In this document: in pieces, positions 1 to 44,263 of the stretch
How the letters are laid out: the number at the start of each line of letters is the position of its first letter
Numbering within the stretch: position 1 is the stretch's first letter
Assembly (NCBI GenBank): GCA_017481825.1
Contig: JAFUOR010000035.1
Location: 1 to 44,263 of the forward strand
Direction of reading: 5' to 3'
Length of the DNA: 44,263 nucleotides
Origin: Clostridia bacterium
GTDB lineage: Bacteria; Bacillota; Clostridia; Christensenellales; Aristaeellaceae
Made by a program: the position numbers and the translations under genes
Notes under the pieces: generated by a model
Databases searched by the model: none
The model's input: only the letters and a program-made list of their open reading frames with translations
What the model was told of the DNA's origin: nothing

Positions 1-237
1 CAGGGCAGCGCCCTGGCGGGGTGCAGCCTTAACCCGCAAGCTCCACGCGCGCACACCCCAAAAGGAAACAACCACCCCCCATCGCGAAAAGGGAGTCCAG
101 AGGGTCGAAGACCCTTTGGCAGGGTGCAGGGACAGAGTCCCTGCCGGGTCCAGGGCAGCGCCCTGGCAGGGTGCAGGGGCGCGCCCCTGCCCGCCGGAGG
201 CATCCACCTCACAGCTTCACATCAAAGGAGAACACCC
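1..237. repeat. Palindromic intergenic repeat block upstream of rimM
   Basis: No gene is seen here. The stretch holds repeated palindromes. The segment 1-26 recurs almost unchanged at 151-176. Three hairpins follow each other: GCAGGGAC/GTCCCTGC (126-133 with 137-144), CAGGGC/GCCCTG (151-156 with 160-165) and GCAGGGGC/GCCCCTGC (173-180 with 183-190). The 14-mer GGGAGTCCAGAGGG at 91-104 also occurs at 31241-31254 and, inverted, at 6201-6214. Related sequence lies at 3013-3085 and 35490-35570. The rimM ribosome-binding site (AAAGGAG, about 224-230) is at the right end. Confidence 0.75.
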
Positions 238-759
238 ATGATCGATTACCTGATGATTGGCGAAGTGCTCAAACCCCAGGGGATTAAGGGCGAGTGCAAG
301 ATCAAGCCCTATGCGGCGAATCATGATGATTTCCGCCGCTGGAAGACGCTGTATGTTAAGCAGGGCGAGAGCTATGCGCCCATCAAGGCCAGGTGCTCCC
401 GGGTGCACGATGGCTTTGCCTATGTGACCCTGGGGGAGTGCGCATCCATGGAGGATGCGGAGAAGCTGCGCGGCACGCAGCTCTACATCGACCGCGCCCA
501 TGCCAACCACCTGGAGGAGGACGAGGTGTACATCTCCGACCTCATCGGCTGCGAGGGCATTGATGAGGAGGGCAAGTCCATCGGCGTGCTGACGGAGGTG
601 CTCCAGCATGGCGTGGTGGATGTGTACGTCTTCAAGGCCCGGGGGAGCGGCGTGATGGCGCCGGCCCTCAAGGCAGTGTTCCCCACGGTGGATGTGGCGG
701 CCAAGCGCATTGCCGTGGTGCGCGAGAAGCTGGAAGAAGTGGCTGTTTGGGAGGACTGA
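238..759 (+). CDS. rimM: Ribosome maturation factor RimM
   Basis: RimM helps mature the head of the 30S subunit by binding ribosomal protein S19 and the 16S rRNA 3' domain. The 173-residue product has the family length and begins MIDYLMIGEVLKPQGIKGE, the typical N-terminal barrel with the QGIKGE signature near residues 14-19. The C-terminal PRC-barrel part contains LQHGVVDVYVF and ends with EEVAVWED. The ATG at 238 was chosen because AAAGGAG lies just upstream; longer frames read through repeat sequence. trmD starts 4 bases after the stop, the usual rimM-trmD pairing. Confidence 0.95.
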   Translation: MIDYLMIGEVLKPQGIKGECKIKPYAANHDDFRRWKTLYVKQGESYAPIKARCSRVHDGFAYVTLGECASMEDAEKLRGTQLYIDRAHANHLEEDEVYISDLIGCEGIDEEGKSIGVLTEVLQHGVVDVYVFKARGSGVMAPALKAVFPTVDVAAKRIAVVREKLEEVAVWED

Positions 760-763
760 TCCG

Positions 764-1483
764 ATGAAGATCACCATTCTGACCATCTTTCCGGAGATGT
801 TCGGGAGCGTGCTGAATTCAAGCATCCTCGGGCGGGCGCGGGAGCAGGGGCTGATCGAGGTGGAATGCGTCGATATTCGCCCGTTTTCTGATCGCAAGCA
901 CAAGAACACCGATGATTACCCCTTTGGCGGCGGCGCGGGCATGGTGATGCTGGCGCAGCCCATCATGGACGCAATGGAGAGCGTTACAGGGCCGGATTTT
1001 CGCGGCAGGCGCATCTACATGGGGCCGCGCGGCACGACGCTGACCACCGCCAAGGCGCGGGAGCTGGCCAAAGAAGATCACCTCGTCCTGCTCTGCGGGC
1101 ATTATGAAGGTGTGGATCAGCGGGCGCTGGATGCGTGCATTGACGAGGAAATCAGCATCGGGGATTACATCCTCACCGGCGGGGAGCTGGCGGCGATGGT
1201 GCTGACGGACTGCGTGGCACGGTTCATCCCGGGCGTGCTGGGCAGCGCCGAATCCCCGGAGGAGGAGAGCTTCTCCGACGGGCTGCTGGAATACCCGCAG
1301 TATACCCGTCCCCGGGAGTTGAAGGGGATGGAGGTTCCGGAGATCCTGCTGTCAGGGGATCATGCGAAGATCAGGGCCTGGCGGCGGCAGGAATCGCTGC
1401 GGGCGACGAAGAAATTCCGCCCGGATCTGCTGGAAAAGGCGGAACTCACCGACAAGGAAAAGCGCATGCTGGAGGATTTGTGA
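764..1483 (+). CDS. trmD: tRNA (guanine-N1)-methyltransferase TrmD
   Basis: TrmD methylates G37 next to the anticodon of several tRNAs using S-adenosylmethionine, which prevents +1 frameshifting. The 239-residue protein starts MKITILTIFPEMF and carries SPOUT trefoil-knot hallmarks: the GAGMVM segment, LLCGHYEGVDQRALD (about residues 109-123) and SIGDYILTGGELAA. An ATG at 764 was chosen over an upstream in-frame start because it matches the conserved N terminus and lies 4 bases after rimM. The usual downstream partner rplS is missing; a small membrane protein overlaps the stop codon instead. Confidence 0.96.
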   Translation: MKITILTIFPEMFGSVLNSSILGRAREQGLIEVECVDIRPFSDRKHKNTDDYPFGGGAGMVMLAQPIMDAMESVTGPDFRGRRIYMGPRGTTLTTAKARELAKEDHLVLLCGHYEGVDQRALDACIDEEISIGDYILTGGELAAMVLTDCVARFIPGVLGSAESPEEESFSDGLLEYPQYTRPRELKGMEVPEILLSGDHAKIRAWRRQESLRATKKFRPDLLEKAELTDKEKRMLEDL

Positions 1484-1848
1484 TGTTCACGCGCAAGCTG
1501 GTGGTCATCGTGGTGCCGCTGCTGATGGCGGCGGTGCTGTGCCTGGTGGTGCCGTATCTGAGCGGCCTGGGCTTCTGGTCGAATGTGCTCAAGGGCGGCG
1601 TGCTGGGCGTTTGTCTGGCGCTGCTGCTGCCGCTTTCGGGCGCGGCGAAGAAGAAGGAGCCCTTTGCCGGGCTGCTCCTGGTGCCCACGCTCCTGCTGGC
1701 GGTGGCGATCATCAGCCAGTATCTGTGCAGCATCGGCGTCAGCATCCCCGTTTTGAGCATGCTGCGCACGGACGATGGTCAGGTGGTGCTGGTGGAGAGC
1801 ATCTTCACCGCCTACATGGCTGTGCAGTGCATCCGTACGAAAAAGTGA
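1483..1848 (+). CDS. Small integral membrane protein, unknown function
   Basis: I do not recognise a family. The 121-residue product has about four hydrophobic segments (roughly residues 5-25, 34-53, 62-82 and 100-116), a short basic loop AAKKK in the middle and a basic C terminus (RTKK). The ATG at 1483 shares a base with the trmD stop (TGATG) and is preceded by GGAGGA at 1471-1476, so it is probably translationally coupled to trmD. It occupies the position where rplS often sits. Confidence 0.75.
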   Translation: MFTRKLVVIVVPLLMAAVLCLVVPYLSGLGFWSNVLKGGVLGVCLALLLPLSGAAKKKEPFAGLLLVPTLLLAVAIISQYLCSIGVSIPVLSMLRTDDGQVVLVESIFTAYMAVQCIRTKK

Positions 1849-1929
1849 CAAAGCGGGAAGAATCTGCCTGCCCCATTCGTTATGTTGGTACAGGCCGTGT
1901 GACGGCCAAATCCCAAAGGAGGTACGCCC

Positions 1930-2616
1930 ATGAAAAGGTTCCTGCTGCTTCTGGCAGCGCTGATGCTGATGATGACCTTCGCCATCGCGGAGGAAGAAGC
2001 CACTGTTGTTCCCGTTCAGATCATTCCTCAGGCGGAGGACATGCTCTACATGTCCGATGCGATTGCCAAGGCCAATGAGGCCCTGGAGGTTCTCCCGGAC
2101 AATTGTCTGACCCGCGCTGAGCTGGTGCAGATGAGCGATGGCAGCCACCGCTGGGTGGTGAGCATTTTCGACCTGACCAACTACACCGATGCGTGGTGCA
2201 TCGAGGTGGATGCGCTTTCCGGCGAGGTGCTGCAGAAGACCACCACAAGCTACGGCTTCTTTGTGGATATGTATGCGCGCTGGGAGCAGGCCAAGGGCAT
2301 CAACGCCCTGTGGAGCCTGGAGGACAAGATGCTCTACGACACGCTTTACAGCATTCAGCCCATGTACAGCCTGCCGTTGGAGACGGACATGACCCATGGC
2401 GAGGCGCTGGAAAAGGCCATTGCCGCCCTTGAGATGACCAACGCCGCGGAATACAAGATCGGCTATGGCTATATGATGGGTATTGGCGAGGGCGAGGTCA
2501 ACGGCGTGTGGGAGGTCTACTTTGTGCAGAACGATGAAATGGTGTACAAGGTGAACCTGGACGCTGTGACGGGCGAGATCTACTTCATTGAGCCCGATGC
2601 GGAAGAGAACGGCTGA
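1930..2616 (+). CDS. Secreted PepSY-like protein
   Basis: The 228-residue product starts with a classical signal peptide (MKRFLLLLAALMLMMTFAIA, cleavage expected before EEEA). The mature part contains two segments of the PepSY-like pattern: a polar start, a WxVxI or VWEVYF strand, then a strand ending in SGEVLQ (about residue 100) or TGEIYF (about residue 218). PepSY domains are small extracytoplasmic modules proposed to modulate peptidases or other envelope proteins; the precise role here is unknown. AAAGGAGG at 1915-1922 supports the ATG at 1930. A strong terminator follows at 2626-2667. Confidence 0.7.
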   Translation: MKRFLLLLAALMLMMTFAIAEEEATVVPVQIIPQAEDMLYMSDAIAKANEALEVLPDNCLTRAELVQMSDGSHRWVVSIFDLTNYTDAWCIEVDALSGEVLQKTTTSYGFFVDMYARWEQAKGINALWSLEDKMLYDTLYSIQPMYSLPLETDMTHGEALEKAIAALEMTNAAEYKIGYGYMMGIGEGEVNGVWEVYFVQNDEMVYKVNLDAVTGEIYFIEPDAEENG

Positions 2617-2625
2617 TGCCACATG

Positions 2626-2667
2626 AGCCCCGTGTGTCCGGCGTTTGCGGGCATGCGGGGCTTTTTT
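2626..2667 (+). terminator. Rho-independent terminator after the PepSY-like gene
   Basis: A 14-bp stem with a few G-U pairs (AGCCCCG at 2626-2632, inner TGTCCG, loop, CGGGCA, CGGGGCT ending at 2662) is followed by a run of T. It closes the rimM-trmD transcription unit. Confidence 0.9.
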
Positions 2668-3140
2668 CGCATCCAGAGGGCGTGTCCAGAGGCTTTGCCG
2701 CTGGACTCCGGCAAGGGCGCAGTGAGATATCTAAAGCAGCAAAGGTCGACCTCAATCAAATACCCATTTTTGACAATGGCAGTAAAGGCGGGCATACACA
2801 CTGATCACGAAATGGTCATTCCCTGCTTCCGTACCCTTCTGCAGGAGGGGGGCCGCCTCCTGCTGCTCCAAAGGAAAGACGAGACTGGGCGACGCGAGGA
2901 CTCCGTGAACTTGTTCACCGATCCCAGCTAAAGCATGACCAACAAGGCCCATGTAACCTTCGGCCCCCAAATCAACACGCGTACGCAATTACAACCGAAG
3001 GTGCTCAACCCAATCGCGAAACAGGTGTCGAGAGGGCTGAAAGGCCTTCGCAGGGTGCAGGGCAGCGCCCCTGCCCGCCGGAGGCCCTCGCTCGAATTCA
3101 CTCGCCCTGAAAACCCGCGGCCTTCCTCTTTACGAAGGTG
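2668..3140. repeat. Gene-free intergenic stretch with dispersed repeat (family A, copy 2)
   Basis: No convincing gene is present. A hairpin GCAGGAGG/CCTCCTGC is at 2841-2848 and 2856-2863. From about 2850 to 3085 the sequence follows the same order as 35340-35570: GCCGCCTCCTGCTG, then the exact 20-mer TGACCAACAAGGCCCATGTA (2936-2955 and 35421-35440), TCAACACGCG, ATCGCGAAA, and finally the GC-rich GGTGCAG...GCGCCCCTGCC palindrome. Its orientation is the same as the 35 kb copy. Confidence 0.75.
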
Positions 3141-3152
3141 ACGGAAATGTGA

Positions 3153-3158
3153 TACAAT
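3153..3158 (+). promoter_or_regulatory. Probable extended -10 promoter for the LPG-synthase-TM gene
   Basis: TACAAT is preceded by TGA, giving an extended -10 (TGnTACAAT). The -35 region is poor. It lies 70 bases before the TTG start at 3229 and just after repeat sequence. Confidence 0.4.
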
Positions 3159-3228
3159 AACAGCTGGTACACCAATACATCGGGCGGCCAAAGGCTGCGG
3201 CTGTCCGTGGAAGGGAGCCTTTAGCGAT

Positions 3229-4281
3229 TTGAAAAAGATCAAATGGGGAAAGATCATCAGCATGGCGGTGATTCTTCTCTCCCTGGTGATGGTGGTGATC
3301 ATCGCCTTCAACAACCCGGAGCTGGTCAATGCCTGGGAGGTGCTCTTCACGCTGGATGCCCGCTGGCTGCTGGCGGCGCTGGCCTGCTTTGCGGGCTATG
3401 TGTGGGCGGAGGGCGCGGGCCTGTTTGCCTTCCTGCGCATGGAGGGCTTCCGGGTCAAGTGGAGCAGCGCGACGCATTTTTCCTTCGCAGGGCTGTATTA
3501 TGCCAATCTGACTCCCGGCGCTTCCGGTGGTCAGCCCATGCAGATTTATCTCATGGCCCAAAGGAAGGTGCCTGCGGGCGTGGCCACCTCGGCGCTGACG
3601 GCCAGGTACTTCTTCAACCAGCTGACGGTGGTGCTCATCACAGTGGTGCTCTGGCTGATGCACCGGGACTTCGCCGCGCAGCAGGTGGGCCATGTGGCCG
3701 GGCTGATTGTGCTGGGCTGCTGCGTCAATTTCTTCTGCGTGCCCATCATTGTGGCGGTGATGCTCAACCGTCCGCTGGTGGAGCGCATCGGGCGCTGGGG
3801 CATCCGTTTCTGCCACCGGCACCGCCTGTGCAAGGATGCTGAAAAGGCTGAAATGCGCATGAATGAGACCCTCGACCACTTCCATGGCTCCCTCATGGAT
3901 CTGGTGAAGCACCCCGGGCATCTGGCGTTCCAGTTTGTCATCAGCGTGGTCGAAATGACCTGCCTGATGCTGGTGCCGCTGATGGTCTACAAGGCGCTGG
4001 GGCTGTCCGGCACGCCGTGGCAGCACATCCTGACGGTGTCCTTTATGCTCTTTGTGTCGGCAAGCTACACGCCGCTGCCGGGTGCGTCCGGCGCGCAGGA
4101 GGGCGGCTTCCTGGTGTATTTTGCGGGCATCTATACCGGCGGTACGATCTCCATGGCGCTGCTGGTGTGGCGCTTTGTGACCTATTATCTCTGCCTGCTG
4201 CTGGGCGCGGCGGATTCGCTTTTCACCAGCCTGCGGGCCAAACGCAAACCCATTGACCGAACGGAAAGGACCAACGCATGA
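3229..4281 (+). CDS. Lysylphosphatidylglycerol synthase TM-region / UPF0104 family membrane protein
   Basis: The 350-residue protein is polytopic, with about eight hydrophobic segments and the family motifs YANLTPGASGGQPMQ (about residues 88-102) and YTPLPGASGAQEGGF (about residues 281-295). This matches the flippase-like membrane part of MprF and the standalone YbhN/AglD relatives. No C-terminal aminoacyl-transfer domain is present, so it is the membrane module only; the substrate is probably lipid-linked but unknown. The start is TTG at 3229 with AAGGGAG at 3211-3217 upstream. The stop overlaps the hflX start (ATGA), so the two genes are translationally coupled. Confidence 0.85.
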   Translation: MKKIKWGKIISMAVILLSLVMVVIIAFNNPELVNAWEVLFTLDARWLLAALACFAGYVWAEGAGLFAFLRMEGFRVKWSSATHFSFAGLYYANLTPGASGGQPMQIYLMAQRKVPAGVATSALTARYFFNQLTVVLITVVLWLMHRDFAAQQVGHVAGLIVLGCCVNFFCVPIIVAVMLNRPLVERIGRWGIRFCHRHRLCKDAEKAEMRMNETLDHFHGSLMDLVKHPGHLAFQFVISVVEMTCLMLVPLMVYKALGLSGTPWQHILTVSFMLFVSASYTPLPGASGAQEGGFLVYFAGIYTGGTISMALLVWRFVTYYLCLLLGAADSLFTSLRAKRKPIDRTERTNA

Positions 4282-6038
4282 AGCAGCAAGTCCATGGCAA
4301 CCTGACGGGCATCCGCGATTCGGTGATCGAGTCGCTGGCCCAGCTCTACCTGTATGAGGTGGCGGACGGCGAATTTCTGCCCCGGGAGCTGATGCAGTTC
4401 CTGGCCCGCTTCACCGGCGCGCTCAACCGGGAGATCGCCGTGTATATCACCCGTGACGGCGAGATTGTCGATGTGTCGGTCGGCACGGATCGGGACGTGG
4501 AGCTGCGGGATTACCGGCTGCGCCGCAATGCGCAGCGGCTCTCCTGCGTGCGCTGCGTGCATACCCATCCCAACGGAGATGGGCGCCTGAGCGATGTTGA
4601 CCTGAGCGCACTGCGCTCATTCCGCTATGACGCGATGGTCGCCATCGGCTGCCTGAAGGGGGAGCCGACCTTTGTGCAGGCCAGCTTCCTGGTGGAAAAG
4701 CAGAATATTCTCATGGACGAGCCCGTGCGCTGGTACAAGGTGCCGGACACGGAGTGGATGCGCCAGATTGACGAGAGCGACCGCATCGTGGGCTGGGAGG
4801 ACGAGCAGAAGAACCCCAACGTGAAGGAGCGCGCGGTGCTCATGGGCATCGAGAACGAGGAATCCCTTCAGGAGCTTGCGCGCCTGACGGATACCGCGGG
4901 CGCGGAGGTGGTGGGAGCCTTCCTGCAAAAGCGCGACAAGCCCGATACGGCGCTGTTCATCGGCAAGGGGCGCGCGGACGAGCTGGCGCGCCAGTGTCAG
5001 GCGCTGGAGGCGGATATCTGCATCTTCGACGAAGAACTCACCGGCATTCAGGTGCGCAATCTGGAGGAGATGCTGCGCGTGAAGGTCGTTGACCGCACGA
5101 CGCTGATTCTGGACATTTTCGCCCAGCGCGCCTCCAGTGCGGAGGGCAAGCTGCAGGTGGAGCTGGCCCAGCTGCAATACCAGTCCTCCCGGCTGATCGG
5201 CCAGGGCCTGGTGCTGTCGCGCCTGGCGGGCGGCATCGGCACGCGCGGCCCGGGCGAATCCAAGCTGGAGATGAACCGCCGCCGCATCCGCGAGCGCATG
5301 ACGGAGCTGCGCCGCCGCCTGGAGACGGTGGAGAAGCAGCGCGAGCTGCGCCGCAAGAGCCGCGAGAAGAACGAAATTCCCGTGGTGGCCCTGGTGGGCT
5401 ACACCAACGCGGGCAAATCGACCCTGCTGAACAAGCTGACCGGCAGCGACGTGTACGTGCAGGATCAGCTCTTTGCCACGCTGGATGCAGTCTCCCGCCG
5501 CATCGAAACCGCCGAGCACACGCCCTATCTGCTGGTGGACACGGTCGGCTTTATCCGCAAGCTGCCCCACGCGCTGGTCAGCGCCTTCCGCTCCACCCTG
5601 GACGAGGCGGCCCTGGCGGATGTGCTGCTCATCGTTTCCGACGGCGCGTCGGGCGAGATGCACAAGCAGCATGACACGGTGGAGCAGGTGCTCCAGGAGC
5701 TTGGCGCGACGGAGCAGCCGCGCATTGAAGTGATCAACAAGTGCGATCTTGGCAAGGCGGAGCCCTCCATCCCCGGGGCGGTGATGGTCAGCGCGAAAAC
5801 CGGCGAGGGCCTGGACGAACTACAGCGCCGCATCGCCGCGGAGCTCCAGAAGACCTTCGCGCCCGTGACGTTCTTCCTGCCCTTCAGTCAGTACGGGGTG
5901 CTGAGCCAGATTCGTCCGCTGGGGCGGGTCATCAACGAGGCCTACACCGACGAGGGCACGGAGCTGACGATCATCATCGGCAACGCCGACCGGGATCGCC
6001 TGGTGGCCAGGTACGGCAAACAGATTATCAAGGCATAA
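4278..6038 (+). CDS. hflX: GTPase HflX with an N-terminal JAMM-like domain
   Basis: HflX is a ribosome-associated GTPase that splits stalled or stress-arrested 70S ribosomes. The 586-residue product contains the HflX core from about residue 185 (GAEVVGAFLQKRDKPDTALFIGKG), the helical linker with GPGESKLEMNRR, and a G domain with GYTNAGKS (374-381), DTVGF, NKCD and SAKT, then a short C-terminal domain. The first ~175 residues are additional compared with E. coli HflX. They contain H95-T-H97-P-N-G-D-G-R-L-S105-D-V-D108, an exact HxH-x7-S-x2-D zinc metalloprotease (JAMM/MPN, RadC-like) pattern, with E52 a candidate catalytic glutamate. The HflX assignment is secure; JAMM activity is inference. 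Confidence 0.93.
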   Translation: MKQQVHGNLTGIRDSVIESLAQLYLYEVADGEFLPRELMQFLARFTGALNREIAVYITRDGEIVDVSVGTDRDVELRDYRLRRNAQRLSCVRCVHTHPNGDGRLSDVDLSALRSFRYDAMVAIGCLKGEPTFVQASFLVEKQNILMDEPVRWYKVPDTEWMRQIDESDRIVGWEDEQKNPNVKERAVLMGIENEESLQELARLTDTAGAEVVGAFLQKRDKPDTALFIGKGRADELARQCQALEADICIFDEELTGIQVRNLEEMLRVKVVDRTTLILDIFAQRASSAEGKLQVELAQLQYQSSRLIGQGLVLSRLAGGIGTRGPGESKLEMNRRRIRERMTELRRRLETVEKQRELRRKSREKNEIPVVALVGYTNAGKSTLLNKLTGSDVYVQDQLFATLDAVSRRIETAEHTPYLLVDTVGFIRKLPHALVSAFRSTLDEAALADVLLIVSDGASGEMHKQHDTVEQVLQELGATEQPRIEVINKCDLGKAEPSIPGAVMVSAKTGEGLDELQRRIAAELQKTFAPVTFFLPFSQYGVLSQIRPLGRVINEAYTDEGTELTIIIGNADRDRLVARYGKQIIKA

Positions 6039-6371
6039 AAAAAAGATCCTTCACGAAAAGTTAGGGAAGAAAAACGCATGAAAGCGTAGGAATACTCTTT
6101 CTTCAAAGCAGGCAGATAAGGGGCTTCTTCTTTCTCAGAACAGAGAAAGAAGCAAAGAGGATCAAAGGGGGCAGCAGAATTGAACCCCGGCACGGCTGCC
6201 CCCTCTGGACTCCCCCGTCCCTCCTATCTTGTCCCGACCAGCACTTGTCCCACCCTCAATCGTCTGGCAGGGGCGCGCTGTAACGTGGCCTTCCGCTTGT
6301 TGATTCTTTCTTGCGGATGGTTTCCTTTGCACCGTTGCTGGCATATTCCCTATGTTTCCGTGAAGAACCAA
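6039..6371. repeat. Gene-free stretch with palindromic repeat family B (copy 1)
   Basis: No gene is seen. A perfect hairpin CTTCTTTCTC/GAGAAAGAAG (6127-6136 and 6143-6152) is followed by CAAAGAGG, GGGGGCAGCAGAATTGAACC and CCCTCTGGACTCCC (6201-6214). The same elements occur in reverse order and on the opposite strand at 31190-31335, with the same hairpin arms and a different loop. It is a dispersed inverted-orientation repeat. hflX has no obvious T-tailed terminator right after its stop; the hairpin may serve as its 3' end. Confidence 0.7.
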
Positions 6372-6412
6372 ATAAAAGCAGCATGGTGGTGAAGCCATGC
6401 TGCTTGCTTTTT
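6372..6412. terminator. Bidirectional terminator before the convergent acetyltransferase gene
   Basis: The stem AGCAGCATGG/CCATGCTGCT (about 6377-6386 and 6395-6404) has a T-rich tail on the plus strand and an A-rich run upstream (AATAAAA), which becomes a T tail on the minus strand. It fits termination of both the hflX side and the minus-strand gene ending at 6411. Confidence 0.85.
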
Positions 6413-6962
6413 ACTCACAAAGGGTGTTGTAGAAGCTGTAATCGACCATGCCGTAGATATCCTCCAGCGTGCCCTCTTGCAGCTCGCGCACCATGAGGCA
6501 GTCGATATGGGGCAGGTGGAGGTTGGGGCCGGGGATGATGCGATGATGGGCGGCGGTCACAAAACCGCGGGAGCGGTAATTGAGCGGATTGCCCTCGACG
6601 ATCACCGCCTTGTAGCCCAGGTCGGCTGCCTTTTGCAGCCCGTATTCCAGCAGATCGCGGGAGATGTGCTGGCGCTGCAGCTCGGTCTTCACGGCCACAG
6701 GGGAGAGCAGAAGCAGCTCGTCCTCATAGCGGCCCTCCAGGTGGAAGCGGGAGAACATCGCGTAGCCGATGACCTCGTCCGCCTCATCGACCATGATCAG
6801 CTCCAGCTCAGGCAGGTGGTACTTCTTGCTGCGTATCTCCTCCACCAGATGGCGGACGAGGGCGCCCTCCGCGGCGTTCTCGTGCTCGGTAAAGACCTGC
6901 TCCACCATGTCAAGAGCGGCCTGGCGGTGACGCGGCGTCATGGAAAGAATGGTGCGGGTCAT
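6411..6962 (-). CDS. GNAT-family N-acetyltransferase
   Basis: The 183-residue protein has the GNAT arrangement: an N-terminal helix pair, the strand LELIMVDEADEVIGYAMFS (about residues 53-71), LLLLSPVAVKTELQRQHISRDLLEYGL with the acetyl-CoA-binding loop in the degenerate form ELQRQHIS in place of Q/RxxGxG/A, and VIVEGNPLNYRSRGF (about residues 119-133), which resembles the VxGxPxYYxRFGF element of YhbS-like acetyltransferases. The substrate cannot be read from the sequence. An AAAGGAGG site lies just upstream of the ATG. It follows the nucleoside-hydrolase-like gene by 60 bases, probably on the same transcript. Confidence 0.8.
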   Translation of the reverse strand: MTRTILSMTPRHRQAALDMVEQVFTEHENAAEGALVRHLVEEIRSKKYHLPELELIMVDEADEVIGYAMFSRFHLEGRYEDELLLLSPVAVKTELQRQHISRDLLEYGLQKAADLGYKAVIVEGNPLNYRSRGFVTAAHHRIIPGPNLHLPHIDCLMVRELQEGTLEDIYGMVDYSFYNTLCE

Positions 6963-7022
6963 GCAAGCGCCTCCTTTGTCATTGCTGATTGATTCGGTGG
7001 CAGAAAAGGTATCGCCATCTCA

Positions 7023-7922
7023 TCACTTCATTAAATCATCGCTTGCCTCAGGCCCAAAGTGGATGGCCAGCTTGGCAAAGAGATCCTCCAGCACATACCG
7101 GCTGTCGATGGTCTGGTAGACCAGAATCCTGCGCAGGGGCAGGCGCTTGACATAGGCCGTTTCCTCATCGATGAGCCAGGCGGGCTGCATGTGGTTCTCG
7201 CCGCAGCCGGGGTGGAGCACCACGCCCACGGCGGGGTTATCCCCCAGCGACCAGCTTTCGCCCGCCGTCCATCCGGCGCAGTCGCTGTTGTTGTATTCGT
7301 CCATCTGGCGCAGGAGGTACGCGCCGATTTCGCCGCAGCGCGCAACCCTGTGCTGCAGCTCCGCCAGGCCCACGCGCATCATGCCGTAGCCGCTGATGGG
7401 AATCTGCCACAGCGGCACATCGCTTTGCAAAATGGCGTTGACGGCCTCATGGTCGTTACCCCAGTTGAACTCGCGGAACGTCCAGGCGCCCGGGCCATAG
7501 GCGCGTCCGCCGATGGTCACGATGGTCATGCGCCCGGCGATATCCGGCGCGGCGGCCAGCGCGGCGGCAGCGGTGGTCATGGCGCCCATGCACAGGAGGA
7601 ACAGGGGACGGTCGTCCTCCCGGCGCGCCTCGTCAACGATGCAGCTTGCGCCTTCGCTGACGGCGTCATCCCTGGGCCAGGCCTGCCCGCAGAGCACGGG
7701 GACGCTGCTGCCCATGAGGGAAGTGACGCGCCGGGCGGCAGCGAGGCTCTTCTCCATCGAGCCGGGCTGGGCAAAATGCTCCGCCACGATGGCTTTCACA
7801 TCCATCTTGGGGGAGAGCAGCGCGTGGACGATGGCAAAGGGATCATCCGCCTCGCAGGCGGCGTCGGTGGATACGATCACACGGACATGCTTGGCGTCCG
7901 GCACGGTGAATTGATACTTCAT
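7023..7922 (-). CDS. Nucleoside-hydrolase-like protein
   Basis: The 299-residue cytosolic protein resembles the inosine-uridine-preferring nucleoside hydrolase superfamily. Near the N terminus it has VIVSTDAACEADDPFAIVHAL (starting near residue 15), corresponding to the calcium-binding DxDxxxDD motif, but one aspartate is replaced (DAACEADD). Further family-like pieces are PLFLLCMGAMTTAAAAL, MTIVTIGG and the late EFNWGNDHEAVNAIL (around residues 152-166). Nucleoside hydrolases cleave the N-glycosidic bond of ribonucleosides; the altered metal site means substrate and even activity are uncertain. The start is 3 bases after the stop of the secreted-protein gene, so they look co-transcribed. Confidence 0.75.
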   Translation of the reverse strand: MKYQFTVPDAKHVRVIVSTDAACEADDPFAIVHALLSPKMDVKAIVAEHFAQPGSMEKSLAAARRVTSLMGSSVPVLCGQAWPRDDAVSEGASCIVDEARREDDRPLFLLCMGAMTTAAAALAAAPDIAGRMTIVTIGGRAYGPGAWTFREFNWGNDHEAVNAILQSDVPLWQIPISGYGMMRVGLAELQHRVARCGEIGAYLLRQMDEYNNSDCAGWTAGESWSLGDNPAVGVVLHPGCGENHMQPAWLIDEETAYVKRLPLRRILVYQTIDSRYVLEDLFAKLAIHFGPEASDDLMK

Positions 7923-7925
7923 GCG

Positions 7926-8636
7926 TTACTCCATCGCGGCGGAGTCAGGCTCCGGCGTTGCGGTCACGAACACCTCAAAATGGGTATAGTCATCCTCGGC
8001 GAAGTAGCCCTCGTACTCCACGTCCTCCGTGGGGGCGGCGGTGACGGTGGGGGCAAGGAAGCCGGAGGCCTCGCTGCCGGGACGGGGGAAGATCAGCGTC
8101 AGCTGCAGCCAGTTGCTGCCATCCATGTACTGATTGGGGGAGTAGGCGAAATAGGCGCGGGGCTGGGCGCCCTGCAGGGGGAGGGAGTCATCGCTGGCGC
8201 CAGTATCCTCCTCAAAGGAGGTCGTGGGATCGGATTGCACCTTGGCGACATAGCCGTCAACCAGCGCCTGGGCCTGCTCAAGCGTCACGCCGCTGCTGGA
8301 ACGGTGGATGCTCGCTGCTGCAATGTTGGCAAAGCGCGCGGGGTCATCCACACGCAGCACCAGCATGTAGACACCCTCCTGGGAGAGGGTGAAGTGCATC
8401 TCGATATGCTCCGGCACGTCCGCGCCGTCCATCCCCAGGGAGGCAAAGGCGGAATAGTGCTCGTAGATCATATCGATCTGCCCCTCGCCAAGGGTCAGGA
8501 GCGTCTCGTTCACCAGCTCGACGTATTGCCGGAGCGCCGCATGCCCCTTGTGGTCGGGGTCGGGCCAGTACATATCAGCCAGGGCGCTGGCGGTCAGCAT
8601 CAGTACAGTGAGCAGCAGGGCTGCGAGCTTCTTCAC
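7926..8636 (-). CDS. Secreted protein of unknown function
   Basis: I do not recognise a family. The 236-residue product begins (as GTG) with a signal peptide, KKLAALLLTVLMLTASALA, cleavage expected before DMYWPD. The mature part is acidic, with a serine/proline-rich late segment and a C-terminal tail VTATPEPDSAAME. The GTG start at 8636 is chosen over an upstream ATG because AAGGAGG lies 7 bases before it and the longer frame would put 20 residues ahead of the signal peptide and overlap the preceding gene. It sits between the cytidylate-kinase-like gene and the nucleoside-hydrolase-like gene, on the same strand. Confidence 0.75.
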   Translation of the reverse strand: MKKLAALLLTVLMLTASALADMYWPDPDHKGHAALRQYVELVNETLLTLGEGQIDMIYEHYSAFASLGMDGADVPEHIEMHFTLSQEGVYMLVLRVDDPARFANIAAASIHRSSSGVTLEQAQALVDGYVAKVQSDPTTSFEEDTGASDDSLPLQGAQPRAYFAYSPNQYMDGSNWLQLTLIFPRPGSEASGFLAPTVTAAPTEDVEYEGYFAEDDYTHFEVFVTATPEPDSAAME

Positions 8637-8664
8637 GAACGATCCTCCTTCGTCATCGCTTACT

Positions 8665-9300
8665 TTATTGGTGGGCATGGGCGGTGTGCAGTTCAAGGAA
8701 TTTGACGATCAGATCCACAGCGCCCTCCACGCCCAGCATGCCCGTATCCACGATCAGGTCGTAGTTGTTCACATCGCCCCAGGTGGCCGTGGCGTAGTAG
8801 TTGTAGTAGGAGGCGCGCTGCTTGTCGGCCTTGCGGATGCGATCCTCGGCCTTGCCCTCCTCCACGCCGTAATACTTCACCGCGCGCTCGATCTTGCTCT
8901 TCATATCCGCCTTGATGAAGACGGAGACGGCATTGGGATCCTCACGCAGCACATAATCGGCGCAGCGGCCGACGATCACGCAGGGGCCGTCGCCGGCGAT
9001 CTTGCGGATGGCGTCAAACTGGGCCATGAAGATCTTGTGATTCAGCGGCATGTCCATGTAGAAGGATGATGCGTCGCCGTGGGTCTGCATGCCGGTGACG
9101 AGGCTGAAGAGCAGGGAGCGGGTGGGCTTCTCGTCATGATCCTCGAAAATCTCCTCGCAGATGCCGCTCTGCTTGCTGGCCTCGGACAGCAGCTCCTTGT
9201 CATAGAAGGGCACGCCCAGTTTTTCCGCCAGAAGGCGGCCCACATAGCGCCCGCCGGAGCCAAACTGCCTGCCGATGGTGATGACATAATTGGTTGCCAT
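8665..9300 (-). CDS. Cytidylate kinase-like family protein
   Basis: The 211-residue protein starts MATNYVITIGRQFGSGGRYVG, with the degenerate P-loop GRQFGSGG (about residues 10-17) typical of the cytidylate-kinase-like family (PF13189), followed by LAEKLGVPFYDKELL. A mid-protein segment CVIVGRCADYVLREDPNAVSVFIKAD and the basic RIRKADKQRASYYNYY lid region also match. These proteins are P-loop nucleotide-binding proteins whose in-vivo substrate is often not known; canonical CMP kinase (cmk) is normally a separate gene. The ATG at 9300 has AAGGAGG nearby and matches the family N terminus; the longer upstream frame does not. Confidence 0.9.
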   Translation of the reverse strand: MATNYVITIGRQFGSGGRYVGRLLAEKLGVPFYDKELLSEASKQSGICEEIFEDHDEKPTRSLLFSLVTGMQTHGDASSFYMDMPLNHKIFMAQFDAIRKIAGDGPCVIVGRCADYVLREDPNAVSVFIKADMKSKIERAVKYYGVEEGKAEDRIRKADKQRASYYNYYATATWGDVNNYDLIVDTGMLGVEGAVDLIVKFLELHTAHAHQ

Positions 9301-9362
9301 AAGTCTTCCTCCTTTTTGCATGCGGCGCAGGATACGCCGTTTCGTTGCTTTTGTATATGCAC

Positions 9363-9391
9363 AGTATATCACAGATGCATGTCGCAGGCAA
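9363..9391 (-). promoter_or_regulatory. Probable promoter for the cytidylate-kinase-like operon
   Basis: On the minus strand TTGCCT (plus positions 9386-9391) and TATACT (9363-9368) are separated by 17 bases, 63 bases upstream of the start at 9300. The match to sigma-A consensus is good at -10 and fair at -35. Confidence 0.5.
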
Positions 9392-9495
9392 TGATTTTTC
9401 TGTGAACAATGGGTAAAATGGTTCTGAAATACACCGGAAATGCGGAAGATCTTGTATGCTTTCACAATACGGGCAAAAAAACGTCAGGATTTCCA

Positions 9496-9524
9496 TTGAC
9501 AAGCGGCGTGTATTTTGATAAAAT
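9496..9524 (+). promoter_or_regulatory. Sigma-A promoter for guaB
   Basis: A perfect TTGACA (9496-9501), a 17-base spacer and TAAAAT (9519-9524) lie 46 bases upstream of the guaB ATG. No purine-box (PurR) or guanine riboswitch is evident in the short leader. Confidence 0.9.
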
Positions 9525-9549
9525 CTCTGTTAACCATAATACCCATTGA

Positions 9550-11028
<1,479 letters not shown>

Positions 11029-11056
11029 TATATAGTGCGGCATCCGTAAAACAGTT

Positions 11057-11110
11057 AATCCTCCGTATGGTTACGATCGATCATACGGAGGATTATTTTA
11101 TGCTTTTTCT
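11057..11110 (+). terminator. Terminator after guaB
   Basis: A 13-bp perfect stem AATCCTCCGTATG/CATACGGAGGATT (11057-11069 and 11082-11094), with GATCGATC in the loop, is followed by ATTTTATGCTTTTTC. Confidence 0.9.
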
Positions 11111-11332
11111 TCAAACTTGCTGGCGGCGAACGGCAAATCCGCAGGGGATAGCCGCTTTAGCGGCGCAAGGGGGGCAGCCACCTTGACGGAACGAAGTGAC
11201 GCAACATTCTCGGTCATGCAGTTTCTTTCTGCTGACGGAGAATGAAGCTCCGCAGGACGCACGATACTCCCGATAGGAGAGTATAGAAGCGCGCCTTTTG
11301 GTTCCTAAAGGATTTTGCGACAAAAGCATCCG
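11111..11332. other. Gene-free border sequence of a possible acquired patch
   Basis: No real gene is supported. The segment contains short palindromes (AGCCGCTTTAGCGGC near 11151, ACTCCCGATAGGAGAGT near 11267) and the words GAAGCTCCGCAGGACGCAC (about 11247-11265), which resemble GCTCCCGCAGGACGCAC at 41867-41883 next to another repeat. It separates guaB from an AT-rich gene and may be a border of an inserted segment; I cannot identify an integrase or terminal repeats. Confidence 0.4.
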
Positions 11333-11968
11333 TCATCTTTCATATTCCTTCAATTCCTCTAAAAATTCACAATAATCTTCTTCTGACCAGTAAAATGTAA
11401 GTTCTTCTTCTGTGTAATCTTCGGGTTTGTCACGCATAAAATTGTTGCCAATATCATAGTCAAATTTCTGTAAGACTACTTCTGCAAACTCCCGGAAGAA
11501 CATACCAATGCCAGTAATTACATTTCCGTCACAAACGATGCCTTTATGAATAAAATTCTCTTTTTCAACAAACGGAAATACTTCTGCCATCTGCATAAAG
11601 AAACCGGAAGTGAATTTTTTACCTTTCAATACACCTGCCTTTGCCAGCAGCAACGGAGAAGATGAAATTGCCGCAAAAATAACATCAGTATTGATCCCGC
11701 GTTTCAAAAAGTCAATCAGTTTATCATCATAGAGCGCAGGAAGCGGATTGATTGTGCCCGGAAGAATGATGCACTCATAGTCCGTGATATTTGTATCTGC
11801 GATTGTTTTTGTGGGCATTACTCGCAGCCCCTCTTCGCTGCAATATTCCTTGTTTTCACTTGCGACAAATTCAATTTTTTCTTCAAACCACACCGACAAT
11901 GCCGAAGTCAAACAGGTGATTTCCTGCAAGGAAAAGTTAGGATATAAGATTACTGCAAATCTACTCAT
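11333..11968 (-). CDS. DJ-1/PfpI-family protein lacking the nucleophile cysteine
   Basis: The 211-residue product shows the DJ-1/PfpI fold pattern: FAVILYPNFSLQEI (E16 in the usual glutamate position), CIILPGTINPLPAL, then VIFAAISSSPLLLAKAGVLKGKKFT (about residues 96-120), then DGNVITGIGM. In the nucleophile-elbow position, where active members have AAICxxP, residue 102 is serine. Codon use is strikingly AT-rich compared with the rest of the window, which suggests recent transfer. The ATG at 11968 is preferred because GGAGGTG lies 6 bases upstream. Possible roles in this superfamily include chaperone, glyoxalase or amidase-like activities; none can be assigned. Confidence 0.85.
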   Translation of the reverse strand: MSRFAVILYPNFSLQEITCLTSALSVWFEEKIEFVASENKEYCSEEGLRVMPTKTIADTNITDYECIILPGTINPLPALYDDKLIDFLKRGINTDVIFAAISSSPLLLAKAGVLKGKKFTSGFFMQMAEVFPFVEKENFIHKGIVCDGNVITGIGMFFREFAEVVLQKFDYDIGNNFMRDKPEDYTEEELTFYWSEEDYCEFLEELKEYER

Positions 11969-12214
11969 TCGCATCACCTCCATAAACAAAAGCTGTTTCA
12001 CTACAAATGTTAATTAAGTATACCACAAATATGAGATGTTTTCTACCATTTGCATAAGAAACGCCCGAGCATTTTTTGTCCGGCCGTTCTCCTGTCGAAA
12101 AAGCACGAAAATCGTCGCGCAGGGAGCGTTCCGGTAAGACATGTACGTAGTTGATTTGACAATCGGGCAGAATCTACCGTGTAGGATTGCTAACTCTTTT
12201 GCCGACCTTTTCAT

Positions 12215-12391
12215 ATGAGAGGGTCGGCTTATCAATTTCAGGTTGTATGCATAGTGCTGATATGTTACAATGAAGAATGGTACGGCAGTATCAACCTGCT
12301 GAGCTTCGGTGTATCGCAGGCGCGCATCATGCGGCTGGTCAGCAGCAGTATTGCGAGGGCGTTGTTGGACAGTCAGGAGGATTCAAAATGA
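12215..12391 (+). CDS. Small open frame of unknown status, coupled to the DUF6155-like gene
   Basis: A 58-codon frame runs from ATG at 12215 to a TGA that overlaps the next ATG (ATGA, 12388-12391). It has no clear ribosome-binding site, but the last two thirds read like ordinary protein (NEEWYGSINLLSFGVSQAR, then IMRLVSSSIARALLD). It could be a small real gene or the surviving 3' end of a truncated gene at the border of the acquired patch. I recognise no family. Confidence 0.35.
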   Translation: MRGSAYQFQVVCIVLICYNEEWYGSINLLSFGVSQARIMRLVSSSIARALLDSQEDSK

Positions 12392-12918
12392 AACTGACAG
12401 ATTTGAGGAAGCAACTGAATACGATGGACAAGGCTGACCTGATCGCGCTGATTTGCAGGCTGTACAAGGGCAGCAAGCAGAGTCAGAGCATGATCGACAT
12501 AGAGTTGTGCGGTGATGCTGCAGAAGATCAGCTTGCCATGGTTTGCATGAAGCAGATACACACGGCGTTTTTCGGAAACCGTCTCTCCTTGAAGACTGCC
12601 CGCAAGGTCATCAGCGATTTCAAGAAGGTTTCGCGCAATCAGGAGAATGTGGCTGAACTGATGCTTACCTATGTGGAATGCGGCGTGGAGTTCACGAACG
12701 TGTATGGCGATATGGATGAAGCATTCTATTACAGCGTCGAATCCATGTTCATGGATTATGTGACGCTGCTCAACAGCATGGAGCATGACGGATGTTACAA
12801 AAAACATGCAGCACGAATTGCAAAGGTGTGTTATAATGCAAGCGACATTGGCTGGGGATTCAGCGAGGAAATGGCCGCGATATATCATGAAATTCAGTGG
12901 CGGCAGGAAGATGACTGA
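12388..12918 (+). CDS. DUF6155-like protein
   Basis: The 176-residue cytosolic protein begins MKLTDLRKQLNTMDKADLIALICRLYKGSKQ, which resembles the start of DUF6155 proteins (helical, function unknown). The rest is mostly helical, with SLKTARKVISDFKKVSR, VAELMLTYVECGVEFTNVYGDMDEAFYYSVESMF and a C-terminal IGWGFSEEMAAIYHEI. CAGGAGG (12374-12380) sits 7 bases upstream. It is 13 bases ahead of the LytTR regulator and in the same direction, so it probably belongs to the TCS-ABC transcription unit. The family assignment is from memory of the N-terminal pattern and is moderate. Confidence 0.65.
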   Translation: MKLTDLRKQLNTMDKADLIALICRLYKGSKQSQSMIDIELCGDAAEDQLAMVCMKQIHTAFFGNRLSLKTARKVISDFKKVSRNQENVAELMLTYVECGVEFTNVYGDMDEAFYYSVESMFMDYVTLLNSMEHDGCYKKHAARIAKVCYNASDIGWGFSEEMAAIYHEIQWRQEDD

Positions 12919-12931
12919 ATGAGGTGTGTCC

Positions 12932-13630
12932 ATGAGATACAAAATCGCCATCTGCGATGATTCAGCCGCAGACCGTACCTATGTGACGGACATGGTGAAC
13001 CGCTGGTCTGCCACGGCAGGTCATGCTGTGCAACTTAATACCTTTGACTCTGCTGAGTCCTTCCTGTTCCACTATGCGGATGAAAGCGACTATGACATCC
13101 TCCTACTGGACATTGAAATGGCGGCCATGGATGGCGTCACGATGGCCAAGCAGCTCCGCAGGGACAATGAAACCGTGCAGATCATCTTCATCACCGGCTA
13201 CACGGACTACATTGCCGAGGGCTATGAGGTCGCAGCGCTGCACTACCTGGTCAAACCAGTGAAGGAGGAAAAGCTGTTCTCCGTGCTGGATCGTGCGGCG
13301 GAAAAGCTACGGAAGAACGAGAAGGTGCTGCATTTTGAGATCGGCGGCGAGATGGTGCGTGTTCCAGTCTATCAGATCCGGTATGCAGAGGTCATGGCAA
13401 ATTATGTGACCATCCATGCTGCTGAGGATGTGACTGTCAAAATGACGCTGGGGGATCTGGAAAAGGAGCTGGATGAGCGATTTTATCGCGCAGGTCGCTC
13501 TATCATCGTCAACCTGACGCAGATCAGCCGGGTAACAAAAACAGAAATCAAACTGAGCGACGGCACGGTGATCCCCCTGCCGCGCGGCGCGTACGAGGGC
13601 GTGAACCGCGCCATCATCAACATGAGGTGA
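12932..13630 (+). CDS. LytTR-family response regulator
   Basis: The 232-residue protein has a receiver domain (D9, D10, phosphoacceptor D60 in LLLLDIEM, lysine in YLVKPVKEEKL) and a C-terminal LytTR DNA-binding domain from about residue 130 (MVRVPVYQIRYAEVMANYVTIH..., REDLxRxHRS-like YRAGRSIIVNLTQIS). LytTR regulators of this AgrA/VirR type control peptide-signalling, bacteriocin or envelope genes. ATG at 12932 follows GAGGTG. The gene stops 4 bases before the kinase start. The natural targets are the two ABC genes downstream and its own operon. Confidence 0.92.
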   Translation: MRYKIAICDDSAADRTYVTDMVNRWSATAGHAVQLNTFDSAESFLFHYADESDYDILLLDIEMAAMDGVTMAKQLRRDNETVQIIFITGYTDYIAEGYEVAALHYLVKPVKEEKLFSVLDRAAEKLRKNEKVLHFEIGGEMVRVPVYQIRYAEVMANYVTIHAAEDVTVKMTLGDLEKELDERFYRAGRSIIVNLTQISRVTKTEIKLSDGTVIPLPRGAYEGVNRAIINMR

Positions 13631-13634
13631 GCCT

Positions 13635-14297
13635 ATGGGACTGTTCTCGAAAAAGATCGATCAGCAGATCGCGTCCTATCAGCGTGAGCTGATCGAAACG
13701 CACTACCGCGAGGTGGACAACATGTACCGTCAGATGCGCGGCTGGCGGCATGATTACCGTAATCACATCCAGACGATGAAGGCCTATGCCGCCACCGGGG
13801 ACTGGGAGGCAATCAGGCGATACCTCGATCTGCTGGATGAAGACCTGACCACCGTCGATACGGTCATCAAAACCGGCAATCCCATGACGGACGCCATTCT
13901 CAACTCCAAGATTTCGCTGGCAAAGGCGAAGGGCATTCAGGTTGTGGCAGATGCTCACATTCCGGTAAAGCTGAAATCCTCAGAGATCGACCTTTGCTGC
14001 ATCATTGGCAATCTGTTCGATAATGCCATTGAGGCCAGCATGCAGCTTCCGGAGGAGCAGCGGCTGATTCGCGTCTACATGGACATGAAAAACACGCAAC
14101 TGTACATCTCCTTCACCAACTTCACTGCCGGAAAGAAGCTCCATAAGGAAGGCAAGCTGTTCCGCTCCACCAAGGGCGACGGACATGGCTTCGGTCTGGT
14201 GCGCATCGACGCGATTGTGGAACGGCTGGAAGGCTACATCAGCCGCAACAGCGAGGACGGCGCGTTTACTACGGAGATTCTGCTGCCGCAAACCTGA
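13635..14297 (+). CDS. Soluble GHKL-type sensor histidine kinase
   Basis: The 220-residue protein has a SpoB/AgrC-like dimerisation helix with WRHDYRNHIQ (phosphoacceptor H39), an N box NLFDNAIEAS (127-136) and a G box GHGFGL (184-189), the features of GHKL kinases paired with LytTR regulators. Unlike AgrC-type kinases it has no N-terminal transmembrane sensor: the protein starts only about 35 residues before the histidine. It must therefore sense a cytosolic signal or depend on a partner. GAGGTGAG precedes the ATG. A 19-bp inverted repeat and a terminator-like hairpin follow before the ABC genes. Confidence 0.9.
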   Translation: MGLFSKKIDQQIASYQRELIETHYREVDNMYRQMRGWRHDYRNHIQTMKAYAATGDWEAIRRYLDLLDEDLTTVDTVIKTGNPMTDAILNSKISLAKAKGIQVVADAHIPVKLKSSEIDLCCIIGNLFDNAIEASMQLPEEQRLIRVYMDMKNTQLYISFTNFTAGKKLHKEGKLFRSTKGDGHGFGLVRIDAIVERLEGYISRNSEDGAFTTEILLPQT

Positions 14298-14315
14298 AAT
14301 GGAATTCGGAATTAT

Positions 14316-14410
14316 GAATTCGGAATGCGGAATTAAGTTTGTGACACAAGTGATTTCCGCCATGCGAATCAGAACATCATTCTACATTCCGAATTCCGCA
14401 TTCCGAATTC
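14316..14410. repeat. 19-bp perfect inverted repeat
   Basis: GAATTCGGAATGCGGAATT (14316-14334) and its exact reverse complement (14392-14410) flank 57 bases. Neighbouring bases carry further degenerate GAATTCGGAATT units on both sides. It looks like a small AT-rich palindromic intergenic repeat inserted between the kinase gene and the exporter genes. Confidence 0.85.
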
Positions 14411-14442
14411 CGAATTTAGCAATTCATCCCCCGGAAATGACG

Positions 14443-14476
14443 ATTCGTCCCCAGAAAGCTCCGGGGACGAATTTTT
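14443..14476 (+). terminator. Terminator-like hairpin just upstream of the exporter genes
   Basis: The 10-bp stem ATTCGTCCCC/GGGGACGAAT (14443-14452 and 14463-14472) is followed by TTTTT. It lies 31 bases before the ABC gene start, so it either ends the regulator transcript or attenuates readthrough into the exporter genes. Confidence 0.75.
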
Positions 14477-14506
14477 GTGATATTGTATCCTCCGAGGTGA
14501 AAAACA

Positions 14507-16417
14507 ATGAAAACCCGTGAAAAACCCAAGTACAACATATGGCAGAACCTCTGCTTCAGCGTGAAGCTGGCATGGCAGACACGCAAGCGTGTGCTGGTGG
14601 TCGCTTTAGCGGTGGCCGTCATCGCAGTGCTGGTGAATCTGGTGGAGCTTTACATCGCGCCGGAGATTCTGTCCAGGGTCGAACAGCATGCTTCTCTGTC
14701 GGAGCTTCTGCTGACCATCGGCGGCTTCACTGCGGCACTGTTCCTGCTGACAGGGCTGGAAAGCTATCTGGGCACCAGCCGCCAGCCAGCGGAGATCGAC
14801 GTGCGGCAGGCCATCATCCGCCTTGTGACCCGCAAGACCTGCGAGACCTCTTACCCCAACATCCGCGATCCGAAGGTGCTGCGCCTGCAGGAGCAGGCCA
14901 ACGAGGCCACCGACAGCAACAGCGAGGCTGCCGAGCATATCTGGAAGACGCTGACGGAGCTGCTGAAGAACCTGATCGGCTTTGCCATCTACCTGATGCT
15001 GCTGACGAATCTGAATGCGATTCTGATGCTGGTGGTCGTCCTGACCAGCGGCGTGGGCTTCTTTGTCACCCGGTATATCAACGAATGGGAAGTCCGCCAC
15101 CGGGAGGAAAAAGAAGTCTGTGCGAAGGAAATCAAATACTTCCGGCAGCGTTCCTATGCGCTGGATTTTGCGAAGGATCTGCGCATCTTCGGTCTGGGCA
15201 CATGGCTGCGGGAGCTGCAGGGCAAGGCATACCGCACCTGCGCCGCTTTTGTGAACCGGCGCGAAAAGGCCTACCTCTGGGCAAATGTGGTGGATGTACT
15301 CATGGCGCTGCTGCGCAACGGTTTGGCTTATGCCTTCCTCATTCATCAGACATTGGAGCAGGGGTTGCCCGCCTCGGAGTTCCTGCTGTACTTCACCGCT
15401 GTCAGCGGCTTTACCAGCTGGGTGACGGGTATCCTGAGCAACTTCAGCCAGCTGCACAAGGAGAGCATTGCCCTGTCACGCATTCAGGAATACCTGCATA
15501 TTGATGAGCCCTTCAAGTTTGCCGAGGGTATTGAGCCTCCCAAGGCGGACAGCTATGCCCTGACGCTGGAGAACGTGAGCTTCCGCTATCCCGGCACGGA
15601 GAAAAACATCCTGGAGCATGTCAACCTGACCATCCACCCCGGCGAAAAGCTGGCGATCGTGGGCCTTAATGGCGCAGGTAAGACCACGCTGGTGAAGCTC
15701 CTGTGCGGCTTCTACGATCCCACAGAGGGTCGTGTGCTGCTGAATGGGCAGGATATCCGTGATTTCAACCGCGCGCAGTATTATGAGCTGTTCTCCGCTG
15801 TGTTCCAGCATTTCTCCATGATGGATGTTACCATTGCTGAGACCGTTGCCCAGACAGTGGACGGCATCGACATGGATAAGGTCAACAAATGCCTGGAAAA
15901 GGCCGGTCTGACCGCCGCTGTCGCCAAGTTCCCCGAAGGCGTGAATACCCACATCGGGCGCGAGGTCTATCTGGATGGCGTCATGCTCTCCGGCGGTCAG
16001 ACCCAGCGGCTGATGCTGGCCCGCGCGCTGTACAAGGATGGCCCCATCCTCGTTCTGGACGAACCCACCGCCGCTCTTGACCCGCTGGCGGAGAACGATA
16101 TCTACATGAAGTACAACGAGATGACGGCTGGCAAGACCTCTGTGTTCATCTCACACCGTTTGGCGTCCACCCGCTTCTGCGATCGCATTCTATTTATTGC
16201 AAACGGCGGTATCGCCGAGGAAGGCACGCATGAGGAGCTGCTGGCACGGGGCGGCGCGTATGCCGACCTGTTCGAGGTACAGAGCCGCTATTACAAGGAA
16301 CAAGGTCAGGCTTGCCTGACGAACGAGAGCGATTCGGCAGAATCGCCGAGTGAAGCCAGCACAGCCCATGGGGCTGGGATGGCCGCGAAAGGAGGCAACG
16401 AGCATGAAGAAGTCTGA
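14507..16417 (+). CDS. ABC exporter half-transporter A (membrane plus ATPase)
   Basis: The 636-residue protein has an N-terminal type-IV exporter membrane domain with about six transmembrane segments (residues ~25-330) and a C-terminal ATPase: Walker A GLNGAGKTT (about 386-394), signature LSGGQTQRL, Walker B ILVLDEPTAALDP and H-loop ISHRLAS. All catalytic elements look intact. The C terminus carries an extra serine/alanine-rich tail (ESDSAESPSEAS...). GAGGTG precedes ATG at 14507. Its end overlaps the next ABC gene by 14 bases, so the two probably form a heterodimer. No double-glycine-type peptidase domain is present, so it is not a self-processing peptide exporter. Confidence 0.93.
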   Translation: MKTREKPKYNIWQNLCFSVKLAWQTRKRVLVVALAVAVIAVLVNLVELYIAPEILSRVEQHASLSELLLTIGGFTAALFLLTGLESYLGTSRQPAEIDVRQAIIRLVTRKTCETSYPNIRDPKVLRLQEQANEATDSNSEAAEHIWKTLTELLKNLIGFAIYLMLLTNLNAILMLVVVLTSGVGFFVTRYINEWEVRHREEKEVCAKEIKYFRQRSYALDFAKDLRIFGLGTWLRELQGKAYRTCAAFVNRREKAYLWANVVDVLMALLRNGLAYAFLIHQTLEQGLPASEFLLYFTAVSGFTSWVTGILSNFSQLHKESIALSRIQEYLHIDEPFKFAEGIEPPKADSYALTLENVSFRYPGTEKNILEHVNLTIHPGEKLAIVGLNGAGKTTLVKLLCGFYDPTEGRVLLNGQDIRDFNRAQYYELFSAVFQHFSMMDVTIAETVAQTVDGIDMDKVNKCLEKAGLTAAVAKFPEGVNTHIGREVYLDGVMLSGGQTQRLMLARALYKDGPILVLDEPTAALDPLAENDIYMKYNEMTAGKTSVFISHRLASTRFCDRILFIANGGIAEEGTHEELLARGGAYADLFEVQSRYYKEQGQACLTNESDSAESPSEASTAHGAGMAAKGGNEHEEV

Positions 16418-18275
16418 CCGTGTGTCCATCCGCGAGACGCTCTCCATTCACCTGCGGGCAGCGAAGGACGTAAATCGCCTTGTGCCGGGCATCTTCGCTT
16501 CTACGGTGATCTCCTCCATTGTTAACGCGCTTACCCCCTATGCAACCATCTGGCTCTCCGCGCAGCTCATCAACGAGCTTGCTTCCACCCGCCATGCCGA
16601 CATGCTGATGCGCTGGGTGCTGCTGATCATCGCGGTTACGGCGCTGCTGGGATTGGTGAAATCCGTGCTGGAGCGCTGGCATGCAGCCCGGGAGAGCATG
16701 TTCTACCAGCAGCATGACCAGCTGTTCAGCGAGAAGTTCCTGACCATGGACTACGCCGACGCAGACGCGCAGAAGACCCGCGATCTGTTCACACAGATTC
16801 AGCAGAGCGCCAACTGGGGCGGTTGGGGCTTCAACTATCTGGACATGTATATTTCATGGATGACGGAAGCCGTTGCGGGTTTGCTGGGCGCGGTTGCCCT
16901 GACCGTCAGCCTGTTCACCCAGCCTGTGCCGGAAACGGCGGGCGCGCTGACGGTGCTCAACCATCCGCTGTTCATCGTCGGTTTGATTGCCCTGCTGCTG
17001 GGTGTGACGCTCCTTCGACCCGCCCTCAACAACAGGGCCAACGCCGGGTGGGGTGCACTGGCGGAGCTGAGCCGCTTTGGCAACCGCGTGTTCAGCCATT
17101 TCCAGTACACCTTCTACGAGGACACCGAAAAGGCTGCGGATATCCGCATGTATAAGCAGATCGACGTTGCGGAGCATTACTCCAAAACCGCCAATACCTT
17201 TGGATTCGGCACGCCCTTCTCCCGCTTCTTGCACACCACGATGGGCGGCTGCAACGCGCTGGTGTCCGGCATATCGACGCTTCTGTCCGGCGTGGTGTAT
17301 GTGTTCGTGTGCCTGAAAGCATGGGCAGGTGCGTTTGGCGTGGGCAGCGTGACGCAGTATGTTGGCGCGGTTACGTCGCTGTCCTACAGTGTGTCCCGAT
17401 TGCTGAGTACCATCGGTCATATGCAGACCAATGCCGGCTTCCTCAAAACGACCTATGAGTTTCTCGACATCCCCAATTCCATGTATCAGGGCAGCCTGAC
17501 CACGGAGAAGCGCGCCGACCGCCAGTATGAGGTGGAATTCCGCGATGTATCCTTCAAATACCCCGGCTCAGATGTGTGGGCACTGCGTCATGTGAACATG
17601 AAGTTCAAGGTTGGCAAGCGTCTGGCCATTGTCGGTGAAAATGGCAGTGGCAAGACGACCTTCATCAAGCTGCTGTGCCGTCTGTACGATCCGCAGGAGG
17701 GGCAGATCCTCCTCAACGGCATCGACATCCGCAAGTACCGCTACGATGATTACATGAACATCTTCTCGGTTGTGTTCCAGGACTTCAAGCTCATCTGCCA
17801 GCCCCTGGGCGCGAACGTAGCGGGCAGCATGGAGTACGACCGTGATCGAGTGCAGCGCGCTCTGATTGATGCGGGCTTCGGAGAACGGCTCGCCACGATG
17901 GAGAAGGGGCTGGATACCATGCTCTACAAGGATCTGTCCGAGGACGGCGTGGATGTATCCGGCGGCGAGGCGCAGAAGATCGCCATTGCCCGTGCATTGT
18001 ACAAGGACGCACCCTTCATCATTCTGGATGAGCCGACAGCCGCTCTCGATCCCATCGCAGAGGCGGAGATTTACGCCAAGTTCAATGACATTGCAGGTGA
18101 CAAGACGGCGATCTATATCAGCCACCGCCTGTCCTCCTGCAAGTTCTGCGATGAGATCGCCGTGTTCCATGAGGGCGCAGTGATCCAGCAGGGAACGCAC
18201 GAGGCGCTGGTTGCTGATGAAGGCGGGAAGTACCATGCGCTGTGGCATGCACAGGCGCAGTACTACGAAGACTGA
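16404..18275 (+). CDS. ABC exporter half-transporter B (membrane plus ATPase)
   Basis: The 623-residue protein has a six-segment exporter membrane domain (about residues 20-340) and an ATPase with Walker A GENGSGKTT (about 411-419), signature VSGGEAQKI, Walker B FIILDEPTAALDP and H-loop ISHRLSS. The ATG at 16404 is supported by AAAGGAGG at 16389-16396; the longer upstream frame is inside the previous gene. Both partners of the pair have intact nucleotide sites, unlike many heterodimers with one degenerate site. The context of LytTR/GHKL regulators suggests export of a peptide, lipid or toxic compound; the cargo is unknown. Confidence 0.93.
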   Translation: MKKSDRVSIRETLSIHLRAAKDVNRLVPGIFASTVISSIVNALTPYATIWLSAQLINELASTRHADMLMRWVLLIIAVTALLGLVKSVLERWHAARESMFYQQHDQLFSEKFLTMDYADADAQKTRDLFTQIQQSANWGGWGFNYLDMYISWMTEAVAGLLGAVALTVSLFTQPVPETAGALTVLNHPLFIVGLIALLLGVTLLRPALNNRANAGWGALAELSRFGNRVFSHFQYTFYEDTEKAADIRMYKQIDVAEHYSKTANTFGFGTPFSRFLHTTMGGCNALVSGISTLLSGVVYVFVCLKAWAGAFGVGSVTQYVGAVTSLSYSVSRLLSTIGHMQTNAGFLKTTYEFLDIPNSMYQGSLTTEKRADRQYEVEFRDVSFKYPGSDVWALRHVNMKFKVGKRLAIVGENGSGKTTFIKLLCRLYDPQEGQILLNGIDIRKYRYDDYMNIFSVVFQDFKLICQPLGANVAGSMEYDRDRVQRALIDAGFGERLATMEKGLDTMLYKDLSEDGVDVSGGEAQKIAIARALYKDAPFIILDEPTAALDPIAEAEIYAKFNDIAGDKTAIYISHRLSSCKFCDEIAVFHEGAVIQQGTHEALVADEGGKYHALWHAQAQYYED

Positions 18276-18295
18276 GATTTTTCTGATCGTGACGC

Positions 18296-18333
18296 GGCGG
18301 CTTCTTTCCACAACGGAGGGAAGTCGCCTTTTG
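18296..18333 (+). terminator. Terminator after the ABC exporter genes
   Basis: A 14-bp stem with G-U pairs (18296-18309 and 18315-18328, loop ACAAC) is followed by TTTT, 20 bases after the stop codon. Confidence 0.75.
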
Positions 18334-18350
18334 ATCGTCGCAAGCAATGC

Positions 18351-18640
18351 ATGTGGATAGCCGAATCCACATATTCGCTTGTTGGGCAGCAGCCCAACCC
18401 CATTGATCGCACAGAAGTGTGCGGCTGTCCTGCGTGATGTTTGATAGGCATACGCACAGCTGCTGCATGAGAATCATGCACCAAGGGGACTGGGGTGCTT
18501 CCCCAGTAAGAGGCATCTGAGGGCGTTGACTCCTCACATGCACTGCTTGCCGCAGCAGCACGTTGAATCGGAATTCTCCCTGTCAGCCTGCTGCAAAGCA
18601 TGCAGAATGCAAAAAGGGCATGACCGGGGCCATGCCGCAA
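18351..18640 (+). ncRNA. Candidate structured RNA: run of consecutive short hairpins
   Basis: This gene-free stretch contains a chain of perfect short stems: ATGTGGAT/ATCCACAT (18351-18358, 18365-18372), GTTGGGC/GCCCAAC (18381-18387, 18392-18398), CGCACA/TGTGCG (18408-18413, 18418-18423), TGCATGA/TCATGCA (18464-18470, 18474-18480), ACTGGGG/CCCCAGT (18489-18495, 18501-18507), TGAGG/CCTCA (18518-18522, 18532-18536) and GGCATG/CATGCC (18617-18622, 18631-18636). Loops are small (3-9 bases). There is no convincing coding frame. It does not match tmRNA, RNase P, SRP or 6S features that I know. Strand is assigned from the direction of the neighbouring terminators and is uncertain. Confidence 0.4.
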
Positions 18641-18754
18641 TGAAAATCGTACAAAACCGTCTTATCGGAACGCATCCCATGTCGTTGTTTTTCGACTGCC
18701 GGTCTGTCGACGGCGAGTTGCGTTGACCGAGTGCGTACCTTCATGACAGTCTGA

Positions 18755-18790
18755 GGCCTCCGGTTCACAAACGAGCCGGAGGCCTTTTTG
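18755..18790 (+). terminator. Strong plus-strand terminator
   Basis: A 12-bp stem GGCCTCCGGTTC/GAGCCGGAGGCC (18755-18766, 18773-18784, one G-U) is followed by TTTTTG. The minus-strand DUF4340 gene ends 3 bases further on. As no protein gene precedes it within 480 bases, it supports a transcript coming from the hairpin-rich region. Confidence 0.85.
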
Positions 18791-18792
18791 TG

Positions 18793-20274
18793 CTATTCCA
18801 GATTCAGCTTAAAACCGCCTTTGATCAGGTAGAAGACCGCATGCCCATCGACGATCACCGCGTCGTGCATGCCGTCGAAATCCGCCAGCGCCACGGTGTG
18901 AACCGTGCCGTCGATATCCGTGAAGGTGTAGACCGTATGGGGCGCGGCGGCGATCTCCTCGTCTGCGGGCAGTGCGCCGGAAACGGTGACCATCACCAGC
19001 TGGCTGTACGCCGCTTCAAAGACGGCGTAATCGAAAGCCTCGCCGTTGCGGGTGAGGGTGTAATCGTAGAGGAGATTGCCCTCCTCGTCGTAAACCAGCT
19101 CGTTGTTTTCGGCCACCTGCTCGGTGCGAGTGATGGCATAGACGGTGGTCGTGCCATCCTCGTCAATGACTAATCTGGCGAGGTTTCCCAGGGCGGTCAG
19201 CACCGGGTAGCGGTTGAGGGTGGAGCGCGCATTCACATCCAGGAACACGCCCATGGTGTAATGGCTGGACACGTACACGCAGTCCTCGTAGAGCACGTAA
19301 TCCGCCAGGTCGCTGCGCTCGCCGCCGATGGTGAAGGTGACGGTGCTCTCCGGGTAATCCACGGGGGTGAAGGCGCCATCGGCGTTGATATCGCCGATGG
19401 TACCGGCGGCCATGTGCAGCTCGATGGTCATGCGGGGCGTGTCAAGGCCGTAGAGGGCAAGGTTTTCCGGCGTCGCAGGGCCGACGTAGGCGCCCAGCCG
19501 CAGAGTGGCGGCATTGCCCAGCAGGCCCGTCATGGCCTCGCTGTCCGCCGGGTAGATGAAGGGCTCCGTGAGCCACCATCGCTCGGTGGAATCCGTGTTG
19601 GTGATATCGCCCTCCAGCGTCCACTGGGCATGGATGCTCCCATCGCCCAGGCGAAGAGTGATGCGGTCAAAGCGCGCCTTGTGCAGCACCGGTTGGGTGA
19701 TATCCCACAGGGCTTCCCGGCTGACGAACAGCGCATCCACCATGGAGTTGGAGAAGGCGTAGAGGCGGTCATCCCCATCAATGAGCATGTAACGCCAGGT
19801 GCCGGTATGTCCCACATCGCCCACCCGCAGCCGGATGGCCGTGCCGTCCGTGTAGGTGATATCCGCGATGAGGGCGGGGGTTTCCAGGCCAAAGTCCGAC
19901 AGGTGATCGGCGTAATCATGCCAGTTGTCAGCCAGCACCTCATCCACGGTGATGGTGGCGGCGGCGTCCATCAAATCGGCGGAGATATCCTCGGACAGGG
20001 TGTAGCCGTCCTCGCCCTGCAAAACAAGCAGGCCGTCCTGGGCGGCAACAGCCCAGTCGTCTTCGCCCTCGATGGTCGCGGCGATGGATTGCACCTGTGC
20101 CGGGTCGTGCTGATAGAGGGTTTCGCGGGTGATGATGTTCTCCGGCAGGGGTTCCTCGGGCTGATGCTCCAGGTACAGCCATGCGCCGGTGATGAGGAGC
20201 AGCGCCGTCAGTGCGGCAGCGAGCCACAGCTTGCGGTGGGCCTTGCGCGGCTTGCGCTTGAGTACATCGTGCAT
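18793..20274 (-). CDS. DUF4340 domain membrane-anchored protein
   Basis: The 493-residue protein begins with a basic stretch (KRKPRKAHRK) and one transmembrane helix (LWLAAALTALLLITGAWLYL), then a large extracytoplasmic region. Segments such as DGYTLSEDISADLMDAAATI, LSDFGLETPALIADITYTDGT and LYGLDTPRMTIELHM are the repeated pattern of DUF4340, which is typically encoded next to GldG-like and ABC-2 permease genes. The start at 20274 shares a base with the stop of the GldG-like gene (TGATG) and has AGGAGG upstream, so the two are translationally coupled. The function is probably as an extracytoplasmic partner of the ABC complex; the substrate is unknown. Confidence 0.88.
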   Translation of the reverse strand: MHDVLKRKPRKAHRKLWLAAALTALLLITGAWLYLEHQPEEPLPENIITRETLYQHDPAQVQSIAATIEGEDDWAVAAQDGLLVLQGEDGYTLSEDISADLMDAAATITVDEVLADNWHDYADHLSDFGLETPALIADITYTDGTAIRLRVGDVGHTGTWRYMLIDGDDRLYAFSNSMVDALFVSREALWDITQPVLHKARFDRITLRLGDGSIHAQWTLEGDITNTDSTERWWLTEPFIYPADSEAMTGLLGNAATLRLGAYVGPATPENLALYGLDTPRMTIELHMAAGTIGDINADGAFTPVDYPESTVTFTIGGERSDLADYVLYEDCVYVSSHYTMGVFLDVNARSTLNRYPVLTALGNLARLVIDEDGTTTVYAITRTEQVAENNELVYDEEGNLLYDYTLTRNGEAFDYAVFEAAYSQLVMVTVSGALPADEEIAAAPHTVYTFTDIDGTVHTVALADFDGMHDAVIVDGHAVFYLIKGGFKLNLE

Positions 20275-21734
20275 CACAGGTGCCTCCTGGGGAGCAGAAT
20301 GATCAGCGCCGCCGCCAGCACGGCGATGGGCAGTGCCACCAGCAGCACGCTGCCCAGGGTGATGGATTCTGCCGAGAGCTGGGGCCGGATGGCGGTCTTG
20401 GCCATGATGCCAAGATCAACAGGCGCGCTGTCCAGCAGGAATTCCACCACGCGGATGATGAACTCCTCCGTGTGGGTCATGGCATGGAGCTGGTCAGAGG
20501 TGAGCAGGGTGGTGGAACCGATGATGAAGGCACGGCTGACGTCGCCTGTATCGGCGGCGCGGCGCGCCTGCAGGGCCAGGGTGAAGGGGCCGTCCAGGTC
20601 ACCCTCCTGCCGGGTGAGGGTGGTGGAGCCGTCCGTCAGGCTGCGGAGGTAGGACTGATCGCCCGACTGCAGCACTGGGGAGACGATGAGGTTGTTGTCC
20701 GTATCCCCGGGGGTTTCAAAGGCGCGGGCGGTGGCCATGAGGAGCGTCGTGCTGCCAGCGGAGAGAAGGTCGAGGGTCACGTCGGTGGAAAGCATCTCGG
20801 GCAGCAGGAAGAGGCGGTTATTCTCGTAGTAGGTATCCGGCTCCTGGGCCGATGCGACCACCACACCCTCCATGGGCAGGAAGCCATAGGCCCGCAGCAG
20901 CGCCTGATAATTGGGCATGCGGTCAAGGGGATCGGTGTAATCGCAGGCAAAGAGGATGCTGCCGCCCCCGGACATGAAGGCGGAGAGCTTGCTGAGCTCG
21001 CTGCTGCTGATATCCATAACCGGCGCCAGGAAGACCACCAGATCCTCCGTGGTCAGCTCAATATCGCTCAGGCTGGCAAAGCGCACGTCGTAGTGATTGC
21101 TCATCAGCAGCTGGGTCAGCACGTCCGCGGTGTTGGCGTCCAGCTCGTCATGCCCCTGAATCATGTAGACGACGGGGATGGTCTCCTGCGTGACGTACAC
21201 GATGGCGGAGGTGATGGCGCTCTCGTAGGTGTAGTTGGCATAGGCAAAGTCGCCCGTTTCATAGTCGTAGGACAGGCTGACGAAATCCGTCGGGGAGAGC
21301 ACGCGAAAGCGATCCGTCGTTTCGCAGTAGACGATGAGGCTGTCGGTACTGACCACATCATCGGAGGTGGCACCTGCAAAGCGGGAGAGCAGCAGGGGAT
21401 TGAGGGAAGCGCTGGTCTGCTCCCAGGTGACCAGGTCGGAGGCCGCAGCGTAGCGGTCAAGGAGCTCCATCAGGGGCAGATCCTCCTGTCCGCGCTCGAA
21501 AAGGGCGTAGATGTGCACCGGGTAGGCGAGATCGTCCAGAATCTGCAGCGTCGCCTCGCTCTGGGTGGTGACGGCGTTGAAGGAGTAGTCAAGCCGCCAG
21601 CCGTTCTTCTTTTCAAGGGTTGTGAACAGGGCGTTGAGGGCCACGAGGATGGCCAGCGCCGTGCAAAGCAGCAGCGTGGACATGCTGCCGTAGCGGAAGC
21701 GTGGATTCTGCCAGAATTTGATCTTCATCATCAT
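20274..21734 (-). CDS. GldG-family ABC accessory protein
   Basis: The 486-residue protein has an N-terminal helix (residues ~17-40), a large outside domain and a C-terminal helix (LLVALPIAVLAAALIILL) ending in RRHL, as in GldG/IFT52-like proteins (ABC_transp_aux). Family-like elements are VTWEQTSASLNP, TIPVVYMIQGHDELDANTADVLTQLL and the DLVVFLAPVMDISSSELSKLSAFMSGGGSILFACD region. In Bacteroidota GldFG with GldA is needed for gliding; in Firmicutes the role is unknown. Three successive in-frame ATGs occur at the start (21734, 21731, 21728); the third has the best spacing from the G-rich ribosome-binding site, but the first overlaps the preceding stop. Confidence 0.88.
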   Translation of the reverse strand: MMMKIKFWQNPRFRYGSMSTLLLCTALAILVALNALFTTLEKKNGWRLDYSFNAVTTQSEATLQILDDLAYPVHIYALFERGQEDLPLMELLDRYAAASDLVTWEQTSASLNPLLLSRFAGATSDDVVSTDSLIVYCETTDRFRVLSPTDFVSLSYDYETGDFAYANYTYESAITSAIVYVTQETIPVVYMIQGHDELDANTADVLTQLLMSNHYDVRFASLSDIELTTEDLVVFLAPVMDISSSELSKLSAFMSGGGSILFACDYTDPLDRMPNYQALLRAYGFLPMEGVVVASAQEPDTYYENNRLFLLPEMLSTDVTLDLLSAGSTTLLMATARAFETPGDTDNNLIVSPVLQSGDQSYLRSLTDGSTTLTRQEGDLDGPFTLALQARRAADTGDVSRAFIIGSTTLLTSDQLHAMTHTEEFIIRVVEFLLDSAPVDLGIMAKTAIRPQLSAESITLGSVLLVALPIAVLAAALIILLPRRHL

Positions 21735-22450
21735 GCCCCCCTGTAACGGCGTGCGTCCAGCACGTGGATGGTCAGCACCACAAAGGCGGCGGCAAAGGAT
21801 ACATCAAAGCCGATGCTGGCAAAGGACAGCTGCCCCATCAGGAAGGGCTCGCTGCGCGCATAAAGGCTGAAGAAGGACAGAAGCTCCGCGATGAAGCTGA
21901 TGGAGATGGCGTTTTCCATCAGATCGAGCATCCACAGCACAAAATTGGCGCCAAAGGCCATCACCGCCGCCGTCACCTGATTGGACGAGCAGCCGGAGAT
22001 GAACAGATCCAGCGCGATGAAAGCGCAGCCCTGCAGCACAAAGCCCAGGTACCCCACCATCAATTCGCCCGGATAAACCTGGCCGTAGATGGCGACGATG
22101 AGCACAAAGAGCAGCGTCATGAGCACGGTGAGCAGCATGACGGTCACAGCGGCCAGGTATTTGCCCAGCACCACACCGGGCAGGGAGACCGGGCTGGTAA
22201 AGAGCAGCTGATCGGTACGCTTCTGCCTTTCCTCGGCCAGGAGGCGCATGGTCAGCACCGGGCACAGCAGCATCCACAGATACCCCATGGTGCCGATGAA
22301 GGAGAGCAGATCGCTGGAGCGTTGGGTCATGATGGTCAGGTAGAACATCACAGCGGACAGCGTCAGGAATACGCCCATGAACACATAGCCGACGGGCGTG
22401 AAGAAATAGCCTTGAAGCTCGCGCTTCCAAATTGACAGCAAATGTATCAC
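21731..22450 (-). CDS. ABC-2 type permease (GldF-like)
   Basis: The 239-residue protein has six predicted membrane segments and starts IHLLSIWKRELQGYFFTPVGYVFMGVF, the typical GldF/ABC-2 N terminus, followed by LLCPVLTMRLLAEERQKRTDQLLFTSPVSLPGVVLGKYLA, the conserved coupling region. It ends LDARRYRGA. The GTG start at 22450 overlaps the stop of the ATPase gene (GTGA) and gives the family length; longer upstream reading enters the ATPase gene. It forms the membrane channel with the ATPase and works with the GldG-like and DUF4340 proteins. Confidence 0.9.
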   Translation of the reverse strand: MIHLLSIWKRELQGYFFTPVGYVFMGVFLTLSAVMFYLTIMTQRSSDLLSFIGTMGYLWMLLCPVLTMRLLAEERQKRTDQLLFTSPVSLPGVVLGKYLAAVTVMLLTVLMTLLFVLIVAIYGQVYPGELMVGYLGFVLQGCAFIALDLFISGCSSNQVTAAVMAFGANFVLWMLDLMENAISISFIAELLSFFSLYARSEPFLMGQLSFASIGFDVSFAAAFVVLTIHVLDARRYRGA

Positions 22451-23409
22451 CCAATCTGTGTTTGTGTTGAGGGATCCTCGGCAGTGACGCGCAGGAAGGC
22501 CTCCTCCAGCGTGTCGCGCTCGGGCATGAGCATGCGGATGGGGGCGTCCAGGCCGCACAGCAGGCGGAAGAGCTGGGTTTGCGGGTCGGGGTCGCTGTCC
22601 CGCGTGCACTCGATGAGCACCTCGCTGACCTTGGTGGAGGCGCTGGGCAGCGCCTTGACCCGGCGCACGCAGGGGAGGGAATGGAGCGAGGGCAGCAGCT
22701 GCTTTTCGCCAAGGGCGATGGAGGCGCGCAGGCGTAGCACATCCCCCGTGTCGGTCAGATCGGACATGTCGGCCTCGCGCACCAGCTTGCCCTTGTGCAG
22801 GATGATCACTCGCTGGCACAGCTGTTGAATCTCCGGCAGCAGGTGGGAGGAGAAGATGACCGTGTGCTTGCTGCCCAGCTCCCGGATGAGGGCGCGGATC
22901 TCCACCACCTGCCGGGGATCCAGGCCCACCGTGGGCTCGTCCAGCACCAGCACGGGCGGGTTGCCGCACAGCGCCTGCGCAATGCCCACACGCTGGCGGT
23001 AGCCCTTGGACAGATGGCCGATCAGCCGCCCGCGCACATCCATCAGCCCACAGGTCTGCATGATCTCCTCCACATGATCGGCGATGGCACGCCTTTGCAC
23101 TTCCTTCAATTCGCAGACGAAGCGCAGATAAGCCTGCACGGTCATCTCATCGTAGAGGGGCGGCTTTTCCGGGAGGTAGCCGATCAGACGCTTGCAGTCG
23201 CGGGCCTGGGTGAGCATATCCATGCCGTTGACCAGCACCTGACCGGAGGTGGGGGGGAGATAGCCTGTCAATATGTTGAGCGTGGTGGTTTTGCCGGCGC
23301 CGTTTTGCCCCAGCAAACCAACGATCTGCCCCTCCGGCGCGCGAAAGGACAGACCCGACACGGCCTCCACCGCGCCGTAACGCTTGGTGATCTGTTTCAA
23401 GTCGATCAT
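22447..23409 (-). CDS. ABC transporter ATP-binding protein (GldA-like)
   Basis: The 320-residue protein starts MIDLKQITKRYGAVEAVSGLSF and has Walker A GQNGAGKTT (about 39-47), a signature in the form LSKGYRQRVGIAQAL, Walker B VLVLDEPTVGLDPRQ and H-loop IFSSHLLPE. The C-terminal ~100 residues form the accessory domain seen in ABC-2 drug/lipid ATPases. GGAGG lies 8 bases before the ATG at 23409. It is first in the four-gene operon. The promoter contains an extended -10 at 23438-23446. Confidence 0.94.
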   Translation of the reverse strand: MIDLKQITKRYGAVEAVSGLSFRAPEGQIVGLLGQNGAGKTTTLNILTGYLPPTSGQVLVNGMDMLTQARDCKRLIGYLPEKPPLYDEMTVQAYLRFVCELKEVQRRAIADHVEEIMQTCGLMDVRGRLIGHLSKGYRQRVGIAQALCGNPPVLVLDEPTVGLDPRQVVEIRALIRELGSKHTVIFSSHLLPEIQQLCQRVIILHKGKLVREADMSDLTDTGDVLRLRASIALGEKQLLPSLHSLPCVRRVKALPSASTKVSEVLIECTRDSDPDPQTQLFRLLCGLDAPIRMLMPERDTLEEAFLRVTAEDPSTQTQIG

Positions 23410-23437
23410 GGATGCAAACCTCCATTCATACACCTGT

Positions 23438-23446
23438 ATTATACCA
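23438..23446 (-). promoter_or_regulatory. Extended -10 promoter of the GldA/F/G-DUF4340 operon
   Basis: On the minus strand TGGTATAAT (plus 23438-23446) is a perfect -10 with the TGn extension, 29 bases upstream of the start codon. No good -35 is seen, as is usual for extended -10 promoters. Confidence 0.65.
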
Positions 23447-23489
23447 GATGCGCCGGAGGAATGCATGAACAAAGTGTAAAACTGCATAA

Positions 23490-23522
23490 CAAAACAGCCT
23501 CCTCAAACAAGAAGGCTGTTGA
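23490..23522 (-). terminator. Terminator after the atypical response regulator
   Basis: On the minus strand the stem AACAGCCT/AGGCTGTT (plus 23493-23500 and 23513-23520) is followed by TTTGTTATG, 13 bases after the regulator stop. Confidence 0.7.
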
Positions 23523-23534
23523 AAGCGCCGCGGC

Positions 23535-24179
23535 TCACGCCATTTTGAGGCGATAGCCAAGCTTATAAACGGTCTCGATGCAGCTGGCGCCCAGCTTGCA
23601 GCGCAGGCGCTGGATGTGCACATCCACCGTGCGGGTCTCGCCGATGCCCTGATAGCCCCAGGCGGTGCGCAGCAGTTCCTGACGGGTCAGCGCCGCGTCG
23701 GGGGAGCGCATGAGGGCGGTCAGCAGGGCAAATTCCTGAGCGGTGAGGGTCAGCTGCTCGCCATCCAGGGTGGCCTCGCGGTTCTCCGTGTCAAGGCGCA
23801 GCGAGCCCAGGGTGAGCGTGCGGGCGCTTTCCGACAGGAGCTGCTCCACGCTGCGGCACAGCTCATCCTCCTGGAAGGGCGATAGCAGCACATCACAGCC
23901 TGCCTGATAAAGGGCGCGCAGATGGGCGGCGTTGGAGGCGTCGGCCGTGATAAAGAGAACAGGCCAGCCACGTTCCTCCAGCTGCTGCATCAGCCCGATA
24001 CTCTCCGTCCAGGGCATGCGCGCATTGAGGATGGTCAGAAGCCGCTGGCTGCTGCGGATGCATTGAAGGCCATCGGCGATGGTGGCGGCCGTGCAGCATA
24101 CGTGACCGGCGCCGGATAACGCATCGTGCACGCGCAGGGCGGTGCGGACGTCGGGCTCCAGAATCATAATTTCAGCCAT
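23535..24179 (-). CDS. OmpR-type response regulator with a degenerate receiver
   Basis: The 214-residue protein has a receiver-like N-terminal domain and a C-terminal winged helix (LTLTAQEFALLTALMRSPDAALTRQELLRTAWGY... RTVDVHIQRLRCKLGA...YKLGYRLKMA) typical of OmpR/PhoB DNA binders. In the receiver the phosphoacceptor aspartate is replaced by asparagine (LTILNARMP, N52), the acidic pair is weakened (ILEPD) and the conserved lysine is serine (LLSPF, S100). It is thus probably phosphorylation-independent. No histidine kinase gene adjoins it. It lies just upstream of the GldA/F/G-DUF4340 operon, 125 bases away on the same strand, and is a candidate regulator of it. Confidence 0.88.
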   Translation of the reverse strand: MAEIMILEPDVRTALRVHDALSGAGHVCCTAATIADGLQCIRSSQRLLTILNARMPWTESIGLMQQLEERGWPVLFITADASNAAHLRALYQAGCDVLLSPFQEDELCRSVEQLLSESARTLTLGSLRLDTENREATLDGEQLTLTAQEFALLTALMRSPDAALTRQELLRTAWGYQGIGETRTVDVHIQRLRCKLGASCIETVYKLGYRLKMA

Positions 24180-24310
24180 GGTATCTCTCCTTGAAACATA
24201 ACGTGTCTGTGTGTGTGGGGGGAAGCCCCTGTGTGTGCGTCGCTACACTCATAAGACGATTCACCCTGGAGTTTTATTTCAGGCTGATCAAATTTTGTGG
24301 AACCAATACA

Positions 24311-24347
24311 AAAAGGAAGACCAACACTTGGTTGATCTTCCTGGTTT
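24311..24347. terminator. Terminator of the solute-binding-like operon
   Basis: A 12-bp stem AGGAAGACCAAC/GTTGATCTTCCT (24314-24325, 24331-24342) ends the minus-strand gene that stops at 24348; the minus strand continues with TTTTTG. The plus strand has GGTTTTTAAT, so it may act both ways. The stretch 24180-24310 upstream of the regulator shows nothing else certain. Confidence 0.88.
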
Positions 24348-26591
24348 TTAATAGTCTTCCATCTGCATCATACGGACGATGCGGTCAAACTGCTGGATGA
24401 ACTGCTCAGCGGAGATCAGCCCGTCCACATACTGCTGCATGAGCTTGGAGGCCTCGTTGGTGTCGCCGGAGAAAACGTTGTCGGCGGGGCAGTAGAGGTA
24501 CTCGCCGCGGGTGCGGTACTCGGTGATGGTCTCGGCGCTGATGCTCCAGGGGGAGATCTCCGCCTTGTAGGCTTCCATCTGTGCGATCATGTCCTCGTAG
24601 TCGCGGCGATCGGCCTCGTCGATCGTTTCCAACTCGGCCTTCATGCTTTCAATGGCCTCGTCGTACATCGCGATCTGATCCTCGTAGTTGTCGTTGGGAA
24701 CGGGCTCGTTCTCGCCGGGCATCAGGCCGATGCGGACGCTGTCATCCAGGTTGGCGGCAACGTACTCCAGGAATTGCAGGGCGATGTCCTGATTCTTGCT
24801 GGCCGGATTGACGGCAAGCACCTGCGTGCCGGCGTTGATGTAGGGCGGCGTGCCCTCCTCCAGCGTCAGGAGCAGGGGCGCGGCATTGTACATGCTGTAT
24901 GCGGAGTCGTAGAGCGTCGCATCTGCATAGGTGCTGAACAGGTAGCTGGTGGAAGCGTAATCATCGTAGGCATAGAAGATACCACCGATGGCCGTGCTCT
25001 CATCATCCTGGGGATACATTTCGTCAAAGATATCCTTCATGCTGTCAAGCTTTTGCAGCAGGGCACGGATGGTGGGGGTGTTGAAGGTGAGCATATCACC
25101 CTCGGCCTCGCAGGTGAGAATCTGCTGGGTGAAGATCAGCGAGAAGAGCTGCAGGTGCAGATCGTACATGCTGTCAAAGAGCTGGACGTTTTCGTACTCC
25201 TCAAAGTAATCGTAGTACCAGTTCTCAATGAATTCCAGCAGCTCCATGTAGGTGGTGGGGAGGTCCTCCTCGGTCAGGCCCACGGTCTCAAGGGTCTCGG
25301 GATAGTAACCCAGGCTCTGCGCATACAAGCTGTAAGGCAGGGCATAGAGTTTGCCATCCACCAGCAGCTCCCGCGTCAGGTTGGGATACATGGCGGACAC
25401 AGCCTCCGTCAGCGCCGCGCTGGAGGACAGATCGGCCAGGTAGCCCTTGTCCCTCAGGGGCAGCAGATAGCCGATGCTCAGGTAGAAATCGTAGATGTCC
25501 GCTGCCTGGGCGCTCTGCATGTGCTGGGTGACGCCCTGAGCGTCGTAGGCATTCATCTCGGCATATTCGATGGCGATATCCGGGTTGGCCTTGGCAAAGG
25601 CGCGGATCTGGTTATCCAGGGAGTAATTCTGGACGATGCGCAGCGTGCGCTGGGGCAGCTTCTCCGGATCGATGGAGGCGCTGGCCATGCCGGTCTCGTC
25701 GTACCAGTCAGAGACGAGGTACTGCCCGTCCACGATGATGGCGGAGGCACTGTCGCGGCCATAGCTGGGCAGGAGGTAGCCGACGGTCTCCCAGGCATCA
25801 TAGGGCGCGGCGATGCGCATGACGTTGGTCTGGTTGGAGGCGTAGATGTACCCGTCCGCAAAGACAAGGCCGCCGGTGGAGGTATCGGGCATATCGCACA
25901 GGGGGGTGACAGTGCCGCTTGCCGGGTCGATCTTCGTCAGGCTCGGCAGCTTGACGGTACCATCCTCCTGGTAGGCCTCCATCTGGTTCCAGTACACGCC
26001 GTAGAAGGCATTTTCATCCCCGGGGATGAGCTGGGTGATGTAGTCCCTGGTGATCGTGGTGGTCGTGCCGTCCTGGAGATTCACCCGGTAGAGGGTGTTC
26101 AGGCCCCAATCACTGCTGCCATCCTCTACATAGGCCAGGATGTAGGCCTCGCTGCCCTCGATGAGGAAGCTGTAGATGTTGATCCAGCTTTCGGCAGGGT
26201 CAAAATCCCAGGAGATCTGCGCGACCTGCGTCAGCGTGTAGGCGTCGCCGGAGGGCTCGATGCGGGAGATGAGGTACTTTTCATCGTTCTGGCTGAGCAG
26301 CAGGTAGGGCGCATCCTTACCCATGGCCATGCTGTAAATGCCGAAGTAGCTGCCCTCGCTCTGGTGGGCGTAGTAGTCAACGAGCTGCGTCCAGCCGCCC
26401 TCGGCCTGCTGGTAGAGTCCGCCGTAGTTGTGCGCGACGAGCTTGCCATCCCACAGGGCCAGCTTATCCACGCTGCCCAGGGATTCGATCACGTCGTCAG
26501 AGGGGAGCGCATCGGCAGTCTCCGCCATGGCGCAGGGGAGCATGAGCGTCATCGCCAGCAGCAGGCACAGGAAACGCGTGAGATGCTTCAT
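24348..26591 (-). CDS. Large secreted protein: N-terminal repeat domain plus solute-binding-like domain
   Basis: The 747-residue product starts with a signal peptide (MKHLTRFLCLLLAMTLMLPCAMA). The region of about residues 30-320 has recurring strand-turn units (LALWDGKLVAHN, APYLLLSQNDEKYLISRIEPSG, LVFADGYIYASN) like a beta-propeller. From about residue 325 (LPQRTLRIVQNYSLDNQIRAFAKANPDIAIEYAEMN) it resembles a family-1 extracellular solute-binding protein (also VDGKLYALPYSLYAQSLGYYPE, NAGTQVLAVNPASKNQDIALQFLEYV). No lipobox cysteine is present in the signal. Permease genes are not adjacent. ATG at 26591 was chosen for its spacing (8 bases) from AAGGAGG; an upstream ATG is too close. Confidence 0.8.
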   Translation of the reverse strand: MKHLTRFLCLLLAMTLMLPCAMAETADALPSDDVIESLGSVDKLALWDGKLVAHNYGGLYQQAEGGWTQLVDYYAHQSEGSYFGIYSMAMGKDAPYLLLSQNDEKYLISRIEPSGDAYTLTQVAQISWDFDPAESWINIYSFLIEGSEAYILAYVEDGSSDWGLNTLYRVNLQDGTTTTITRDYITQLIPGDENAFYGVYWNQMEAYQEDGTVKLPSLTKIDPASGTVTPLCDMPDTSTGGLVFADGYIYASNQTNVMRIAAPYDAWETVGYLLPSYGRDSASAIIVDGQYLVSDWYDETGMASASIDPEKLPQRTLRIVQNYSLDNQIRAFAKANPDIAIEYAEMNAYDAQGVTQHMQSAQAADIYDFYLSIGYLLPLRDKGYLADLSSSAALTEAVSAMYPNLTRELLVDGKLYALPYSLYAQSLGYYPETLETVGLTEEDLPTTYMELLEFIENWYYDYFEEYENVQLFDSMYDLHLQLFSLIFTQQILTCEAEGDMLTFNTPTIRALLQKLDSMKDIFDEMYPQDDESTAIGGIFYAYDDYASTSYLFSTYADATLYDSAYSMYNAAPLLLTLEEGTPPYINAGTQVLAVNPASKNQDIALQFLEYVAANLDDSVRIGLMPGENEPVPNDNYEDQIAMYDEAIESMKAELETIDEADRRDYEDMIAQMEAYKAEISPWSISAETITEYRTRGEYLYCPADNVFSGDTNEASKLMQQYVDGLISAEQFIQQFDRIVRMMQMEDY

Positions 26592-26636
26592 CAACATGAC
26601 CTCCTTGATAATGGCTGATTGATTCTTCGGCGGCCA

Positions 26637-27125
26637 TCAGGCGCGCGTGATATCTGTGATCTCCAGGTCGTGGTGGGTGATGCGCACCATCTCACCCTCC
26701 TTGAAATCGGGGAGGGTCTTCAGGGCGTCGAAATAGAACAGGCGGTCATAGGGGCGACCCTTACCGTCAATATCGGAGCAGGTTAGTGCACGGTAGGATA
26801 CGCCGTCCACCACGCTGATATCCTCCGACAGGGCCACGAAGGGCAGCTCAGCCTCGCGGGTGCGGCCATGCAGGGCGTTGTCCACATGCCTGTCGTAGCA
26901 GCGCAGGGGCTTGATGGCGAAATCGTATCCGGCGATCAGGATGACCCCGATGCCGATGATGGCTGCGCTGGTGAGCCACTCCAGCCGGATGACGGCAGAG
27001 TAGACCATCACGATGAGCAGAATCACGCAGGGGATGGCGATAACGATCCAGCGGCGGCGCATCTGCTGGCGCAATTGGCTGTGCTCTGCTTCGGTATAAA
27101 GGGTATTGGTGCGGCTGGTGTCCAT
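26637..27125 (-). CDS. Small membrane protein with two transmembrane segments
   Basis: I do not recognise a family. The 162-residue protein has a charged N terminus, two adjacent hydrophobic helices (about residues 29-48 and 53-71), then a cytosolic-looking domain (ELPFVALSEDISVVDGVSYRALTCSDIDGKGRPYDRLFYFDALKTLP) ending in EGEMVRITHHDLEITDI, which looks like a small beta domain. AAGGAGG precedes the ATG at 27125. It is the first gene of a probable two-gene unit with the solute-binding-like gene, 45 bases apart. Confidence 0.75.
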   Translation of the reverse strand: MDTSRTNTLYTEAEHSQLRQQMRRRWIVIAIPCVILLIVMVYSAVIRLEWLTSAAIIGIGVILIAGYDFAIKPLRCYDRHVDNALHGRTREAELPFVALSEDISVVDGVSYRALTCSDIDGKGRPYDRLFYFDALKTLPDFKEGEMVRITHHDLEITDITRA

Positions 27126-27145
27126 CAGGGGGCCTCCTTCATCTG

Positions 27146-27184
27146 TCATACTTGTATGATACGCCATTGGGCAGAAAAACGCAA
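27146..27184 (-). promoter_or_regulatory. Promoter with overlapping palindromic operator candidate
   Basis: On the minus strand TTGCGT (plus 27179-27184) and TATCAT (27156-27161) are 17 bases apart. The perfect palindrome TCATAC-TT-GTATGA (27146-27159) overlaps the -10 and the likely start site, a placement typical of repressor operators. The operator role is inference. Confidence 0.45.
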
Positions 27185-27242
27185 GAGACTTACGCAGAGA
27201 TTATAGCGGATCTTTGTGAAAACAATGTAAACAATTATTGAG

Positions 27243-27272
27243 TTGTCAAGGGGTTCGGGCTTGTGATAGAAT
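27243..27272 (+). promoter_or_regulatory. Promoter of the PlsC-fusion gene
   Basis: TTGTCA (27243-27248), an 18-base spacer ending in TGA, and TAGAAT (27267-27272) form a good extended -10 promoter, divergent from the minus-strand operon. The predicted start lies near 27279, past the first in-frame ATG at 27276. Confidence 0.7.
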
Positions 27273-27308
27273 AGAATGTCAAAGTATGCGGAAAGGCGGT
27301 ATTTCCGG

Positions 27309-29387
27309 GTGAAACGCTTGCGTGATCGGGCCCAGGTCACAATGCTGACGGGCCTTTACGCGTATATCTATTGCATGATGGTCTCCCAGGCGCTGACGGA
27401 TATGCCGGTATACGGCGGCGCGCTGTTTATGTGCGCCCAGGTGGCCACCGTGTTCATGCAGACCTTTACCGGCAGGATAAGGCAGTATCTGTCGCCGCGC
27501 ATCAGGGCCTGGCGGTGGGCGATCCTGGCCCTGCTGATGCTTTTGAACATCTGCGTCCTGGTGGTCTACCCCCTGACCATCTCCAGCCCGCAGGTCTGGC
27601 TGCTGTTTTCGGTGGTGCTGTCCATACAGCTGCGGGACGCCATGTGCACCCGTCTGGTGCAGCTCAGCGCAGCAAACCGGCTGACGGAGAAGCGCTTCAT
27701 GGCCTACATGGGTCTGTGGCACGCGCTGGCGCTGGCGGCGATGGGCGTCATTCTCCTGTACAATGTGCAGACCCTGCTGGCGCTTGTGATGCTGGTGGGC
27801 TATTTGCTCTGCGCACTGGCAGGCTTCTACGATATGCTCAAGGAGCGCGACGCCCTTCGCCAGCTCCCGGCGGCCAGCAGTGGTGACGCCCAGCAGACCC
27901 GCGCGGCAGTCACCAGGGCCAATGCCTTCACGGTGTTTGAACGCCTGTCCATCCTCGTGATGGCGGCGATGGAAATGACGCTGATCGTCATGTATACCTT
28001 CCTGGCGGCGACGGCGGAGCAGATGCTCATCCGCATGGCGCTGGCGGTGCTGACCACGCTGGTGGGGCGCGAGCTGGCGGCGTGGTTCCTCAGCTGGCGC
28101 AGGCGCCGCAACCGGGGCGACGCCACGAACCTCCTTCTGGTGGGGCTGATCCTCTGGCTCTACGGCCTGTGGACGTTCAGCCGCATGCTGGGGGAGGGCG
28201 CGGCCGACCTGACGAAGACCTACCTGTGCTTAGGGCTGTGCTCCGTGGGCAGCGCGCTGTGCGCCGCCTGCCTGGATGGTATGGAAAAGTCCATGGGCGC
28301 GGTGGCACGCTTTACCTCCGGCGGCGATGTGCCGGGGTATTATCAGCTGCGGGCAGCCCACCGGGAGGTGGCGACGCTGCTGGGGCAGATGCTGGCGCTG
28401 GCGGCGCTGACGGCCCTGTGCTTCCTGACCGGCTATGACCTGCCCCGCACGGCGCAGGAGCTGGCGGAGCACTTCCAACCCGTGATGGTTCTTCCGGCGC
28501 TGCTGATCGTGCTGATGGCGCTCCTGTGTACCTTCCGCTTTCCCCTGTCCAGCCGGTATGAGAAGAAGCTGATGCAGTTCCTCCACATCCGCGAGGCAGG
28601 CGGGGAGAACCCGGCGCTGGAAAAGCAGCTCCAGTCCGTTGTCGTGCAGCGGCACATCCAGCCCTTCTTTGTGCGGACGGTGATCGCGGTGCTGCGGCCC
28701 TTCTTCCGCCACACCATCAAGGGCGCGGAGAATATCCGCCAGGACGAGAGCAACCCCATCGTGTTCCTGTGCAACCACGGCGAGGTCTACGGCCCTGTTG
28801 CCTCCATCCTGTACAGCCCCGTCCCCGTACGCCCCTGGTCGATCAGCGAGCTGTGCAACGATCCCCTGGAGGTTGCCCAGTACAGCTACAAGTATACCTT
28901 CTCCCAGATCAAATGGCTGGGACCGCTGCGCTGGCCGGTGGCGCGGCTGCTGGGGCCGATCACCGTGTCGGTCTTTGCGCAGCTGGAGTGCGTGCCGGTG
29001 TTCCGCAACAAGCCCCGCGAGCTGATGACCACCTTCCGCAAGTCTGTCGAGGCCATGCAGGCGGGGGATAACCTGCTCATCTTCCCCGAAAACCCTGATG
29101 CCGACCCCGACGCTCCCGGCTACGAGCATGGCCGTCCGGGCGACCTGTTCAGCGGCTTCCCGATGCTGGCGCAGGTGTATTACAACCGTACGGGCAAGCG
29201 CTGCCGCTTCCTGCCGATGCTGGCGCACAAGGGTGCGCGCACCATCTCCTACGGCACGGAGATCCTCTACAATCCCGACAACGACCCCATCACCGAGCGC
29301 GACCGCGTGGTTCAGGAGGCCTCCCGGCAAATGCAGGAGCTCTACGAACGCGAAGAGGCGCTGTGGCAAAAGAAAAAGGACAAGTAA
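27309..29387 (+). CDS. Polytopic membrane protein fused to a PlsC-like acyltransferase
   Basis: The 692-residue protein has about ten to twelve N-terminal hydrophobic segments (residues ~5-420), MFS-like in pattern, followed by a soluble acyltransferase domain from about 455. The PlsC-like part has VFLCNHGEVYG (H490), VPVFRNKPRELMTTFRKS, NLLIFPENPDADPD and MLAHKGARTISYG. In standard PlsC the first motif is HxxxxD; here position H+5 is glycine. The layout recalls the LplT-Aas transporter/acyltransferase fusions that recycle lysophospholipids. GTG at 27309 is chosen (AAAGGCGG upstream) because an earlier ATG at 27276 lies before the predicted transcription start; a leaderless start there cannot be excluded. 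Confidence 0.75.
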   Translation: MKRLRDRAQVTMLTGLYAYIYCMMVSQALTDMPVYGGALFMCAQVATVFMQTFTGRIRQYLSPRIRAWRWAILALLMLLNICVLVVYPLTISSPQVWLLFSVVLSIQLRDAMCTRLVQLSAANRLTEKRFMAYMGLWHALALAAMGVILLYNVQTLLALVMLVGYLLCALAGFYDMLKERDALRQLPAASSGDAQQTRAAVTRANAFTVFERLSILVMAAMEMTLIVMYTFLAATAEQMLIRMALAVLTTLVGRELAAWFLSWRRRRNRGDATNLLLVGLILWLYGLWTFSRMLGEGAADLTKTYLCLGLCSVGSALCAACLDGMEKSMGAVARFTSGGDVPGYYQLRAAHREVATLLGQMLALAALTALCFLTGYDLPRTAQELAEHFQPVMVLPALLIVLMALLCTFRFPLSSRYEKKLMQFLHIREAGGENPALEKQLQSVVVQRHIQPFFVRTVIAVLRPFFRHTIKGAENIRQDESNPIVFLCNHGEVYGPVASILYSPVPVRPWSISELCNDPLEVAQYSYKYTFSQIKWLGPLRWPVARLLGPITVSVFAQLECVPVFRNKPRELMTTFRKSVEAMQAGDNLLIFPENPDADPDAPGYEHGRPGDLFSGFPMLAQVYYNRTGKRCRFLPMLAHKGARTISYGTEILYNPDNDPITERDRVVQEASRQMQELYEREEALWQKKKDK

Positions 29388-29395
29388 GCTGCATT

Positions 29396-29430
29396 GCCCC
29401 GACGGATGCTGAATCCGCCGGGGCCTTTGC
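29396..29430 (+). terminator. Terminator after the PlsC-fusion gene
   Basis: A stem GCCCCGaCGGAT/ATCCGcCGGGGC (29396-29407, 29413-29424, one internal mismatch) follows the stop by 8 bases, with CTTTGC after it. Confidence 0.8.
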
Positions 29431-29536
29431 GTGTGGGAAAAGGAACAAAAAGCGGGGAAAATAAAAAAACGGCAGGGGAAGAAAAGAAGGATAACGAATT
29501 AAGCAGTAACAAGAAAAGCGTCAGGAGGTTTTCTTA

Positions 29537-30402
29537 ATGCGGAAACTGGTTGCAATGTTGTTGGCTTTGTGCCTGCTGTGCGGCATGATGGGCGCAGGGG
29601 CAGAGGAGCCCGATATGACCCTGCTGGTGGGAAATATTGCCTTTGATGGCTTTACGTTCTATGATATCGATTTCTTTGAGGCAAATCAAGTCGCGCAAGG
29701 CATTCCGGAACAGGAACTCGTCGTCATTGAACAGTCGGAGAACCTGGGTCTTATTTTTATATGGATGATATATGATGCAACATGGGCACAGAGATACGAT
29801 GAGTACAATGCTGATTATTATGGCATATATTCAAACAACTGTATTGCCAGCGAGTTGAATACGGTACAATTTCCATACTATCTTTCAGATGAATTGTCTG
29901 TGGAGTTGGCCTTTCAATGGGATGAAGTATGCCAGGATGTGACGCTGTTTGACGGCCAGAAGACTTCCATCAAGGAGGGGGCTGTCATCATTATGGACGA
30001 ATATCAGATGTTGGAGGGCAAAGCTTACGGCTTTGGTTTTTATCACGATGGCGCCAGTTACTCCGTCGTGTTCAGCAACGTATCTGACCCCGATAAGGTC
30101 GTTGAAGACATCGAGGAGTTTGCGAGCAATATCCGCCCGTATGATGGGCCAATCAACAACATGACGAGCAGCATATAGACGAACCTGACAGCGCTCAGGA
30201 AGCACCTGCCCAGGTAGACTATGTTGTCGTTACCGCCGACAGCGGCAAAATCCGCACGGAGCCCAGCATCTCCGGCGGCCTGATCAAGACCGCCTACAAG
30301 GGCGAAACCTACGAGCTGATCGAGGAGAGCGGCGACTGGTATATCATCGATGTGGATGGCCGTACCGGCTACCTCCATACCGGCGTGGCGGAAATCCAGT
30401 AA
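29537..30402 (+). pseudogene. Secreted SH3-domain protein broken by a -1 frameshift
   Basis: The first frame (29537-30178) encodes a 213-residue secreted protein (signal MRKLVAMLLALCLLCGMMGAGA; moderately AT-rich; no family recognised). Just past its last domain-like segment (FASNIRPYDGPI) it ends at TAG 30176. The -1 frame is open from 30145 to TAA 30400-30402 and encodes an acidic linker (DEPDSAQEAPAQ) and a complete bacterial SH3 domain (VVVTADSGKIRTEPSISGG, YELIEESGDWYIIDV, GRTGYLHTG) without any start of its own. The most economical reading is one secreted gene with an SH3 tail and a single-base indel between 30145 and 30175; assembly error or programmed shift are alternatives. TCAGGAGG precedes the ATG. 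Confidence 0.75.
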
Positions 30403-30415
30403 GGTGAAAAGCGTA

Positions 30416-30447
30416 CCCCGGCAGAGCGATTCTGCCGGGGCTTAGTT
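30416..30447 (+). terminator. Terminator between convergent genes
   Basis: The 10-bp perfect stem CCCCGGCAGA/TCTGCCGGGG (30416-30425, 30431-30440) sits between the SH3 frame and the minus-strand phosphodiesterase stop at 30446. The T tail is weak. Confidence 0.65.
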
Positions 30448-30988
30448 ATGCCTTCCATTCATGATGGCACACGCCGTCAAAGTCCATCCACCTGAACAAG
30501 CCGTCCTCCAGCGTCATGTACCCGTGCCAGCTGCCTTCCTTGGGGATGGACACGCTGCCGGGGTTGAGGTACACATGGGTCGCGCCCTCCTCCCACGCCG
30601 GGACATGGGTGTGGCCGTGGAGCAGAACGTCCCCCGGCATCAGCGGCGGCAGGTTTGCGCTGTTGAAGACATGTCCGTGGGTGCAGTACATCAGCCGCGG
30701 GCCGACGGGCAACGCCGCGTAAGGCGCCATGATGGGGAAGGGCAGCACCATCTGATCCACCTCCGTGTCGCAGTTGCCGCGCACGCACAGAATGCGCTCC
30801 CTGCATGGGGTCAGCAGCGCGATGACCTTCCTGGGCGCATACTCCCGCGGCAGATCATTGCGCGGCCCATGGTAGAGGATATCCCCCAACAGCAGCAACC
30901 GGTCAGCACCCTCACGCTCAAAGGCGTGCATCAGCTGCCGGACATAATACGCAGACCCGTGCAGGTCAGAAGCGATGAGCCATTTCAT
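30446..30988 (-). CDS. YfcE-type metallophosphodiesterase
   Basis: The 180-residue protein starts MKWLIASDLHGS and contains the calcineurin-like metal site: DLHG (D8, H10), LLLLGDILYHGPR (GD), VRGNCD (GNxD), TCHG-like YCTHGH and LLHGHTHVP (GHTH), ending with YLNPGSVSIPK. This matches the YfcE/MJ0936 phosphodiesterase family, which hydrolyses phosphodiesters in a dinuclear-metal centre; the physiological substrate is unknown. AAAGGGTGG lies 6 bases upstream of the ATG at 30988. Longer upstream reading runs into a repeat and was rejected. Confidence 0.92.
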   Translation of the reverse strand: MKWLIASDLHGSAYYVRQLMHAFEREGADRLLLLGDILYHGPRNDLPREYAPRKVIALLTPCRERILCVRGNCDTEVDQMVLPFPIMAPYAALPVGPRLMYCTHGHVFNSANLPPLMPGDVLLHGHTHVPAWEEGATHVYLNPGSVSIPKEGSWHGYMTLEDGLFRWMDFDGVCHHEWKA

Positions 30989-30999
30989 CCAAAACCACC

Positions 31000-31340
31000 C
31001 TTTCAAAAAACAAAATCCGCCGCAAACGCCGCGCACCCGTCGCCGTCTCCCGCAGCACAAAGATGGCTCCGCCGTCCAACCCCGCTGCGGAAAACAGAAC
31101 CCGCCGCCCGAAAGCCAGCTGCACCCGCGCGGCTCGGATGCCGCGCACCCTGCCGCAAAGGAACGCCGCCGCTCCGGCGCGCCCCCGCGAGGCGATTGAG
31201 GGTAAGACAACTCCGTCCAGGTCAACCCAGGGGGACAGGGGGGAGTCCAGAGGGGGTGGCAGCGGTCAGGTTCAATTCTGACACCCCCTCTGGCCCTCTT
31301 TGCTTCTTTCTCGGGACGAGAAAGAAGACCCCTCGCAAGG
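31000..31340. repeat. GC-rich intergenic stretch with palindromic repeat family B (copy 2, inverted)
   Basis: No gene is supported. The part 31190-31335 mirrors 6120-6260 on the opposite strand: GGGAGTCCAGAGGG (31241-31254), GGTTCAATTCTG, CTCTTTGCTTC and the hairpin CTTCTTTCTC/GAGAAAGAAG (about 31304-31328). The part 31000-31190 is GC-rich with repeated CCGCCG and GCGCACCC words but no family was recognised. Confidence 0.65.
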
Positions 31341-31454
31341 GTCATGTTACACAGTTAGCCAGCGCCACCTCATCAGCCAGCGCCAGCGCGACAGAGTCCC
31401 CCGCGGGGAAGGAAGCCTGCCATGCCCACATGGGACATCACTGCAATCCTGTCT

Positions 31455-31568
31455 GCGAGGAAGTCGCAGAAAATCCGCGAGGAAGTCGCGAAAAAATTCG
31501 CGAGGAAATCGCGAAAAAAATCCGCGAGGAAGTCGCAGAAAATCCGCGAGGAAATCGCGAAAAAATTC
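31455..31568. repeat. Tandem array of five 22-24 bp hairpin units
   Basis: Five head-to-tail units of the form GCGAGGAARTCGCRRAAAAW(1-3)YC: 31455-31476 (22), 31477-31499 (23), 31500-31523 (24), 31524-31545 (22) and 31546-31568 (23). Unit 4 equals unit 1. A sixth, degenerate unit follows. Every unit contains the arms GCGA...TCGC, so each can fold into a small hairpin. There are no unique spacers, so it is not a CRISPR. Three frames are open across it but translate to low-complexity charged text. Confidence 0.9.
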
Positions 31569-31586
31569 GCGAACGAAGTTCACCTG

Positions 31587-31624
31587 CTAAAAAAGCCGCC
31601 CCTCTGTGCGGGAGGGACGGCTGA
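31587..31624 (-). terminator. Terminator of the rpsM-rplQ operon
   Basis: On the minus strand AGCCGTCCCTC/GAGGGGCGGCT (plus 31612-31622 and 31594-31604, one internal mismatch) is followed by TTTTTTAG (plus 31587-31593), 107 bases past the rplQ stop. Confidence 0.85.
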
Positions 31625-31730
31625 GTGCTTTGATTTGCTTTGCTTTTGATGTGTGCGGGTGAAAACGTTGCTATGTGGCTCGCCTCACGGCGCAGCCCAG
31701 AGACAGCTCGTCCACAGGGGACGAAATCTC

Positions 31731-32243
31731 TTAGATGATCTCCAGGATGACCATCTCGGCAGCATCGCCGCGACGGGGTCCGAGCTTGTAAATGCGGGTG
31801 TAGCCACCGGAGACATTCTTCTCGGCATTGCGGGCCTTGAACTTGGGGCCGTACTCGCGGAACAGCTTCTCAACGACGGGATACTTCACGTCCTTGGTGC
31901 GCTCCTTGTACTCGGCCTTGTTCTCGTCAGCCAGCTTCTCCTCGGGGATGTTGTAGAGGTAAGCCATGATCATACGACGGGCGTGCAGCTTGGAGGGAGC
32001 GTCGTTCACGCACTCCAGAGTGACCAGCTGGCCCTTGTCGTTGTGGAATTCCTTGGTCACGGTCACAGTGTTGTCGCACTCCTTGACCGCCAGGGTGATC
32101 AGGCGCTCGGCAATGCGGCGGACTTCCTTAGCCTTGGCTTCGGTGGTCTCGATCTTGCCGTACTTGAACAGATTGGTCACCAGACCGCGCAGCAGCGCCT
32201 TGCGCTGATCGGCCGTGCGACCCAGTTTGCGCTGGTAAGCCAT
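31731..32243 (-). CDS. rplQ: 50S ribosomal protein L17 (bL17), long form
   Basis: bL17 is a core protein of the large subunit near the exit tunnel. The 170-residue product starts [26 protein letters not shown] and ends [24 protein letters not shown], both matching the family. Bacterial L17 is usually about 115-130 residues; here roughly 50 extra residues (about 72-130) with [41 protein letters not shown] lie between the halves. The gene is last in the operon and its start is 73 bases past the rpoA stop. Confidence 0.96.
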
Positions 32244-32316
32244 GGGGTATTTCCTCCTATCATGGGTGGGCGGCAGGGGAGGGCATCAGCCAGCCTCTGC
32301 TCTTGATAGCCCCGTC

Positions 32317-33270
32317 TTATTCTTCATTCGGTCGCAGGCCAAGGCCCAGCTCCTGCAGCTTCTGCTCGACTTCCTCCAGGGACTTGCGGCCCAGATTGCG
32401 GACCTTCATCATGTCCTCCTGGTTGCGCTGAACCAGCTCGGCAACGCTGTTGATGCCTGCGCGCTTCAGGCAGTTGTAAGCACGCACGCTCAGCTCCAGC
32501 TCCTCGATGGTCATCTCCAGGACCTTTTCCTTCTTGTCATCCTCAGGCTGCACCATGCTCACGGGCATCACCTGATCGGTGAGGCTCACGAACTGGGCCA
32601 GATGCTCAGAGAGAATCTTCGCGGCACAGCTGATGGCCTCTTCGGGCTTCAGGGTGCCGTTGGTCCACACCTCCAGGGTCAGGCGGTCAAAGTCGTTGGA
32701 CTGGCCGACGCGCTTGTCCTCCACGGTGTAATTCACCTTGTGGATGGGGGTGTAAATGGAGTCCATGGGAATGACGCCGATGGGCATCGCGATATCACGA
32801 GCCTTGTTCTTGTCCGCGCTGACATAGCCGCGACCACGCTCGAGGCGCAGCGTCATCTGCAGATGTGCGTCCTCGTTCAGGGTGGCGATGTGCATATCGG
32901 GATTGATGATCTCGATCTCCTCGTCCACCTTGATGTCCGCAGCGGTCAGCTCACAGGGGCCGACCTTGTCCACGATCACGGACTTGGGGCCGTCGCCGTA
33001 CATCTTCACGGCCAGACCCTTCAGGTTCAGGATGATCTCCGTCACGTCCTCCTTGACACCGGGGACGGTGGAGAACTCATGCTGTACGCCTTCGATATGC
33101 ACCGAAGACACCGCAGCACCAGGCAGGGAAGAGAGCAGCACGCGGCGCAGGGAATTGCCCAGCGTGTGGCCGAAGCCGCGCTCCAGGGGCTCGACGACGA
33201 ACTTGCCGTACTTGCCATTGTCGCCAACTTCGACGCAATCGACCTTTGCCTTTTCGATTTCTACGGCCAT
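32317..33270 (-). CDS. rpoA: DNA-directed RNA polymerase subunit alpha
   Basis: The 317-residue protein nucleates RNA polymerase assembly and contacts promoter UP elements and activators. The N-terminal domain begins [16 protein letters not shown] and has [31 protein letters not shown] (about residues 24-54). The C-terminal domain has the helix-hairpin-helix [44 protein letters not shown] (about 255-300). Length and domains are normal. AAGGAGG lies just upstream of the ATG. Confidence 0.98.
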
Positions 33271-33359
33271 TGTTTTGTTCCTCCTTGCTCAGGGTCGGAG
33301 TGAAGGGCTCAAGGGGCGGGAGAGTGCGCTGATCGCATTCCATCCCGCCAGACCCTTCA

Positions 33360-33956
33360 TTAACGGGAGTAGAACTCGACGATCATGTTCATCTGGGGCT
33401 CGAAATCCACGTCCTCACGGGCGGGGAGAGCAACCACAGTGCCAGTCAGGTTGGGGGCGTCAAAGGTCAGCCACTTGGGGGTCACCGCAGTGGTGCCCTC
33501 GCGCAGGGGCTTGAACAGATCGGACTCAGTGCTCTTCTGACGCAGGGTGATGACGTCGCCCACCTTCACGGAGTAGGAGGGGATGTCCACCTTCTGGCCA
33601 TTGACGCGGATGTGGCCGTGCACCACGATCTGACGGGCGGCACGACGGGTCTTGCCCAGACCCAGACGGTACACCACGTTGTCCAGACGCTGCTCCAGGA
33701 GCTGGAGCATGTTGTCACCGGTGATGCCCTTCATGTTGGTGGCCTTCATGTAGTACTTGTGGAACTGCTTTTCCAGCACACCGTAGACGAACTTGACCTT
33801 CTGCTTTTCCTTCAGCTGCGCGCCGTACTCGGAAACCTTCTTACGACGGGTGCCGCCGGGATTGCGGGTAGACTTCTTATTGCCATAGCCCATGGTAGCC
33901 GGGGAAATGTCGAAAGAGCGGCACTTCCGGGCAACGGGCTGCTTGTTGATAGCCAT
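33360..33956 (-). CDS. rpsD: 30S ribosomal protein S4 (uS4)
   Basis: The 198-residue uS4 binds 16S rRNA first in assembly. It has the S4 RNA-binding domain LEQRLDNVVYRLGLGKTRRAARQIVVHGHIRVNGQKVDIPSYSVKVGD (about residues 90-140). The N-terminal region has only one cysteine (KCRSF), so it is the zinc-free type. Located between rpsK and rpoA as usual in Firmicutes alpha operons. Confidence 0.98.
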   Translation of the reverse strand: MAINKQPVARKCRSFDISPATMGYGNKKSTRNPGGTRRKKVSEYGAQLKEKQKVKFVYGVLEKQFHKYYMKATNMKGITGDNMLQLLEQRLDNVVYRLGLGKTRRAARQIVVHGHIRVNGQKVDIPSYSVKVGDVITLRQKSTESDLFKPLREGTTAVTPKWLTFDAPNLTGTVVALPAREDVDFEPQMNMIVEFYSR

Positions 33957-33980
33957 GTTTCAATGTCCTCCTTCGTTTGC

Positions 33981-34385
33981 TTACACGCGACGGCGCTTGG
34001 GCGGACGGCAGCCATTGTGGGGGATGGGCGTCACGTCCTTGATCATGCTCACGTCCAGACCGGCGGCCTGCAGGGAGCGGATCGCAGCCTCACGGCCGGA
34101 ACCGGGACCCTTGACATACACTTCGACAGTCTTCAGGCCGTATTCCATCGCGGCCTTAGCGGCGGTCTCAGCAGCGGTCTGAGCAGCGAAGGGAGTAGAC
34201 TTCTTGCTGCCACGGAAGCCCAGGCCACCAGCGGAGGCCCAGGACAGGGCATTGCCCTGCGTATCAGTAATGGTGACGATGGTATTGTTGAAAGAAGAGC
34301 TGATGTGCGCAGCGCCGCGCTCGACAAGCTTACGCTCCTTGCGCTTGCGGACAACCTTCTTGAGGTTCTTGGACTTAGGAGCCAT
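33981..34385 (-). CDS. rpsK: 30S ribosomal protein S11 (uS11)
   Basis: The 134-residue uS11 forms part of the 30S platform. It starts with a basic tail ([16 protein letters not shown]) and includes [43 protein letters not shown] and ends in the conserved [18 protein letters not shown]. Position between rpsM and rpsD is standard. Confidence 0.98.
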
Positions 34386-34421
34386 TGTTTATCCCTCCGT
34401 TAATTCTTGAGGCTCAGCAAA

Positions 34422-34799
34422 TTACTTGCCAGCCTTCTTCTTACCGGCAATGGTCTTCTTGGGACCCTTGCGAGTACGGGCGTTCTGCTTGGTGTTCTGA
34501 CCGCGAACGGGCAGACCACGACGGTGACGGACGCCACGGTAGCAACCGATTTCCATCAGACGCTTGATGTTCAGGGACACCTCACGGCGGAGGTCGCCCT
34601 CAACCTTCAGGTTGTGCTCGATGTAATCGCGCAGCTTGCTGATGTCGGTCTCGGAGAGATCCTTCACTCGGGTGTCGGGGCTGATGCCGACTTCCGCGAG
34701 CATCTTCTGGGAGGTCGTCAGACCAATACCGTAGATATAGGTCAGGCCGATCTCAACGCGCTTTTCACGGGGCAGGTCAACGCCTGCAATGCGTGCCAT
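34422..34799 (-). CDS. rpsM: 30S ribosomal protein S13 (uS13)
   Basis: The 125-residue uS13 sits in the 30S head and contacts tRNA and the 50S bridge. It begins [26 protein letters not shown] and ends with the basic [32 protein letters not shown] tail. ATG at 34799 is preceded by GGAGGTG. The operon starts here: the usual upstream neighbours infA and rpmJ are absent and an own promoter lies about 350 bases upstream. Confidence 0.98.
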
Positions 34800-35150
34800 G
34801 TGTAAAATGCACCTCCAAATTGTTGGCCTCACCGGATTCACCGGTGCGGGCTTCTTGCGGCTTAAGGCCGCGTGTTGTATTCATGAGCGCTTTCGCCCTC
34901 ATGATGAAGCAGCGGAACGGGTTGGCGCTTCTGGAGCAACCCACTCCAGAGGGACGTCACTTTCGTCCGCACCCTCGGTGCCGACGCCTGGTGAAAGCAG
35001 GCGCACAGCGACGCTCCCCATCCGCATGTTGGAAGGCTGCGAACGGACAGCGTTGTTATGGTTGGTTTCGATTAGAAGACGTTACCCGCCGATGGAACAT
35101 GCGAAGCGGAGCCGCGCATGCAGCCGCCCACCGTCGGGGCAGAAACCAAC
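34800..35150 (-). promoter_or_regulatory. Long structured 5' leader of the rpsM operon
   Basis: The predicted transcript (start near plus position 35150) begins directly with a closed domain: GTTGGTTTC/GAAACCAAC (plus 35061-35069 with 35142-35150), enclosing an imperfect stem around 35079-35090 with 35128-35139, and the tip CATGCG/CGCATG (35098-35103 with 35115-35120). Then come further hairpins: CTGGAG/CTCCAG (34930-34935, 34943-34948), TCATGAG/CTCATGA with a GAAA-type tip (34881-34904), GCGGC/GCCGC (34857-34871) and CACCGG/CCGGTG (34830-34846), the last 8 bases from the ribosome-binding site. It may be a ribosomal-protein autoregulation leader (S4 and others are encoded downstream); this is inference. 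Confidence 0.6.
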
Positions 35151-35156
35151 TCGTAT

Positions 35157-35186
35157 ATTGTACCACACACCCCCCTGAAATTGCAA
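35157..35186 (-). promoter_or_regulatory. Promoter of the rpsM-rpsK-rpsD-rpoA-rplQ operon
   Basis: On the minus strand TTGCAA (plus 35181-35186), an 18-base spacer ending in TGG, and TACAAT (plus 35157-35162) form an extended -10 promoter. The region 35187-35340 holds only AT-richer sequence without a gene. Confidence 0.7.
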
Positions 35187-35339
35187 GCGCTTCCACAAAA
35201 ATTTCCGAGAGCGAAAGCACAAATCGGTTGGAGAAAATTATGGCTGAAAATTGTGCAATGTGCACAGCTGTCGACAGGCGCGTCTGCGGACGCACTGAGA
35301 TCCTTTTGTTCCCACTTACTGCCGTACCCCACCGCAGGT

Positions 35340-35570
35340 GAGAGCCGCCTCCTGCTGTAACAGAGGTACGCGCAGGCCGCGGGCGACGCGAGACGACCGC
35401 AGGGGAACCGAACCAAAGCGTGACCAACAAGGCCCATGTAGCTTTCGTCCCCTCAGTCAACACGCGGGTGCAACCCTCATCGAGGGCACGCAGGCAAGAT
35501 CGCGAAAAGGGGTTCTTAGGAGCGAAGCGTCCCTAAGCGGGGTGCAGAGGCAGCGCCCCTGCCGCGTACC
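35340..35570. repeat. Dispersed intergenic repeat (family A, copy 3)
   Basis: The order GCCGCCTCCTGCTG, TGACCAACAAGGCCCATGTA (35421-35440), TCAACACGCG, ATCGCGAAAAGGGG and GGTGCAGAGGCAGCGCCCCTGCC matches 2850-3085 in the same orientation. The middle parts differ in sequence and length. No gene is supported. Confidence 0.8.
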
Positions 35571-35572
35571 TC

Positions 35573-35602
35573 TTGCATTCATCCCCTCAAATCCCTTATA
35601 AT
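35573..35602 (+). promoter_or_regulatory. Promoter of cca
   Basis: TTGCAT (35573-35578), an 18-base spacer and a perfect TATAAT (35597-35602) lie 27 bases before the ATG at 35629. Confidence 0.75.
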
Positions 35603-35628
35603 AGATACCGTTGAAAGGACGTGATCGA

Positions 35629-36984
35629 ATGCAGCTGAATCTCCCGGCGGGGGCGGCCTTTGTGCTGGACAGGCTGACCCAGGGCGGTTATCAGGCCTAT
35701 ATTGTGGGTGGCTGCGTGCGCGATGCCCTTTTGGGACGCGAGCCCAAGGATTGGGATGTGTGCACCAGCGCGCTGCCGGAGGAGATGCAGCGCGTGTTTG
35801 CGGACTGCCATGTGATTGAGACTGGCCTCAAGCACGGTACGCTGACCGTGATGGTCGATCATGAGCCCTATGAGGTCACGACGTTCCGCGTGGATGGCGA
35901 GTACACCGACCACCGCCACCCGGATGAGGTGATTTTCGTCAGCGATGTGGTGGAAGACCTTGCCCGGCGGGATTTCACGGTCAATGCGATGGCGTGGCAT
36001 CCGGACAGCGGACTGGTGGACGCCTTTGGCGGCCGGGAGGATCTGCGGCAGGGGGTGATCCGCTGCGTGGGCGAGGCGGAGCGCCGCTTTGATGAGGATG
36101 CGCTGCGCATCCTGCGGGCGCTGCGGTTCGCGTCGGTGTACGGCTTTGATATTGAGGCGGAAACAGCCCGGGCGATCCACAGCCTGAAAGACACGCTGCA
36201 TGGCGTTGCGGCGGAGCGAATCCGCGTGGAGCTGGCCAAGCTCCTGTGCGGGCAGGGCGTGGGCAGAATTTTGCGCGAATACAGTGATGTGATCTTCGCC
36301 ATCATGCCGGCCCTTGCGCCCATGGAGGGCTTTGAGCAGCATACGCCCTATCATGCCTTTGACGTCTGGGAGCATACGGTACAATCGGTGGAGAAGGTGC
36401 CGCCCACGGAGGTGCTGCGGTTGACGATGCTCCTGCACGACAGCGGCAAGCCAGCGGCCTTCACCATGGATGCGGATGGCATCGGCCACGCGTGGGGGCA
36501 TCAGGGCATCAGCGTGAACATCGCGCGGGACATCCTGACGGGCCTGAAGGTGGATAACGCCACCCTGGAGCGCGTGCTGCTCCTGGTGAAGCACCATGAT
36601 GACGCGTTTGCGCCGGACAGGCGCGCCATGCTGCGGCTGCTGAACCGGTTTGGGGAGGAGAATCTGCGGCTGCTGCTGCACGTCCACCGGGCAGATGAAT
36701 CCGCCAAGGGCAGGCGCGAGCAGGCGGAGATTGACGCGATGGTGGACGAGCTGACGGATTCCCTGGAGGCCATCATTGCACAGAAGCCATGCGTCACGCT
36801 GAAGGACATGGCTGTGAACGGACGCGACCTGATGGCTGCGGGCGTCCCGAAAGGACGGGCCGTCGGCGCCATGCTGGCATGGCTGCTGGAGCAGCTGATA
36901 GAGGAGAAACTCCCCAATGAAAAGGAGGCGCTGCTGACGGCAGCCCTGGCACAGATGGAGAAAATGGATATATGTCATCGCTGA
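35629..36984 (+). CDS. cca: CCA tRNA nucleotidyltransferase with HD domain
   Basis: The enzyme adds or repairs the CCA 3' end of tRNAs. The 451-residue product has the class-II nucleotidyltransferase core: AYIVGGCVRDALLGREPKDWDVCTSA with catalytic D41 and D43, the RRDFTVNAMAW motif and GxxDL-like REDLRQGVIRCVGEAERRFDEDALRILRALRF. From about residue 245 there is an HD domain (HAFDVWEHT, LLHDSGKP about 268-275, HHDD), which may provide phosphohydrolase activity. It could alternatively be a poly(A) polymerase, but length and motifs favour CCA addition. ATG at 35629 is preferred over an upstream TTG (35611). Confidence 0.94.
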   Translation: MQLNLPAGAAFVLDRLTQGGYQAYIVGGCVRDALLGREPKDWDVCTSALPEEMQRVFADCHVIETGLKHGTLTVMVDHEPYEVTTFRVDGEYTDHRHPDEVIFVSDVVEDLARRDFTVNAMAWHPDSGLVDAFGGREDLRQGVIRCVGEAERRFDEDALRILRALRFASVYGFDIEAETARAIHSLKDTLHGVAAERIRVELAKLLCGQGVGRILREYSDVIFAIMPALAPMEGFEQHTPYHAFDVWEHTVQSVEKVPPTEVLRLTMLLHDSGKPAAFTMDADGIGHAWGHQGISVNIARDILTGLKVDNATLERVLLLVKHHDDAFAPDRRAMLRLLNRFGEENLRLLLHVHRADESAKGRREQAEIDAMVDELTDSLEAIIAQKPCVTLKDMAVNGRDLMAAGVPKGRAVGAMLAWLLEQLIEEKLPNEKEALLTAALAQMEKMDICHR

Positions 36985-37140
36985 TTGATTCTGTGGCGAC
37001 GCTGGCGATGCCTTTCCCGTCATCTGCTGCTTGCAGAAATCTCGATTTACATCCAGTAAGCCTTCGATTTCTGCCATTGCATCTGACGAAAAATTCATTC
37101 TCCGTCTCACCATCTCATTCAATCATCGCGTATTATAATG
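36985..37140. other. Intergenic region with promoter-like element for the CDF gene
   Basis: No gene is supported. A perfect TATAAT is at 37135-37140, 34 bases ahead of the CDF start; its -35 is poor. The cca 3' end continues into GCTGATTGATTC (36980-36991), a 12-mer found also at 6984-6995 and 26614-26625. The far end carries TCATTCAATCATCGC (about 37117-37131). Confidence 0.5.
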
Positions 37141-37173
37141 GTAGAAAGCCAAAACGGAAATGGAGCCTGATGG

Positions 37174-38340
37174 ATGAAAAAGCTTGTTGAACATCTGCTG
37201 CGTCCGGAGGAATCGCCGCAGGATCAAAGGGTGCGCAAGCGCCTGGGTACCCTGGGCTCCTGCGTGGGCATCGGCATGAACACTGCGCTGGCGGCGGTGA
37301 AGTTTCTCGTGGGTACGCTGACCGGCTCGGTGGCCGTCGCAGCGGATGCAGTGAACAACCTCTCCGACGCGGCGGGCAGCGTGGTCGCCCTGATCAGCGT
37401 GCGTATGGCGCAAAAGCCCAACGACCGCGAGCATCCCTTCGGCCATGGGCGCATGGAGTACCTGGGCGCGCTGGCGGTGGGCGTGCTGATTCTGGTCATG
37501 GGCATCGAGACGCTGATCAGCGGCGTGCGGAGCATCATCACCCCGACGTCGGTGGCCTTTGGCTGGCTGCCCTTCTGGCTGCTGGTGATTTCCGTCCTGT
37601 GCAAGGGCGCGCTGTATTTGTTTTACCGCGATCTGGGTCGGCTCATCGATGCGGCCTCCCTGCAGGCGGCGGCCAAGGACTCGCTGTCGGATATGCTGGC
37701 AACCTCGGCGGTGGTGGTTTCCATGATCGCCAGCCACGGCTTTGGCTGGCCGATCGATGGCTTCATGGGCGTGGCGGTGGCGCTGCTGGTGCTCAAGGCG
37801 GGCTATGACGTGGTGCATGACATGGCGGATACGCTTCTGGGCGGCAACACCAACCCGGCGCTGGGGCGGGAGATTATCGAGCGCCTGCAGGGCTATGAGG
37901 GCATCCTCGGTACCCATGATCTGCTGATTCATGATTATGGCCCGGGCCGCTGCGTAGCCTCCATCCACGCGGAGGTTCCGGCGGAGGGCAGTTTGCTGGT
38001 GCTGCACGAGGTGATCGACCGCGCGGAGCATGAGATCGGCCATGCGCTGGGGATATCCCTGTGCATCCACATGGACCCCATCGTGACGGGGGACGAAAAA
38101 ACCGATCAGGCCCATGACCATCTGGCGGCGTGCCTGCGCGAGCAGGGGGAGGCATTCATGCTGCACGATCTGCGCATGGTGCCGGGCGAAAGCCGCATCA
38201 ACCTGGTCTTCGACGTGGTCATCCCGCCGGGCTATGGCGATACAAAGGGCCTTTGCGACAAGCTGCGCCGGGCGGCCAAGGAGCTCGACGAAAGGTATGA
38301 GTGCGTCATTCACTTTGATATTGACTATTATCATGGATAA
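37174..38340 (+). CDS. Cation diffusion facilitator family transporter
   Basis: The 388-residue protein is a CDF family metal/proton antiporter. It has about six transmembrane segments (residues 25-215), the metal site in ADAVNNLSDAAGS (D58, N62 or D65) and KDSLSDMLAT, and a cytosolic C-terminal domain (about 225-388) longer than usual, with a second ferredoxin-like half: GPGRCVASIHAEVPAEGSLLVLHEVIDRAEHEI, then HDLRMVPGESRINLVFDVVIP. Members export Zn2+, Mn2+ or Fe2+ from the cytosol; specificity cannot be read. ATG at 37174 follows GGAG. It may be read from the promoter at 37135. Confidence 0.93.
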   Translation: MKKLVEHLLRPEESPQDQRVRKRLGTLGSCVGIGMNTALAAVKFLVGTLTGSVAVAADAVNNLSDAAGSVVALISVRMAQKPNDREHPFGHGRMEYLGALAVGVLILVMGIETLISGVRSIITPTSVAFGWLPFWLLVISVLCKGALYLFYRDLGRLIDAASLQAAAKDSLSDMLATSAVVVSMIASHGFGWPIDGFMGVAVALLVLKAGYDVVHDMADTLLGGNTNPALGREIIERLQGYEGILGTHDLLIHDYGPGRCVASIHAEVPAEGSLLVLHEVIDRAEHEIGHALGISLCIHMDPIVTGDEKTDQAHDHLAACLREQGEAFMLHDLRMVPGESRINLVFDVVIPPGYGDTKGLCDKLRRAAKELDERYECVIHFDIDYYHG

Positions 38341-38369
38341 ACGTGGTCGGGATCAGACTGTCCAACCCC

Positions 38370-38582
38370 CTTGGGAGGTGTCGGAGGGCCCGCAGGCCCT
38401 CTGACTGTCATGGTATCGCGGGAGTCTTCGACTCATCTATCCGCCGCGCGGGCGGGGCGTTTTCCGCTTGCGGAAAACATTCCTCACACGGAGGAACGGC
38501 CGGAAGGGCCTTTGGGCCCGACCCGTGACGGAGCGCAAAACTCAAAAAAAGTGGCCAAAGGCCACTTTTTTGATGCCGATGT
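38370..38582. repeat. Dispersed repeat (family C, copy 1) with terminator
   Basis: This segment is repeated, same orientation, at about 41868-42085. Shared parts include GGCGGGGCGTTTTCCGCTTG, CGGAAAACATTCCT(C/G)ACACGG, AGGAACGGC, GCCCGACC(C/G)GTGACGGAG and the terminal hairpin. The stem AAAAGTGGCC/GGCCACTTTT (about 38544-38556, 38560-38571) is a bidirectional terminator for the CDF gene and for the minus-strand btuD that ends at 38583. Confidence 0.88.
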
Positions 38583-39338
38583 TCACTGCCACTGCTCCAG
38601 CATCTCGCGCATCCAGGCGTATACGTCCATGTTGTAGACGCTGCGCAGATTGTCCGGGGTCAGCACGGTGCTGATGTCTCCCTGCGCGGCGCAACGGCCC
38701 TCGTTGAGCAGCACCGCATGGGTGCCGTAGCGCCGGGCAAGGCTCAGATCGTGCACGACGGATATCACGGCCCGTCCGGGCTGCTTCAGCCACTGACCGA
38801 TCAGGGAGAAGATGTGCTTCTGATACACCAGGTCAAGGTGATTGGCGGGCTCGTCAAGGAGGAGCAGCTGCGGGTCCTGGGCGAATACCTGCGCCAGGAA
38901 GGTGCGCTGCAATTCGCCGCCGGAGAGGGCCAGGACGCTGGTGTGGCGCAGCTCCGTCAGGCCGGTCAGGGAAAGCGCTCTTTCCACCTGCTCCCTGCCG
39001 CCCTCATCGCGGGTGGACAGGAAGCTTGATGTGTAGGCGTAGCGCCCCAGCCCCACGACCTCTTCCACGGAGTAGGCGTACCCCACGGCGTTCTTCTGCG
39101 CCAGGACGCCCACCTTGCGGGCCAGCTGCGCCGCCTTGTAGCGCCGGATGTCGGCGCCCTCCAGCTCGATGACGCCCGTGTAGGGCACACTCTGTGCGAT
39201 GGCGCTGATCAGCGTGGATTTGCCTGCGCCGTTGGGGCCTGCCAGCATCAGCCACTGCCCCTCGTGCAACTCAAAGGAGAGGTTGTCCACCACCGTGTGA
39301 TCGCCATAGCGCACGGTGATGTGATTCGCTTTCAGCAT
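38583..39338 (-). CDS. btuD: Vitamin B12 ABC importer, ATP-binding protein
   Basis: The 251-residue protein powers the importer. It has Walker A GPNGAGKST (about 34-42), signature LSGGELQRT, Walker B LLLLDEPANHLD and H-loop SVVHDLSLA, as in the FecE/BtuD type. Iron-siderophore, haem and cobalamin importers share this layout; the cobalamin riboswitch upstream of the operon points to corrinoids. Its start is 4 bases after the permease stop. Confidence 0.9.
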   Translation of the reverse strand: MLKANHITVRYGDHTVVDNLSFELHEGQWLMLAGPNGAGKSTLISAIAQSVPYTGVIELEGADIRRYKAAQLARKVGVLAQKNAVGYAYSVEEVVGLGRYAYTSSFLSTRDEGGREQVERALSLTGLTELRHTSVLALSGGELQRTFLAQVFAQDPQLLLLDEPANHLDLVYQKHIFSLIGQWLKQPGRAVISVVHDLSLARRYGTHAVLLNEGRCAAQGDISTVLTPDNLRSVYNMDVYAWMREMLEQWQ

Positions 39339-39342
39339 GCGC

Positions 39343-40374
39343 TCACCTTGCCTTTCTTGTGCGGTAGAAGATGGCGAGGAAGGCCACCGCGCCCACCAGC
39401 GATGTGACCACGCCGATGGACAGCTCCACAGGACTGAGGAGCGTGCGCGCCGCCAGATCCGCCAGCAGCAGGAAGACCGCGCCGGAGAACATCGACGCGG
39501 GCAGCAGCCGACGATGGTTGGGGCCGGTGATCATCCGCGCCATGTGGGGCATGACCAGGCCCACAAAGCTGATTGTGCCGGAGATGGACACGCACACGCC
39601 GATGAGCACCGAAACGGTGATGAGGATGATCAGCTTCACCCGCCGGACGTTCACGCCGATGTGGCGGGCGTTGTCCTCGCCGATGGCAAAGGCGTTCAGC
39701 TCTCGGGCATAGCGCAGGATGATCCCGCCGCACAGGAGCAGCGCCAGGGTCAGGATGCGGGCATGGCCGAAGTTTGTGCCGGAGAGCGACCCCATCGTCC
39801 AGAAGGTGATGGAGCGCACCTGATCATCCGCAAAGGAGATGACCAGCGTTATGATGCTGGAGGCGAACATGGAGAAGATCACGCCGATGAGGATGATGCT
39901 GTTGGTGGACAGCGACCTGTCCAGCACATAGGCCAGCGACAGGATGAGCGTGAGCGACAGGAAGGCAAAGCCCATGGCCATGAGCATCGTGCCGCCGTAG
40001 GTGACGCCGGGGATGGTGACGCCAAAGGCCAGGGCGATCACCGCGCCCAGCGACGCGCCGGAGGACACGCCCAGCGTGGAGCCATCCGCCAGCGGGTTGC
40101 GCAAAAGGCCCTGCATCGCCGCGCCGCAAAGGGACAGCGCCGCGCCCACCAGCGCCACGTTGATCACGCGGGGCAATCGCACGTTCAGGATGATCGCCCG
40201 GGAAATGCCCTCGGGCACCGGCAGCCTCCACAGGGTGTTCCAGATGGCGGTCACGGTATCACCCAGCGGGATGGATACGCTGCCCACGCAGATGCAAAGC
40301 AGCATGGCGGCAATCAGCACTGCGGTGAAGAGCAGATACGTCCGCCAGGAAAAACGATCGGAAATCTTGTTCAT
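39343..40374 (-). CDS. btuC: Vitamin B12 ABC importer, FecCD/BtuC-type permease
   Basis: The 343-residue protein has about ten membrane segments with the family blocks LRLPRVINVALVGAALSLCGAAMQGLLRNPLADGSTLGVSSGASLGA-type (about residues 60-110), ILIGVIFSMFASSIITLVISF, MGSLSGTNF and FVGLVMPHMARMITGPNHRRLLPASMFSGAVFLLLADLAART. The hydrophobic core and the coupling motif near GPNHR fit BtuC/FhuB. It forms the pore with BtuD and docks BtuF. A strong hairpin separates it from btuF. Confidence 0.9.
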   Translation of the reverse strand: MNKISDRFSWRTYLLFTAVLIAAMLLCICVGSVSIPLGDTVTAIWNTLWRLPVPEGISRAIILNVRLPRVINVALVGAALSLCGAAMQGLLRNPLADGSTLGVSSGASLGAVIALAFGVTIPGVTYGGTMLMAMGFAFLSLTLILSLAYVLDRSLSTNSIILIGVIFSMFASSIITLVISFADDQVRSITFWTMGSLSGTNFGHARILTLALLLCGGIILRYARELNAFAIGEDNARHIGVNVRRVKLIILITVSVLIGVCVSISGTISFVGLVMPHMARMITGPNHRRLLPASMFSGAVFLLLADLAARTLLSPVELSIGVVTSLVGAVAFLAIFYRTRKAR

Positions 40375-40392
40375 ATCTTATACCTGAGGGGT

Positions 40393-40417
40393 GGGGAACC
40401 GTGCTGGACGGTTCCCC
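40393..40417 (-). promoter_or_regulatory. Intercistronic hairpin between btuF and btuC
   Basis: A perfect 9-bp stem GGGGAACCG/CGGTTCCCC (40393-40401, 40409-40417) with a 7-base loop and no T run lies in the 58-base gap. Such hairpins commonly protect the binding-protein mRNA and lower downstream expression. Confidence 0.7.
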
Positions 40418-40432
40418 GGATGGATGGGGGAG

Positions 40433-41359
40433 TTACGCAGCGGGAGCCTCCGCAGCCTCTTCCTGGACGGTATCGTTCAGGAAATTGTACAGGTCAAGCG
40501 CGGCGTCCTTCAGACGGGGGCCGGGACGGGAGATGGAATTCGAGTCGGCATTGAGAATGTCACCGTTCACCACGGCTTTGAGACCGCCCCAGCCGGTGCG
40601 GCCCATGATCTCCTCCACAGGCGTGGGGCCCTCGCCGTAGTACATGGTGATGGTCACGATGTAGTCGGGGTCGCGGGCCAGCACCTGCTCCTCGCTGATG
40701 GCTGCCCAGCCCTCCACATCGGCAAAGGCGTTGGTCAGGCCACACATCGCCGCCAGCTCATCCATGAAGGTGTTGCTGCCAGCCGTCCACAGGCCCCACT
40801 GCAGGGGAGATACCTCGAAATACACAGTCTTGCCGGTGTTTTCGCTCCGGGCGGCAATGTCGGCAAAGGTCGATTGCATGTCGGCGCTGAGAGCCTCCGC
40901 CTCAGCGTCCTTGCCCATCAGCGCACCGATCAGGCGGATGGCGGTGTACACGCCCTCCAGGTCATCGGCGTTGCTGACGACGACCTTCACACCGGCATTT
41001 TCCAATGCCTGCACGGTCTGCTCGCTCTGGGCCATGTCGCTCATGAGCACCACCTGGGGCGCCAGCGCGAGGATCTCCTCCAGATTCGTGTCCGCACCGG
41101 ACTGCACCACCGGCACATCCAGAATGGACGCGGGGTAATCGCAGTATTCGCCGCGGCCCACCAGCATGTCCTCACAGCCAAGGGCGCAGAGGATCTCACA
41201 ATCCGATGCGGTCAGCGCAACGATGCGGGTGGCAGGCTCCGCCAGGGTGATCTCGCGGCCGTACATGTCGGTGACAGTGACGGCAGCGTCCTCCGCCAGC
41301 GCGGTCATGCTCAGCAGCATCAGCATGACAAGGAACAGGGAAACGAGCTTCTTGGACAT
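40433..41359 (-). CDS. btuF: Vitamin B12 ABC importer, substrate-binding protein
   Basis: The 308-residue secreted protein starts with a signal peptide (MSKKLVSLFLVMLMLLSMTALA) followed by VTVTDMYGREITLAEPATRIVALTASDCEILCALG, the standard start of class-III (FecB/BtuF) binding proteins, then VVQSGADTNLEEILALAPQVVLMS and VLARDPDYIVTI. No lipobox cysteine is obvious, which is unusual for a Gram-positive binding protein. GAGGAGGG precedes the ATG. The cobalamin riboswitch directly upstream identifies a corrinoid ligand. Confidence 0.9.
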   Translation of the reverse strand: MSKKLVSLFLVMLMLLSMTALAEDAAVTVTDMYGREITLAEPATRIVALTASDCEILCALGCEDMLVGRGEYCDYPASILDVPVVQSGADTNLEEILALAPQVVLMSDMAQSEQTVQALENAGVKVVVSNADDLEGVYTAIRLIGALMGKDAEAEALSADMQSTFADIAARSENTGKTVYFEVSPLQWGLWTAGSNTFMDELAAMCGLTNAFADVEGWAAISEEQVLARDPDYIVTITMYYGEGPTPVEEIMGRTGWGGLKAVVNGDILNADSNSISRPGPRLKDAALDLYNFLNDTVQEEAAEAPAA

Positions 41360-41412
41360 AGTAGTCCCTCCTCATTTTTGATCAAATGAATCAGCGAGAG
41401 GGCGCGCAGCCT

Positions 41413-41444
41413 CAAAAAAAGAAGCGTCCCTCCCTGAGGAACAC
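41413..41444 (-). terminator. Riboswitch expression platform: terminator upstream of btuF
   Basis: On the minus strand GTGTTCCTC/GAGGGACGC (plus 41436-41444 and 41424-41432, 3-base loop) is followed by TTCTTTTTTTG. It is a complete intrinsic terminator within the leader, between the riboswitch and the btuF start, as expected for ligand-induced attenuation. Confidence 0.85.
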
Positions 41445-41504
41445 TAAACAGACCTCCGGCATCGCCATCGGCCTAAATAGCATATCCCACCCCCAGGGGA
41501 ATGA

Positions 41505-41785
41505 TTGGTATCACGGTGTAAACAAGTCTCCCGGCTTGGCTTCATCCGGCCATCACCGCCCTGAGGCGGCGCTGGCTGCACTCGGCGATTGTAAGCAATC
41601 GCTCTGGTTGGTTGGGCGTTGCCCGACCTCATTTCGCGCGCCTTCCCGCTTTCGCAGTGGCTTCCATTGCGCTTTCGTCAGCTTCACGGTTACTGGGATA
41701 GCTCGGAACTCTCATCCGATTCCTGTGGTACGGCTCTAAAGGAACCCTACCGCGCATCGCTGCGCAGATACACCGGCTATTCATT
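41505..41785 (-). promoter_or_regulatory. Cobalamin riboswitch
   Basis: The leader contains hallmark conserved words of the cobalamin aptamer on the minus strand: GCCACTGCGAAAGCGGGAAG (plus about 41643-41662), the box AAGCCGGGAGACTTG (about 41524-41538, equivalent of the B12 box) and the 5' part CGCGGTAGGGTTCCT (about 41741-41755). Order and spacing match the core of the class (RF00174). It controls the downstream btuF-btuC-btuD genes by transcription termination. Confidence 0.85.
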
Positions 41786-41795
41786 TGTCGAATCC

Positions 41796-41824
41796 ATTAT
41801 AGCTGTCCTGCGTCCATTCGTCAA
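41796..41824 (-). promoter_or_regulatory. Promoter of the btu operon
   Basis: On the minus strand TTGACG (plus 41819-41824), a 17-base spacer and a perfect TATAAT (plus 41796-41801) give a near-consensus promoter just upstream of the riboswitch. Confidence 0.88.
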
Positions 41825-41867
41825 TTTGTTTTGCGGAAAAAGTGATTTCGCCCCAAGGGTGATAGGA

Positions 41868-42085
41868 GCTCCCGCAGGACGCACAAAGCCCCCGGAAGGA
41901 GTCAGAGGGCCCCGCAGATCCTCTGACTGCAATCGTATCCGCCGTTTTTCCCGGCAGGGCGGGGCGTTTTCCGCTTGCGGAAAACATTCCTGACACGGAG
42001 GAACGGCTGAGAGGCCTTTAAGCCCGACCGGTGACGGAGTACAGAACTCAAAAAAGTGGCCATCGGCCACTTTTTTGATGCGTCC
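41868..42085. repeat. Dispersed repeat (family C, copy 2) with terminator
   Basis: This is the direct copy of 38370-38582. It ends with AAAAAGTGGCC/GGCCACTTTTTT (42051-42061, 42065-42076), which terminates the minus-strand gene that stops at 42097. The two copies flank the btu operon like bookends. Confidence 0.88.
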
Positions 42086-42096
42086 GTCAGGGGCAA

Positions 42097-43395
42097 TTAC
42101 CAGCTCCAGGGTTCCTCGCTGAGAACCTCCAGCGGAACCCATGCGCGGCGGTCAATGTCGACCGCGTAATCATGGTAGCCGATCTGCGCCCATTCGCCCT
42201 CGATGGCGTAGATGTCGGCCTTGCTGCCCTCGTAGAGCATGCTCACCTTGTACATCTTGTAATCCTCGCCAGGGCCGTAGTAGACGCGGTGATCGTAGAG
42301 CACCCGGCGGCTGTCAGGCTCGTCATTCTCGGTGGGGAGAAGGTCGGGATCCAGGTCAACCCGGTTGCCGGGGGTGTAGACGCGGTACCAGTCGTCGCCG
42401 TAGAGGAATTCAATCTGATACCACCAGATACCGCTGTCATCGCCCCAGGCCTTGGAGATGACATTGACCTCATCACCGGCGGAGAAGAAGGAGCCGGGCT
42501 CGTCAAAGTCGTTGCTGGGGCCGGTGCGGGTGGCGGCGCGCTTGAGGAGCTTCGCTACGATGCCCTCGCTCGGATAGCCGTTGGGGCCCACGCTGGGCAC
42601 GGCGGTGGGAGCAGGCGTGGCGGTGGGCACCGGTGTCGCAGTGGGCACGGGCGTGAGCAGCTCCACCAGCGGCACGGTGGGCGTGGGGGTCAGGATGATC
42701 ACTTCCCGGGTCGGCACCACGATCTCCGGCGTGGGGGTGATATACTGCACATACGGGGTGGGCGTGGGGGTGATATAGGCAACGTAGGGCTTGGGTGTGG
42801 CCGTGGCGTAGGCGCGCGGGGTCGCGGTGGCATGGCTGCCCTGGGCAACGATGATATCCGTCAGGGTTGCGCCGGTGTTGCGGTAGCCGGGGATGGAGGA
42901 TTCGATGGTCAGCTCGATCTTCGTCACGCCATAGAAGGTCTGGGGAAGCAGCAGGCGCTGATAGCCGCTGTTCCAGCCATCCGCGGTGGTGTTGGGTTTG
43001 AAGGTATCCGACAGGCGGTAGCGGTAGGTGGACGTGGTGCTGACCCGCCCGGAGGTATAGGTCAGCGTAAGCGCGATCACATCGGGGCGGTCATAGTTGT
43101 TGTAGTAATTCTGGCTGTAGCAGTGACCGCTGCGGATCCAGAGCTCGCCTACGGTGCCGCCGTAAAGGGTGAGGGTCAGATCGGCGCCGTAGCCGGTGGA
43201 GGTCTTGGACCAGGTGGTGGCGGTGTTGGCGTCCGTCAGCGTGGTGATGACGCCGCTCTGATCGGCGACGCTGGCGATGTACACCTGTCCGTCAATGGTG
43301 TTGTCCTGAACCATGGAGGCAGCGCTGGCGCTGGAGCACAGGCACAGGAGCAGAGCTGCAAGCAGCAGCACAGGAACGAGGCGGGTCTTCCGCAT
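42097..43395 (-). CDS. Secreted protein with discoidin-like domain, Pro/Thr linker and two SH3 domains
   Basis: The 432-residue product starts MRKTRLVPVLLLAALLLCLCSSASA (signal). Residues ~27-190 contain TLTDANTATTWSKTSTGYGADLTLTL, the sequence pattern (DxNxxTxW) of discoidin / NADase-type glycan-binding domains. Residues ~192-290 are a Pro/Thr-rich linker with repeated YITPTPTPY and PTATPVPTATP. Two SH3b domains follow (about 295-365, with RTGPSNDFDEPGSFFSAGDEVNVISKAWGDDSGIWWYQIEF; and 370-425, with YYGPGEDYKMYKVSMLYEGSKADIYAIEGEWAQIGY). It probably binds glycan or the cell wall. ATG at 43395 is preferred over one at 43407 that is inside the ribosome-binding site. Confidence 0.85.
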   Translation of the reverse strand: MRKTRLVPVLLLAALLLCLCSSASAASMVQDNTIDGQVYIASVADQSGVITTLTDANTATTWSKTSTGYGADLTLTLYGGTVGELWIRSGHCYSQNYYNNYDRPDVIALTLTYTSGRVSTTSTYRYRLSDTFKPNTTADGWNSGYQRLLLPQTFYGVTKIELTIESSIPGYRNTGATLTDIIVAQGSHATATPRAYATATPKPYVAYITPTPTPYVQYITPTPEIVVPTREVIILTPTPTVPLVELLTPVPTATPVPTATPAPTAVPSVGPNGYPSEGIVAKLLKRAATRTGPSNDFDEPGSFFSAGDEVNVISKAWGDDSGIWWYQIEFLYGDDWYRVYTPGNRVDLDPDLLPTENDEPDSRRVLYDHRVYYGPGEDYKMYKVSMLYEGSKADIYAIEGEWAQIGYHDYAVDIDRRAWVPLEVLSEEPWSW

Positions 43396-43407
43396 GAAGA
43401 TCAGCAT

Positions 43408-43667
43408 CCTTTCTCTCGCCGCGCGGGATGGCGGCGGTTGGAAATCAATGGTGTTTCACCCATTATAACGAATCACAAAGGGAAATTCTTCACGGATATG
43501 CCTAATTCCTGCAAGTTTTTTGCCATCAAATGTGCGGAATTCGCCTTTTGGCCCTTTTCAAAACGCAAAATCCGTTGTACAATAGAATCAGAAGAAGTGC
43601 GGTGTTGTTCGAGCATTGCTGTCCGGACAAAAATGTAAGCACTTTCACCACAAAGGAGGGAACCCCA
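43408..43667. other. Intergenic region with divergent signals, including the kduI promoter candidate
   Basis: No gene is seen. Upstream of kduI, TTTTCA, a 17-base spacer and TACAAT (about 43576-43581) form a modest promoter, about 90 bases before the start. AAAGGAGG at 43652-43659 is the kduI ribosome-binding site. Confidence 0.4.
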
Positions 43668-44263
43668 ATGGAGCTTCGTACCGCTTCCTCCCCCCGCGAC
43701 GTGAAGACCTATGACACCAAGCGTCTGCGTGAGGAGTTCCTGATTGATGACCTGTTCCAGGTGGATGACATCAAGCTGGTGTACAGCCATATTGACCGTA
43801 TCATCACGGGCAGCGCTGTGCCGGTGAACAAGACGCTGGCGCTGGCTGCCGGCGACGAGCTGCGCGCGACCTATTTCCTGGAGCGCCGCGAGCTGGGCGT
43901 GATCAACATCGGCGGCGAGGGCACCGTGACCGTGGACGGCACCGTGTACACTCTGCGCCACCGCGACGGCCTCTACGTTGGCCGCGGCAGCAAGGATATC
44001 GTGTTCGCGTCCAGCGATCCTGCCAATCCTGCCAAGTTCTACCTGAACTCCTGCCCCGCGCACACCGCCTATCCGACGGTCTACATCCGTCCCGAGGACT
44101 GCATCCGTCAGGAACTGGGCAGCCTTGAAACGGCCAATCACCGCACCATCTGCAAGTACATCCTGCCCGGTCAGGTGCAGTCCTGCCAGCTGGTGATGGG
44201 CATGACCAAGCTGGAGCCCGGCTCCGTGTGGAACACCATGCCCTGCCACACCCATGACCGCCG
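43668..44263 (+). CDS. kduI: 5-keto-4-deoxyuronate isomerase KduI (partial, runs off the window)
   Basis: KduI isomerises 5-keto-4-deoxyuronate (from pectin or glycosaminoglycan breakdown) to 3-deoxy-D-glycero-2,5-hexodiulosonate in uronate catabolism. The window holds about 198 codons, beginning MELRTASSPRDVKTYDTKRLREEFLIDDLF and containing GEGTVTVDGTVYTL, YLNSCPAHTAYPT and the zinc-ligand stretch WNTMPCHTHDRR at the edge. The stop codon is outside the window, so the gene is truncated by the boundary only. A good ribosome-binding site (AAAGGAGG) sets the start at 43668. Confidence 0.95.
   Translation, partial: MELRTASSPRDVKTYDTKRLREEFLIDDLFQVDDIKLVYSHIDRIITGSAVPVNKTLALAAGDELRATYFLERRELGVINIGGEGTVTVDGTVYTLRHRDGLYVGRGSKDIVFASSDPANPAKFYLNSCPAHTAYPTVYIRPEDCIRQELGSLETANHRTICKYILPGQVQSCQLVMGMTKLEPGSVWNTMPCHTHDR

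Follow-up and report, generated by a model that had tools for sequence, protein, structure and literature searches.

What is the long N-terminal extension of the HflX protein encoded at this locus, and does it place a metalloprotease-like domain on a ribosome-associated GTPase? We analyzed a window of 44,263 nt (the whole stretch of DNA under study, from Clostridia bacterium GCA_017481825.1, contig JAFUOR010000035.1, forward strand), the relevant features of which are collected in Table 1. An initial annotation had proposed an HflX with an N-terminal extension of about 175 residues, and the open reading frame is indeed present. TIGR03156 (GTP_HflX) matched residues 193–522 (E=5.3e-135; 449.9 bits against a cut-off of 216.75), thereby passing the equivalog cut-off, and the Pfam domains GTP-bdg_N, GTP-bdg_M and MMR_HSR1 were matched as well, with GTP-bdg_N beginning at approximately residue 193–194. 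Because the HflX models begin only there, the protein does have an extension, of about 180 residues. The solved HflX structures (E. coli, 5ady; Listeria HflXr, 8a57; mitochondrial GTPBP6, 7of2) aligned to the full-length model from approximately residue 182 through 586, and unlike them the window protein has a JAMM domain, about 175 residues long, before ND1. This indicates that some ten residues of low model confidence connect the domain with the beginning of ND1 (pLDDT blocks of 61 and 43 in the domain model, and values below 50 for residues 176–179 in the full model). The span first given for the extension, 4278..4620, was too short at its end, since structure matches reach approximately residue 162. 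As a member of the HflX family, this protein would be expected to split ribosomes.

Table 1. Features of the hflX locus in window coordinates, with the evidence for each.
Feature	Position	Strand	Evidence
LPG_synthase_TM membrane protein gene	3229..4281	+	PF03706, E=9.3e-37; ATGA overlap with hflX
hflX with predicted N-terminal JAMM/MPN+ domain	4278..6038	+	ATG open reading frame, 586 aa, translation
N-terminal extension, residues 1–175, predicted JAMM/MPN+ fold	4278..4802	+	structure matches over residues 30–162
E52, candidate general base, at strand start after helix 36–49	4431..4433	+	conservation, secondary structure of the model
H95-T96-H97, two presumed zinc ligands (codons: H95, 4560–4562; H97, 4566–4568)	4560..4568	+	both His in 166/180 extensions
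S105-x2-D108, JAMM serine and third presumed zinc ligand (codons: S105, 4590–4592; D108, 4599–4601)	4590..4601	+	166/180 extensions
Short inter-domain linker, approximately residues 171–181, low confidence	4788..4820	+	pLDDT blocks, start of structure alignment
Canonical HflX (ND1, helical domain, GTPase domain, C-terminal domain), residues 182–586	4821..6035	+	

The extension carries the H-x-H-x7-S-x2-D motif of JAMM/MPN+ domains. The residues that had been read from the sequence, H95xH97-x7-S105-x2-D108 together with E52, lie at the positions originally assigned to them, and 166 of the 180 homologous extensions carry all five. The window's six-frame open stretches no shorter than 60 aa, 51,564 residues in total, contain the bare pattern H.H.{7}S..D a single time, and it arose in 4 of 20,000 shuffles of the HflX protein. 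Zinc would be held by H95, H97 and D108 and water would be activated by E52, a candidate equivalent of the RadC/AMSH glutamate that recurs in 9 of the 14 extensions lacking the full set as well as in all 166 that have it. The domain may be catalytically active.

Structure prediction and profile comparison both pointed to the same kinship. The initial annotation had left a JAMM-like fold open to refutation by structure prediction, and the AlphaFold2 model of the extension (pLDDT 90.4) had JAMM/MPN proteins as its top structural matches, namely PfJAMM1, AMSH/Sst2, RadC, Rpn11-like proteins, Cap3 and BubCD. Nearly all of the 50 structure matches listed, which cover approximately residues 30–162, are proteins that we take, by name or from general knowledge, to be JAMM/MPN members. 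A search of a viral structure library gave 17 matches at E≤0.001, several of them named JAB, RadC or metalloprotease. The extension is therefore predicted to adopt an MPN fold. The profile search suggested for the N-terminal part reached AMSH-like proteases among the PDB sequences, at E=6e-4 with the extension family profile A5 and at 0.014 with profile A1; the first non-JAMM row of the A5 search, chloroplast ribosomal protein S19 (E=0.078), was taken as a chance match. Profile-profile comparison of the extension family with RadC gave E=2.9e-5, and in the A1 control against RadC the real score was reached by none of 60 column shuffles, nor by the reversed RadC alignment. Among 102 members of the extension family, 52 matched Prok-JAB and 35 RadC in Pfam at E≤0.1, the best member at E=4.5e-5. 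The window protein itself matched Prok-JAB over residues 77–114 at E=0.15 (12.4 bits, missing the curated cut-off of 25), and no Pfam or NCBIfam match within its first 180 residues passed a cut-off; the HflX-length frames of three other genomes (G073, G136 and G164) likewise fell under the Pfam cut-offs for Prok-JAB and RadC. When the window domain was searched as a single sequence against PDB sequences, matches had E values of 0.1 or worse and included no JAMM protein. It was thus the family profiles and the structure model that exposed the JAMM kinship, whereas single-sequence searches gave little. Altogether, the extension is a divergent JAMM branch that existing models overlook, and the scores short of the Pfam cut-offs reflect those models and not the biology.

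This branch differs from the JAMM proteins it most resembles. The window HflX has HTHP where 21 sequences of RadC (PF04002, JAB-like) have an invariant HNHP, and the RadC architecture is absent, the domain being fused here to a different partner, HflX. A separate, ordinary RadC is encoded elsewhere in the same genome (G000:C10:9170-9505). Identity to Pyrococcus furiosus JAMM1, which was solved alone and with the ubiquitin-like SAMP2 (5ld9, 5lda), is 13%. AMSH/Sst2 are eukaryotic ubiquitin proteases, and the likeness to them implies no ubiquitin system for HflX-JAMM. Cap3 and BubCD are bacterial JAMM enzymes that belong to defence or ubiquitin-like conjugation operons; no operon of the Cap3/BubCD type was found beside hflX among the window genes examined. 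The HflX of mycobacteria also has an N-terminal extension before ND1, but at 39–58 aa it is far too short for a JAMM domain, and the accessible part of the source assigns it none. The accessible text of a 2025 review also mentions N-terminal HflX extensions in several Clostridium and Paenibacilli species, where it does not give their nature (PMC12493154).

We then asked how widely the extension occurs. In the window's family, 58 of 60 genomes have it, including the window's own; one of the two genomes left has an HflX in a 458-codon frame with no match to the extension (G012:C80:8697-8933), and the other has no HflX match. In the class sample, a single-sequence search detected the extension in 90 of 291 genomes, of which 89 have the full motif, and 212 of the 291 had the HflX middle domain. 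Most HflX frames of this sample, among the matches listed, were approximately 410–470 or 580–635 codons long, with a few of 342–382, 481–539 or 658–765. Profile matches in the phylum sample came from 75 of 398 genomes, in two of them solely from short RadC-like frames; these frames (239 and 247 aa) resemble RadC in length and weak score and are probably not stand-alone copies of the extension. All of the best 80 of 433 contig relatives carried the motif pattern, and the titles of these 80 name Clostridia, Clostridiales, Christensenella(ceae) or Candidatus Onthenecus. Two Fusobacterium records in a plasmid collection also matched the extension. One is Fusobacterium animalis plasmid pSB029A (described as 218 kb), where an annotated hflX of 600 codons (L334:2998-4800) has HTHP...LSSVD intact and adjoins a shikimate kinase gene. 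No match to the extension was found in phage records. Another locus, L233, was rejected as a carrier because its open frame of 596 aa has no domain, which means that frame length by itself overcounts the extension.

To follow the motif we assembled 181 loci, from the class sample (90 genomes), the phylum sample (73 genomes), 20 of the 58 family genomes and L233; the two short RadC-like phylum frames were left out, and two genomes stood in both the class and the phylum samples. All loci except L233 matched the family model. The initial annotation had staked its case on conservation among homologues with this extension, and E52, H95, H97, S/T105 and D108 were all present in 166 (hereafter MPN+) of the 180 extension-bearing proteins. 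Neither ground for refutation named there, a motif that varies among such homologues or a fold unlike JAMM, was borne out, and the interpretation given in the initial annotation is supported. The remaining 14 (L214-218, L222, L223, L230 and L278-283; MPN-) keep the domain without the HxH pair, with L217 and L283 aligning poorly at that site; one is from the class sample and 13 are from the phylum sample. In a set of 102 diverse MPN+ sequences, whose columns average 37% identity, only E52, G69, H95, T96, H97, S105 and D108 were invariant, and since 101 of these sequences had been chosen for E, H, H, S/T and D (the exception being a Fusobacterium row), only the invariance of G69 and T96 is independent of that choice. 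GTPase motifs followed the extension in the same frame in 174 of the 180, and the other six were short frames of 155–447 aa, five of which still show the HflX pattern. In 12 comparisons between near relatives, dN/dS was 0.066–0.209 for the extension and 0.053–0.209 for the HflX core, and the extension is thus under purifying selection.

The MPN- members retain other residues of the domain, R59 and G61 in 14 of 14 and D118 in 13 of 14. To place them, a tree was built from 85 HflX cores (50 of the 166 MPN+ proteins, all 14 MPN- proteins, 20 short HflX proteins and L233); it comes from a quick search with SH-aLRT as the sole support measure, has 28 open forks and one long branch, and is unrooted. 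On this tree the MPN- label required three changes, two of them forced by starred branches, and by family code the MPN- members fell into three groups: f169 (7 genomes), f126 together with f176 (6 genomes) and f34 (1 genome). Domain-free HflX required six changes, three of them forced by starred branches, indicating that gain or loss of the domain happened repeatedly, in a direction that an unrooted tree cannot reveal. The absence of the HxH pair in 14 of 180 proteins indicates that catalysis is dispensable in some lineages, and in the MPN- lineages the fold seems to have a use beyond catalysis. The split into MPN+ and MPN- branches parallels eukaryotic complexes, which contain active as well as inactive MPN proteins.

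The gene neighborhood was less informative. The ATGA overlap of hflX with a lipid-related membrane gene, seen in the initial annotation, is real, but the LPG_synthase_TM gene was rejected as a conserved operon partner: in a BLAST search with the window's LPG_synthase_TM protein as query, it overlapped or abutted hflX in only 7 of 257 extension-bearing loci, all from near relatives (some genomes are counted twice among the 257 and 74 loci have less than 600 bases upstream; two of the 7 are apparently one genome, and a stricter adjacency rule gives 6). Because the adjacency is limited to near relatives, this gene says nothing about general function. Other neighbors of extension-bearing hflX genes looked different by eye. 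Also upstream in the window is a PepSY-domain protein (1930-2616, + strand), and at locus L052 a protein that by eye is PepSY-like lies immediately before hflX, with no LPG_synthase_TM match found there. Downstream, on the opposite strand, are a GNAT acetyltransferase (6411-6962) and a nucleoside hydrolase (7023-7922).

We consider it probable that HflX places a predicted zinc-dependent peptidase or isopeptidase domain at the interface of the ribosomal subunits, where the domain would cut a ribosome-associated protein. Work on HflX as a factor that splits ribosomes covers E. coli, Listeria, Staphylococcus and mycobacteria, according to the accessible parts of papers and structure entries. In the mechanism that we propose, the HflX GTPase would split stalled, vacant or hibernating ribosomes and, with the JAMM domain fused at its N terminus, would carry this domain to the large-subunit surface that faces the small subunit, close to helices H68-H71. 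There, the domain may cleave a protein on stalled or hibernating ribosomes at a peptide or isopeptide bond. The accessible text of the 2025 review states that ND1 of HflX contacts H69, that in mycobacteria H68, H69 and H71 are rendered disordered by the N-terminal extension, and that ribosomes carrying peptidyl-tRNA are reported not to be bound by HflX (PMC12493154). A position at the subunit interface is therefore expected by analogy with the mycobacterial extension, which also precedes ND1, and a nascent chain on P-site tRNA is an unlikely target. One concrete candidate substrate would be the hibernation factor HPF. It is a sensible first choice because S. aureus HflX, described in the available part of one paper as a minor, heat-induced factor, dissociates hibernating 100S dimers (PMC7196661), and because the title of PDB entry 8uu7 names HflXr with HPF on one 70S ribosome. 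A more specific version, which we hold tentatively and a little below even, is that HflX-JAMM is an active protease or isopeptidase delivered at splitting, with a single specific target bound to the ribosome (for example a hibernation factor, a ribosomal protein or a novel protein tag), and that some lineages later became inactive MPN-. The persistence of the domain without metal ligands in those lineages makes an added binding or anti-association role probable.

Persistence of this kind could also mean that the domain is a non-catalytic scaffold throughout, which widens the 50S footprint of HflX, blocks subunit re-association or binds a partner, with a structural metal site. Three lineage groups keep the domain without the HxH pair, as MPN- proteins elsewhere likewise retain the domain without metal ligands, and the retention of R59 and D118 in the MPN- members indicates a constraint other than metal binding. 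The much shorter mycobacterial extension, in the accessible account of it, acts on rRNA helices. We nevertheless regard a general scaffold as unlikely, since the whole catalytic set is kept in 166 of 180 proteins, and both histidines are absent together in the 14 (L217 being unclear), a pattern that fits the loss of an enzyme better than the drift of a scaffold. The same set bears on the idea that the zinc site senses metal or redox state and so controls the activity of HflX. Metal sites do show the HxH...D pattern, and zinc-linked ribosome remodelling exists in mycobacteria according to the available text of the review (PMC12493154), but a sensor would have no need for E52 and S105, residues that are retained alongside the ligands, and we find this idea distinctly improbable.

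Two further explanations fare worse. In the first, the JAMM domain substitutes for Prp, which trims the ribosomal protein bL27 in Bacillota; both would be ribosome-linked proteases within one bacterial class. Prp (PF04327), however, occurs in 71 of the 90 extension-bearing genomes, in 145 of the 201 others and in the window's own genome; this co-occurrence indicates that the JAMM domain is no replacement for Prp, and the idea is largely refuted, with very little chance of being right. From the window sequence by itself one could argue that the extension is unrelated to JAMM proteins and matches the motif by chance, given its poor score with Prok-JAB and the lack of JAMM proteins among its PDB sequence matches. 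The conservation, the predicted fold, the profile matches and the chance counts all oppose this, and we consider it refuted by fold and conservation, with almost no probability left to it. Cleavage of a ribosome-associated protein by the HflX-borne domain stays our preferred reading.

No JAMM, MPN, JAB or RadC domain in HflX was described in the literature searched, which took in subscription journals only in small part. HflX and JAMM domains are each known, and their fusion is new to that literature. A metalloprotease-like domain on HflX would link ribosome recycling or hibernation to proteolysis, and the presence of MPN+ and MPN- branches in one bacterial family allows catalytic and scaffold roles to be told apart. 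If the proposal is true, an active HflX-JAMM would constitute a new branch of bacterial ribosome quality control.
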